From: Trissonchulus latispiculum
Taxonomy: Eukaryota; Nematoda; Enoplea; Enoplida; Ironidae
Direction: 5' to 3'
Assembly (NCBI GenBank): GCA_030248195.1
Contig: JASAND010011208.1
Coordinates: 32,031-96,030 of the forward strand
DNA length: 64,000 nt
The position numbers and the translations under genes were made by a program. Shown piece by piece: positions 1-64,000 of the stretch. Each line of letters starts with the position of its first letter. Position 1 is the first letter of the stretch. Below the pieces are notes generated by a model. That model saw only the letters and a list, made by a program, of their open reading frames with translations, made no database searches and was not told the DNA's origin.

Positions 1-600
1 AGGCAATTTCAGGGCCAAAGTTCACTGTTTTGCTCAAACTTTTGCCGTGAAGCCCAAAATCCAACTTTTGGCCAAATTTTGCGCTCAAATTACCAAATCT
101 GAACAGTTTCCGGGTCAGAATCCCGGCTTCTGCACAATTACCTGGTTTCAAGCAGAAAATTTGATTATCGATTAAGTTTTCGCTAAAACTTAATTTTGCA
201 CGATTTTCGCACTTTTGTCTCGAAACTTGCCAAAAACCGCATTTCGAACCAGAATCCATAACCTTGAGCAAAAACTTGAACTTCGACCCGAAAATTTGGC
301 TTTCGAGCAATTTTCGGGTCAAAATCACGCTTTTTGCTCAAAGTCCGGGTTTCTAGTTTAAAGTGCGATTTTTGTCACGTTTTGAGTTCAAAATGTGAAT
401 TTTAGGCAATTTCAGGGCCAAAGTTCACTGTTTTGCTCAAACTTTTGCCGTGAAGCCCAAAATCCAACTTTTGGCCAAATTTTGCGCTCAAATTACCAAA
501 TCTGAACAGTTTCCGGGTCAGAATCCCGGCTTCTGCACAATTACCTGGTTTCAAGCAGAAAATTTGATTATCGATTAAGTTTTCGCTAAAGATTGCATTT
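1..600. repeat. Satellite-like block with internal tandem duplication
   Basis: AT-rich sequence built from short degenerate motifs of the type 'TTTGACCCGGAAATTG' and 'GAGCAAAAACTTGAAC', many of them also present in inverted orientation. Bases 1-189 are repeated at 404-592, so this piece is a tandem duplication of roughly 400 bp. The same sequence occurs a third time at 3252-3440. No coding potential is visible; short open frames here are accidental. Confidence 0.8.
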
Positions 601-1163
601 TAAATGCGAAAATCGGCCGAAAATAACATTTTGAGCCTAAAAGTTGAAAATTGACCAATAACCTGAATTTTGACGAAGAAATCGGTCCGATTTCTTAATT
701 TGGTCGCGAAACTTGGTCAATCGTCGAATCTTCAGCATGAAAACGGAATTTTTGTTAGAATACGAATTTTGGGCTGAAAATGAAGTTTGAGCACAAAATC
801 CAAAACTTACATCCAAAAACTTACTTCGGGTGTGGCCCAAACCATGATTCTTGCAGCGGATCGCCAGCCATTGAGCAGATCACCTAAAACAAACAAAAAA
901 TAAATGAACAAGCATAGAAACAGACACAAAAAGCACAAAAACAAGCAAATCAGAGACCGATTTGCTTGTTCAAATGCAGTTAGTTTCTCTCCTTTCGGAG
1001 AGGGGGCCGATCCCGACAGTGGTGCAGTGTCGGGCCAACCCTCGATGAGGTCCAGCAAGCTGGATCACCCATCAGTCGACCAAAAACCAGCAATCTCGTG
1101 AGGTCCGTGAACCTCATACCAGAGATTAAGCTGATAAGAACAGATACTACAACACGATCATAG
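196..1163 (+). repeat. 968-bp direct repeat, copy 1
   Basis: Matches 3044-4011 at a constant offset of 2,848 bp, with no difference that I noticed by eye. The 5' part is the satellite-like sequence. The 3' part (from about 840) is a different, hairpin-rich sequence ending in 'CGATCATAG', which is also the first nine bases of the element at 1155-1907. The near-identity implies recent duplication or conversion. Confidence 0.85.
941..1127 (+). other. Run of five RNA-type hairpins
   Basis: Five consecutive inverted repeats: 941-969 (ACAAGCAAATC / GATTTGCTTGT), 987-1002 (CTCTCC / GGAGAG), 1012-1034 (CCCGACA / TGTCGGG), 1051-1064 (TCCAGC / GCTGGA) and 1092-1127 (AATCTC..AGGT / ACCT..GAGATT). The same run is present in the second copy at 3789-3975. 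The arrangement resembles the hairpin arrays downstream of both LINE ORF2s in this window. Confidence 0.6.
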
Positions 1164-1907
1164 CCATTTACGGCGATGAAGCGATAAAACGGCCATTTCG
1201 CTGATTTCTTAAAAAGCCTGGGCCAGCCAAGCCAGGCTTCCAGATGAAACCTGAAACAGGGATGCAGCAGCCCCACTGTAGTTATATATACGTTGGACGA
1301 CACTTAGGCTAATTGGCCCTAAGATCTTAGAATATGGGACTTTATCTCTTCCACCCCCCGGAGGAGGGGATTCCTCCTGCTTTTGCCCTTTTTTCCTGAT
1401 GGTAAGCGCGAATCTGCGAAAATGCCCAATTTCGGCGAAAAATGGACGATTTCCGCCGAAACTGGGCATTTTCGACCAATATTGGCCAACTTTGGCGGTG
1501 GTGGCGGAAGTTGGAAAAATTTGCCAAAAGTTGAAAGATTTTGTGGAAAAAGATGGAAATTGCCGAAAACCAAACTAATATGAGGGAAACAGCAAATATT
1601 GAGCGGGAAAACTGACCGAGAATCGAAATTTGAACAATGTAACAACATTAAGGTTAGAATCAGAAAAGTTGGTCCGAAATCTGGATTTGAACACGGAAAT
1701 CAGTCAATTTTAGGATTAGGTGTGCAAAAACAGTGTTTTACTGCAAAAAATAATAAACTTACTTGATTATGTAAAACAATTTTAATTAAGAAACACTTCC
1801 TGTTGAACATCCGCAAAACTAATGCGGGGATAGCGCAGCGGTTCGATTCTGGCCTCTCACCCGGCCGGTCAGGGTTCGATTCCCGGTGAAATGGCCAAAT
1901 TTTGTTA
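1155..1907 (+). mobile_element. Hairpin element with tRNA-like 3' end, copy lacking right TIR
   Basis: Matches 11719-12471 base for base as far as I can follow by eye (offset 10,564). It contains a strong hairpin at 1214-1239 (AAGCCTGG / CCAGGCTT), a longer foldback around 1420-1475 (GAAAATGCCC / GGGCATTTTC) and a tRNA-like sequence at the 3' end. Unlike the copy at 11719, it is not followed by an inverted copy of its first 33 bases. It may be the 3' part of a larger unit starting in the 968-bp repeat. No reading frame here is credible. Confidence 0.65.
1824..1896 (+). tRNA. tRNA-like sequence (repeat-borne)
   Basis: Carries an A-box-like TAGCGCAGCGG and a perfect B-box GGTTCGATTCC within a T-arm. 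The anticodon arm can be folded (TGGCC / GGCCG) but the loop is not canonical, so no amino acid is assigned. It is followed directly by CCAAATTTTGTTA. Because it is shared with 12388-12460 it is part of a mobile repeat rather than a single-copy tRNA gene. Confidence 0.6.
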
Positions 1908-1974
1908 ATGTTCTGTTTTCAGTGTTTTCTTTTTAGGAGTCAACCCTCTGTATGCATAAACCATTACTTCAGCA

Positions 1975-3430
1975 AGAAAAATCTACGAAATTGTCAAATT
2001 TGGCATTGTAAACGTGAGTTTTGTCCGAAAATCGCGTTTTCCATCGAAAAGTAGAATTTTGAGCTCAAACTTGAATTTTGAACCGAAAATCACACAAATT
2101 TGGTAATTTAAACTCAAAACATGAAGGCCAACCGCATTTTGAACATAAATCCTGAAGTTTGTGCCAAAATCAGGAAGCTGCTGCTTAAATCTGAACTTTG
2201 ACCCGGAAGTTGCGCGAGTTTTGCAGTTTGAACCCGAAACTTGTCCAGAAACTGTATTCCAAACCTAAATTCACAAGTTTGAGCAAAAACTTGAACTTTG
2301 ACCTAAAAACTTAACATTCAAGCAAATTTAGGGTCAATTTTTGCAGTCACCAGTTTTTGCATGAACTCCTGTTTCAAGCAGAAAATGCAATCCTGGGCCA
2401 TGTTTTGAGATAAAGATTGCATTTTAAACGCGAAAATTGGCATAAAATCGCATTTTGAGCCTATCAGCTGGAATTTGAGCAACAACCTGGGTTTTGACCC
2501 GGAAACTGAAAAATTAGGCAATTTCCGGGTCAAAATCCCCACTTTTGCTCAAAGTTCAGCGTCTAAGCTGAAAACGTGATTTTACACCAAATTTTGCCTT
2601 TGAATTGGAAACTTTAAGCAATTCAGGGGTCAAAGTTCACGGTTGTTGTCAAAAGTTCAGTTTTAAGCACACAATGCGATTGTTGCCCAAAATTTGCCTT
2701 TAAATTGCTGAACTTGCACAATAAGCTGAACGTTGACTCTGGAATTACAAGATTTTCGCACTTTGAACTCGGAATTTGGTCTGGAATTGAATTCTGATCT
2801 TAAAACCGAAACTTTGGCAAAAACCTGAAGTTTGACCCGGAAATCACAATATTTTCGCAGTTTGAACCAGAAATTTGCCCAAAAACCGAATTTCGAACCA
2901 GAATCCAGAACTTTGAGCAAAACCCTGAACTTTGAACCTGGAATTGCACGATTTTGGCACTTTGGTCCCGAAACATGCCCAAAAACCGAATTTCGAACCT
3001 AAATCCACAACTTTGAGCAAAAACGTGAACTTTGACACTGGAATTGCACGATTTTCGCACTTTTGTCTCGAAACTTGCCAAAAACCGCATTTCGAACCAG
3101 AATCCATAACCTTGAGCAAAAACTTGAACTTCGACCCGAAAATTTGGCTTTCGAGCAATTTTCGGGTCAAAATCACGCTTTTTGCTCAAAGTCCGGGTTT
3201 CTAGTTTAAAGTGCGATTTTTGTCACGTTTTGAGTTCAAAATGTGAATTTTAGGCAATTTCAGGGCCAAAGTTCACTGTTTTGCTCAAACTTTTGCCGTG
3301 AAGCCCAAAATCCAACTTTTGGCCAAATTTTGCGCTCAAATTACCAAATCTGAACAGTTTCCGGGTCAGAATCCCGGCTTCTGCACAATTACCTGGTTTC
3401 AAGCAGAAAATTTGATTATCGATTAAGTTT
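1975..3430. repeat. Diverged satellite-like block
   Basis: About 1.4 kb of degenerate repetition of motifs such as 'TTTGAACCCGAAACTTG', 'GAGCAAAAACTTGAAC' and the reverse complement 'TTGCTCAAAGTTC'. Units are roughly 50-70 bp and strongly diverged, with local palindromes (for example around 3105-3190). Long minus-strand open frames (2663-3189) follow this repetition and have the low-complexity composition expected of it, so they are not annotated as genes. Confidence 0.7.
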
Positions 3431-4011
3431 TCGCTAAAGATTGCATTTTAAATGCGAAAATCGGCCGAAAATAACATTTTGAGCCTAAAAGTTGAAAATT
3501 GACCAATAACCTGAATTTTGACGAAGAAATCGGTCCGATTTCTTAATTTGGTCGCGAAACTTGGTCAATCGTCGAATCTTCAGCATGAAAACGGAATTTT
3601 TGTTAGAATACGAATTTTGGGCTGAAAATGAAGTTTGAGCACAAAATCCAAAACTTACATCCAAAAACTTACTTCGGGTGTGGCCCAAACCATGATTCTT
3701 GCAGCGGATCGCCAGCCATTGAGCAGATCACCTAAAACAAACAAAAAATAAATGAACAAGCATAGAAACAGACACAAAAAGCACAAAAACAAGCAAATCA
3801 GAGACCGATTTGCTTGTTCAAATGCAGTTAGTTTCTCTCCTTTCGGAGAGGGGGCCGATCCCGACAGTGGTGCAGTGTCGGGCCAACCCTCGATGAGGTC
3901 CAGCAAGCTGGATCACCCATCAGTCGACCAAAAACCAGCAATCTCGTGAGGTCCGTGAACCTCATACCAGAGATTAAGCTGATAAGAACAGATACTACAA
4001 CACGATCATAG
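3044..4011 (+). repeat. 968-bp direct repeat, copy 2
   Basis: Second copy of 196-1163. It ends at 'CGATCATAG', after which the sequence becomes unrelated, whereas copy 1 continues into the element at 1155-1907. It includes the five-hairpin run (3789-3975). Confidence 0.85.
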
Positions 4012-4496
4012 GACTTTGTTTATTTCTAATGAGTTACTGCATACGGTACATAATACCAATACATACATAATAAGTACAGAAACTGTTCACCGCTAAATAG
4101 TTAAAAACAGGCCATTCATAATTGACAAACAACAATAAAGTATATTCTTGAACAATGCAATTTGAAATACGCGAATGACAATTAATACGTATATATAGTA
4201 GTAGAATATAAATTGACATTAAATTGACATTGACATTGACATTAACAGCCTAATTTTTAATTAATTTCATCAATTTCAGTTATTCCTTATGGAATCTTTG
4301 TTCATCTTTGTTCTTTTTCTTTCTGATTCTTCTGAAATGTAATAAGAAATTATTAATACAAAGTACAGCATAATATGTCACTACTCAGCTTAATCTAAAT
4401 CCCAACAAAATACAGTAACCAAAACTTAAAATATGGTCTAATTTCTATTTTAGCACATTAATTTAGAGTTGTCTCAGAAAGAAAAATATTTAAAAT
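4012..4496. other. Intergenic, no feature seen
   Basis: Unique AT-rich sequence. There is a short GACATT tandem around 4213-4244. No supported gene or repeat boundary. Confidence 0.5.
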
Positions 4497-4575
4497 TAGC
4501 TCTAGGTGGGAATCGAACCACCACCTCTCCAATTCGGAATCGCATTCTTTGCAAATCGGCTAAAACAGAAAAAGA
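4497..4575 (-). tRNA. tRNA-like sequence, eroded
   Basis: On the minus strand a B-box GGTTCGATTCC lies in a T-arm GGTGG / CCACC. A TTAGCCGATTTG A-box-like segment is upstream and the loop reads TTCCGAA. The acceptor stem does not pair, so this is probably a tRNA-derived repeat or pseudogene. It is followed by ...AATTTTAAATATTTTTCTTTC, an A/T tail like that after the other tRNA-like sequences here. Confidence 0.45.
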
Positions 4576-4852
4576 CCATTATTACCTCATATCATCCAAT
4601 ATACAAAAACAAAATACCAATACCAAAGCCAATTAGCAAAGTAAAGAAATAATAAACCATAGCCGTCTAATGTTTAAAATTTTGCGAAAGTTTCAAAGAG
4701 GCAATTTAAATTTTATTTTAAACTTATAAATGGCAGAGATATGATCCGCCTATTCGTTGAATCGGGCTATTTTTATGGGCCTGTTCTTATGAAATCTTTT
4801 GATCTTGGAACATAGCCTGCTGAAACACTAAAAGCCACATGCATCACATACT

Positions 4853-5283
4853 TTACATACACAATTTACAATAGGAAATTGCCAATCCAAAAATACAACA
4901 GAAAACTGCCAAACCAAAACAAGCTTTTAAAATTCTAGACAATCCGTATATGTTATTTCTTTCTGGTTCTCTTTCAAGACTTAATTTTGATTTCATGTCT
5001 AAGAAAAGTGCACCAAATTTTAGCTCTGTCAAACAAAAAACCCATTTTCCGCTGGGCAGTTTACCATGCTTGGAAACTTTGACTAGATTTGGTGCCAATC
5101 CAGGTTCCTGAAACATGAAAAAGTACAAAATATACTGCCTAAATCATCATTTATGCAAATTATTGTCTCTTGCCTGAAACGAATTCCAAAATAGCCGACC
5201 ATTCTTTGAATTTTCATACCGGTCTAAAGCCGGTTTTCGAATCTCTGTGCTACATTTTTCATCTATGGATTTCACTACTTTCC
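4853..5283 (-). CDS. Unrecognised protein with C-terminal membrane anchor (two exons)
   Basis: The minus strand reads open through two joined exons. Exon 5283-5174 begins after a TTTTCAG acceptor and encodes ...ALDRYENSKNGRLFWNSFQ. Exon 5107-4853 follows a CATGTTTCAG acceptor and encodes EPGLAPNLVKVSKHGKLPSG... to a TAA stop. The intervening 66 bp starts with GCAAGA, so the join requires a GC-AG intron; frame is kept exactly. The last 26 residues (from ILKACFGLAVFCC) are hydrophobic and look like a single C-terminal membrane span. No start codon is visible, so 5' exons are missing or lie upstream towards 5.4 kb. I do not recognise the family. It could instead be an isolated open frame preserved by chance. 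Confidence 0.4.
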
Positions 5284-5574
5284 CTGAAAATGTCCGCTGA
5301 TGTTTAGAAAATTTTCTTCATAAGCAGGAATGTTTGATTTCTAGAGCCAAACCTGTTTACAAACCCGAAATAAGATTGCACAAATTTCATGTGACGAAGC
5401 ACAAAACTAACAATCATAGGAAATCGAAATCACAGTCAAAAGGTCATAGAGAATCCAAGACATAATTCCCGTTCATACTGCTCTTTGAAAAAATTATACC
5501 AGGAAAACGAAACATTTATTTGAATTTAATTTCAAACTTAATCTTGTTGACTTGCAGTGAAAAGAAAAAATTTT
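5284..5574. other. Intergenic, no feature seen
   Basis: AT-rich sequence between the small gene and the tRNA-like element. Nothing recognisable. Confidence 0.4.
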
Positions 5575-5649
5575 GGATTCGGTGGGGCTCGAACCCACAA
5601 ACCCCTCTGACTCGGAGTCAGCCGTCAGTACCACTTGGCCATCGAATCC
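5575..5649 (-). tRNA. tRNA-Arg(CCG)-like gene at LINE 3' end
   Basis: Well-formed cloverleaf signals on the minus strand: a perfect 7-bp acceptor stem (GGATTCG / CGAATCC), A-box TGGCCAAGTGG, a perfect T-arm GTGGG-TTCGAGC-CCCAC (B-box GGTTCGAGCCC), and anticodon arm CTGA-CTCCGAG-TCAG. Read canonically the anticodon is CCG, that is Arg. It is followed by AAAATTTTTTC, which would serve as a Pol III terminator. It lies in the same orientation as the adjacent LINE, about 660 bp downstream of its ORF2 stop. It may be a functional tRNA, the LINE target, or part of the element. Confidence 0.6.
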
Positions 5650-5704
5650 TTATGATTTTGTATGCAAGAATTTTACTTAATGCAAAGCTGCTGCTTCTCA
5701 AAAG

Positions 5705-6305
5705 TTAACACACAGTCTCATTGCAGCAGACGAAAACCAGTTTTATCTGGTTTTCATCATTGATTTTGAGCTGCCTTTCAAAAGCTGTGTGTTAAGACAG
5801 TCATTTTATTGCATACGTTTTTGGAAGTAGGCTGCTGACTGGAATTTTTGCTTTCCAGTCAGCAGCCTTATATTTGTCTAAACTGCATTTTGCCGCCCCT
5901 GCTTGGGGCGGCCAATTTGACGTGATATTCGGCTTAATTAGCCGATTAATTTGTTATCATCAGTTACCAGTGGCAGTTGGTAACAGAAAAAAGAGTACTG
6001 CCTTTACTGCTAATTACACCGATTGGCCCAGAAACAGTGACAGCAGCCAGGGCCGCTGCAAGAAATGAAATGTTGCATGGTAGCGACAAAAGGTCGCAGT
6101 GTTGAGATAGAAATTAGGGAAGTGAATCTGTGAACTGAGATAGGAATTGTTGGGGGGAATATTATGTTTAGGACTCGAGCCGATTTTAGGTTAGATGGCG
6201 TGGGTTAGGGGGAGGGCTGGGAGGGTAAAACCTCCCCTCCGTGACCCCCTCGTTCCCACTCTCACTGGGGCTCGCTGTCTAGGGTATCTGACCCTAATCA
6301 GGGTC
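5705..6305 (-). other. Structured 3' region of LINE copy 1
   Basis: A series of inverted repeats that would fold in the RNA: 6290-6305 (GACCCT / AGGGTC), 6219-6236 (GGGAGG / CCTCCC), 6083-6097 (GCGAC / GTCGC), 5963-5984 (GTTACC / GGTAAC), 5929-5945 (TCGGCT / AGCCGA), 5892-5912 (GCCGCCCC / GGGGCGGC), 5830-5867 (14-bp stem GCTGCTGACTGGAA), and a nested hairpin 5705-5795 (outer TTAACACACAG / CTGTGTGTTAA, inner GAAAACCAG / CTGGTTTTC). The GCGAC / GTCGC hairpin has a counterpart at the equivalent place in copy 2. Confidence 0.65.
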
Positions 6306-6310
6306 TGAAA

Positions 6311-9300
6311 TTAGTGATTTTTGAGCGCCAAAATTCCAAATTCGTTGAAATAAAAGGCCCCAAAGTCGCCTACTAACCCCCGGTGAATCGAAGCGTCTTC
6401 TAAAAAAGCGCCCGCATTTCTAGCAATTCTTCCGAGAGATTTTATAAAAATGTCCCAAATATTAACTGCAACTTTTGTTTTCCAAAATTGACTTCTGGTG
6501 AACCAAATGGCCCACTGGGCCTGATGAATTATTAAATTCAAATTTTTCAAAAGTTTAGGGTTTTTCCGAATAACAATTCCTAGTAATTTTTCGTGAGTTT
6601 CTAAATTTCTTTGCGCGAGTTGCCGTGATGGCCTCGCCACAACTTTAAGCAATTTTTCTACATTTTCCCAGAAGGATTTAATTCTGACACATTCCACGAA
6701 TGTGTGAATTAAATCCTCCGAAACCGAAATTCCCAAAGTTTCGCAAAATTCACAGTTTTCAGATAGCTGATTGTTCATTTGATGCAAACGTTTTTGCGTG
6801 AGCAAAACGTTGTGCACTAGCTTCAAATGAACATCTAGAGCTATACTTTCTACAAACTTAGTTTTCATGGACCCCCATAGGTATTCCCAGTCATTACCGG
6901 GAATACCTGGGAATTTTTCGGTCCACTTTTCAGCTATTTGATCTGCTCTTTTTCCGAATTTTTTCAAAATCATAGCTTCATAAATTTGTTTCATTCTAAC
7001 TGAATTTGGAGAAAATTGAACCGCCTCAATCGAGATCGAGTTAGGATTAATTTCCAAATCCAAAGTGAGCATAGCCTTTCGCAATTCCCTATAAAATTTT
7101 GGAACCAAAATCCGATTAAGTTGGCCAATAGATTTAGTTTCAACTTGTGCATAGAAATAGTCGAAAATTGGGTGCCAGGCTTGCGCTGCACCCAATTTTC
7201 GTCTAATCAAAATCACTAACCTTTGACTTAGGACTCTGAACTCTAGGTTCGGAAAGGCTATGCCCCCTTTGGTCTTGGGCAAAGAGGCACACTCTGAGTT
7301 GATGACCACTCTGTTAGTGACCGGATGCCAGATGTAGGTCTCCATTCTCTTCTTAAATTTGTCCATCAAATGTCTGGAGGGGCTGAGGAACCAGGTGGAG
7401 TACCAGAGCCCAGCCAAGTAGTAGGTCATCAGGCTGGCCACACGGGCGTAGGCTGATGACCTTACAGGCGGGATGGCTGACCCGATACCCTCCAAAATTT
7501 CCTCAAATTTTTCCTCGTTTTTCCAGTTTTCAATTCCTTCATCGTTAACATAAACACCAAAAACTTTTACTTCCGTTTTCAAAAATCTTTTCAAGTCTTC
7601 TGGAACTTCCCTTCTTTTGACTCCACTAACTAGAAGTAGAGCAGTTTTCTCTACTTTCAGCTTCCCTCCAGATATTTGCTCATAATTTTCGTATTCTTTA
7701 AAAACTTGTTTAACCGATTCAAAATTCTGTAAAGTGAAATTGGTGTCATCCGCATAGGCGGTGACCTTGTTTTCTCGGCCTAAAACTTTAATTCCACGAA
7801 TTAACCGAACTTTTCGAACATGATTTAAGAAAGTTTCATTACAAAGAACGTACAAAAGAGGGGAAAGTGGGCAACCTTGACGTATACCCCTTTCCAATTT
7901 GAACGGAAGGGACATATAACCGTTAATTAATAGTGAGCTCTGAACAAAATTTTTCTTATAGATGGATTTTACCCATCTCCTAATTTTCGGGCCGAAGCCA
8001 AATTTCTTCAATACTAGTTCTAAAAACTCCCACTCAACTAGATCAAATGCTGCCATTTGATCTACCGAGAGGAAAATGCACGGTTTCTTTTTGTGTGTAG
8101 CATAATCTAAAATTCCAATTAAACTCAAAATTCCATCTCGAATGTCCCTTCCGGAAACTCCGCAAGTTTGATCCAATTTTACCAAAAATGGCATAACGCC
8201 TGAAAATCGATTTGTTAATACTTTCGCAAAAATTTTATAGTCCACGTTCAGCATGCTGAGTGGACGCCAATTTTTCCTCTCCGACCTGTCACCTTTGCCC
8301 TTGTACAAAAGGGAAATGATCCCCATGTACATTTCCTCTGGCATTTTTCCAGTTTCTAAGATTATGTTGAAAATTTTTGCAAGCCATGGGGCACAAAGGT
8401 ACAGACAAGAGAGGTAAAATTCGATGGCAAGTCCGTCTTTCCCTGGAACTTTGCCCAGAGCAAATTGCTTAATTGCCTTTTCGACTTCTTCTGCCGTTAT
8501 ATCTGCTTCTAGTTCTGGCTGTGCACTGTCTGGTACAGAATTCTCCGTACTTTCTAGAAAAGCCGCGGCTTTTCTAGGATCTATGCCAGAACTAGTAAAC
8601 AAATTTTGATACTGTGATCTCATTTCAGAAATAATTTTCATATTTCCTACAACTTGGGTGCCATTTTCGGTTTTCAAAGAGTAAAAATACCGCTTTTCAC
8701 CCTCCTTTTTCTCAATCTTTTTAGCATTCAAAATTGAAATTGTATCATACAATTTTTCCGATTTGTGGGCTCTTCCCAGACTTTGTTCAATTTCTTTCAG
8801 CTCAATTTCACGTAAAATTTCTTTGACTTCATTTTGTTCAGTCAGATCATTTGCTGCCTGTGCATCCTTTAACCGGTCTTCCAAATTAGAAATTTCTGTG
8901 CGCTTTCTTTGCGCAATAATTCTACTGTGAAATTTAAACAGATTTTTCGCTTCCTTTTTGAACCACTTCCAATTCTCAAGTATTTCAGCTGATGTCTGCT
9001 GTTGTTCAAATAAAGTCTGAGCTTCAAAGCGTAGCTCTGCAAAATCAAGTGAAAAGAAAGGATCACTGAAAACTTTCGTGTTCATTTTCCAGTACGAAGG
9101 CCCCCGGGCCTGGTGAAATAAAGAATCGACAATTTTTGCCTTTAAAATAGAATGATCTGAAAATGAAACAGGAGCATAATCTATAGAAATAAAAGCTCCC
9201 AGATGCCGTTTTGCTACATAAATCCGATCTAGTCGACTTCGACAATTTTGATTAACACTTTTACAACTGAAATCCCTCTTTTTAGGGAATTTTTCACGGA

Positions 9301-9862
9301 AAACATCAACAAATTTATACTCATTTTGGATAATTTTGAGCTCGTTTCTACCTTTCGTAGCAATCATTAATGCATGATTGGACGTGGCCGTAGATTCTCT
9401 ATCTAACTTCAAATCGGGTACAAAATTAAAATCTCCACCCAGTAATAAAATAGAGTCGTTTTTAACTTTGCTTTTCAGTTTTTCCTGCAAAGTTTCGAAA
9501 AAACCAGATCTTCTTTCATACCTTGCAGGGGCATAAATATTAATAAGAAAGGCTACCCGATTTGAAATTTTTGCCTTTACAATTTGCATTCTACCTTCCA
9601 TTTCAAAAACCATATCAAAAGTTCCAGCCAACGTGTGGCTTACTAGGATACAGACTCCCCCACCTCTGTTAGCATTAAAGTACGAATGGAAAATCTTAAA
9701 ATTAGGACTCATCACTTGTTCAAAATAGGGGTCCGTGTTCATAAAATTTGTTTCTTGTATAAAAATTATGTTGTAATTTTGAACATTAATAAAAAGTTGG
9801 TCGACTTTAGAATTTCGATTCAGTCCATTCGCATTAATGCTAGCAAAGGTGATGGGAGCCAT
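6311..9862 (-). CDS. LINE ORF2: APE endonuclease and reverse transcriptase
   Basis: 1,183 residues starting MAPITFASINANGLNRN. The N-terminal third is an apurinic-like endonuclease: N in INANGL (about residue 12), E in IQETNF (37), GGDFNF (about 143) and the SDHS motif. The centre is a reverse transcriptase: GKGDRSERKNWRPLSMLN, motif A SVDQMAAFDLV, motif B RGIRQGCPLSPLLY, motif C AYADDTNF (about 701) and motif D GGKLKVEKTALL. The C-terminus has a Cys-His cluster CEFC...H..VEC typical of L1/Tx1 elements. In the target-primed mechanism the endonuclease nicks DNA and the RT copies element RNA there. No stops or frameshifts are present. ORF1 lies 44 bp upstream, and the start sits in 'GAGTCATGGCTCCC', shared with copy 2. 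Base composition is AT-rich, unlike ORF1. Confidence 0.95.
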   Translation of the reverse strand: MAPITFASINANGLNRNSKVDQLFINVQNYNIIFIQETNFMNTDPYFEQVMSPNFKIFHSYFNANRGGGVCILVSHTLAGTFDMVFEMEGRMQIVKAKISNRVAFLINIYAPARYERRSGFFETLQEKLKSKVKNDSILLLGGDFNFVPDLKLDRESTATSNHALMIATKGRNELKIIQNEYKFVDVFREKFPKKRDFSCKSVNQNCRSRLDRIYVAKRHLGAFISIDYAPVSFSDHSILKAKIVDSLFHQARGPSYWKMNTKVFSDPFFSLDFAELRFEAQTLFEQQQTSAEILENWKWFKKEAKNLFKFHSRIIAQRKRTEISNLEDRLKDAQAANDLTEQNEVKEILREIELKEIEQSLGRAHKSEKLYDTISILNAKKIEKKEGEKRYFYSLKTENGTQVVGNMKIISEMRSQYQNLFTSSGIDPRKAAAFLESTENSVPDSAQPELEADITAEEVEKAIKQFALGKVPGKDGLAIEFYLSCLYLCAPWLAKIFNIILETGKMPEEMYMGIISLLYKGKGDRSERKNWRPLSMLNVDYKIFAKVLTNRFSGVMPFLVKLDQTCGVSGRDIRDGILSLIGILDYATHKKKPCIFLSVDQMAAFDLVEWEFLELVLKKFGFGPKIRRWVKSIYKKNFVQSSLLINGYMSLPFKLERGIRQGCPLSPLLYVLCNETFLNHVRKVRLIRGIKVLGRENKVTAYADDTNFTLQNFESVKQVFKEYENYEQISGGKLKVEKTALLLVSGVKRREVPEDLKRFLKTEVKVFGVYVNDEGIENWKNEEKFEEILEGIGSAIPPVRSSAYARVASLMTYYLAGLWYSTWFLSPSRHLMDKFKKRMETYIWHPVTNRVVINSECASLPKTKGGIAFPNLEFRVLSQRLVILIRRKLGAAQAWHPIFDYFYAQVETKSIGQLNRILVPKFYRELRKAMLTLDLEINPNSISIEAVQFSPNSVRMKQIYEAMILKKFGKRADQIAEKWTEKFPGIPGNDWEYLWGSMKTKFVESIALDVHLKLVHNVLLTQKRLHQMNNQLSENCEFCETLGISVSEDLIHTFVECVRIKSFWENVEKLLKVVARPSRQLAQRNLETHEKLLGIVIRKNPKLLKNLNLIIHQAQWAIWFTRSQFWKTKVAVNIWDIFIKSLGRIARNAGAFLEDASIHRGLVGDFGAFYFNEFGILALKNH

Positions 9863-9906
9863 GACTCAGGGGGGGTCACGATGAACTCCCGGATCATTTT
9901 CTTCGG

Positions 9907-11526
9907 CTATTTCATCCGTTTGTCGGCCGACGTCTCGTCTTCGCTGGGGGTCAGCGGGCGCTTCTGGGAGGCTCCCTGCGGCTTCAGGTGCTCCTCCAGC
10001 TCCTTCTGGTACCTCGGCTGCTGGAGCATCTTGGTCCTCAGGTGGGTCAACATGTCCCCGAGGATGTTGAGGCCCAACCACTTCATAGGGTCTCCCAGCC
10101 GAGGGTCCTTCATGGATAGGCCGCTGCTCCAAAAGGTATCGTTCGGGTTGCACTCCACTAGCCGGTACCCCTCAGTAGCCAACAGTTGCAGCCGGGCCTC
10201 CCGGTTCTGCTCGAATTTGGCCGTGATCCCAGTGACCATGGCCTCGTACTTCTCCACTCTGGACCACTGGTCCACCTTCTCCAAATTAGTCCGAATTTTA
10301 CCCCCGAGTGCTTTGGCCATCTTAGGGGTGTCAGCCTTCAGGATCTTCTTGGCCGCACCCTTGTCCCCCATGCACTTCGCCTTCCTATAGAAGTAGAAGT
10401 GCTCGTTCGTGGGGTATTTCTTCCCGTTCACCTGGAATGGAGCGTCGTAATGATTGCTGAAGGGGTACCGGCTAGTAAAGAAGGGAGTCACATCGTTCCC
10501 GAACTGCTCAGCATACTGACCCCGTTTGGCCTCCATGATCCCAGCCCAGTTCGGGTGTTCGGATTCCATGGTCTCACCCTCCTCGTCGTCCTCTGTCAGG
10601 TCCGTGACACTGTGGGTGGGGGACCCTTCTTCCTCGGCCGACGAAATGGCGTCCCGGAATTCACCAGAGGACCGTCTGCTGGTCTCGGCCCGACCCAGGG
10701 TTTCCATCCCTTCTTCGTCCACCTGTCCGCCTTCAGATTCTGACCCCACATAGGCACCGTCCGGGGTGGGTTTGGGGGGAACCGTCTCCCACCTCCGACC
10801 CCGTGGGTTGTTGGACCCGGGCCTCGGGATTGCCTCCTCATTCTTGCAGTCTCTCCTGTGGTGGCCCTCCTGGAAGCAGCGGAGGCACCACTTGCCCCAG
10901 TTGGGATACCAGATTTGGACCCGCTGGGGGAAGCCCACACCCTCTGGGAGGTAGGGGGCGTACCCAGGGATCCGCCTCATGTTCTCCACCTTAACCAAGA
11001 CTGATCTGCCGCCATCTCTAATCGGGGTTCTCCGGCCCGAGGGGGTCCTATGGTAGGTCCACCGGAAAGGGCTTGCCACCTCGAACCCCAGGGACCGGAT
11101 CCACCTGGTGACATGGGCCTCCGAGTCTGAGATAGGGATGTCATAAAGGAATATGGGCTGGAGGTGGAGACGCCTCCTCTCCTCTTCCCGGGGGACCTCC
11201 AGGGGGGCAAGGACCTGTCCCAGCTTCACCCCCTGATCCACCGCCCGGTCCCTCTGCTCCTTCGTCTGGAAGGTGAGCTTCAGATGGCCCCGCCCAGCAC
11301 GCCTGACGTACTGGGGGTAGCTCTGCTCCTGATTGTTTTCGACCAGCAGCTCGATCAGGGTACCGATCGATTCCTCGACATACTCGTCGGGAATGACCAG
11401 GTACCCTGTCTTCTGCAAAAGTTCTAACCTCGCGTTTTCCGCTGCATCTGTCCGTTGGCTCAGCGTTGCTTCGTCCTCATCGGTCGGATTTGGATTGGCC
11501 AGGGGATCGCCGTTAGGCTCACCCAT
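9907..11526 (-). CDS. LINE ORF1: RRM-like, zinc knuckle and NADAR domain
   Basis: 539 residues. Residues 1-90 are acidic. Residues about 95-215 are the RRM-like part usual in L1/Tx1 ORF1 proteins, with VRIRYP-like 'QRVQIWYPNWGKW' just before one CCHC knuckle CLRCFQEGHHRRDC (about 217-230). An acidic, Ser-rich linker follows. Residues about 345-502 match the NADAR family (YbiA type): YPFSNHYDAPF, YPTNEHFYF, W..VEKYEAM, TAKFEQNREARLQLLATEG, NPNDTFWSSG, GLNILGDMLTHLR. The family's conserved E of [ST]EH, the W, K-F-x-Q and N-D-x-x-W are present. NADAR proteins are known as N-glycosidases, including removal of ADP-ribose from guanine. A role in the retrotransposon is inference. The gene is GC-rich. 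The start was chosen because 'ATGGGTGA' is conserved in copy 2. Confidence 0.92.
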   Translation of the reverse strand: MGEPNGDPLANPNPTDEDEATLSQRTDAAENARLELLQKTGYLVIPDEYVEESIGTLIELLVENNQEQSYPQYVRRAGRGHLKLTFQTKEQRDRAVDQGVKLGQVLAPLEVPREEERRRLHLQPIFLYDIPISDSEAHVTRWIRSLGFEVASPFRWTYHRTPSGRRTPIRDGGRSVLVKVENMRRIPGYAPYLPEGVGFPQRVQIWYPNWGKWCLRCFQEGHHRRDCKNEEAIPRPGSNNPRGRRWETVPPKPTPDGAYVGSESEGGQVDEEGMETLGRAETSRRSSGEFRDAISSAEEEGSPTHSVTDLTEDDEEGETMESEHPNWAGIMEAKRGQYAEQFGNDVTPFFTSRYPFSNHYDAPFQVNGKKYPTNEHFYFYRKAKCMGDKGAAKKILKADTPKMAKALGGKIRTNLEKVDQWSRVEKYEAMVTGITAKFEQNREARLQLLATEGYRLVECNPNDTFWSSGLSMKDPRLGDPMKWLGLNILGDMLTHLRTKMLQQPRYQKELEEHLKPQGASQKRPLTPSEDETSADKRMK

Positions 11527-11718
11527 AATGGAATCAAAGGAAAGCCTTTATCCCACTAAGGAGACTCAGGCTTGTTGGGACACAGGATAGTCCACCAGTA
11601 GAAAATAGGACCAAGGGAAGTAATCAGAATAATATAATCAGTTAATAAATCCAATCAATAAGCAATTAAATTAAACTAACCGCGCATACACATCGATCGG
11701 AGCCAAGAAGGCGCGAAG
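11527..11718 (-). other. 5' untranslated region of LINE copy 1
   Basis: On the minus strand, sequence such as ATTGCTTATT, CTGATTACTT, GGACTATCCTG and CCTGAGTCTCCTT..GGGATAAAGGCT is matched by the sequence upstream of ORF1 in copy 2 (56290-56423), so it belongs to the element. An internal promoter is expected here for this class but I cannot point to one. Confidence 0.6.
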
Positions 11719-12501
11719 CGATCATAGCCATTTACGGCGATGAAGCGATAAAACGGCCATTTCGCTGATTTCTTAAAAAGCCTGGGCCAGCCAAGCCAGG
11801 CTTCCAGATGAAACCTGAAACAGGGATGCAGCAGCCCCACTGTAGTTATATATACGTTGGACGACACTTAGGCTAATTGGCCCTAAGATCTTAGAATATG
11901 GGACTTTATCTCTTCCACCCCCCGGAGGAGGGGATTCCTCCTGCTTTTGCCCTTTTTTCCTGATGGTAAGCGCGAATCTGCGAAAATGCCCAATTTCGGC
12001 GAAAAATGGACGATTTCCGCCGAAACTGGGCATTTTCGACCAATATTGGCCAACTTTGGCGGTGGTGGCGGAAGTTGGAAAAATTTGCCAAAAGTTGAAA
12101 GATTTTGTGGAAAAAGATGGAAATTGCCGAAAACCAAACTAATATGAGGGAAACAGCAAATATTGAGCGGGAAAACTGACCGAGAATCGAAATTTGAACA
12201 ATGTAACAACATTAAGGTTAGAATCAGAAAAGTTGGTCCGAAATCTGGATTTGAACACGGAAATCAGTCAATTTTAGGATTAGGTGTGCAAAAACAGTGT
12301 TTTACTGCAAAAAATAATAAACTTACTTGATTATGTAAAACAATTTTAATTAAGAAACACTTCCTGTTGAACATCCGCAAAACTAATGCGGGGATAGCGC
12401 AGCGGTTCGATTCTGGCCTCTCACCCGGCCGGTCAGGGTTCGATTCCCGGTGAAATGGCCAAATTTTGTTATCGCTTCATCGCCGTAAATGGCTATGATC
12501 G
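11719..12501 (+). mobile_element. 783-bp element with 33-bp terminal inverted repeats
   Basis: Begins CGATCATAGCCATTTACGGC (11719) and ends with the exact reverse complement of its first 33 bases (12469-12501). The interior is the same as 1155-1907, including the tRNA-like sequence. No coding capacity. No clear target-site duplication (left flank GCGCGAAG, right flank TGTTGATT). It abuts the 5' end of LINE copy 1 in the opposite orientation. Because the copy at 1155 lacks the right terminal repeat, the inverted repeat may have been added secondarily rather than being a transposase-recognised end. Confidence 0.7.
12388..12460 (+). tRNA. tRNA-like sequence (repeat-borne)
   Basis: Same as 1824-1896, with A-box TAGCGCAGCGG and B-box GGTTCGATTCC. 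It forms the 3' part of the TIR element and is followed by CCAAATTTTGTT and then the inverted terminal repeat. Confidence 0.6.
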
Positions 12502-13598
12502 TGTTGATTTAAGCGTTAGGCGCAGCAATTGCCCACCTGTGTTGGCGAAAGAATGGACGAGTTTTAACTAGACTTTTATTTCAACTTTTTGACTTATTGA
12601 GAAAAGCATGTTGTTTAGAAGCTGATTATGCTTGATTAATTCAAGAACGAAATAACAAACAAATTGAGACTAAAGCCCAAAATTGTCCAAAATCTATGAT
12701 AGCCGAGGGCGAATAGAATTCAATGGGGGAGTCTAGAGAAACGACCTTTTTGTCAAGGGCGAGCAGAAATTCAAAAAAGGTAATTTAATGGAACGGAAAA
12801 GGGGGATAAGAGAGGGAGGGGGGATAGTGTGGGGGGGGGGGACCCCCCCCACAATGACATTTTTCGGCCCCCCCCCCCAGATTTTAGAAAGTAAGCCCCC
12901 CGGGAGGAGGAAAACGATAGGTTAAAGGGCGACCCCCCCCCCCCCCCCAGATGACAGGGTGGGAGTTCCCCCCCAGGCAGGAGAGCGGACCCGGCACCCC
13001 CCGGGGCCAGGAAAAATTTGAAGTAGGAGGTGATAAAATATAAAATAGTTTAAGAGTGTAGGAAAAGGGTGGGAAAATATTGGGAGGGGAGGTTGGAGAA
13101 GTGAATGAGGTGATTGGGGATGTGGCGTGATGGTAGATTGGGGAGGGGGGGGCAAAATGTTAGAGAACCGTTACACATATGCGTAGGTGTACCACTTATT
13201 TTGGTTTGGGCTGGTTTTAAAAATGTTTAGTTTTTTGACGTTTTTACCGAAAACTGTTATTTCTAGCCATTTTTTTATTTTTTCTAAAATTTTTAAAAAT
13301 TGCCCAAATTTTGCAACAAATTTTCATTTTTCTTGTTTGGACCCAATTTTAGGGGATAGAGGTCTGGCCTTCTCGTGGGGGGTTTCACCGGGGGGAGGCT
13401 GTAGCCTGGCACACCATTTTTATATTACGTATCATATATTTATTTCCATGTAATTCTAGACGTATATCTTTTTACCCAGCCAGCAGCCTCCACTACCTGC
13501 GCCCGTGTTTGTTGAAACACGTGGGGTTGAGTGCCAGAAGCAGGTCGCTGGCTGCGGCAGCATATATATGCTTCTGAGCATGCCATACGCACCTACAG
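12502..13598. other. Intergenic with long G and C runs
   Basis: No gene recognised. Notable are several homopolymer runs of 8-14 G or C (about 12829-12960), some paired as G-run then C-run, next to generic AT-rich sequence. Short open frames here are produced by these runs. Confidence 0.5.
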
Positions 13599-13659
13599 TT
13601 TCAAGGCGCATTTAGGAGGAAGGAGTGCTACAATACCATAACGTTCTACAATGTGGCAG
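13599..13659 (+). pseudogene. Exon fragment related to the gene at 29030-30928
   Basis: A 61-bp piece between a CTACAG acceptor and a GTGAGC donor reads FQGAFRRKECYNTITFYNVA. Its last part (CATAACGTTCTACAATG) and the donor context (GTGGCAG|GTGAGCTTAATG) closely match the end of the large exon of the minus-strand gene at 29030-29518 (ITFYNVA, GTAGCAA|GTAAGCTTAATG), in the same codon phase. Either a duplicated exon fragment or one exon of a related gene. Confidence 0.45.
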
Positions 13660-14145
13660 GTGAGCTTAATGTTTTCCATTCATATACAAAATTTAATTCG
13701 CTACTGCTTTTTCAAATGCCAAATTGTCTGGGAATTATGGAGGCCGCCCCCTCCCCAGGCCTGGGAATGCACAGATTTTTGTTGGGGGGGGGCGTCGGGC
13801 GGGTAGCTTTTTTCTAATTCGCCCCTTCCCCAGCATAGGTGTGGCTGGGCAAAAAATCTGGGGGGGGTGTTCCGACGGAGGGTGGGGGGACCCCCCTAAA
13901 TTTTCGATTTTATGCCAGTTTTGGCCACTTTTTGGCCGAAAATCTGGGGGGGGGGTAGCAAAAATCTGAAAATCGGGGGGGGGGGGTCGCGAACCACGAA
14001 CCCGAACCAGAACCTTAATAAATTTCTTAGATTTGGTTTGATCGGGTACGTATATATATGCGTTGGCATATGTTTAGTGATTGCTTAGCTTCGTGATAAC
14101 TTATCTATTTTCATGAGCTTAAGTTGATGTTTTCTACTGTTTTAG

Positions 14146-17100
14146 ACGAATTGTCTCGGTTGCAGAAACAGCAAGAGGATCTGCATCAACAACACCATTC
14201 TGCTCTCATGGAATCGGAGTATCATGCCTGTGTGGTGGTTTTGGGTGACATTGGTCGGAGTCCCCGGATGTGCTTTCATGCCCTCTCTCTGGCAAATCAT
14301 TGGTGGATCTGATTGGCTATGATGGTTCACAGCTGCCTCAGCGAATGCGCAAGGAAGTATATATATATACAGGTTCGTAGCCAGGGGGGGGGGGACGGGA
14401 CGTGGGAGGCATGCCCCCCGAAATCGGAGGCAAAAGAAGATATTTTAATGCGTAGCAGCAGCGTGAATAAATAATTCGAAAGATTTTCGCCTGCGGCGCT
14501 ACTATTCCAAAAAGTTTTAAATTTTGCTTGAAATTTGCCTCCACTGGGTCAGTTGCGGTAGAAATTTTTGATTTTGATTTTGATGGAGCATTTTTGACTT
14601 GCGCCTCTCCGAATTTTTTTTCTGGCTACGCTAGTGTATTAGACTTCAAAAGTCAAGAAAAGTAGGGTTTTGAGGGTAAATTTTCCAAAAAATTTCCGGC
14701 TTCGCCGGATTTAAAGGCTTTTTGGCTGTTAGCCTTTGGTTTTGGCATGGACTCGTGCTAGTTGTATTTTTCGTTGTCTCTTGTTAGATACGTGAATATG
14801 GGTTGTTCAGCGAAGCTGGTCCATATTAGTGCGCTTTAAACCTAGTCCTCTTGTCATTTACAACCTGCCCCTCCCCCCCCATATTAACGTTTTAAAACCT
14901 AGTCCTCTGTCCACCTATATAACCTAATGTCACCCATATTCCATTTTTCATGCTCCACCGGAGCATTTTTATTCTTGTTTTCTTTTAATTATGTACGTAT
15001 TAATTATTGAGATTGATTATTTTTATTTGTTTTTTTGATAGGAACTTGCTTCAGTGCGCTCCGATGCCCAGCAAAGCTCGACAGCACTGAGCGAAGAGCT
15101 GTCTCAATTGCGTGCCAAGGATGCCAGTTATCGGGACCAGCTAGACTCGCTAGCCCAGGGACGGAACCAACTGTTTTGTGAGTTTGTTTTGAGTGAATGG
15201 CATGGCTGTGGTGTCCTAAAATTTATGAGGATTTCGAATTTTTTATTTATTATTGATTATTGTATTTAGTTTTTCCTGTTTGGTGGACTCCTTCGAGTGG
15301 GGAGAAGATTTTGTATGATGTTGATACTATACTACAGTAGTTCTTCAGAAGCAAATTTCGCGGGGGGGGGGAATTATGAGAAGTCTGAAATTTCGGAAGG
15401 AAAATTTAAGGGGCTACGCTCCTGAAAGGCCACATCCAGGGGGGGTGGTTCATGGGGTCTAGACCCCCCCTTTTGGGGTGATAAAATGATGACTTTTTGC
15501 TACTTTTATAGCATAAACAGCTATTTTAAAAAATTTTCCGCGCAATCAATTACTTTTTGCAAGAAATAAACAATTTTATAATTTTGTAATTTGTGTCTAT
15601 TTGTCTATTTTCAGCCAGCATCTGTAAATCCTGCCATGACAGCCTCACTGATACCCTGGACCAGTTTGACAATCCGGCTCATTTAGGAGTCACCTGTTCT
15701 CCGGGTAGGTTTTTTCATTTTCAAAATTCATTTTTCTCGAGGTTTTTCCTTGTACTTTTTGTACAATATTTTCTATAATTTGGATATTTTCCTGTGGTAT
15801 TGAAAATTGAAAATGGAAAATGTTTGGAAGACCTTAGCTTTTTTCGACAATTTTTTTCTTGAAATAGTTCAATCGGCCCCTTTGGGGAGGGATGGGGGGT
15901 ATCAAAGCTGTCCTGACTCTCTTTTGGGGGGGGGGGGGGGGTGAAGAAAACCTTTTTAAGCTAATTTTGTTTTATATTTGACGATTTTGATAAAAATTTC
16001 GATCCGAACGCCTTTCCTTTTAAAGTTGGACGCCCTCCCCCCTTTCTAGAATCCTGGATGCGTCTTACCTGTTGAGGTCTTCAACTGTAGCTGATTCTTG
16101 CATCAAATACTGTGTTTGTTAGTAGAATTGTGATCGGAACAAATTTGAGGACTAATTCAGAAAAATTTTCACCACTTTTTGTCACCATTTTCTTATTTTG
16201 TTTTCTTGCAGAGTACATCCTTAGCAGTGGATCCTTTCAGGGAAATTTGTGATCAACTCTCTGCCACATTGTCCGGTGCTGGTGATTTTGGTGATGGTAG
16301 GTTCTGATTTTCATAAAAATTCTTTTCCAAAAATAATATTTTCATTTCCACCAATTTGGCCAGCCATCAAATTTCATGTTTTATTATTTTGATGGCTGAT
16401 TTTTGGAATTTTATTTTGTGACATCTTATTAGGGCTGTGAGCATTACTTTAGAGGTGAACAATTTTTGGGGATGAAGTAGAAATTGGTCATAGGGACTGT
16501 AGTTAGTTATTTCTGAAAACGTTTTAGGGGGAAATTTTCTAAAACTGCTTGCGTGTGTCTCGCACTGCTTGTCTACTTTTTGTGTGCAAATTCACTGGAT
16601 AAATTTTACCGTTTAGTAGGACTGTGAACAGGTTTTTTGGAGAGCTCGGATTTTTACAAAATAATTTTGTTTGTATTATATTGAATTAAAATCTGTTAAT
16701 ATTTTCACTATTTCAGCTTCTGATTTACTTCTTCCAATTATTGTCTCTTTTTCCTCTCACCTGTGCGAGCTTCTACTTCATGGAAAGGCCACCGCCAACG
16801 CTGCCCCTGTGTTGAAAGTATGATTTAAATATGATAATAATTAAGATATTAATTAATTGAAATTATATGTCACATTGAGTGAGTGCATTTTGTGTAGTGA
16901 TTGATTATTATGTGTTATGGTGTTGTAGTGCGTAGTGTTGAGTTCTAAGATAATGCTTTTTCAGTAAATAATTCCCTCTACGTTTCCCTGATTTCATAAT
17001 AATTAATCACCAAGATTTATCGAGATTCTGTGGTTTGAGTGTATTCTGAATGTTTCGTGGGCGACGTTATTTCACATTAAAAGGCCGCCGCATTATCTTT

Positions 17101-17253
17101 ATTTATTAATTGCCTTTAATTTTAATTAATTTTTAGTTGTATTATTTGTGTTGATTAGGCTAATTGGAGGTTTTTTATTTGCAGAAGTGGGCAGTCTATG
17201 TCGACAGTGTGGGTCGGATGCGGGCGAATTGTTTGCTGCTTTTGTGGCACATG
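14146..17253 (+). CDS. HIP1/HIP1R/Sla2-family gene, partial, with apparent frameshift
   Basis: Six exons on the plus strand: 14146-14234, 15042-15177, 15615-15704, 16212-16296, 16717-16817 and 17185-17253, all with AG/GT borders. The first two encode coiled coil (DELSRLQKQQEDLHQQHH; ELASVRSDAQQSSTALSEEL). The third and fourth encode LTDTLDQFDNPAHLGV..CSP-EYILSS, and the fifth FSSHLCELLLHGKATANAAP. These resemble the segment of HIP1 and HIP1R between the coiled coil and the actin-binding THATCH domain. HIP1 proteins link clathrin coats to actin. In exon four the frame giving EYILSS hits a stop, while the next frame (VDPFREICDQLSATLSG) joins exon five correctly, so one indel separates them: a sequencing error or a decaying copy. 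The ANTH and THATCH domains were not found. Confidence 0.55.
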
Positions 17254-17375
17254 GTAAGTGTATCCTTTAGTCAGTCAGTTAATTTGTTTCCGCTGTCGTG
17301 GGAAGGCAATTAGCGTCCTGTGGATTGGAAAGCCTTGAAGGGCCACGCCGCTCCCCTTCCAAGGATTGATTCATT

Positions 17376-17516
17376 TTAGAGAAATAATGAAAAACGCCTG
17401 CTTGCAGTCACTAAGGCAAAAGCCTTAGCCCGAACAGGAGAGAGCCAATGTGTGCTGTTTCGGACAAAGGCTTTGCCTTAGTGACTACTGGCTGGCGTTT
17501 TTCATTAATTCTTTAA
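17376..17516. mobile_element. Short foldback (MITE-like) element
   Basis: Inverted repeat of about 55-bp arms: left AATGAAAAACGCC..AGTCACTAAGGCAAAAGCCTT, right the near reverse complement, separated by about 35 bp. It lies after the last supported HIP1-family exon. No open frame. Confidence 0.6.
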
Positions 17517-17879
17517 GATTAATGCTTGTATCCTTTGTGAATTCGCCTGCTAGCTAGCGTTTACCTCATTTTCTTGATGTAAAATATTGATTCGCGCAGC
17601 AATCCTTGGAGCGAATCCATATGGGGAGCCTCCACCTCCTTTGACTAGGCGGATATGTGAGGACCTCCATTTAATACGGGGTTCCGTGTCCATAGGATTT
17701 TTCACCGACGCGGTTCCAGTGCCCCCCCTCCTGGACTTATCATTGAGGTGACACTTCCGGCAGTGTGGCTGTGTATCTGAAGATGAGCACCGGCACCCCT
17801 TGGCCCCTGAGACAGGACTAGAGGTGTATTCTCCAGGGATCACCTTTTACCGCACTTTTTCTTACAGTCCAGTGTCTGT

Positions 17880-18664
<785 letters not shown>

Positions 18665-18668
18665 TTAA

Positions 18669-19022
18669 GCCGGGTTCACACTGGAGTCTTAAGTCTTTAG
18701 TTTTAAGTCGTTAGTTTTAAGTCTTATGTCTTTAGTCTTTACTGGATTTGATTCACACTGACGTTTTTAGTCTTTAGTCGTAAGTCTTAAGTCTTAAGAG
18801 ATAAATTTATTTCATGTCCAGTCTTAAGGTCTTAAGCAAGCTAAAACCTTAAGACTAACGACTAAAGACTGCAGTGTGAATCAAGCGTGTCTTAAGTCTT
18901 AAGTCTTTAGCAGACTAAGACTTACGACCTTACGACTTAAGACTCAGTGTGAACCAATTTCCCAAGTTTTAAGCCCTAAAGACTTAAGACTTGCGACTTA
19001 AGACTCCAGTGTGAACCCGGCT
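18669..19022. mobile_element. MITE with TTAA target duplication and GTCTTAAG arrays
   Basis: Terminal inverted repeats GCCGGGTTCACACTGGAGTC / GACTCCAGTGTGAACCCGGC are flanked by TTAA at 18665-18668 and 19023-19026. The interior consists largely of variants of 'AAGTCTTTAGTC' and their complements. TTAA duplication is the signature of piggyBac-type (also Kolobok) transposition. It is non-autonomous, with no transposase frame. Confidence 0.75.
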
Positions 19023-19223
19023 TTAATGAATTTTATTGCTGCAGTAGGACTCTTCCTGGGACGGTAATTCATGATTACTTATGTAGTCTGACATCAATAA
19101 ATGTGTCTTAGAGCCTTTCCGTGCGGCGAGTTGAACGAGTTAAAGGAGTTAAATTACAAGATCCTTTTTGCGCGCAGGGTAAAAAGAGGGAAACAGTTCA
19201 TTTTAACTCGCCTGTTGAGTTAA

Positions 19224-19983
19224 GGGGGGGCTACTAAAATCGACTTGCCCCGACTTTGTCCGATTGGCCTACTTTTTGGCGAAGATGTAGAGCATGGGTG
19301 TGGTCAAAAAATATCGGGTACTGAAACTTTAGTTGCCCTCCAGCCTTGTGCAGCCGTCGGGTTTATGTGCCCGACCCCCCCCCCCGTTTTTCACAACTAC
19401 CAACATAATTAATTAAAAATCTCTGCTGGCTGCAAAACCCTAGCTTCAAAGTTGCCATTTGCAAATATGATTTGGCACATGTGCCCCTATCTGCAGAAAA
19501 ATACTAGAATAAACTGGCCATAATTTCTTGCCATTTGGCACAAATGAGTACTCCTATAGGGCCTTCTTTTATGTCAAATTACAGCCTTCTAGCTCGTACC
19601 AGTAATAAAGTTTTTCTTTCGTTAGCCAAAAATTTTTAAATTTTTGCCGAAACTTCAACTTTGAAGAGTAATTCCGAGAGATGCAGATAAGATACAGACA
19701 TCTAGAATTTTTCAGCAAGTAGGGACATATGTGCCAAATCATATTTGCAAGTGGCAGCTTTGAATCTAGGGTTTTGCAGCCAGCAGAGATTTTTAATTAA
19801 TTATGTTGGTAGTTGTGAAAAACGGGGGGTCGGGCACATAAAATCGACGGCTGCACAAGGCTGGAAGGCAGCTAAGATCTCAGTACCCGATATTTTTTTG
19901 ACCACACCCATGCTCTACATCTTCGCCAAAAAGTAGGCCAATCGGACAAAGTCGGGGCAAACCTTTAGTAGCCCCCCCCCCCC
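19224..19983. mobile_element. 760-bp foldback element with TTAA duplication
   Basis: Long inverted repeats: the left arm begins GGGGGGGCTACTAAAATCGA and the right arm ends with its complement TTTAGTAGCCCCC. Arms of roughly 300 bp (GGGTGTGGTCAAAAAATATC / GATATTTTTTTGACCACACC) flank an asymmetric centre. TTAA occurs at both sides (19220-19223, 19984-19987). No coding frame. A shorter, decayed relative is at 42856-43350. Confidence 0.75.
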
Positions 19984-19987
19984 TTAA

Positions 19988-20284
19988 ACGAGTTAAACAT
20001 TTTTAACCCTACTCATTTAACTCTGTCTCCAAAAGGCCCTTAGTTTGTTCAGCAAAATGGCTAGTGTGGATAGGTCGGGAGGGTGGTCCTTCCGAGCAAT
20101 AACGTTCCCTTCTATGATTTAAGAGATTTGTGCAAAAACAAACATCCTGACTTTTTTTTGCTTGGCATCATTCAATATTCGTGGACCCTCCTCTATATCT
20201 CTATTCATCCCCTACCCCTCCCCGTCCAGACTCCAATTGTTTGCCAAAGCCAAATTTTACCATTTTTTACCGTTATCGCAACAC
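19988..20284. other. Intergenic, no feature seen
   Basis: Nothing recognisable; short open frames only. Confidence 0.4.
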
Positions 20285-20350
20285 GGGACGGCCGAGTGGT
20301 TTAGGCGTTCGATTTCGGATCCGATAGTCCTAGGTTCGATAGTTTTCACA
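20285..20350 (+). tRNA. tRNA-like sequence, degenerate
   Basis: ACGGCCGAGTGGTTTAGGCG resembles the D-arm of type II or Arg tRNAs, and AGGTTCGATAG is a decayed B-box. The loop TTTCGGA would give anticodon TCG, but the anticodon stem has a mismatch and the acceptor stem does not pair. Likely a tRNA-derived repeat. Confidence 0.4.
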
Positions 20351-20623
20351 AATCCCCTTCAGCAAGGAACTAATCACATATCGGTTCGCCGTGGGCTCTA
20401 GCCAACCCAGCTATTCATCCTTAACTAGCCGCCATTTTTAGTCAAATGTAGCTGAAAGTTTTCTCATCTTAATGACAGTACCTAATTTTGGCAAATGCCC
20501 GAATCCGCACCAGTACCTTAATCAGCATTCAATTGAGGTTGCTATCTCTTGAGAATTGTAAATTTTTCTTGTTAACCATTGACTCTGTTTGATCTTACAC
20601 TAACTGGTTTTGCGTTGTTTCAG

Positions 20624-21022
20624 TTTTGGCAGGTCAGCCTGCCACCAGGTGGAGGACTGGTACCTCATGCAATGGAGGTGCTCCTTCCATTCGGAGTAGC
20701 GGCAGCGGAGCCCACGACAGGCACTACTCTGAATGGGGTGGTCGCAGAGGTAGACGTGAAACCCTTCGGGGGCCCTTCACCCCCAGTTGTCTCCCTGGGG
20801 GTCGCTGACGATGAACAGCATCCACAGCGCATTAACAACATCCCACGCTTCAGCGCCTGTCAAATTTCGCGGGTGTCACCAACAGTACCCTCGCGAGTCC
20901 AGTCTCTAGTCTTGCGGGTAAACCTTCCCTTCTGCTGGGATCCCCAGAATCTATCACCAATATTAGTGGCCAGGGCTGGGATGGTTGCAGTATTGCTGGG
21001 CCCAAAATTAGGTATAAGCTAA
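20624..21022 (+). CDS. Open exon-like frame, unrecognised
   Basis: A 399-bp open frame follows a TTGTTTCAG acceptor and runs to a stop, in a locally GC-richer stretch. It reads FWQVSLPPGGGLVPHAMEVLLPFGVAAAEP. A different frame near its 3' end reads TNSTLASPVSSLAGKPSLLLGSPES. Which, if either, is translated is unclear. It could be the last exon and 3' UTR of the upstream plus-strand gene. No family recognised. Confidence 0.25.
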   Translation, partial: FWQVSLPPGGGLVPHAMEVLLPFGVAAAEPTTGTTLNGVVAEVDVKPFGGPSPPVVSLGVADDEQHPQRINNIPRFSACQISRVSPTVPSRVQSLVLRVNLPFCWDPQNLSPILVARAGMVAVLLGPKLGIS

Positions 21023-22640
21023 TTAACAATTAAGTGATACAGCTAATGCTTAGTTACACGAAATTGGATAAGACTAGCACTGAGTTACATTACATACATA
21101 GATAGCTATGGAAACGCTACATGGAAGAAACAACACAGAGCACTGAGTTAACCTTAGCCAAAGCTATCTTGTTTTTATATACCAATGGTTGGTAGCTAGA
21201 TGTTACGAAACCCAGGGATTAAAACTGAGTTAGTTTATTCTAGATAGATGTATGTAGATAGACTATGTAGATTAAGTAGCTTGGCGGGAGTGCATTAAGA
21301 TTTTTGAATTGGATCGCATTTAAAGTTTTCAATCTGTGGCAACCGCATAAAATGTTGTAAAACTTATTTTCATTATTTTTAATTTTTATTTGGCTACGGC
21401 TTATGTACGATCTTGAAAAATCTCCATCTAGGGATATGATTACGTTGAAGTTATTAAACTTAAAGGAATCGCTTCGCCTTCACCTTGTTACAAGATGTAG
21501 TACGCAGTTCACGTAGTTAACGTACGTAGTTTTGTAAAGTTAAGTAAAGGTTTTCCAATACTATCGACAATATAAGCTGACACAAATATACCCATTCTGA
21601 ATATTCTAACTTGATGTTGTAGTTGTAGTAAACTTGTACAATAAAATTACATGTACATACACACTAAGTGGATGTTATTCTGCCCAATTTGTTGTGATGT
21701 ATTGAACAATATGTAAATTTTGTACGTAGGTACAGTTGAAATAAGCTGCATGTGAATTTTGATTTACATTACAAAATTGGAGACAGTGTAAACCAAATAT
21801 CTAAATATGATGCCTGTAAGCTTATAATAAGGTCAAGTGCAGTTCCATTACCTATTTTCAAAATGCCTCGGTTTAAAAGTATTGATTAAGTTTGGAAAAC
21901 GGTTGTATCAGCAGAGCTCATTCTTTTGGTCGTTGTTTACAGATATGTACGGTTTACTTTCTTTTTGTGTGGCAGGTAGTGTTTTAGAACGGCCGGGTTG
22001 AGCCTTCCGGCGGCTGACCGGCGGATGCTCAGAATGTTTTAGTATCCAAAGGCAAACTGGGCTGGAAATTTCGAAAATTTTTACATTATACATTACAGGG
22101 TCAATAGAAACGGTTTTTACCGTATATAGTTTGATTGAATTCACATTCAGTCTTGGATTTGTGTTGTGAAAGTTTTCCAGGTTCGTGCAACCTGGAAAAA
22201 CCTGGAATTTGCTGATGTCGTCACAGTTTTTTCAAATTTCAAATCTTTATGTTCAGGCTAGTATTGCTCTCCAACCGTTCGGGTTAAAGCAAAGATAATG
22301 CATTGTATTTTGCCCCCATGTCTTCTCCTATGATGTGCAGAAGCTTAAATGTATTCTTTAGACCTAGCCTAGATATTATGTATGCGCATCGAACAGAAAT
22401 TAAAGTTTGTGTTTTAATCCGAAATTTTAAAAAAATTAGTAATAAATAAAGAAAACAGGGTGGAACCTCTTGACCCGGTGACTTGTGTTATATACATTGC
22501 ATGTGCTTGCTCGAAATGCTTGGTCGATGGTTCTTAGCTGACCCTCATTAGCTCACCATGCACACATCCGTGGCCGTGTGGATCCAACAACTTCATTAAT
22601 GTCCACCATAATTATTTGCAAATTTTCTCTCTTTCGTCTA
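21023..22640. other. Intergenic, no feature seen
   Basis: AT-rich unique sequence without supported genes. It contains short local inverted repeats (for example AGGTTCGTGCAACCT near 22180) but nothing I can classify. Confidence 0.5.
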
Positions 22641-22648
22641 TTATCTTG

Positions 22649-23472
22649 TAGATTAGAGACCTTCACGGGCCTGAATTTTCAGGCCCGGCCCGGCCCGGCC
22701 CGTAAAAATTTCACCTCGGCCCGGCCCGTTTGAAAATTTTTCGACCTCGGCCCGGCCCGGCCCGGCCCGCTCCAACTTAGGCCCGGCCCGGCCCGGCCCG
22801 TAAGCTCAAAAGTTAGGCCTGGCCCGGCCAGGGCCCGTTTTTCCTAAAATTTTGTCCAAAATTATTGGCAAAAAATAAAGGTTCAAATTGTACAGAATTT
22901 TATTCGTCATCGCAGATACCATTCCTAAGCGATTTCACGTAGCTCATGTTTACTTTGAGTGAGATAAAATAGTCAGCGGTTCAGTTCTTGGCTGTAGGGA
23001 AGAATTAGCTACCAGTTTGTTGATTCAAGGTGCAATTAATTAAGAAGAAGGGATACTTTCCAAATATTAAATATAACGATATAAATATAAATAAATTTCA
23101 AATGCTAATGTACAAATTCGAGTTAAAATTGCGTCATATAAACGCAAATAAGCTAAGTGCATACGCCAGAACTCTGAAAGAGAAAGGAAATTAAGTAAGC
23201 TCGAAATAAAAAACCAACGATTATTCAAAATCTATTTTAGAAAAAATAAAATTTCCAATATAAGCTGCCAAAACTAAAAACAAGACAAAATCTTCAAATG
23301 AAAATAGCAGGCCCGGCCCGAAGCCCGGCCCGCTCTAGTACTCGGCCCGGCCCGGCCCGGCCCGCACCCAAATTTTTCATACCTCGGCCCGGCCCGGCCC
23401 GTTTCACCTTAGGCCCGGCCCGGCCCGGCCCGCGGGCCGGGCCGGGCTTACGGGCCTTAGTGAAGGTCTCTA
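22649..23472. mobile_element. hAT-like non-autonomous element with CCCGG arrays
   Basis: Terminal repeats TAGATTAGAGACCTTCAC (left) and the complement of TAGAGACCTTCAC (right) are flanked by an 8-bp duplication TTATCTTG (22641-22648 and 23473-23480). Subterminal regions at both ends are dense in GGCCCGGCCCG. An 8-bp duplication and TAGAGACC-type ends are typical of hAT elements. The target sequence TCTATTATCTTGTATCTTTC is itself repeated intact at 23730-23750, which confirms the insertion. No transposase. Confidence 0.8.
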
Positions 23473-23620
23473 TTATCTTGTATCTTTCTACAGCCATCGT
23501 GCACCACCTGTCAGTTTGAGCTTGTCTCGCGGGGTGTTTGTCCTTGGCAGGGTTGTATGTATTCAAAAACGTGTCACTACAGTTTGGGAACGAATTCAAA
23601 CTTAAGCTTGGTTCGATTGT

Positions 23621-23757
23621 GCCTGGGTGGCTCAATCGGTCTAGTTAACCGAAGGTTGTGGGTTCGATCCCCACCTCAGGCCCGAATTTTTCGGTACTGT
23701 GGTGCTGTAGTGACAACTTTCTCTCTTTCGTCTATTATCTTGTATCTTTCCACAGCA
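23621..23757 (+). mobile_element. tRNA-derived SINE-like repeat
   Basis: A tRNA-like head at 23621-23682 has A-box TGGCTCAATCGG, B-box GGTTCGATCCC and acceptor GCCTGGG / CTCAGGC. The anticodon arm is shortened, so it is not a functional tRNA. It is followed by the small hairpin CCGAATTTTTCGG and a tail ending CTCTCTTTCGTCTATTATC..CCACAGC. The same tail occurs at 22626-22650, continuing after the hAT insertion at 23473. Confidence 0.55.
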
Positions 23758-24303
23758 GTTTGATTTAATGCAATTGTCTACGCATTGGTGCAATGAAAGA
23801 AGACGCATAGCATGGCTTTAGCTTTGCTGAAGTCCTAACGGTCGGAGAACAATCTAGCTTAAACTTAGAAAATTGCCACCGAATCGAAGATTTTTGCGTG
23901 CAACCCTGGAAGCCATAGCTTGGTGTGCATAATCACACTATAGGTCCCTAAATTTGTGTAAAATATGACGGAATTCTGAGAGAGCGCAAAATAATTTACG
24001 TCATTCTAATCATGAAAAATGGTTTCCCGTGGACCTCCGTTGGAAAATTTAAAAATATAAAATTTTTAATGTTTGTTTTTACTACCAATCGCTTAGAAGC
24101 ATCCATGCAAATGTTTACTTAGATTGGTTACGCTTCGCTAATCGTTATCTGTCCTCAATTGAGGCTGGGGGGAATTGCTGACTTGATCCAAAAAAGAATT
24201 CGATCCGAAAAATTTCACGATGCTTAAGGGTTGCAGGTAGTCCTACAGTTTATATTATTGTAGACGCATAATATGTATGTCGGTTGCACATTCTTGCGGG
24301 AAC

Positions 24304-24375
24304 GCAGAGTGGCGCATCTGTTTAGTCGTTATGAAATGAATCTTGAGGTCGGTTGTTCGAGTCTCTCAAACTCAA
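24304..24375 (+). tRNA. tRNA-like sequence, degenerate (Met-like ends)
   Basis: GCAGAGTGGCGCA at the 5' side resembles the start of a tRNA-Met. GGTTGTTCGAGTC is a damaged B-box with an extra base. Followed by CTCAAAAAAATTTG. Probably a tRNA-derived repeat. Confidence 0.35.
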
Positions 24376-27300
24376 AAAAATTTGTTTGTAAAAAAATCAA
24401 AAATATTGCTTGTCTGCGATTTAATTAAGTATATGCATTTATATATTATTATAGTATTTGAGGTTACTCTTAAATGGTTACCGAATACTGAGTTTCACTA
24501 TATATTCTGTTGAATCCTGCGGTTTAATTGTGTAAAATTCGAAGTATAAATAATCTGAATCCGGTTTACTGTTGTGGCTTGGCTAGCTGATATGTCTTAG
24601 AATATTTTCGTGTATATATAGTTGTTCCTGTATATACATTGCGAATGCACATTTGTTGCACGGAAAAATTTTGTAAATACAGTATATACGTACATAGTAA
24701 TATTGCTCGATGTATATATGCACGTGTGCATGTATATATGTATGGACGTACGTGCGTATGCGTACGCAGATTTATGTAAGAAAAACTTGATTTATAGTGG
24801 ATAATCCTGTTTTCAACACGAGCAAATAGGCACTTACGTAGTAGGGGCCGTATATATGTATATATATTGTAACGACCTGAACAAGTCCAAATCTGTACTT
24901 CCAGTGTTTGACCATCTTGTTTAACTGTATATGTAAAATTGCTAATCTTGGACAAACAAAACTTATCTAAAACTTATTTTCTTACATTCTATTTTCTCGG
25001 ATGTTCATGATTAGGACCAGAATGCAATTTTTTCAAATAATTTGGTAATAATGCCAAAACGAACAAACAATCTATTTGTATTTATGACGTGTTTCATTCT
25101 ATATACCACATAACTGAGATACATATAGATATGTCCAATATATATAGTGTGCTTGCTTCTTTTGACATTTTGATTCGGCCCCTATGTCTTGCTTAGATAA
25201 AAAGCTTTAGCTAGTGGCTTTTCGTCCGAGTGCTAAAGTCTTTACTTCTATCTACAAGTGAAGCTGCTGTTGCAAGCATACGTTGTTTAGCTTCGTTACC
25301 TAGATGATATATAGCAATCATTTTACGTATCTACTAAGCCTTCAAATGATATCCTGTGGAGTTTGAATATAAATAGTTTTAAGTACCCACATATAAACAT
25401 TATATATTTGTATATATGTGCGTTGTATGGGAGTATATACCAGGAACTTATAGTTGGGCGCACGCCTTTCAGCATTTCAATCTTCAGTTTCAACTGGTTT
25501 CTAAAAATTTTGGACCTTTTAAGCAAAACCTCACTGTCCAGAATCCGCACGAGTTGACCTAATGAGTTAAAATTGCTTAGGCCACCCTGACAAAATCTGT
25601 CATAGTTTGGGCCAACCCAGCCCGACCCATAAAATTTTTTATTTCTCCCAAAATGAAAATTGCATACAGAAACTTTTTCTTAATGTTTTGTCCACGAAAA
25701 AGATTTTTCTAAAAATTCTAAAGATTTTTCGGGTTTTTGATGAGTTTACAAAGTGTCCTTACGACATAAATAGTGTGTTCTTGATTACTCTTTGTCGTGC
25801 TACAGACGTAAGCAAAAAGATACTAAGGTGTGTTGACAATTGGGAAGACTGGAGTGCTAAGAGAAACAAAGAATAAAATTTTTTAAAAATCAGAAGAAGC
25901 CACAGTTGCAACATTCAAATATTTTATTTTATTCAACTAGTTAAACTTTTGTAAAGTGCAATTTTTTACTGGAATTAAAGGAATTAGAATTAGAAGCAGA
26001 AGAAAAGGACTTTGAGGTCTAGAAGGAATTGCGCCGCACATTTCTGTACAAAAAGAAAATTTTTTAAATAATCAGTAAATCCTTGCTTCAGAAACTTAAA
26101 ACATTGACATTTTAAAAGTGTGCTTTTCATAAAAAGATTTAACGGAGTAACTTAATGGATTAAGAAGATTAAGAAATCTATTCAGTCAGTCAGTTTAACT
26201 CGCGGATTCAACTTTAATCCGTTTAATTCGCGAACATTTCTATTAAATGATTAAAGCTAAGGCAATCCGTTCAATCCAATTTATGAAAACGTCTTACGAG
26301 TTCACTGTTGGCCATCCTCCCATTAGTGTTAGTTACTATAAGGAATGCTGTACAACTATAATCGATAGCTCTTTTGCCATGAGGCAGTTATAGTGTCCCT
26401 AAATCGCTTAGACAGAAGTAACCAAGTCTGCAACCTGCGACTTACCTAACGCCAACCTTGTTGATAAATGAATTATTGCAGTAAGAAAATTTCTGAAGTT
26501 TATTGATTTATTCAATTCTATTCGACGTCTAGCACTGATAAACATAGTCGTAATCTCAGGGGGTTTGGACCTTAATTTTGAACGTAGTGCTGCTTAATAC
26601 CTCAATAGAAAAGAATCATTGACAACTATTTTTATTTGATTGCAAATATTGAGCAGGTGCATAAATGAAAAAAGGTGCATATAAGAATATATATAAGCTT
26701 GAGCAAAGCTTCATCTCGGCATGCGCTAACAACAGCATCTCAGCATGCAAACAACTATCGAGAATGATATGTTAACACATAAAATCTGTTTGTGTCTTAT
26801 ACCAACAGACCGGAAAGCTCTCATGGAATGTCTATTTGTTTTACTTTTTGATTTCAATTTTTCTCTACATAAGTGAGGTGAAATATACAAAATTCCGAAA
26901 AGTTCCTTTTTCTGAATTTTATGTTCATTAATAAATAAAAAATAAATAAACATCTATATATGTGTTTGAAATATGTATACATGCAAAAACAAGCAGACGT
27001 ATATATGTACATACTATTAAGTGAATAGATATTAAATATATTTTCCCACGGGAAACTGATTTTGTGCCTCATTTTTTTAGAAAATTCTTAAATTCTTTTA
27101 GAACGCTATCAATTGAATATCAATCGGAAAAATAGTTCTCCGATTCGTCATTTAGCCAGCTCAGAATATTCTTATCTGTTAAGCAAACAGCTTATTAAAG
27201 CGAAATTGATGAAATGCACATTTCACAAACATATCCATGGGGAAACTCATGGGGATATAAAGCAAAACACGAGGCGCAGTTTTAGCTCAATGGGCCAAAC

Positions 27301-27585
27301 TTTGCTACTAATGCAAGCAAGGAAAATCTACATCACATTTTTGGACACAACCGCACTATCACTAACCTAAGCACATTTATAATTTAATTTCGCTTTTGTC
27401 GGATTCAAAACTAATCTTTCATTTATGTTATATGAGGTTATGAAAACTCCAACACAAATGTTTGTAAAATGGATGCCATGAAAACTTTTAGCAATTTAGC
27501 TAAAATATAAAATATAAAATCACCAACTTCACACGTTTGGTTTCATTAACATCCCCCCGTATTCCATGTTCATATATATACATAT

Positions 27586-27656
<71 letters not shown>

Positions 27657-28922
27657 CAGGTGTATACATAAAATAGCTATTTGTGCAGATCACAACATTT
27701 GATACAACCTTGTTAAAGGTAGACCGGAACACACATTTGTAGCTTTGGTTTGCTTATATAATTTTTCTTCACATCCACCATATGATGTTTTAAATTTTGA
27801 ATTTCAGTTCAGAATTTTTCTCCTCTTTCCACCGAAAACTTTCATTGAACATGCCAAATCTATTGGTCTGGTTAAGGCGAAAATTGTTTGATATGTATAT
27901 ATAAGCATTGTTCACAACCGTACACATGGCATATTTACATCACTGGCACATTTCAGTGGGAAACTTTCCACCACTTCGGCCTCTCGCTCCACTTTTGCGA
28001 GCACCCCTACTTTTCGGGATGTCCCCCACTTTTTGGCACTCTTCCAAATACTGTCGGAAAATAAGTTTCGAAGTCAAATTTTCAACTTTTTCCGTTCCCA
28101 ATTTTAGGTAATTATGGACTCATAAGCCAATTTCAAGGTCTAAAACAGCGATTTTTCGCGCTTTTGCCTTAACATGCTAATTTTTCGATTAAAAAATTAA
28201 GTATATTTGTATCTTTCCCCCACTTTTCGGAAGCACCCTTCCACTTCCACCTGTTAACGGGGCAGGCCCAACCATTTTAAAGAACATAGAAAGTCCCAGA
28301 CATTATATATATCATATAAAACATAAAAATAAAGGAATATATTGACTGAGGTGAAATGAAGTGCTCATATATATACACAGAATGTTTAAACTGGAGTATC
28401 GCCTGCAGCATCGGCTCATCATCATCATCATTCTGAAAAAAGAATATGCACTCAAATTAGTGGTGCCAGCCTTTGATTTCCTTCCTTGTAATGGAAGTCT
28501 TTGAAAGGAGAATGCTTATTTTAAATATATGCGTATATAGTTCTTGAATAGTTCTTGAAAATTGTTTTAAAATTTAAAATAATTTAAAGTCTAATTTGCT
28601 TGAAATTAGCGACTTACGAAACAACAACATTTTGCAACAGCGGTATTCACCCTTTACTTCATGCTATCTTGCGTTTTCGGGTCATCTCTCTCCAGTACAT
28701 AATTTATAACTAAGGTAAATTTTGTAACTGTACTGCCCAGAGAAAACAAACACTTCAAATTCCAGTGTAAACTTCTTTACGGTATATACCTTAATCCCCT
28801 GTTTTTGTGTGTTCCACCTCACTACGCTCTTTTGGACGAATGTCCAGCCCAGAGTGAAATTTTCGACTTTTAAACGTGAACATAAAATATATAAAGTTAT
28901 GTGAACTTAAAAATAAATAAAC
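24376..28922. other. Long intergenic region without recognised genes
   Basis: AT-rich, with scattered short TATATA/TATG tracts (24700-24870, 27574-27650), and G/C-poor unique sequence. The only coding-like scrap is 28383-28432 on the minus strand (NDDDDEPMLQAILQFKHSV after a TTTTTTCAG acceptor). It could be a further exon of the gene at 29030-30928, but its phase does not fit the best donor there. Confidence 0.4.
27574..27650. repeat. AT microsatellite
   Basis: Imperfect (TA)n tract interrupted by AAATA and GTA. The Tyr-Ile-rich open frame across it is not a gene. Confidence 0.9.
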
Positions 28923-29029
28923 TTATGAAATATGAACATAAAAAGAAAGTTCAAAGCCCGCACTATGACTGACTTGCTGTATCATACGGTAACGAATCAA
29001 AGTATAGGGTTGACAAACATTAAGCTTAC

Positions 29030-30928
29030 TTGCTACATTGTAGAACGTTATGATATACGGTACTCCGTCCTCATAAACGTCAACCCGCAGAAAGCAGGGG
29101 ACAGTTTGGATAGTAGGATATGGGCCATGTTGCACAAAGGAAAAATCGCCATGGAAGTGCAACTGAACCCGGGCATCTGACCAGGGATGCTTCAGAAATG
29201 GTTTCCGGGGCTTGAAACTGTAGGTGCGGATGGCATGATCAGAAGCCATGCACTGCCACACAAAGTTGCAGGCCGCTCCGTGATACTGTTGCGGAGTTTG
29301 GCAGCCAAGTAAGTAGGCATGCTTGCCGCTATGATATTTCCGGGATTCAGGCTCATAGTGGCCATCATGGTAGGTCCCATAGGGAGTCCACTGAATGAGC
29401 GGAGGCACCGGAGTACTGAAGGCATCCCGCAGCATCACAATCAATAGCTCGGCTGGGTAGTTTTTCGCTTGTTGGGGGCTCATCAGTCGGAAAATGGGTA
29501 TATATTCCGGGGCGCCGTCTAAAATAATAAACATTACAGTTACATATGTATACATATACTATATTCAATTTATGCATTACTATAATTAGTAATTGTAAAT
29601 TATAACTCATCTCATATGCCTCTTTATAATCTGTTCGCAATTCTTGTACATAGACAGCATGCTAATTATATATTAACTAATTGTTGCTCCATTGAATAAT
29701 TACTGCCAGTATTTAAGAAAATAGCGTTCTATTAAAATTTAGTTGAAAACAAAAAATTAGTTTCTCAAATACTAAGCCTACAACTTAACCGATTTAAATC
29801 CAAATTAGATGGATGCATTGAGCATATTTCTGCTTGATTTGCAGCAATATTTTAGTTTTAAAAATCATAAATTTCTAACCTTTCTAATGAGGGAACAAGA
29901 CGGGAACCAAAAAACCTTTTGTCTCCAATTTTAATTTAGACACATCATGCAAGTTAAGGTCGAAATTGTTATTAATGCGTTAGCACGCAACGTACGTAAT
30001 TTAAATTCTACCTTTCAATTTTGAGCACCATACAGTTCTGAACTCTTCTGTTGTAGAATCAAACTGCATTTACTGAGCTTCTCAGCTCCAGTTTTTCTGT
30101 TTATTGCAATTACATTGTTTACAAACAACTCTTTCTTTGATGTATATACATTTTTAATTCAATCTAGTTATTATGCAGCTTGCAAATTTCAACCAAACAG
30201 ACAACGATACTCAAGTGTTCAGTTCTACGAATTAACTGTGTCCACTGTTGGGGTAATTTTTTCGATTTTCTCCGATGTCACCGATTTTTGCATACTTCAT
30301 TGCCGAAGCGGCATATTTTAACAAGTTTTAAAATTAAAGTAGTAAGTCTTACAGTTGTTGAGTAATTTATTTCACCTCGAAGTTCTGGTTTACATGTGTT
30401 GAACATGAGAAATTTATAAAGTTGTCCTTTTTCTCGTTGATACAAAACCTGCCGACAGACCTTATCAATCTGGATAGTTTATAATAATCAAATTACTGCT
30501 AAGTGATAAAAACAGCGACTGCGAAATTAGTTTTATTTTAGGCCGTCAAAATTTGTATTTTTTAATTTGCTAAATTCAAAAATTTAAAGTTAATTTTTGA
30601 GGATTTAAAATTTTACCTCATATCAAATTTTAAATTTCCAAAAATTAAATTAAAATTTTAAAGGCCTAAGCTAACTTACTAGTTCCACAGAGACAGAGTT
30701 TAACACAGGCGGCCGGATGCATATTCGTCTGCCCTTCCCGCCTCGCTCCTTGCTAGGTTTTGCTTTGCTGGGCCATTGGACCTCATTTTTTGTAAATGAT
30801 TACAAATAGTTGATGTAGGAAATTATATATACTTACATAGATCAAAGCATCTTGGGGTTTCCATCGTGGCCGCTTTCTTCTCTGTTCTTATGGTCTTTGA
30901 AACTTGGCTGATGGCTGAAGTTTCACTC
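29030..30928 (-). CDS. Unrecognised gene, two joined exons
   Basis: Minus strand. Exon 30928-30837 (after ATATTTTAG, ending T|GTAAGT) reads SETSAISQVSKTIRTEKKAATMETPRCFDL. Exon 29518-29030 (after TTATTTTAG) continues in the same phase, YGAPEYIPIFRLMSPQQAKNYPAELLIVMLRDAF...HFHGDFSFVQHG...FLRVDVYEDGVPYIITFYNVA, and ends at a strong donor GTAAGC. The same donor context recurs in the related fragment at 13599-13659, which supports this boundary over the longer open frame that runs to 28923. The protein is rich in aromatic and His residues and has about seven Cys. I do not recognise the family. 5' and 3' exons are unresolved. Confidence 0.55.
30240..30440 (+). repeat. Diverged single arm of a foldback repeat
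   Basis: Sequence such as TTTTTCGATTTTCTCCGATG, TTTTAAAATTAAAGTAGTAAGTC and CACCTCGAAGTTCTGG resembles the left arm of the foldback element at 42229-42400. No matching opposite arm is seen, so this is a fragment. Confidence 0.5.
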
Positions 30929-31199
30929 CTAAAATATTATTATCGGTTTATTATCAGTTTTCTTGAAAAGGTACTTTGGTGTGATTAAAAAAACTAATTT
31001 ATCCACACGAACTCATTTAACTTGCCTTTAAAATTGAAATTTATTATATACGAAGCTTCTTTGAATGTTTAGCAACAAAACAACTTTTGAAGTTTTATGG
31101 TCCTGAAATTGCAGGCATTGTAACTTACCATAAAAAAGTGTGATCTAAACGTTAAATTAACAATGGAAAAAATGCAAGGGTCTATTCAAAGTGACCTAC

Positions 31200-31422
31200 C
31201 TTTCTTAGGATGCAGAAAGTAGTGACGGGTAATTTGAGACGAACTTTGAGACAAACGGTTGCCGCAGCCAATGGCAGCCGTGGTTGTGCAATGACCCTGG
31301 TCTGGCAGACCCTGCTGGTCTGGGTGGCCTTTTCCTTTGAAGTTTTGCGGCGTCTTGGAATAAAGTACAAAGCAGGAAAGCACTGACATTGTGATAGTCA
31401 TAATTGAAACTAAGCGATTCAT
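31200..31422 (-). CDS. Possible first exon with signal peptide or anchor
   Basis: From ATG at 31422 the minus strand encodes MNRLVSIMTITMSVLSCFVL followed by YSKTPQNFKGKGHPDQ..., to a donor AAAG|GTAGGT. The hydrophobic N-terminus resembles a signal peptide or type II anchor. It lies just upstream of the exon at 30837-30928 in the right orientation, but the phases do not match, so the link is unproven; an intermediate exon may exist. Confidence 0.3.
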
Positions 31423-32976
31423 CTATAAAATACAGATACATATAAGATACTTTTACTTTTATATTGCAGTAGGTACTTTTTCGTCGTTATTCGCTTTCTT
31501 TGCACTCTTTCTCTTCCGAATTTATATTTACGTAACAAAATGCACACAGCTAAGCACACAAAATGTACAAGTATATGTATGCTATGTCTTTCTTCAAAGC
31601 TATATATATTGATTATTTTACATTTAAATTTTTTTGGAAGTTTGATTTTGTCAGTTTTGGTCAATTTTTGGTTACTAAAATTGGCTTTGGAAGCTACTTA
31701 TCAAATTAATGATTGTTCTTTACTACTGAAATGTTATATTCTAAATAAAGTATTTTATTTTCTTTGAATATTTGGAAGTTTGAACATATTTCGGTCTGTT
31801 TAATATTCATTTTCCTTATTTCAAATTAGTCGGTTCCGGTTTGTCAGTCATTGGTAAAACAAGTAATTACGTAGACGATATCCCCCTCCCCCAGCCTCAA
31901 TCTGGGGCGGTAATAGCCTACTTGATACCAACTTTAGCAAAACTTAACCAACTCAGCTCAAACATTGCTAGATGTATCCGAACACATATCCAATGATTGG
32001 TAATAAAATTTTAAAAATCTTAAATAATATTTTTTGCAAGGAAAGACCAAAAGGAACCGAAACATTTTACGTCATTACTCTTGATAAAATATTGTATTTA
32101 GGGTGTTATGGGCCGTAGAAGACTATGTGAAGTCAGATTTTTGATTCAGCTTTTGTTCAGTGTATATGCTATGGTAGGAAGCTTGAAATATAAACTTAAA
32201 TTTCTAAGTTTTATTACTAATCAATTTGAGTTGTGTTGTGAATCATCCATGGAAAATTTGAGCTAAATTGGTCAGATTTAAAAAAAAGACTAAGTGGTAG
32301 GGTTTTGTTTTTTGGATCCATGTCCGTTCGGATTCTATATTTATATATAGAATATAATATAGTATATCTATAATATATAATAATATAGAATATATATATA
32401 TATAGATTTATATATTTATATATAGATTCTATATTTAATTTTTTGTTTGTATGATATTTGTATGTATACGTATGCGTTCAATATATGCGTGACACATTGC
32501 GCACACTTGTGTCTGATCAATCGTGTTTTGCACTTAGTACGTATGTTTGTGTCTTGACTATTAACATTGGCACTTGGGATGTGTTTATTTGGGCTATTTC
32601 TAATGAGAAATAGTCATTGTTCTAGATAGGTTTAAAATCTTGGCTTTGACAAACCCTTTGAATACACATGACAAGTTTATCGCTGACAGATGAGGGTGTT
32701 TGTGTAATTATACTTTGCACTCAGTACGTACATATGTTGCCTTCAATCAAGTGAATTTGCACCAGCAAGAGTGTCATAATGAGGGGGATTTGGTAGCCAG
32801 TGATGAGTTGAATTTTTCCAGAAATACGTAGTACATAATACGAAATACGTACATAATGATGTTCCCATAGCACTGTATTCTAGATTTCTTCATAAAAAGC
32901 AAGAGGCTGCACCAAATGTATGCAAAAATCCCATCTAAATGATGCGTAAAATTCGGCCCTCCTCTGTTCGATGAGT
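31423..32976. other. Intergenic, palindromic TATA tract
   Basis: No gene seen. 32330-32435 is a degenerate palindromic ATATAGATTCTATAT tract. Confidence 0.4.
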
Positions 32977-33420
32977 TATGTCGCACCAACTCTTTAGCAC
33001 ACCTGTCTTCTGAGACTATTTCTAATGAGACTTAGCCGCTGTGTCAGACTTGCTTCTACTAGTCCTCTCATTTCAGTTTTGCCTCCCATAGTATGTTGGC
33101 GCCCAGTGCAAGTTTGTGCGCAGATATGTCGCACCAACTCTTTAGCACACCTGTCTTCTGAGGCTATTTCTAATGAGACTTAGCCGCTCTGTCAGACTTG
33201 CTTCTACTAGTCCTCTCATTTCAGTTTTGCCTCCCATAGTATGTTGGCGCCCAGTGCAAGTTTGTGCGCAGATATGTCGCACCAACTCTTTAGCACACCT
33301 GTCTTCTGAGGCTATTTCTAATGAGACTTAGCCGCTCTGTCAGACTTGCTTCTACTAGTCCTCTCATTTCAGTTTTGCCTCCCATAGTATGTTGGCGCCC
33401 AGTGCAAGTTTGTGCGCAAA
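32977..33420. repeat. Three tandem 148-bp repeats
   Basis: Units 32977-33124, 33125-33272 and 33273-33420 start TATGTCGCACCAAC and are almost identical (for example GAGACT versus GAGGCT in the first). No reading frame is kept through all three and no palindrome suggests an array of another kind. Confidence 0.9.
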
Positions 33421-34321
33421 CGCGAGTGGTCAACATCTAATAGTGTTTGCATTTATACCAGCTATCAGCTTTAATTTGAATTGCTGAAATAGTCGCTGGT
33501 TTCAGTTTTTGAACAATTTTTACCGAGTTGTCCCCATTCGCAACAGCATCCTCTGTTAAACAAAATCACCGAATGTCTGGTTCTATTGTTTTGTTAGCTC
33601 TCCTCTGATACAGAGACGCGCCGTGTTTTTAAACACTATGTACCTAAATTTTACCTAAATTGTAAACGTTTTGTACCTAAATTATAAAAACATTTTTAAA
33701 GTAACAACATTTTTAATCGCTTTTTTGTTAATTTGAAACATTGGAACAAACAGCCTCTACCAAAACCTGTTTGGGTGCTCATCCTTTGACTAAATAGGTC
33801 ATGCTTAGACAACACTCCAGTGCCTAAAAATTTTAAAACTTGACTAATCGAGTTTAATCTTCGCATGGACATGTTTTCACTCATTAGTGCTGCGTAATAA
33901 TAAATTTTGGATTTCGGTAAATTGTATTTTTCGGCTTTCATGTTTTGCCTATAAAACTTGTTGAAAAGGAGTTATATAAGGTTATGCCGTTCAGGAAACA
34001 CGTATCCGTCACCCGTTTTCATCGAGCATTCATTAGCGTAGTGCAAGCTTGCACCCAAGCTTAAACTGTGAACTTTGAATTTCATTTGAACTTAAAGAAA
34101 GTTGAATCCTAAGTTATGTCCCAGAAAACCTGTATATATATATATATATATATATATGCACCTTTACAAACTGGAGACATATACCTTTGTGGTTCCGCTC
34201 GGTACCCTTTTCTGATTCAATTATTCGAATTGCATAAAATATTCCTACATATCATTTGTTCTTCTGTTTTAGCTCCAAATATTTCCGCTATTATTCATTT
34301 ACTTCAAACACCATTGATGTT
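33421..34321. other. Intergenic upstream of the large plus-strand gene
   Basis: Unique AT-rich sequence with a (TA)n tract at 34132-34157. No promoter motif is identified with confidence. A TTTTAG acceptor at 34266-34271 could open the first coding exon if there is an upstream non-coding exon. Confidence 0.4.
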
Positions 34322-37300
34322 ATGGTGTTTACTGAAGATAATCTCCATGATTGGCTTTGCCAATACCTACTGGAAGAAATTAGTCCGGTTTTAGAAGGTT
34401 AGTGAAACTTACTTAGTATTTATTGGTTGTGTTATGGTTCTGGTGGTTACTGTTTGAAGTACTGCCTGACTAACTTTAGTAGTTTTTGTAGTCCCCGGAA
34501 ATAATGTAGGAGTCGTTTTCAGATTCCCTCAATGCTAGAATTTTTAAAATGTAAAAACTTTAAAACTTTGAATCTTAAACCTGACTTGAATTTTGGTATG
34601 TATACGTATTCGAATCACGTTGAGTTCAAATATCTGTGAAACTTTCACTTAACTTTGGTCCACCTTATCGCCCGACGCCTATACATGTTCTGCGATAAAT
34701 TTTGGCGATACTAAGACAGACGTACATCTGCGCGTAACTTTTGCAAATTTTTTGGTTCCCCTTGGTTCCCCCTCGGAAAACTTAAAAATTTAAAATTTTC
34801 AAAATTTTAAATTTTATTTCCAATCAATCAGAAACGTGTTCAAATGCATCCATACCAAATTTGAACTAAATCGGTTGAGCTTTGCGAAAGTTACGCACAG
34901 GTTTGCGTCTGTCTTAGTATCGCTAAAATTGTCTTTTTTTATCGTGCAATCCTGGCCCGCTCGGCACGTGCCCATATTAACATGCTAGTATACATACATT
35001 TTGAGTGATTACCGTTAATCCATTTATTACTTGGCACAAATTCGATGGCCAAATCGAATTTTAAATTTTAATGATAACCTGTTAAAGCTGCTGTTTAAGT
35101 TATGACACATCACTATTACTCGGAGAAGGCTATTCTTAACAATTATACATTGAATTTATGAACATGTTTGTCAGAAAATCCCGTCTACTTAACATTGTGT
35201 GCAGCATATTTAATAATAATTTCATCAGTTCGATACAAAAGGGTAAACATTATTTTTATTGTTATTATGTTATTTTTGAAGAAAGATTTAAATCTTTGGA
35301 ATCTTACCATTTTGTCAACGTTATTTCAGAGTCTGTGGGAACAATACAAGATTTGCAGTCGATGTACTTAGAAGCCAAAAATGCTTACAGCGTGCGACAG
35401 GATAGACTGATGTTCGTGAAAAACATGACTGGTATTAGCCAATACCGATTGTGCCAGAAATTGTTGGTTGCTTTGGAGATAGCTTTTGATGAACAGGAAG
35501 GCGCAACGACAGCATTTGATAATCAGGAAGCTGCTGGAAGCTCTGCCCCTGTAAGTTAATGTTATGGAGCTATGAGGCAAGCATGTTTTGCTATTAGAGT
35601 CGGTCCACACTATGCAAATTAAACTGATTTAGTTTGGCTCAATTGTCAATGGAGATCAAGTTTCTTCAAATTGAACGTCTGTTTTCTTCTTGTGAATTTA
35701 GTGGAAACTATTGCAATTGCGCTTCCAAAGCCGTTATACACATGATCACATGATTTACTGTTGCTCTTATTAATTAGTAACTGCTTGTACTGTTGTATGA
35801 CTATTTTAATTGCCCAATATGCGGGTCTTTTGAGATTACCCTCCCCCCAGTGCTAAACTTTCTAAAACTTGACCAATCGAGCTGAAATTTGATGTTTTGT
35901 TGTCAGTATGTTTTCGGACACCATGAATTAAAATACCAATGTGAACCGAAAAGCTTTTATATTCGATTTTGCTGGAAAGTTGCGTACATGGGTTTTCTGG
36001 GTCGCTAATGCCAATCTGAAGGTAGTTTTTCGATTACTTTCGATTTACATTTCGATTACAGTTTGATTAAGTATAAGCTTACAAATTCAGCTTACAGCAT
36101 AAGCTCCTATCAATCTAACAAAAACTAGATGGAATAACGGAATTTAGATCCACGATCAGCGACCCAGAAAACCTCTATATATAACTTCTCAGCAAACTAG
36201 AAGACAAAAAAATGTCGCGAAATCAAAAATTTTTGCAATTGCAATATTTGAACTCCGCGACCCGCGTGGCCGAAAACATACCCACAACAAATTTCAGCTC
36301 GATTGGTCAAGCTTTAAAAATTGTAGCACTAGAGGGAAATCTGGAAAAGACCCAAGTATGCTACCACTGTGTGTACAATAGAAGCTCAACGCTCACAAAT
36401 TGATCGGGTACGAGCCAAATCAAGTTGAAAATTGGTTAAACCTTCCAAAATATATTGTCTATGACTTCAGATGTAACTTATATTCTTAGTTTGACTGTTA
36501 AGACCTCCATTTTTTATAAAATTGTCCTTTACTTTTTACCTATTCAAGTGCTTTTGGGCTGTTCAAAAGTCTAAATTAAAAAACAGCTCAAAGGGTGTCA
36601 ATTTAAAGATAGTTTTGTAGGTGCAAGATTGTTTGTGCTCAAATTCACATCGTACAGTTAGTCACGAAGTATATGCTACTTCTTAGAAAACCTCTTAAAA
36701 GTCTTAGTTTCTGTGCTGACTTGCCCTGAACGGTGACAACTCGAGAAGTCGCAAATCTCAAAAACTGGCATTGTCATCCCAATTAGGGGGTAGGCATACG
36801 TACATTATTGCTTTAGGATACTGTAACAAATGCTAACTTGAGCTTTAAGCTTTGAAGTTGTCTATTAACACAGACTCAAAAGTCCAATCGTACAGATAAT
36901 CGTATAATCCAATCGTACAATATGATATGATATTAACACATGACATGATATTGCATATGATATTAACTGTATAAAATTGGTGTTTCCAAAATTAATCTCC
37001 GCTGCAAACGAATTTGTTGAATTGGTGAAACGTCGTTGGTTTATTACAACTGACTGTAATTCCATTTGGTCAAAATACTGCATCAATTTTTTTCCAAATT
37101 CAGCTTTGTTTTTGGAGTATATGAATGGTTATGAATTGACGTGTGCATTTCAGGGTCCGGTTCAGTCCACACCGATTGCAGCTGATTCTTCTGTAGCGTT
37201 TGAATGTAATTTGACTCCTGTTTTAACCGCAGACGTGCAAAACAACGAACCAAGGAATGCCGGTATGTAGAGCAAACTGAATGAACAGTTCCAGTAAGTC

Positions 37301-40300
37301 AGGGATTAAGCAGGCTTGAGCAAAATTATGGGCACTGTCAAGCAAACTCTTGCAGTTTGAGTTTTTAGTAAGAAATATTGCAATAAAAAGTTTAGAAAAT
37401 AATTTCGAATGCTGTCGGTTTATTAAGGTCCTTATGCGATTGCGTGTTTAATATTTGCGTTACTTCCCCTGTATAAATTCTTGTTTGTATTTTCTGCTAT
37501 TCTATTTTGGATTTAGAAGAACACGGTAACTGTGATGAAGGGGAAACTGCTGAAGCTTGTGATTCCGATAATCAAGTAATGTCTACTGCATGTTCCTATA
37601 AGCTCAGATGGATGCAATGTACATTAGAGCATAAATTTTTGTCCGTTTCATAAACCTTAACCGGATTCAATCAAATTTTATTCTGTTCACGCTATTTGTT
37701 ATTTGCATATATGTGTTTGTTGAACAGGAGCGCACTTAGGGGGGGGGGAGGGGCGGGGTTCAACCATTCCCCCCAGAAACTACACGTTAAAAATATTTTA
37801 TTGTCCGCACTCAGCGCGAATACATGTTTCAAAAAATGTTCGCGCCATCGTGCCGAACGTTACTCAATTTTTACTTAATTTAGGCATTTTAAACCTTTAT
37901 ATATATAGCAAGTTTTTTGAGATTTTCAAATATTATCGCACGCTTCTTTTAACCATTTGAACCTTTCCATAGCAATTTTTTGACACTTTCAAATATCTTA
38001 GAAATTTTTGGGCTTCGCCCTCAGACTCCCAAACTTTTTTGAGGTCTGCACCCCTTGAAAAAGTTTTCTGTGAGCCACTGTTTGCCTTCAGACTCCCTTG
38101 ACGTCGTTCCTTAGGTTGCAGTGATAACTGATATGAAATGTGGGAGAAGTAACTATGGCTAGTGTCCTGAGTCGAAGGGTCAAGGTTCATCACGGGTCAG
38201 AGGTCGAGGCGCCCAATGTCTGAAATTTTGACCCGTTTTCATTTCTAGTGTGGGATGTTCTTAATAAGGGTACCAGAGAAGGGGAGAGGAGTAGTCAACA
38301 CTAATAGCAGAGTTTGCTTTCCAAATCTTTTCTGACATAAATATTTATTATGGGGAGCGACGGCTGTCGTACCTAATCAATACAAGGATCAAAGTCTGCT
38401 CCCCGGAATACCATTTCACAAGTAGCTACGAAGAGGAGATAGAAATTGTTGGGCCGCTTTTCCCTTTTAAGTAAGATTTTCAGCACGCAGCCAGGTCACA
38501 ATTTTGAACCTTGTTTTGCTTGGATAGAAGTGCTACAACGAAGTCTCATTTATTGGTAGCATTTTGTTACGTGTTTCTTTTATTTAATATTTCAATTGTT
38601 GCCTCTTCTTACGTTTACGTAACCACTTCTGTAATGTTTAGAACATGGAAGACCGTAGCAAATGGGTAAATGGGTTTCCGAAGAAGTTTGCTGATAAAGT
38701 CCCTCCAGGATTTGTTTGTCCCTTTGGACCTGAAAAGTGCCTGAATAGCGTGCCGCTATTTTTGCAAATACTCGATATCCTTTTCAATCCAGGCAAAATG
38801 CCGTATTCCCGCATAAAGAATCAATGTATGCTGATCGAGTATGACAAGCTAACGTTGGAGTCGGAGAGAGTGGTAAGCTGAAATGAAATACGTAAATATA
38901 ACGACTATAACTATAAAGAAGTATATAATGATCAGAATGTGGCTTAGCTCAGCTCAGCATTAGGCTCTGTGTTATCAGTTCATGAGCCATTGCGGGCGGG
39001 TTGACCCCCTACACCCTGAGCTTATTTTAGTGGGTTCCCACTTTCTGGGTTCCCCCAACTCGGCTCCACCCCCACTTTTTAGCTTCCCCCAATCACCTTA
39101 GGCTGCCTAGGATTTGCTAACTGTTTAGGATTTTTGGTCAAAGTTTTTGAGATTTCGCTGGAATGTTTTTGTCAAAAATTGTCTATTTTGGTACGAAAAC
39201 TCAATTTTTAAGCACTTTTTAGCAAGGTTATAGCACTACATGTTGAAAACAGGCTATTTTTACTAAATTTTATCATTTCTAGCCCGTTTTATTTTTTCCA
39301 CTTTTGGACATCCCCCGCACTAATGAGGCAGCTCCGCCACTCTCCCCATTTCACTTTTGTCGTCTAAAATAAGCCCAGGCACCCCAACTTAGTATTCTTT
39401 TTCAAATACAAAGATTGCAAAAGTGTACCAGTATTGCGGATTTTAAAAAACGGTTTTGCATTTAAATAATCTGATTTTTCGTTGACATCGTGTTCCTAAT
39501 GTATACTTAAAGCCTATACCCAAGAAGTGTCATGCCATTTCAACATTTTAACCCTTCAACTATTTTTTTTAATTTAGGCTTTCTATTTTGTGCTTTGCTT
39601 TGTTTTAGAGTGTTTCAAGTGGGCGTGGCGATGTCCTTATGGGAATGAGACGTCGAGCCCTTGTTGCTTCCAAAGGGAAGCACAACTACCACCCTAATTC
39701 CCGTGCTGCCCGCGCTGCCAAAACGAAGCGTTATCTCCATTATGAGGAGCATCAGAAGGAAGTGGACAGCTGCTCGTTGACTTTATTCAAAAAGATAAAA
39801 GAAAAATATAGAATGGAGGAAATTCAAAGGGAGCGAACTCTCGATGATAATGAGCCTTCCTTGACACCTGAACAGCTCGAGGCAGAAACCGAAAGATACT
39901 TCAAACTGGAGGAGGAAATAGCCGAGCTTTCCAAGAAAGTGATGGATGGCTACTTTAAGATGAAGAACATTGAGCAGTCCAAAAAATCATACGATAAAAA
40001 AAGGTGTGTTTTTTATGCTAAAGCGTCAGTAGACTATAGTGAGATAAGTAACCTGTATAATTGTTTTGCTATGACGATTGACGACCTTAAGAAGGTCCCA
40101 AAAATAATAGCAAAGCTGTAACTATCATGGGGATCGTATGCAGTCAAGAAAGCGATACTGCACTAAATACTTGAGAATGTTGTATTTACTCGTGTGTTTA
40201 TTTTAACCGGTTTGTTTATGAACAAAACAAGTGAGCTGCGCTGGTGTAAACAACGTTTGTCCGGAATACTGGGGTTTCGAAAGTAATACTAATTGTCACG

Positions 40301-43300
40301 ATTCGTTTCCTTTCGCTTTTATCTTTGCCTCGTGTGTCAGTGCTTTTGTATTCAGTTGTAACGTTGTCACGTTCATTTAGGGAAAGAAAGCTGCAGGTCC
40401 GAAAAAATCCCCAGGCGATGGTTCTGCGATAGATGCTGTAAGAAATCAAGTTAGTAGATGGATAGTAAATTAGTTTTTATTTCATAATTCACTTGTAGCT
40501 TTATGAATTCAAATTACAGGTATTAATTCAACATGTATGTCTTAGGCAGATGCCGAAGTGTTTAACTTCAAGTGTTGGAGAAGTGTCTAACCATTTTAGA
40601 CACTTCGCAAAGTTAGTAGATACATTGTGGAATTTTTGTCAGAACAGTGCTTTTGTGCAATGTGTCTAGGCACTTCGCGAGGTGTTTACCGTGCATAGAC
40701 GCATGCAGAAAAACTCAGTTTTCATGAAGTGGGAATCGAATCAGCTTTTGTGACATTTTGTTTATTCGAAGTCTCAGCACTTAGAAACATTCTCAATAAT
40801 GGAAGATAAAAGGCATGTGAATAAAACACTGTTGCTTTTAGGCGGACAACTGTCAAAACGACCTGTATGACTTTGAGGCTGAGAATTCCAATAATACAGT
40901 GAGTGAAGTTGCTGCTCATATTGCCGAAGTTGCTGGGGAGACTCTGAATGAAGCAGCACTTATGACTGTCAAAGCCAGCTACGATAAATATGTGAAGGTA
41001 TTTGATATTATGTGCGATAGACTTGCTGGATCCGCTGTGACGTATACAGCTAAATATAGGAATTCGACAGAAGAGAAATTAGGTTTTGTTTTTATGAATT
41101 GGAATGGTAGAGCTTGTTCTTGGTGGTCTTTTTGTGTACTCTATCAACATAGTTAGTACTCCAAAATTAGAAAATTGGAATTCAAATTGAAACAATATTC
41201 TGTCAAACCTTGTTCTGAACAGTTGGAAAGTAACATACCATAGATTGATTAGCACATGTGGGGCAACGGATGTGAATTGAATGAAAGTTTTCTCTTGTAG
41301 TCATGTACAGTTTGCTTAATTCTTATTTGTATGTATTTAGTTTTTACTTCAAGTGATTTATTTAGTATTTAATATGTTGCAGCGATTGCGGGGACAGAAG
41401 AAAAGGAAGAAGACCGCTTTAGACTCCAACCAAACTACTGCCATGGTTCCTGCTGTTCCACCAAAGACATCTGTAAGATTGTCTGTGTGGGTGTATGTGT
41501 GAGTGTGTGTATCTATGCAGTTGCTTAGAAAGGTTTTAGCTTTCGGGAGGGCGGATCTTTGGCAGTTCAAGGAGGGTCTGAGCCTGCTTCCCCTACATGT
41601 TGTGAATTTTTTAGTTTTACCATAAACCGAAACTTTAGTTTTTAATAAAATTGGGAAACTTTTGCAACTTTTCACCAAATACTGCTGTCGAAGCTTTATA
41701 TAATTCTTTGATAATATGGTTGAGCAATTTTTCAGATTTTCATCGAAACCCCCTGTACTTTAATTGTTTAATTTTGAAGTTTAGATTTCTTCAGATTTGC
41801 ACGAGAACTTTAGATAAAGGCTTTATATAATTCTTTGATGATAAAGGTGAAAAACTATTCAGATATATCCAAAACATGCTGCAAAACCTTTTAGTTCTTC
41901 AATAATATTTTCTTAGTCTTTAACAATTATGTGGTACGCGGTGGGTATATGCATTTAGGTCAGTATTATGTTTAGAAACGGCAAAATCGGCAGCGGAGAG
42001 TCAGATTTTCGGAATCACTAACTGATCCGCCTATGAATGAGTGCGCAGAGATTCTAGATGTTTCCGGTTTGGATCCCAACTCTTCTTCTTTTGATCCAGA
42101 GGTCCGTACTATCTTACAATTATCATTCGTAGATGTTTATGATTTATAACGACTATCCAGAAACGTGATCGAATGACAGAAATAGACAGAAATATGGATA
42201 TCAATTTCTTCTGTTATTGTTTTATGTTTAAGGAGGGGGTCCAAATTTTGGTCATTTTTTCGAAATTCTCCGATCTCGCTGATTTTTACATATTTTATGG
42301 TCCAAACAGTATATTTTAATGAGTTCTTAAAATTAAAGTTGTAAGTCGTCCGGTTGCTGCGTAATTTCACCTCAAAGTTGAGGTCTCATGTGTTAAACAT
42401 TGGAAACTTAAAAAGTTTTACTTTTTTGGAATTGTGTCAAAAAATCTCGAAACTGGGCTTTGCTAACCAACCTTGTCTGGTATCTTTAATAAGGCCTGCA
42501 TTAGAATTTTGATATAGGTCTTTAAAATTTTTAATCAATTTTTGAATATTTAAAATTTGACCCACTTTTAAAATAGCTTCAAATCACAGACCTCATCCCG
42601 GCCTTTCTAATGATACCGGACACGGCTGGTTAGCATTGCCCAGTTTTGAGATTTTTTGACACTAGTCAAAAAAGTGAACTTTTTTAATTTTCCTATGTTT
42701 AACACACGAGACCCCAACTTTGAGATGAAATTACGCAACAACCGTACGACCTACAACTGTATTATATTAGAACTCGTTAAAATATACCGTAAAATACGTA
42801 AAAATCAGCAGATCGATGAAAGTCGAAAAAATGTCCAAAATTTGGACCCCCCTAAGGGGGGGGGCTACAAAAATTGACTTGCCCAGACTTAACGTTTACA
42901 TAAAATTTTTTCAGGCGCAGAATTTCTTGTCATTTGGCACAAATAAGTACTCCTTTAGGGCCTCCTTTTATGCCAAATTACAGCCTTGTATGTAGCTGGC
43001 ACCAGTAATAAAATTTTTCTTTCGTCAGCCAAAATTTTTTAAATTTTTGCCGAAACGTCAACTTTGAAGAGTAATTCCCTTAGATGCAGATAAGATACAG
43101 ACGTCTAGTATTTTTCTGTAGGTAGGGACATATGTGCCAAATCATACTGGCGAATGGCAGCTTTGAAGCTTGGGCATAGCAGTCAATAGAAATTCTTAAT
43201 TATGTTGGTAGTTGCGAAAAATGGGGGGTCGGGCACATAACCGCGACGGCTGCGCATGGCTGAAAGGCAGCTAAGATCTCAGTACCCGATATTTTTTCAC

Positions 43301-46300
43301 CACACCCATGCTCTATATCCTCGCCAAAAAGTAGGCCAATTGGGGCGGGGGGGGGAAGAAAGGGGGAGGGAGGAGAGGGGAAGGGAGGGAGGGGAAGAGA
43401 AAAAAAGAAGAGGAGGAAAAGAAGAAAAAGAGAAAGAGAGAAGAGGAAAAAGAAGCTTGCAGAGTGTTATTAAAGTCGCTGACGATTACCTTGGCATGTC
43501 TGAGTTTTGCGAAGAAACAGAGGAATCTGTGAATTTGCCATCTTGTGTTCTCAACGACGCCGTACTGACAGCCGGCGAAGAGAAGATGCTTTCTGCCATT
43601 GCTGATGCCCGCGTTCGCAGCATCAACGACATGCATTGGAGAATGAAAACTAATTATGTGGCGAAGTTGACATTATTGAAGCATAATCGTAAGCCCAGGC
43701 TTCACTGCAGAATCCTATCAAAATATCCAAATTTGCCTAGTGAAATGGAGATCTTTGCGAAATCAATGGGCGTAGGCATGGATAGGTAATTTCAGAGTGC
43801 CATTAGGCAATTTTTGAATTAGCTTGGAAAATCTTTAAAAATATAGAACTTCAACTAGCTTCTTTCTTCATTTCCTCACGGTGCTATGTGGGGAAATCTG
43901 AGCATTAATTCTTTGTGCGCAAATAGGGATTTTACTGGGGTGGGGCGGAGTATCTATCTACTTTTTTGGTGCTCAAAAGTTGCAAAGATGTTCAGGACTT
44001 CTTTGACAAAAAATGTCGGTTCGCCAAGTCTTCTACTCCGTTTTATAGTTGTCTATGGCTGCCATTTCAGCAAGGTTGCATTTCACTGAGCCATCTCATT
44101 CATCGCCAGTTTGTGCTGTAACATTTGTTTAATTTGTATATTGCATTTGAGCATTTGCATTTGTGGTGCATTTATATTTTCAGGTGGAGGAGGCAGCCGG
44201 AAGCAGTTGCTGTCTTAAAGGAAGGGGGAGCTGGTGGAGCCGGATCAAACCTAACCTATAAAAAGATTGCTGCAGAGATGAAAGCAGTTATGGGCGTGGA
44301 TATTAGCCACGGAAGCTTAGTCCAGCTGTGTTTGGCAAGAAACCGACGTCACTTATCCAGCCGTCGCTATTATGGTGCTGCAGCTATTACTTGTCGGAAA
44401 GTGTACAAGGGAAATAGTCTTAAGGTAAATTTGTTGTTTAAGCGTTTGCTGGAGTATATGATTTTGTTGCGTTTTTTATTATGTTTGCAAACAGTCTTTA
44501 ACATCCCTCTTCAAATTGACAGTTTTCATTCATTCTGAGGAACTGAGGAATTGAGTGTCATCTTGCAAATGCAAACCCCATTTTGTAGAAACAACCGTGG
44601 AACAAAATTCTTACTTAATGTTATGTTTCTTTGTTTTTGGGTAGTAACGGGTAGTTTGCTGGGGAGGAGGGAGCCTGTAATGTTGAAAATAGCAAGAGTT
44701 TATATGTTTTTATATGTTGCACAGAACAAGGTCGTTTTAACCATATAAGAATTATGTAGTTAGGTTCAGCCAGTCTCTTACAAATCCGGCAATAATAAAA
44801 GGCATTTTAAAGAAATGACGAAATTCCTAAAATTTTCGCGGAAAGAATGTTTTATTGCCACATCTAAGAAATTGCCTGAACCTAACTACATAATTTTTAT
44901 ATCGTTAAAAAATCTTGTCCCGCGCAACACAACGATATAAAAATTATTGCTGTATGGCTTTCCTAGCTCAAGTTATAGTATGTAATTTTTTGAAAACTCT
45001 TGATCATAGCAAGGAAAGCCATGACAGCCATTACTGTTTAGACAAGATATCGAGTGATTTACCGCCACTAGGTATTATTGGGGAACTTGCGTATAGAGCC
45101 TATATAGCTTCACTTTGGAAAATTTTGAACACTTTGCTGATCTTTCATTAATGTGATTTTGTTAGCTTACAGCGATTAGCATGTACAGTTGTAGTTGAAC
45201 TTTTTTAGATAAATGTTGACAGACACTACTCCTCCGGTCTGTACGTTAACTTGGATTTTATTCAGAAGATGGATTTGTCCGATAAATTCATTATCAATCA
45301 GTAAGTAATGTAGCTGTAATGTCATGTTTGTTTTTGTATATGTGCTGGTGAAATACCATCTCGAATTTTACCCTGGTAAAAGTATATATTTGCTACCGTT
45401 ATAGTTTATTTTATGACTATATTCATAAGAATATTTTTTGAAAATCCTCAAAACATTATAAACCTGGGCTGGTCTTTTCAACAATAACCAAAGTAGAACA
45501 GAAAACCTTGCTGTTTGGTGCTACCAATGGTGCTGACAATTCTGATGTCTCGATCGTCTTTCTCCATTCAAAGGCGAAAACATATTGATTTTTCGTTACT
45601 GTAATGCTTGTTTTATTACTTTACTTTCAGGGATGACCCAACCAAATTACGTCTGGACACCACGTCGGGACATAATGCTATCCCCAGTCTTTTGTATGGT
45701 CCACCCAAGACCTCTGGTATAACAACGTTCACTGATTATACTGCTGATTATCCAGATAAGTTGCAAGCATCATCAAACATGATAACGAGGAGAGCAGCTG
45801 ACCGCTTGACTGGCCTCAGAGAGGAATTTGAATGTTCAGTGATTCTGAAGGCGGCAGGGACTATTCACGGTTCAGTAAGCTTAGTCTTTGTTCTACCTTC
45901 AATCTATTCAACGTTTACCGAGTTGTAGACTCATTTGCGAGCTTAGCTTTAGATAATAAAGCTAATCCGGTTTGTGCTTGGAGTCAGAAAAAGCAAGATT
46001 TTGATTAAAGGATTATTATGCATCATGTGGACCTCACTGTAAGGAAAGAATTAAATGGATGAGTGATGCTTTGAATTTCATGAGTCAACAAGCGGTTACT
46101 TCACAGTCTAAGCCAAACACTGCTACTGTTGCGTCTAAATTCCCTGTGTAATATTCACTGTGTGTAGATCCTTGTTGAATTTGTTGTACTGAATTTAGGG
46201 TGCTGGTCAGCATTATCTTGATTTGGTTCAAGTTAAGAATCTTCCCAACAACAGAGATTTGTCATTTGATACAGAAGGGAACCCAAAGCTTATACAATGC

Positions 46301-49300
46301 TATCGAAGGGACGGCGCCGTAAGTGTAAATATTATTGTATTATTGAAGGTTCACCTTGGTAGGGGTCACCCACATTTCGGGTTCTTCCCATGCAATGCAA
46401 TTCCGCCACCCCCGCGCTATTTCACTATGTAATAAAAAGCAGAGCAGCACATAGCAATATACGAGAATACATTTTCGCAACACTTTTAGCTTTTCCATCA
46501 TCAGGATACCCCCCAAACGTTTTCCCTAAAGTTAACCCTGGATGTTTCTGCTATCAATTTTAACTTTTATAAACGAAAGACGTTTTAGTTTCAATAGACA
46601 TGTACATATTATCACTATTGTCGCTATTGATTGGTCAGTAGTGGTATGATATTACCAGCATAATACCACTATTATGAGAACGTACCAGGAACTCTTGTAG
46701 ACAGTTAAGGGAAGACAATTACCCATTCCACACAGTCCACACATTTCATGCAGTCATTATTCGTGTCACACTGCTGACTCTGAGGTAAAGCAAGAATGGA
46801 GATATTCTGCATTTAGCTTTTCTTTCCTGTTATCGAAGAACGTGATGGATGGAGGCACTATCCCAACTGAAGCTAGACTTTGAGTTAAGCAGAGCGGAGT
46901 AGAATTAAACTGTTTTGCTTTTTAGTCTTTATTTCGAATAAAGGATTTGAATTTATTTGCATTTGTTTGTTTGTTTGTTTGTTTGTTCAGGTTGATGAAG
47001 GCCCGTTCAATCTTCAGCCAAAGTTTTACATTGCTTGGCAACACTTTCAGGAGGGCCATCTTTTGACAATGCTAACTTCAAGGGCAGCCGGAGGTAATCG
47101 ATTTATGATTATGATCTATTTCATTTAAGGATCATTACAGTGCAAAGCCAGAAGTAGAAACTAACATAGTTGACATCTGTATCCAAAGGCGGGCGGTGCG
47201 TGCTCTCCCTTAACAGGTTTTGGAAGTAATTTGACACAAAGCAAACTTTCAGCCTTAGCTTGAGCCAAGTCCTTCATATTACATGGCTACGTCAAAGCAA
47301 AAGGCTTGCTCCCACGGCTAATCGGGTGCTCAAAATTGATCATTGATTTGTTTCACCTTTAACTATTTCTTTGAACTGAAAGGTTTTCCCATCCAATTAA
47401 ATTTTGCATATAATGAATCAGTCTACTTCTGAGTAGTTCCAGGTTGGTCATGAATCGATTTCGCTGCATTTTTGTTAGATTAAGCCTATGCTCTAGGAAA
47501 GTTTTTCACCTCATTCGCGACATTTTTTATAGTACATTAGTGCTTAGTAGTGGTTCAAAGTTTTTAGCACTGATGTGCTGCGCAAAAGGCTTCAAAGTTG
47601 TATTCTCCTATCTTATTATTTTGTTTTAATATTCTTCTTTTTTTGCAGCGAGCAATCTTAACGACGTTGAACGACTGAATGGCTGCATCTACCGTCACCA
47701 ATCAGGCTTGTTTATCCCATCTTTCCTTCATGGTCGCGTTCCTTCCGGTTCCTCAAGGTGGAAAGAGGAACCTTGGTTTTCTTTGATGTGTAAGAACATG
47801 AAAGCGGCCCTGGAACTGTATAAGAAAGCATTGAAGGATTGTACATACGGTGGTAAAAACGTGGTCGTGGAAATCGCTGAATCCAACGAAAAGGACCAGC
47901 TTTTTATTAAGGCTGCATCGACCTTCTTGAACCCTAAAAAGGGTTTGCCAGCCTTAAAGATATTGGAAGACGAAGATCCATTGCTGAGGGATCTGGGATA
48001 TTCCCGTTTGTTTCCCAAAATCATGCAGATGATGGAGCGCCATAGTTTATATTCAAATCTGCCACGTTATTTGTTTGCACTTTATCCTTGCTTTGAGGAT
48101 GACTGCATTCATCCCATCTGCCAGAACTCCGCCATGAAAGCGTCACTTCGAGATAATCCTCCCCGTTGGTTTCGTAACGGGCCGTTACTCACGGAAATTC
48201 TATTCCCGGTCCCTGATCCCGACAGACCCTACGGATCTGCATGCCGCAAATGCAATCCCAATACGTGTTCCGGACACTATCTGCCTCCCGAGGAGGCAAT
48301 TAAGCACCAGGATCGAGCAGTGACTGTCCCTCCTTCGGACGTCCTTTCAAAGGTATGGGCTGAATCTGTGAAAACTGATTCGCCTGTATCTCCTGCTCAA
48401 GTTGAAGAGCTATCAAGGACCCTGCTTCTGCAACCTTACGAAATTGAAGCTTTTTTTGAGAACAAAGCTTTACAGAAGGCTGCAGCTGCGAATCGAAGTC
48501 GTCCCCGTGGCCCTAAATCCAGGAAGACTACGAACGTGAACGCAGAATCTGGTCCTAGTGACATGGATATAATCGCTCGTGGCTGTCTTCAGGACAGTGA
48601 AAATGATACTCTTACAGGCGATGAAGCTGACGAAGAACCTGATAGTGAAGCTGAAGATGAACCGTCAGCTGATTTGCCGCAACCAAATCCAACCGGATCC
48701 AACCGTTCTGAATTGTCTGACCATCCATTGTATTTGCATCCGGTTAATGACGAAATGGATGAACTGACTGTGGATGCCCAGTCTCATTCTGCTTTGAAAG
48801 ACTTGTTAATCAAACTACGACCCCTCACACCAGACCAAATTAGCCAATTTGTCTGCTCCAAAACGTGCAGCAGTGAAGGTGACACATTTCCTGCTGCGGA
48901 ATGTCGCAGCAGATCTGATGTCGCGAACGGCGAAGCTTCAGTGAGCGAGAACATTGTAGCTGCGCCATGTCTGCCGGCCACGAACAGCTCCCATTCTCGT
49001 GCTATTATTGTACCGAGATTAAAAGATTCTTCTGGCCCAGCACAAACCAAATCCAAACTTCGCTCCGGATTCCGATGCATAAATAGATCACTGCTTTGCA
49101 ATGTTTGCATGTCCCATATTGCAGACAATGGCATTGATTGTTTTTTATGCAATCAAGAATTTGGTAATGATGGTCCTAAAATGACTGGCAGGATCATTCG
49201 ATTTCATCCTAACTGTGTCAGCTCAGATCCAAGCGAACTCCAGAGAATACAAGAGGGCGCACTAAAAGTGTTATGCCCGGTTCATGCAGATAGAGATTAG
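34322..49300 (+). CDS. DDE-transposase-like protein with C-terminal PHD-like finger (17 exons)
   Basis: Exons: 34322-34397, 35330-35550, 37154-37262, 37517-37575, 38642-38872, 39609-40028, 40381-40437, 40842-40997, 41383-41472, 41976-42101, 43463-43785, 44184-44424, 45209-45300, 45631-45874, 46199-46318, 46991-47093, 47649-49300. All join in frame to about 1,439 residues. Exon 12 is a basic helix-rich segment (YKKIAAEMKAVMGVDISHGSL). Exons 13-17 hold a presumed DDE core: D707 in INVDRHYSSGLY, D853 or D857 in RDGAVDEGPF, E897 in NDVERLNGCI, then LFIPSFLHG, CIHPICQ, VPDPDRPYGSACRKC and CSGHYLPPEE. From memory this order matches a widespread family of transposon-like proteins in invertebrates; I cannot name its superfamily. 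Residues 1373-1435 form C-x2-C, C-x2-C, H-x2-C, C-x2-H, PHD-like. The N-terminal half is disordered or coiled with basic stretches. The exon 6 donor (GTAGAC) and exon 10 donor (GTCCGT) are the weakest calls. Either an intron-rich transposon or a domesticated gene. Confidence 0.75.
34690..34950. mobile_element. Foldback element in intron
   Basis: Arms GCGATACTAAGACAGACG and its complement CGTCTGTCTTAGTATCGC, extended to about 60 bp with GTAACTTTTGCAAA / TTTGCGAAAGTTAC. The centre contains AAAATTTTAAATTTTA palindromes. No frame. It lies in the first intron of the large gene. Confidence 0.6.
35839..36342. mobile_element. Foldback element in intron
   Basis: Arms of about 170 bp: left CTTGACCAATCGAGCTGAAATTTG..GTATGTTTTCGG..GGGTTTTCTGGGTCGC, right its complement at about 36158-36342. 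The spacer is about 150 bp. Non-coding; it lies in intron 2 of the large gene. Confidence 0.65.
42229..42855. mobile_element. Foldback element in intron 10
   Basis: Arms of about 220 bp begin AAGGAGGGGGTCCAAATTTT and end with the complement CCAAAATTTGGACCCCCC. Shared internal words include AATTACGCAACAACCG and its complement. The flanks are TTTA/TTAA-like, so it may use TTAA. A diverged arm occurs at 30240-30440. It directly abuts the next element. Confidence 0.65.
42856..43350. mobile_element. Decayed copy of the TTAA foldback element
   Basis: Starts GGGGGGGGGCTACAAAAATT and shares long stretches with 19224-19983 (TTTGGCACAAATAAGTACTCC, TTCGTCAGCCAAAATTTT, AGCTAAGATCTCAGTACCCG), with an internal deletion in the left arm and a lost right end. 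A purine-rich tract (43350-43460) follows, immediately before exon 11 of the large gene. Confidence 0.65.
44263..44424 (+). repeat. Exon segment nearly identical to 52588-52749
   Basis: 162 bp of exon 12 (KIAAEMKAV.GVDISHGSLV...) matches the first exon of the downstream relative with about six differences by eye. The similarity stops at the exon edge on the 3' side, whereas other exons of the two loci are strongly diverged. Confidence 0.8.
44746..44899. mobile_element. Small MITE in intron 12
   Basis: Terminal repeats AATTATGTAGTTAGGTTCAG / CTGAACCTAACTACATAATT with TATA at both borders, about 150 bp in total. No frame. A TA duplication would fit a Tc1/mariner-type origin. Confidence 0.55.
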
Positions 49301-50854
49301 TTTTTAAAACTACACTTATGCTTTGTACCTGATTGCTTGCTGTATCTTGCTTTCTGTTATGTTGTAGCACTACTGTAGGTTTAAGGTTCAATACAATTTA
49401 TGCTTTAAGTTTTGTGTATCTAATGCGTATTTGATGTACTATGTGCGGCGGTATATTTTGAAAATCAAATTTCTCCAAATTTCTCATAAAAATAGAAAAC
49501 ATTCTGGGGGGGGGAAGACTGTGGGGCGGGGCCCCCCGGTCTGGGGGAAGGAAGTTTGTTTGGAAATTGCTTAAATTAGCTATTTTTTGCTGCTTAGCCT
49601 AAAATTTAACTATTTCTAACCTAAGTTTAAGCCTAAATAGCTAATAATGCTAAAAAGGACAAAAATTCGGCGAAGCCGGAATTTTTTTGAAAATTTTCCC
49701 TCAAAATCCTATTTTCCTGTTGACTTCTGGAGCGTTGGGGCGACCCCACCCCCACTCCCACCCCTCCCCCCCCCCGGTAGGAAAAATTTGGGATTGTAGT
49801 ATGACACTGACTCGTTACAGGGGCAATAATATTTTATTGTTGTATGAAACCAATGTCAACATAATTGATATGAATGTATTGAACTGTTATATAAATTGAG
49901 TTAGCTAGTTTGCTGTCGGCCTAATTTTTGCTGACAGACAGACCTGATTAGCCTAAATGTCTTAGGAATGTTCGGTCTCGATTATCAGACCGATCGAAGC
50001 AGTGCAGACATCTTTATTCCAATAAAATTGAACCAGCTTGGCTATTTCACGTCCGACTGCTGAGTATATAGTTTTCCCCTTTTTATATGATATGTTCATC
50101 TATGATATGTAAGTAAATATGTCATCTTAGCCCGCGATCTGTATTTGATCTTTCAGTGTCTTTATTAGACGTAAATGTTTGTGACTTACAGCTTTCGAAT
50201 TCTGTTTAGTTTAGATGCTTTCTTATTTTGATATATTTCAAAATTCAAAGCTTTCGGTTTGTGAAGTTGTACTTAGACGAGACAAAACCAAATTTTAGGA
50301 TAGCACAAATCTCCAATATAGGGTGTTTTGGACTATTAGATGAATTTGTTTTTTTCAATTAAATCTAAAATTTGAAAATACAGTCAAAAACTTAAAATGC
50401 CAGTGACGTCAAAGGAATGGTGAAAAATACATGCTCCCTAAATTTATTTTCAAGTTTTGAGGTCTAAAGAACTTGAGAGAGAGATTAGAATTGGTGGCTG
50501 ACTCCGATATAGTCACTAAATAAAGATATGAAGAATTTTGTTTCTCGCAGTTGTCTGTCAATATTTCTGTTGATAGTTACGTGTCTAATCTGCAGTGCCT
50601 GTATGGCATAATTGCTCGTACAAATAAAATGTTTTTGGAATCTATGTTTAACGACTTATTCTTCTTTGTGTATATCTTTTTACATAAAGCAACTGGCATT
50701 ATGAATCTGCTTCTAAGATTATCAAGCTTACTAGTACCAGGAGCTAAGGAGAGTTCTTGCAGCCACCTTTATTTTCGACAATAGGGAAGGACGGTCGGCC
50801 TGACTCTTCCCAATCAGACCGGCATAGTGTAGTCGAACGACCATGCCGTATGTT
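49301..50854. other. 3' flank of the large gene; dispersed repeat
   Basis: A plausible short 3' UTR follows the stop. 49630-49740 is an inverted copy of a dispersed repeat also present at 14640-14790 and 52150-52330, marked by CCGGCTTCGCCGG and AAAATTTTC..TTTTGAGGG. The remainder is unique AT-rich DNA without supported genes. Confidence 0.45.
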
Positions 50855-50863
50855 GGTATTGAC

Positions 50864-51270
50864 AAGAGTACATAATGATAAGAGTGTGACAAGCATCACA
50901 TTCTATGCAATGAAGGCAAAAACTATGCGACGCGCGCTAACGGCTTACCCCCCCCCCACAAATTGACCCCCTCTCACACCGCCCCTATATGGGTACGTGG
51001 TCCAAACGGGGGTCGCTCACTGCTTTGCATAATTACACGTTGTAATTAACCAAGGCCTAATTTGGGAACAGAGTGCAAGCGTGTATGTTTAACATATGCA
51101 TGTACAAAATATACTAAGCGAGTGAGCGACCCCCGTTTGGAACTATGTACCCATATAGGGGCGGTGTGAGCGGGGGTCAATTTGTGGGGGGGGTAAGCCG
51201 TTAGCGCGCATCGCATAGTTTTCGCCTTCATTGCATGACGCTTGTCACACTTTTATCATTATGTACTCTT
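50864..51270. mobile_element. 407-bp foldback element with 9-bp target duplication
   Basis: Perfect 9-bp duplication GGTATTGAC at 50855-50863 and 51271-51279. Arms of about 165 bp start AAGAGTACATAATGATAAGA and end with the complement CTTTTATCATTATGTACTCTT. A 9-bp duplication with long terminal repeats is typical of Mutator-like elements. Non-coding. Confidence 0.8.
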
Positions 51271-51498
51271 GGTATTGACTGTTGATGATGTCTCCCTAGC
51301 GCCCGTGTCCGACGGCAAGCACTGCGAATGATACAGTTCCGGCCTATACTGATTCTGAGACAACCAAGGGAACGGGGTATTGTTGCGTGTGCTCACCATA
51401 CATTTTCTTGAATGATAAGTAGGTTGTCTTCTTAAAGGACCAGAATGTTTCCAAGAGTTAATTTTGAGCGCGTGAGGTTTGATCCCCACCTAAGTGAA

Positions 51499-51805
51499 GT
51501 TAGCGCCCACCTTTTGCACCCACCAAGTTAAACTATAGTGCTAGGTCTAAGTTTTGGAGTGCGGATAGCGCTCGAAGTGTGCTATACAGTGCCAATAGTG
51601 CTAGCCTCTACACCCTTTCTATCGTCCTGTATGATAGCTCAGTTTTGGGTCCGAAATTTTAAATCACTGTAGAGAACGATAGAAAGGGTTTAGAGTCTAG
51701 CACTATCTGCACCAAATAGCACTATGCCAGCACTAACCGTAGACCAAAAATTAGACTAAGCACTTTGAAATTTAATTTGGTATGTGCAGAAGGGTGGGTG
51801 CTAAC
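51499..51805. mobile_element. Foldback element
   Basis: Arms GTTAGCGCCCACC..TTTTGCAC / GGTGGGTGCTAAC and CTACACCCTTTCTATCGT / ACGATAGAAAGGGTTTAGAG nested symmetrically around a short centre at about 51640-51660. No frame. Confidence 0.6.
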
Positions 51806-52149
51806 TGCACCGAGCTTTGATCCCCTCAGCTTCAAGACTTGTGATTTACTGTATGCATAGTGACTGCATCATAATTAAGATTTGGCGGCCAGCCCCGGCA
51901 TGCCGCGCCGGCTGGCTTGACCGTTTTATCCGGCCCGACCCATCTTTGCCTCCGCTTCTCGCTTAAGGTTTTGGGCAACCCAGACTTTGATCCTAGAAAA
52001 TGCAGTAAAGAAAGACCACAATATTGCCACATCATTAATACATATCCATAGGTTAACGCGGGGGGTCCAAGCCCCCTCCCAACCCGGACAAGGTACAAGC
52101 CCTATCGCCGTCGGGGACAAGGGGTAACGAAAAAATGGACAAGGGATAA

Positions 52150-52330
52150 CCAAAAATAGCCGGAAATAATTAGTTTTTACAGTAAAATTTAAAAAAATCT
52201 CCGGCTTCGCCGGAAGTTTTTAGCCAAAATGCTTAATTTTGAGAAAATCGGGCAAAATTTTTAAATGTTTTGCGAAAATGGATGATTTTTTCCAAGTATT
52301 GATACATAATTGCAAATTTTAATAAAATTA
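52150..52330. repeat. Dispersed repeat with CCGGCTTCGCCGG
   Basis: Contains the palindromic word CCGGCTTCGCCGG preceded by TTTAAAAAAATCT, as in the copies at 14640-14790 and 49630-49740. A GC-richer stretch with CAAGCCCCC variants surrounds it (52050-52450). Confidence 0.5.
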
Positions 52331-52542
52331 GCGTTAATTTTTCGAAACATTTTACAAATTTATGCTTGAGGTACAAGCCCCCTGAAAATTTTTGTTCAAG
52401 GTACAAGCCCCCTCAAAATTTTTTGGGGACAAGCCCCCCCCAGGACCCGACCCTATGTTAATGTATGTACATATTGTACCAGTTTTTTATTTGTAGGATT
52501 ATTTGATTTGTTCAACATAAAATATTTGGTTATCTGTACCAA

Positions 52543-54835
52543 ATGGAGACCTCAGGGAAATCTGATGAACCAAATTTTACATTCGGAAAGATTGCTGCAG
52601 AGATGAAAGCAGTCAGGGGCGTGGATATTAGCCACGGAAGCTTAGTCCAGCTGTGTTTGGCAAGATACCGACGTCACTTATCCAGCCGTCGCTATTATGG
52701 TGCTGCAGCTATTACTTGTCGGAAAGTGTACAAGCGAATTTGTCTTAAGGTAACCTAGTTGCTTGAAGTTAACCTTAATCTTAATCCACGTTTTTTCTAG
52801 GTTTACCGTTTTTGCATACCATACAACCTTCTTTACCAGTGCAAGGGTGATTGCAAACCAGACATATGCTGGAGGCGGATTGGTGAGTGGACCGGCGTCA
52901 GAAAGTGCCCAGCAAACCGGCTTTTTCGGTTTTCTTTGCCCAAAAACTGGAAATGCCGGATTCTTGAGAATGGAGTGAACGATCCCTTTTCTCATTGAAT
53001 GATTAACTCCAGGTCAAAGGGTTAAGCAAAGCTAACTTACGCTGTAGATAAAGTACCCGCCAATGAAGGAGAATTGCGTCTGACTTTGCTAAGCTAATTC
53101 TTACATTTGTATATTTCAATTTGACAAATAAATTTAGATTTTCTATACCACAACATGTTGGTTTTGAAACAACACAACGAAGTTACAATTGTTAGTTGCA
53201 CGCAGTATTCATTACAAATTTATTTGTATACTACATTTATACATTTCTTTATTTAGGCCAACATCGACCGGCATTTCTCTTGTGGCTTGTACCTTTTGGC
53301 AACAAATGTGGAATCTTCTTGCGTCACTGAGTAAGTGATGTTGCTGACAATTTTTTCGTTTTAATTTGTTTATTCAGGTTTCTTCTGCCTTACTTCTCAG
53401 CCTTATTCAGGTTTATTTTAGTGTTGGTAATTTTAATAAGTTTCCCGAAAACCTTAATTTTGGGATATTTTGATTCCTCCAAAGGTTGATCCATTTACAA
53501 AAACAGTGTTAGTCTATACACTTCTGGCAAGTGGAAAGGTTAAAATCACAAAGTAAGGAAAATTGGCGGCAAAGTTCGATCAGAAATGGTTGTTGCAAAA
53601 TCTAATTTAGTCTATGTCAAAATTCATGTTTTGCACTGCACTGATGGCTAATGTTCAATTATACATCAATTGTATTTCTTTTATGCGCTTACGCTTTGTA
53701 GTTATTTTTGCAGTGTTGTTTCAACTATTTTGGCTGACAGTACTGCCGTATGCGTTCCCGAAACGTTTACTTCACAGACAGCGAAAGATTTTCGTAATCA
53801 CAGTAAATGGTCGATGGGTTCAGTCATCTCGCTTAGTTCAGGCGCTGTGGGTAGACTGGTAAGCAAACCTGCAAATGTACAACATAGCAATATTTAGCAG
53901 TTACGGAATTTGTACGGAGTTTTGAAAAATCATTTTTTAGCCACGATTTTAGCTACGCTCGAGTAAGCAAGGCAATTTTTGCACGAAGTATGTGCTTACG
54001 GACGGTTGTCAGAGGTTTTGTCGTGTTTTGCCTGATGTGGTTTTGTAGACAACTTTACTCCGATTGCTTACAGTTGACGCAACTAATATAGCTTTACTGC
54101 ACTTTTTCAGGACATCAGGCAGCATTGGTTTGATTCTGCCCAGTTCAATAAGTTCATTATGGACACGTTGTCGCTTGGTATTCGCGGGACATTCAGTGTC
54201 CATCCGGAGCTGGTCTGCGTTTGGAAGAATTTCAAAGAGTGGCACGTTATGGTAGTCCGTGCTTCTGGATCTGCTGGAGGTATGCACGTAGGACTAAGTT
54301 ACGTTTATCCGTGCATATGCCTGGTGTTGGCATGGCCCTTCCTTGAACTTTACACCGAAAACATACGCACAAACGTTTAGTATGTATATGTTACTTTCAA
54401 AACCTGAAATTATGCATTGCGATTATACAAAGCCATTCAATTCGCGAAATGTATAGTTTCGGGTTTTGAGCGTCATTTTTAGTCTAGTATAGTCATTATA
54501 TCACCACTAAACTTAATCCTCACCGCCCACAGCATCGAGGTATATATTGTACATTATATACAGAACTGTTCCATGTTCCATACTCTATGGTTGTAGTTTG
54601 CTTTAAAATTTTTCCTTTTTAGAGCCTGCCATAAAGGACGCTGCTGCTTCACTTTGCTTGCTACCGAAGCAGGCATTGCCAGTGGTCAACAAATTGGAAT
54701 TGGGAAATGCATGCTCAAATTGGCTGTCACATGTAATGGAGAAGATCAATTGTCCATGCTTCGTCTCCGTTCATCCATGTCAATTGATTGCGTTTTTCCC
54801 TTGCTGTGCCGGCGCTGGGGTGTCCAATCCATAGA
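52543..54835 (+). pseudogene. Degenerate tandem relative of the DDE-transposase-like gene
   Basis: Exon 52543-52749 (ATG start; METSGKSDEPNFTFGKIAAEMKAV...) matches exon 12 of the upstream gene. 53259-53330 starts ANIDRHF, matching INVDRHY, then needs a one-base shift to read SCGLYLLATNVESSCVT. 53714-53861, 54111-54292 and 54623-54835 then join in phase and end in TAG. The fourth and fifth pieces (FSVHPELVCVWKNFKEWHVMVVRASGSAG then EPAIKDAAASLC) align with FNLQPKFYIAWQHFQEGHLL..SRAAG and ASNLNDVERLNG. The intron position and phase are the same, but the second Asp and the catalytic Glu are lost. The zinc-finger regions are absent. Best read as a truncated, inactivated duplicate. A further open stretch at 52801-52882 does not fit the phase. 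Confidence 0.6.
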
Positions 54836-55719
54836 TGTGCGAGGAACCATGGAGTCTAATGTCGGAAGAGAGCTTCTTTGAACCAATATTTTGTTTTTAT
54901 TTCTTGTGTATTGCATAATTTGTTGTTCATTTACTGCATTGGAGTTTGACTGTTTTGTTTATAACTAATTTGCTTAGCTATCATAAGTATTACATTGCAT
55001 GCGCATCGCAGTGTTTTAAAGGAGTTACGCCGTCTTTGCCTTAATAAATAAAAAGGAGAATGCTTTGACGACGTTACTCTTTGACGGGACCAACACTAGC
55101 TGCCTAGACTGAACCTAACCATAAATAAACCGTATCAGTCATTTCGTGTTCACGGTTTAGGCTATATACTAGGTTGTGTGTTGTTGCTAGGTATTAGTGG
55201 AGCACTAGCATAGGGTGTATGGTTTGAGCTCCGATAGATATGAGTTCTTGCCGCGTAGTTTAAGTGCATTTGTATTGCGTTTCTTGGTGTAGTTTGCTAA
55301 ATTAACGGAACTATAGCATCGTTGTGCTTTAGGTACGTCATCTTTGCTGAAATAAATAACAATGGTCTGATGACGTGACTAATACCTTCAGGGGTGCATT
55401 ATGCACGGTAGTGCACCTGTACGATTAATATTCTACTCATGGCAGTTGCCTAAATCATAACAGCTGAACTCCTAGTGATCAGTCACTAAATTATGACAAC
55501 CATATCCTTCATAGCTGTAGTTCCTGTTGAGTTTTCAGAAATCTCGAAAGCTTCGAGTAGATTCGGTTACATGGTTACCGCATTCTTACCCTTAAGGGAA
55601 CATGTGAAGTCAAGGGAACATCTCGAGCGAAATATGGACAAAAGTGAAATTTATTTCACTTATTTCACTTAAGATGACATGCTCACTAAAGAGAACAGTT
55701 AAGACAGAAATAATCAATT

Positions 55720-55798
<79 letters not shown>

Positions 55799-56131
55799 GT
55801 GTGTGTTTGTTTGTGTGTGTCTGTGTGTGTGTGTGCATATATTTATACATATATTGCATATGCTATATATCCAATAGCTAATTGCAAGACCTGCGCGCTT
55901 AAAGGAAGGGCCTTAAAATGCGCACTCCCAACAAAGAGACAAAATATTCTTATAAGAATTAGCAATCTAATTATTCCCATTAATTTAACATACTGCGATT
56001 CTGTTTAAAATTCGTCGAAGCCTTTTTCGATTCTAAATAGAAAAGCAATCATTCTAAGTTTAGTTACTAGAACAGCTGCAATTTCTTATTAAAAAATGAC
56101 ACGGGTCTTTTTCACAACTGTTAAATCTAGT
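54836..56131. other. Intergenic, no gene seen
   Basis: Unique AT-rich sequence, apart from the GT microsatellite annotated separately. Confidence 0.4.
55722..55835. repeat. (GT)n microsatellite
   Basis: About 55 GT units with a few interruptions near the 3' end. The Cys-Val repeat frames across it are not genes. Confidence 0.97.
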
Positions 56132-56235
56132 TAAAACGCCAATGTGCTCTGAACTTTTCTAATGAGATTTCGCACCCTCGTCAGAGGTGCTCTGCGAAAT
56201 CTCATTAGAAAATTTTAGAGCTCTTTGACGTTTTA
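56132..56235. repeat. Strong inverted repeat next to LINE 5' end
   Basis: AAAACG..ATGTGCTCTGAACTTTTCTAATGAGATTTCGCA pairs with TGCGAAATCTCATTAGAAAATTTTAGAGCTC..CGTTTT, a stem of about 45 bp with few mismatches around CCCTCGTCAGAGG. Probably a small foldback repeat or the flank of the LINE. Confidence 0.6.
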
Positions 56236-56423
56236 AATAGATGAGTCCATTCTTTCGCCAGCTTTAAATTGACAGACCCATTATTATTATTATTGCTTAT
56301 TATTACTGATTACTGATTACTTATTCTGGTTGACTATTCCTGTTGGCCAATTGCTTTATTGGATTATTTTTTATTTCTACTGCTGCCTGAGTCTCCTTTT
56401 CGGGGATAAAGGCTCACTTCATC

Positions 56424-58091
56424 ATGGGTGAACCTCCGGGTGATCCCCAGGCCAACAACAGAACGGAAGAGGAAGAAATCGATGACGATGAAGCGACGAA
56501 TCGAAGAACAGAAGAGGCCGAGAATGCGAGGTTGGAGGCGTTGGAGAAGACGGGATTCCTACTGATCCCGGACGAATACGTGGAGGAGTCCATCGGGACG
56601 CTCATCGAGCTCCTGGTGGACAACAACGAGGAGCGGTGCTTCCCGGAATTCGTCCGGAAGGCTGGGAGGTACCACCTCAGGTTAACCTTTGGGTCCAAGG
56701 CGCAACGGGACAGGGCGGTGGCTCAAGGTGTGAAACTGGGACAGGTGTTGGCCCCATTGGAGGTCCCACGGGAGGAAGAGCGGCGGCGGCTTCGGCTGCA
56801 GCCGATCTTCCTCTATGATATCCCAATAACGGATTCGGAGGGGCACATCACCCGGTGGCTCCAGTCCCTGGGCTTTGAGGTGGCCAGTCCCTACCGATGG
56901 ATGTACCACAAGACGCCTTCAGGGAGAAAAACCCCAATCAGGGACGGTGGTCGATCGGTTTTGGTGAAGGTGGTCAATAACCAGAGGGTCCCTGGGTACG
57001 CCCCCTACACCCCGGAGGGCATGGGCTACCCACAACGGGTCCAAATTTGGTACCCCAATTGGGGCCGGTGGTGCCTTAGGTGTTTCCAAGAGGGCCACTA
57101 CAGGCGGGAATGTGAGAATTCGGAGGCGATCCCTCGGCCCAGGCAGGGGGTCCCACGGCCGAACCGGCGCTGGGAAACCGTCAACACCCAGTCAATCCCG
57201 GAGGGTGCCCACCCTGGGACGTCCACGGACAACGGCGGTCAAGGCGGCGAAGGCGGTCCCTCCACGGACGAGGAGGGAATGGAGAATCTGGGGAGGCCCG
57301 ATTCGAGGCGGCGGAGCCGGGACGGTGACCAGTCCACCGAGTTCGGGGACGCCATCTCATCGGTGGACGAGGAGGAGAGGTCCGAGGTGATGGACCTCAC
57401 GGAGGAGGAAGAGGCAGGGAAGCCCCAGCCCACGGGTTCCCCCACCCAGGCTACGGATTGGGAGACCTACCTGGAGTCCCTCCGGGAGGAATTCGGGGAG
57501 GCCTACGAGGATCAGGTGGTCCCCTTCTATACCCTACGGTACCCTTTCAGTAACCATTTTGGGGCCGGGTTTAAGCTGGAGGGTGAGGATTTTGCCACCT
57601 CAGAACATTTTTACTTTTGGAAAAAGGCTAAGGCCATGGGGGATGATAAGGCGGCCCCTCTCATCCTGGGTGCCCAAACTGCTAAGGAGGCGAAGGCGGC
57701 AGGGGGAAAGATCCGGACGGACGCCAAAAAGATGGTGCACTGGACCAAGAAGGGCAAGTACGATGCCATGTGGCAGGGGGTCTGCGCCAAGTTCGAACAG
57801 AACAAGGCAACCCGCCTGTGCCTCCTGGAGACCGAGGGAAAGCGGCTGGTGGAGGCCAACCCCAACGACACTTTGTGGAGTTCGGGAGTGGCCATGAACG
57901 ACCCTAGGGTGGTGGACCCATCGAGGTGGCTGGGGAAGAATGTCCTCGGGGACATGCTGACCCTTCTCCGGGAGAAGATGCTGGTCCAGACCCACTACAG
58001 GAAGGAGTTGGCGGCCCATCTGAAGCGGACGGTGAAGAGGCCCCGGACCCCGAGCGAGGAGGAAGCTGCTGCGGACAAGCGGCTGAAGTGA
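56424..58091 (+). CDS. LINE ORF1: RRM-like, zinc knuckle and NADAR domain
   Basis: 555 residues. Order as in copy 1: an acidic N-terminus, an RRM-like region (FLYDIPITDSEGHITRWLQSLG ... YPQRVQIWYPNWGRW), CCHC knuckle CLRCFQEGHYRREC at about 217-230, an acidic linker, then NADAR at about 368-516: RYPFSNHFGAGF, ATSEHFYFWKKAK, WTKKGKYDAM, CAKFEQNKATRLCLLETEG, NPNDTLWSSG, GKNVLGDMLTLLREKM. The E of SEH, the W, K-F-x-Q-N and N-D-x-x-W are kept although the flanking linker has diverged completely, which points to selection on the domain. Expected role: nucleic-acid binding and RNP formation. The NADAR activity, if any, would act on an N-glycosidic ADP-ribose-type substrate. GC-rich, with a long shadow frame in 57926-58174 that I do not regard as a gene. 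Confidence 0.93.
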   Translation: MGEPPGDPQANNRTEEEEIDDDEATNRRTEEAENARLEALEKTGFLLIPDEYVEESIGTLIELLVDNNEERCFPEFVRKAGRYHLRLTFGSKAQRDRAVAQGVKLGQVLAPLEVPREEERRRLRLQPIFLYDIPITDSEGHITRWLQSLGFEVASPYRWMYHKTPSGRKTPIRDGGRSVLVKVVNNQRVPGYAPYTPEGMGYPQRVQIWYPNWGRWCLRCFQEGHYRRECENSEAIPRPRQGVPRPNRRWETVNTQSIPEGAHPGTSTDNGGQGGEGGPSTDEEGMENLGRPDSRRRSRDGDQSTEFGDAISSVDEEERSEVMDLTEEEEAGKPQPTGSPTQATDWETYLESLREEFGEAYEDQVVPFYTLRYPFSNHFGAGFKLEGEDFATSEHFYFWKKAKAMGDDKAAPLILGAQTAKEAKAAGGKIRTDAKKMVHWTKKGKYDAMWQGVCAKFEQNKATRLCLLETEGKRLVEANPNDTLWSSGVAMNDPRVVDPSRWLGKNVLGDMLTLLREKMLVQTHYRKELAAHLKRTVKRPRTPSEEEAAADKRLK

Positions 58092-58131
58092 TCCCTGAGA
58101 TGTCCCCGGAGCTGTGGTTTTGTTTTGACTC

Positions 58132-61100
58132 ATGGCTCCCCTTACCTTTGTTAGCATTAATGCGAATGGGCTGAACAGAAATTCAAAGGTTGACCAACTT
58201 TTCATTAATGTTCAAAACTGTAGCCTGGTTTTTATACAAGAAACAAATTTCATGAACAACAACCCTTATTTCGAACAAATCATGAGCCCGAACTTTAAAA
58301 TCTACCATTCGTACTTTAATGCTAACAGGGGTGGGGGAGTATGTATTCTAATTAATCATACGCTCGCGGGTGTTTTCAATTTGGTTTTTGAGGAGGAAGG
58401 GAGACTTTTGATTGTAAAAGCAAAAATTTCGAATCGAATTGCTTATTTTATTAATATTTACGCGCCGGCCAGGTTTGATCGGAGACCGGCTTTTTTCGAA
58501 AATTTGCTAGAAAAACTTAAACAAAAAGTGTCAAATGACTCAATTCTGCTTTGTGGAGGTGACTTTAACTTTGTATCTGATTTGAAACTTGACAGAGAGT
58601 CTACGGCTAGTTCAGCTTCGGCTATAATGTACACTACGAGAGGGAAAAACGAATTTAAAATTCTTGCAAAAGAGTTCGGATTTGTTGACGTTTTTCGAGA
58701 AAAATACCCAAAAAAGAAGGAATTTAGCTGTAAAAGTGTTAATCAAGATTGCCGTAGTAGATTGGACAGACTTTATGTCGCAAAACGGCATTTAGGTGCT
58801 ATTATATCTATTGACTATACCCCTGTTTCCTTTTCAGATCACAGCATCATGAAAGCTAAAATAACTGATTCTCTTTTCCATCAAGCCCGAGGGCCTTCCT
58901 ACTGGAAAATGAACACAAAAGTTTTTTGTGATAATTTCTTTTCAGAGGATTTCGCAGAACTGCGTTTCGATGCTCAAGAATTGTTTGAACAATCGCAAAC
59001 GCATGATGAAATTCTCGAAAACTGGAATTGGTTTAAGACCGAAGCGAAAAATTTGTTCAAATTCCATAGTAGAGAAATCGCTCATCGAAGGCGTTTAGAA
59101 ATTTCAAAATTAGAGGATCAGTTAAAAACAGCTCAGGCAGCGAATGATCTAATTCGGCAAAATAACATCCAAAACCTTTTGAGAGAACTTGAACTTAAAG
59201 AAATTGAACAAACTTTGGGGCGCGCTCACAAGTCTGAACAGCTCTATGATGTAATTTCAATAGTGAACGCTAAAAAGATTGAGAAAAAGGAGGGCGAAAA
59301 ACGATATTTTTATTCCTTGAAAAATGAAGCAGGGGCTCAAGTCACAGGAAATATGGCAATTATTTCAGAAATGAGGTCTCAATATCAAAATTTGTTTACT
59401 AGTTCTGGCATAGATTCAAGAAAAGCCTTAGCTTTTCTTGAAAGTACAGAAAATTCTGTACCTGATAGCGCGCAGCCAGAACTAGAAGCGGAAATTACAG
59501 CAGCAGAAGTTGAGAAAGCAATTAAACAATTTTCACTTAAAAAAGTCCCTGGAAAAGATGGACTCACTATCGAATTTTATCTCTCATGCTTGTACCTAAC
59601 TGCACCTTGGCTCGCGAAAATTTTCAATCTTATTTTAGAAACAGGAGCCATGCCAAAGGACATGTACATGGGAATTATTTCCCTTTTGTACAAGGGCAAA
59701 GGTGACAGGTCGGAGAGGAAAAATTGGCGTCCACTCAGCATGCTGAACGTGGACTATAAAATTTTTGCTAAGGTTTTGACAAATCGACTGGCTACTGTTA
59801 TGCCAATTTTGGTAAAATTTGATCAAACTTGTGGCGTAAGCGGAAGAGATATTAGAGACGGAATTCTAAGTTTATTAGGAATTTTGGACTATGCAAAATA
59901 TAAAAAGAAAAACTGCATTTTTCTGTCAGTAGATCAAATGGCAGCATTTGATCTAGTTGACTGGGAATTTCTCAAATTGGTTTTGAAAAAGTTTGGCTTT
60001 GGCCCAAAAATAAGGAGATGGATAGGATCCATCTACAAGGAAAATTTTGTTCAAAGTTCTTTGCTAATTAATGGATATATGTCGCTTCCGTTCAAATTAG
60101 AAAGGGGTGTTCGACAAGGATGCCCGCTTTCTCCACTTTTGTATGTTCTCTGTAATGAGACTTTTCTAAATCATGTTCGAAATGTTCGATTAATTCGTGG
60201 AATTAAAATTTTAGGCAGAGAAAATAAAGTCACCGCCTATGCGGATGACACAAATTTTACTTTGCAAGATTTTGAATCTGTTCAACAAATTTTCAAAGAA
60301 TATGAAAATTACGAAAATATTTCTGGAGGGAAGCTAAAAGTAGAGAAAACAGCTCTACTTTTAGCCAGTGGTTTCAAGAGGAGGGAAGTTCCCCAAGAAC
60401 TTAAGCAATTTTTGAAACGGGAGGTCAAAGTTTTCGGTGTTTACGTTACGGAAGATGGGATAGATAATTGGAAAAACGAAGAAAAATTTGAGGAAGTTTT
60501 GGAGAGTTTTGGGTCAGCCACCCCTCCTGTGAGGTCATCAGCCTATGCCCGAGTGGCCAGCCTGATGACCTATTACTTGAGTGGACTTTGGTACCTCACC
60601 TGGTTTGTAAGCCCCTCCAGAAATATTGTAGACAAATTTAAAAAACGAATGGAAAGTTACATTTGGCATCCAGTCAATAACAGAATTTTGATAAATTTTG
60701 AGAGCGCCTGTTTGCCTAAGACTAAGGGGGGCATAGCCTTCCCAAATATTGAGGTTAGAATTTTAAGTCAAAGATTGGCAATTTTGATAAGGCGGAAGTT
60801 GGGGTCGGTCCAGGCTTGGCACCCAATTTTTGACTATTTTTATGAAAAAGTGGAAGGAAAACCCGCTAATCAACTTTATAGGATTCTAATTCCTGATTTT
60901 TATAAGGAAATAAGGAAGGCTATGCTTAATCTTAGACTAGAAATTAATCCAAATGTAATTTCAATCGAAGGTGTTCAAAATTCGGCGGAGACTGTAAAAA
61001 CTAAGCAACTTTATGAGGCAATAATTTTGAAAAAGTTTGTAAAAAGAGCGAATTCGATTGCTGAAAAATGGACTGAAAAATTCCCAATTATTCCCAGAAA

Positions 61101-61683
61101 TGACTGGGAATATATTTGGGGGTCCATGAAAACAAAATTTGTAGAGAGTATACCTTTAGATGTTCATTTGAGACTAGTGCATAACGTTTTGATCACTCAA
61201 AAACGCATGCATCAAATGAACAATCAAATTTCCGAAAATTGTGAATTTTGTCAAATTTCTGGAATTTTGGTTTCAGAGGATTTAATTCACACATTCGTAG
61301 AATGTGCAAGAATTAAATCCTTCTGGAATAGAGTGGAAATTTTGCTTAAAATTGTGTCTAGACCATCTCAAATTTTAGAAAATAGAAACCTACGAGCGCA
61401 TGAAAAATTGCTTGGACTTGTGGTCAGGAAAAATTCGAAGCTTTTGGGCAATTTAAATCTCATCATCCAGCAGGCTCAGTGGGCCATCTGGTTCTCTAGA
61501 AGTCAATTTTGGAAATCGAAAAATGTGGTAAACATTTGGGACATTTTCGTAAAATCGTTGGGGCGAATTGCCCGAAATGCGGGGGCATTTTTGGACGATG
61601 TTTCAATCTGCAGAAAATTAGAAGGCGACTTTGGAATTTTCTATTTGAATGATTCGGGAATTTTGACTATGAAAGAAGACTAA
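58132..61683 (+). CDS. LINE ORF2: APE endonuclease and reverse transcriptase
   Basis: 1,183 residues, the same length as in copy 1, starting MAPLTFVSINANGLNRN. Endonuclease motifs INANGL, IQETNF, GGDFNF, SRLDRLYVAKRH and SDHS; reverse transcriptase motifs KNWRPLSMLNVDYKIFAKVL, SVDQMAAFDLVDW, RGVRQGCPLSPLLY, AYADDTNF (about 702) and GGKLKVEKTALL; C-terminal Cys-His cluster CEFC...H..VEC. No stop or frameshift. The ATG lies in 'GACTCATGGCTCCC' 40 bp after the ORF1 stop. AT-rich, in contrast to ORF1. Confidence 0.95.
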   Translation: MAPLTFVSINANGLNRNSKVDQLFINVQNCSLVFIQETNFMNNNPYFEQIMSPNFKIYHSYFNANRGGGVCILINHTLAGVFNLVFEEEGRLLIVKAKISNRIAYFINIYAPARFDRRPAFFENLLEKLKQKVSNDSILLCGGDFNFVSDLKLDRESTASSASAIMYTTRGKNEFKILAKEFGFVDVFREKYPKKKEFSCKSVNQDCRSRLDRLYVAKRHLGAIISIDYTPVSFSDHSIMKAKITDSLFHQARGPSYWKMNTKVFCDNFFSEDFAELRFDAQELFEQSQTHDEILENWNWFKTEAKNLFKFHSREIAHRRRLEISKLEDQLKTAQAANDLIRQNNIQNLLRELELKEIEQTLGRAHKSEQLYDVISIVNAKKIEKKEGEKRYFYSLKNEAGAQVTGNMAIISEMRSQYQNLFTSSGIDSRKALAFLESTENSVPDSAQPELEAEITAAEVEKAIKQFSLKKVPGKDGLTIEFYLSCLYLTAPWLAKIFNLILETGAMPKDMYMGIISLLYKGKGDRSERKNWRPLSMLNVDYKIFAKVLTNRLATVMPILVKFDQTCGVSGRDIRDGILSLLGILDYAKYKKKNCIFLSVDQMAAFDLVDWEFLKLVLKKFGFGPKIRRWIGSIYKENFVQSSLLINGYMSLPFKLERGVRQGCPLSPLLYVLCNETFLNHVRNVRLIRGIKILGRENKVTAYADDTNFTLQDFESVQQIFKEYENYENISGGKLKVEKTALLLASGFKRREVPQELKQFLKREVKVFGVYVTEDGIDNWKNEEKFEEVLESFGSATPPVRSSAYARVASLMTYYLSGLWYLTWFVSPSRNIVDKFKKRMESYIWHPVNNRILINFESACLPKTKGGIAFPNIEVRILSQRLAILIRRKLGSVQAWHPIFDYFYEKVEGKPANQLYRILIPDFYKEIRKAMLNLRLEINPNVISIEGVQNSAETVKTKQLYEAIILKKFVKRANSIAEKWTEKFPIIPRNDWEYIWGSMKTKFVESIPLDVHLRLVHNVLITQKRMHQMNNQISENCEFCQISGILVSEDLIHTFVECARIKSFWNRVEILLKIVSRPSQILENRNLRAHEKLLGLVVRKNSKLLGNLNLIIQQAQWAIWFSRSQFWKSKNVVNIWDIFVKSLGRIARNAGAFLDDVSICRKLEGDFGIFYLNDSGILTMKED

Positions 61684-61886
61684 TTTGGAAAAAAATGTTA
61701 AAAGAAGGAGGTTAAGAGCTATAAAGGTAAAATTTTCAGGAAATTTTAAAATATTTTGAAGGTTCGAGTTCCTAAGGGGGGCCCCCGAATAGCCACCACC
61801 CTCCCAGTTCCTAAAATCTCAACTCGATATCTATTAATGAAATTTAAAGGGGGTACATTGTGATAATAATGGAAACTTTTAATTTT

Positions 61887-62174
61887 GCGACTAGGTCGCT
61901 ATTCATAGAGCAATGCTGGGGGCCCAATCCCGCAGTTTCTGGGCGGCTGTAAATTGTCATCCGGCGGCAAATTGGCAGATTTGCCGCCGGGTAGGTCTAT
62001 CAGATTTGTCATCTGGCGGCAGAAGTGGTATTTCTGCCGCCAGGTAAGTCTCAGGTCATCCGGCGGCCAAGCCAGCAAAAAGGCTTGCCGCCGGGTAGGT
62101 CCCAAATAGTGCAAATTCCGGCCAGTGCCGGCACAGAAATAAAATGTAAGGCCGCCCGTTAAAAAACGGGCGGC
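61887..62174 (+). other. Tandem hairpin array in 3' region of LINE copy 2
   Basis: 61887-61899 (GCGAC / GTCGC) is the counterpart of a hairpin in copy 1. Then come three tandem modules, each 'GTCATC' + hairpin + 'GGTARGTC': 61961-61990 (CCGGCGGCAAA / TTTGCCGCCGG), 62013-62043 (CTGGCGGCAGAA / TTCTGCCGCCAG) and 62060-62094 (CCGGCGGC..AAGCC / GGCTT-GCCGCCGG). They are followed by 62118-62131 (CCGGC / GCCGG) and 62151-62174 (GCCGCCCGTT / AACGGGCGGC). Compensating differences between the first two stems (CCGG/CCGG versus CTGG/CCAG) support a selected structure. Further ATGCAG-type short inverted repeats follow to about 62370. Confidence 0.75.
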
Positions 62175-62615
62175 GGCAATCCATAAAATTTCGGCCAGCA
62201 CATAAAACAATTTGGCCGCCTAAAACAGAATACAGAATAAAATAAACTCTGCACTTTTCAAGATAGGAAAAATGCAGAAAATATAAGGAAAAACAATGAA
62301 ATTCTGCACGTCCTGAAAAGAAGAATGCAGAAAATCCAAAATGATAAAAAATTTTATCCTGCATTTTTATAGGGCAAATGTAGGGAAACCTTTTTCAGCA
62401 GTTAAAAAGTAAACAAGCAGTCATACGACTGCACCTGACTAAGTAGATGCAAAGACAGGCAACATTGAAATTTGTTGCACACTTTTTCGCTTCGGTTCGC
62501 TGAGCAGTCTAAAATCAATAGACTAGCTCAGTCTAAAAAGTTAATACACACCTTTCTCGGCAAGTCACAAAGACTGCCGAAACAGGAAACGAAAGCCTTG
62601 ACAGACTTCAAAGAA

Positions 62616-62686
62616 GCCGCGTTGGCGCAGAGGCAGAGCACTCGACTCTGAATCGAAAGGGGCGCGGATGCAATCCCACCAGCGGC
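62616..62686 (+). tRNA. tRNA-Gln(CTG)-like sequence at LINE 3' end
   Basis: 71 nt with A-box TGGCGCAGAGG and anticodon arm TCGA-CTCTGAA-TCGA (anticodon CTG, Gln, if canonical, with one mismatched pair). The acceptor GCCGC / GCGGC is partly mispaired and the T-arm is damaged (GGATGCAATCC). Followed by CAAAATTTTTCTTTC, closely matching the tail after the tRNA-like sequence of copy 1. Same orientation as the LINE. Probably not a functional tRNA. Confidence 0.5.
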
Positions 62687-62729
62687 CAAAATTTTTCTTT
62701 CAGAAAAGTTTTGGCCGCTGTTGGGATTG
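62671..62729 (+). repeat. Foldback of the tRNA-like 3' half
   Basis: 62671-62698 (CAATCCCACCAGCGGCCAAA...) is followed after three bases by its near-perfect reverse complement 62702-62729, so the 3' half of the tRNA-like sequence plus its A/T tail is duplicated in inverted orientation. Confidence 0.8.
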
Positions 62730-64000
62730 GACACACCAAACTAAAATTAAACGAATTTAACATCTATAATGAATGGAGCGAAAAAGTAGATTCTAAGAAA
62801 ACAATGATATTTTCGAATTTCTAAATTCTACTGACCTAAAGATGAAATTTTTATCGTATTTATAAGCAAGACTTTCTGCACAACTATTAGCCTTAGACTC
62901 TCAAAGTTAAGCAGTTTATTGGCATGTTTTTTGCATTGTGATTCCTTGTTTGTGCTGCTTGTGTCCAATTTGATGGTTATCTCGACTACAATTTAATTTC
63001 ACTACACCATTTATTTCAAGGAGCAGCAAAAGGGTGGAAATTTAGAAATTAAAATTCCCAATTTCTGAAGCAATTTCTTTTGTGAACTGGCTGAATAGCC
63101 AGAGTACCCATGCGGCCTGTGATTTTTCTAGTCTTGCTTTGTATGTAATTTGCATAACTGTTATGATCGGCGTTTATTTTGCATTTGTTCCAAAAACCGT
63201 GAAATTCGAAAACTAGAACTGAATTGGCAGAGAATCGAAAACAGGAATCTTCTAGAAGACAACTAGAAATTATTCTCCAACACCTTTCTAAAGGAAATAA
63301 ATTGGCTTGCCAAAACTAAGGCTTTGATCACCAAAATTAAATGGAAAATGATAGTCCGAATTACTCAGTATTTAAACCAAAGTATGTATATAATATATAA
63401 CCTGTATTTATTGTGTTCCAGGTAGTCAAAAGAGGATGCCAACAGTGAAGTGAAGAATAACTGGATCAAATCTCGATATCAAATTAAAATTATCATCCTT
63501 CTTTTGAACTTCTCAAGAGTAGTTGGCATTCTTAAAAAATGCATTTTTGTTATTGTTGGAGCGTTTTCTGCGGAAAAATAAATGAATTAATTATGATAAA
63601 ACTTACTGCAAATTTTTTCAGTTGTCTTCTTTAATTCAGTGCTGTTTGCTTGTGCTAGCTTGTGCGTATTTTTGTGAAATGTAAGTTGTAATTTTCAGTC
63701 TGTTTTAGCAGAAATCGCACGATTCATGGGGAAAGAAAAATGATGGATCAAATCTCCAACAAATTTTTTACGAAGACAAATTAAAACAAAAATTTGGAAT
63801 AAATTTTTCTCTAGTTTTTTGAATTTTTCTATTGATATTGGCCTGTAATGCATTGAAATTAAACAACATGTTATATGAAATATTTGTGATTTATGCTTTC
63901 TATGCCTGGAATTATATGTGCTTGTCATTGTATGGTTTGTGAACAGTAATCCACTTTTGTATCGTATGCCGTAACTGCGTTAAAAATAAACAAAGTCGTA
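62730..64000. other. Intergenic, no feature seen
   Basis: AT-rich unique sequence to the end of the window. No supported gene or repeat boundary. Confidence 0.45.

Follow-up and report, generated by a model that had tools for sequence, protein, structure and literature searches.

The window, meaning the whole 64,000 nt stretch of DNA analysed, derives from a 734-Mb assembly (G000) and contains two copies of a LINE retrotransposon. Copy A, on the plus strand at 56424-61683, is composed of ORF1 and ORF2. The former (56424-58091) is an open frame of 555 aa, which could be aligned over its full length with 21 other ORF1 proteins; its conserved N-terminal part (aa 41-235, 56544-57128) contains a CCHC knuckle, C217-C220-H225-C230 (57072-57113), that is invariant in all 22 of the aligned sequences. 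The match of this protein to the Pfam zf-CCHC_2 profile (E 0.0018) was under the profile's cut-off, and the N-terminal part is probably RNA-binding. ORF2 (58132-61683), encoding 1183 aa, starts 40 bases after ORF1 and matches Pfam profiles for an AP-type endonuclease (aa 8-237; Exo_endo_phos, E 1.5e-9) and a reverse transcriptase (aa 529-770; RVT_1, E 6.1e-30). With two ORFs, both of these activities in ORF2 and a CCHC knuckle in ORF1, the copies have the organisation of APE-type LINEs. The 3' UTR of copy A (61684-64000) finishes with AAATAAACAAAGTC, which is similar to the 3' end of copy B and coincides with the end of the contig. A tRNA-like stretch is visible by eye within this UTR, near 62615-62690.

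Further along ORF1 of copy A is a NADAR domain (aa 366-520, 57519-57983), with the catalytic residues E394, K401 and E477. The Pfam profile PF08719 matches residues 373-519 (57540-57980) with an E value of 8.1e-29 and 101.4 bits, relative to a cut-off of 35.1, and the sequence also matches both E. coli YbiA (2b3w, E 1.1e-7) and the bacterial NADAR 8bau (E 1.2e-6). The initial annotation had identified such a domain from its sequence pattern, and the FSN, SEH, W, KFEQN, NDTLWSSG and GKNVLGDML motifs are indeed all present. It had also called for both ORF1 proteins in the window to be compared with the NADAR profile; that of copy B gives an even lower E value (1.3e-33), and these values rule out a chance match. 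The domain had been placed at the C terminus of ORF1, and it does lie near there; however, it is followed by a tail of around 30 residues (KRPRTPS...DKR, 57999-58088), which is possibly a nuclear localisation signal, although this function is a guess made from the sequence alone.

Copy B, on the minus strand (11526-6311), is as open as copy A. Its ORF1 (9907-11526) encodes 539 aa, with the NADAR domain (PF08719, 117 bits, cut-off 35.1) at residues 352-500 (10027-10473), and its ORF2 (6311-9862) is again 1183 aa long. The two copies are 65% identical in ORF1 and 81% identical in ORF2, and synonymous sites are near saturation; on this sequence divergence, they are members of distant subfamilies. 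A tRNA-like gene was detected by ARAGORN at 5574-5649 on the minus strand, and is absent from the list of Rfam matches at gathering score.

Copy B is surrounded by pieces of a U2 snRNA gene, which had escaped the initial annotation. One uninterrupted U2 gene lies elsewhere in the window, on the minus strand at 997-1185 (Rfam RF00004, 111.9 bits). Directly 3' of the end of copy B, and on the same strand, nt 23-189 of this gene are found with 100% identity at 3845-4011, within an Rfam U2 match at 3845-4035 scoring 90.6 bits. Upstream of copy B are U2 nt 1-31, also 100% identical (11719-11749, minus strand), and between this piece and the LINE is a second, differing U2-like 5' end (11689-11718, minus strand), of the same type as the head found upstream of the copy at locus L043. 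Such a second U2-like 5' end inside the first would be expected from a source transcript initiated at the start of a different U2 gene, and we infer that this double head suggests transcription from a U2 promoter. A further U2 5' end (nt 1-36) is present upstream of copy B in inverted orientation (12471-12506, plus strand).

Searching the assembly with the N-terminal part of ORF1 gave 115 matches from 340 candidates, 113 of which were scored. Forty distinct copies were read (loci L010-L054), comprising the best 30 of the 115 matches and ten others. The NADAR domain is present in 39 of these, in some within a broken or cut frame, which rules out a one-off fusion and answers the proposal of the initial annotation that related LINEs be searched for it, at least within the same genome. 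The exception is the copy on contig C16157 (L032/L050), the ORF2 of which is frameshifted as well. Full-length or nearly full-length ORF1 frames numbered 28 distinct sequences of 493-577 aa; on the basis of their open frames, 22 of the copies read were included in the ORF1 alignment and 24 in the analyses of residues, phylogeny and dN/dS. Using the NADAR domain of copy A as the query gave at least 150 matches from 1365 candidates and, among those listed, seven are on one strand of a single contig, C1314, spaced 6.1 to 7.7 kb apart. Amongst proteins, a search with the whole of ORF1 found one NADAR-plus-macrodomain protein (P0001) among 8000 candidates scored, and searches with the NADAR domain, both as a region and alone, found no relative.

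NADAR domains are much repeated in this genome beyond the LINEs: a first look returned 2478 candidates, and all 150 of those scored were above the Pfam cut-off. The best six loci (L001-L006) are virus-like DNA elements; in L001, a Pox_A32-type ATPase match lies beside the NADAR gene, as do, by reading, a TATA-binding-protein-like ORF and a capsid-like ORF, the latter being without a Pfam match. At L007 and L008, a frame of around 690 aa has a C-terminal NADAR domain (E 2e-41), preceded by a region that is 3'-5' exonuclease-like by eye and has no Pfam match. Another observation from this assembly is a COX1-like stretch with broken frames (L127, C17523:28493-29676), which reads best with the invertebrate mitochondrial code and is probably a nuclear copy.

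When 75 NADAR sequences were placed in one tree, all 24 LINE domains grouped as a single clade (support 100/100), on a long stem (1.93), the bootstrap being not fully settled. This clade is separate from the 45 viral sequences and from four further NADARs that belong to other elements of the same genome, the viral sample being a selection from 72 loci, with L057 left out for a stop codon and L073, L082, L087, L099, L104 and L113 left out untried. The same groups are recovered whether the tree is built from the N-terminal part of ORF1 or from NADAR. One clade, and matching groups for the two parts of the protein, show that the domain was gained once within this genome's set of elements and then inherited with ORF1, with which it travels.

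The domain is also under purifying selection. Across 13 pairs with a whole-ORF1 dS of 0.10-0.9 (Nei-Gojobori method), dN/dS was 0-0.13 in the NADAR domain and 0.02-0.14 in the N-terminal part, whilst that of the linker was 0.07-0.43 and above the NADAR value in each pair. Between copy A and L011, for instance, the NADAR domain has 49 synonymous changes and five nonsynonymous changes. Nine closer pairs have few changes and erratic ratios, the NADAR value reaching 0.28 in a case with one change of each kind, and for copy A against copy B, a comparison with saturated dS, the ratios were 0.25 for NADAR, 0.36 for the linker and 0.07 for the N-terminal part. This pattern rules out the domain being a decaying passenger.

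The association with small RNA genes seen at copy B extends to much of the family. BLAST with the intact U2 and U3 genes placed a U2 head ahead of ORF1 in 13 copies and a U3 head, reaching as far as nt 32, in eight. When further U2-like variants were added, 18 of 38 copies had a U2-type head just upstream of ORF1, eight a U3-type head and 12 neither; to be called, a head had to outscore the best of 100 shuffles of its own flank by 5 or more, and the two copies of L053 were left out of these counts. Five of the seven head sequences had been read from the flanks of copies, and the match is circular for those copies. The headless set includes copy A with its close kin L010-L015, as well as L024, L037, L038, L045, L046 and L054; L037 and L038 are cut by contig ends, with fewer than 190 bases upstream, and L046, also scored as headless, has a U2-like stretch around 650 bases upstream. 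At L045, the same 15 bp of an unrelated target stand at both ends (1037 and 8611) as a direct repeat, and the copy is in neither U2 nor U3; hence the targeting is not universal. As judged from their flanks, many of the LINE copies are nevertheless inserted in U2 snRNA and U3 snoRNA genes.

All eight U3-headed copies fall within the L029-L036 group, and the U3-inserted subfamily comprises L029-L036, L050 and L051, on contigs C15046, C173 and C16157. Two U3-headed copies, L035/L051 and L032/L050, terminate at U3 nt 15, and of the 14 U3 matches in the genome a further two, both on C15046, coincide by coordinates with expected LINE 3' ends. The break points in the two genes look alike, the empty gene having GATC, then TGT, then AGTAT in each case, and this similarity may explain a switch of target. 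No target-specific LINE for U3 was found in the literature searched, which covered few subscription journals. Further tRNA-like genes were detected by Rfam or ARAGORN in or near LINE copies at L041 (7222-7294), L043 (2375-2435), L044 (645-716 and 2337-2410), L034 (3626-3698) and L053 (6094-6166).

The evenly spaced copies on C1314 represent an older branch, the ORF1 of one of them (L129) being 32% identical to that of copy A in an alignment that spans almost the entire protein, including the NADAR domain. Between two of these tandem copies lies a 2.4 kb interval, L128 (L128 and L129 are at C1314:36600-40400). It takes in the last part of an ORF2, a short RNA gene and the beginning of the LINE that follows. 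Rfam matches this RNA gene weakly to nematode SL1 (27.7 bits, E 0.034, compared with a gathering score of 75), and its predicted fold (z -3.83) has three stems, the last two being separated by a U-run. It has a 22 nt leader, GGTTTTAACCCATTTGATTCAG, which we take to be reminiscent of nematode leaders. The start of this following LINE is preceded by GGTTTTAACCCATTTGATTC, with the rest of the RNA gene picking up at CATTTGATTCAG/GTATG. On this one junction region, we interpret the RNA gene as a spliced-leader RNA gene interrupted by the LINE; that the other evenly spaced copies on C1314 lie in the same SL-like gene is a guess. Among 129 loci, the 20-mer at this junction has one further occurrence, at L047, where there is no Rfam match.

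Enzymes of the NADAR family remove sugar-nucleotide tags from bases. In the complex of the P. nicotianae NADAR with ADP-ribose, the distal ribose is held by E43 and E125 and the phosphates are contacted by K50, and the equivalents of E125 and K50 in the NADAR of E. coli C7 are required for hydrolysis (PMC11543638). Substitution E88A in the latter protein, which affects the equivalent of E43 and of E394 in the LINE, has a minor effect in vitro, whereas the Gln mutant is inactive; there was no rescue in cells with substitutions at any of the three positions, and Lys to Arg still works in vitro (PMC11543638). These positions were mapped onto the LINE domain through the spacing of 8bau, such that the P. 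nicotianae numbering was reached by count and not from the P. nicotianae sequence itself. By this mapping, E394, K401, E477, D482 and W485 correspond to E43, K50, E125, D130 and W133, and all five, as well as W440 and K424, are present in each of the 24 aligned LINE sequences, which consequently all have the catalytic Glu and Lys, along with a last-strand Glu of the YbiA type. The same catalytic residues are found in the older C1314 branch.

The residues that grip the remainder of ADP-ribose are altered, both of the contacts expected of a NADAR at R79 and Y84 being lacking from all 24 LINE domains. At position 428, equivalent to the pyrophosphate-contacting R79, these have G, D or E, and at position 433, equivalent to the adenine-stacking Y84, none has an aromatic residue. 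By comparison, R or K is present at the first position in 44 of the 45 viral NADARs and F or Y at the second in all 45; the same holds for the four NADARs of other elements in this genome (R or K, then F or Y), and YbiA keeps the Arg and is without the aromatic. In addition, the first Gly of the WGxG motif is Ser in all 24 (WS[SC]G), whilst the C1314 branch keeps Gly. Judged by alignment, the catalytic centre hence looks intact and the adenosine grip looks remodelled. Loss of the R79 and Y84 equivalents means that the substrate may differ, and that activity on ADP-ribosyl-guanine may be lost; the substrate is probably a related or trimmed adduct, not plain ADP-ribosyl-guanine.

The interpretation to which we incline, at a little short of an even chance, is that the domain is a retained N-glycosidase within the LINE ribonucleoprotein, acting on an altered substrate. 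Copies of the U2, U3 and SL types would rely for transcription on the promoter of the gene in which they sit, and the LINE RNA would accordingly carry 5' sequence of the small RNA at its start. This RNA would be coated by ORF1p, which would bring the N-glycosidase into the ribonucleoprotein, where it might remove a ribosyl-type adduct from the RNA, the cDNA or the nicked target DNA, allowing reverse transcription to run through. Counted in favour of a retained enzyme are the Pfam E values, the presence of the domain in 39 of 40 copies, the invariant catalytic residues, the dN/dS values, the single clade and the U2 and U3 heads. Counted against it are the loss of R79 and Y84 in all 24 sequences (YbiA being also without the aromatic), the minor effect of E88A, the loss of the domain from the C16157 copy, the 12 of 38 copies that are headless, copy A included, and the insertion of L045 in another target. 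A further point against it concerns the source of any adduct: an exon-by-exon search of the assembly, which split genes may escape and which was positive in one of 14 control genomes, gave no match to DarT (PF14487), such that the partner expected from DarT-NADAR toxin-antitoxin systems was not found, and the 16 exon matches to PARP were counted alongside this absence.

Alternatively, the domain could serve snRNP biology by linking capped small RNAs, and the factors that bind their caps, to the LINE ribonucleoprotein, in the way proposed for nematode SNA-3 and the spliced-leader RNP; this would help the element to reach U2, U3 and SL genes or to process chimeric transcripts. This is possible, though on balance unlikely. 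The identity of the targets, including U2, U3 and an SL-like RNA gene, speaks for it, all three types of RNA being pol II transcripts with trimethylguanosine caps, as does the loss of the adenosine-grip residues. However, the choice of target by LINEs is usually ascribed to ORF2, 12 of 38 copies have a head of neither the U2 nor the U3 type, and the invariance of the catalytic residues suggests something beyond a tether. Furthermore, the likeness to SNA-3 is one of description and not of sequence alignment with the LINE NADAR, and the authors of the SNA-3 study note that its mutations may act via folding (PMC9303266).

Strict counter-defence, as put forward in the initial annotation, in which the domain would remove ADP-ribose placed by the host on guanine in the LINE RNA, cDNA or target DNA, seems improbable. 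It would account for the retention of the catalytic residues, and guanosine-ADP-ribose was hydrolysed in vitro by all of the NADARs tested, YbiA included (PMC11125620). There is also a bivalve connection, in that a clam DNA ADP-ribosyltransferase acts on guanine N2 (PMC11209040) and the sole earlier report of a LINE NADAR that was found concerns a bivalve (PMC12477816). Nevertheless, it is just the R79 and Y84 contacts kept in the viral NADARs (44 of 45 and 45 of 45) that all 24 LINE domains have lost, and DarT, as described above, had no match in the assembly.

An idea drawn from the same chemistry, in which we place little belief, is that NADAR is a eukaryotic reader or trimmer of the capped 5' ends of snRNAs: the trimethylguanosine cap, an N2-modified guanine with a polyphosphate, resembles the N2-ribosylated guanine with pyrophosphate that is a NADAR substrate. 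The LINE would then use the domain to handle U2-, U3- and SL-headed transcripts and thereby stay with its target genes, and SNA-3 would be the host counterpart. Least credible of all is that the domain merely binds nucleotides or RNA, without catalysis, and is retained for the assembly of ORF1p, as although the pocket is altered at R79, Y84 and the Gly to Ser change in WGxG (24 of 24, with the C1314 branch keeping Gly), the invariance of E394, K401 and E477 across branches, even where ORF1 identity falls to 32%, is difficult to account for in a domain with no enzymatic role.

The retained N-glycosidase that we favour can be set beside several known systems. E. coli YbiA and the DarT1-linked NADARs have in common with the LINE domain the NADAR profile and the catalytic Glu and Lys, the last-strand Glu being as in YbiA; the LINE domain differs in being fused to a retrotransposon protein, in lacking R79 and Y84 and in having WS[SC]G for WGxG. 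With regard to insertion site, Keno and Utopia are U2-targeting elements with identical 3' flanks, and downstream of Utopia, which is found in Phytophthora, U2 starts at nt 39 (PMC4640811). Keno, like the present family, is an AP-endonuclease LINE in U2 genes; the present family is not assigned to Keno itself, as the 3' flank of copy B takes up the U2 of this genome at nt 23, as opposed to nt 39.

The statement in the initial annotation that no LINE with a NADAR fusion had been described was mistaken. A single sentence in a 2025 report says that ORF1 of several Tx1 LINE families in Crassostrea gigas appears to hold a YbiA-family NADAR, and the same report describes a NADAR in the Pol of Ectocarpus Gypsy elements and suggests a role for such domains in processing RNA intermediates (PMC12477816). 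This was the sole report of a retrotransposon NADAR found in the literature, where other mentions may exist. Compared by description only, the oyster elements resemble the family of copies A and B in having a YbiA-family NADAR in ORF1; unlike here, the portion of that text available gives no residues, selection, phylogeny or target genes. The Tx1 label, if applied to the present family, comes from resemblance. The Ectocarpus Gypsy NADAR is also YbiA-family and retrotransposon-borne, but is located in Pol. Added here to the oyster report are the U2 and U3 heads and the SL-like site of the older branch. An enzyme domain from the field of ADP-ribosylation is maintained by selection on a retrotransposon, and what it does in retrotransposition is thereby open to experiment.

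The remaining comparison is with SNA-3, which has three NADAR domains and is essential for SL1 trans-splicing in nematodes (PMC9303266). By description, this is a NADAR protein working with a capped small nuclear RNP, encoded by a host gene with three such domains and no retrotransposon. Three facts that we have not seen linked in the literature consulted can be placed side by side: a NADAR domain on a LINE, the insertion of that LINE in genes for capped small RNAs, U3 included, and the NADAR domains of SNA-3.
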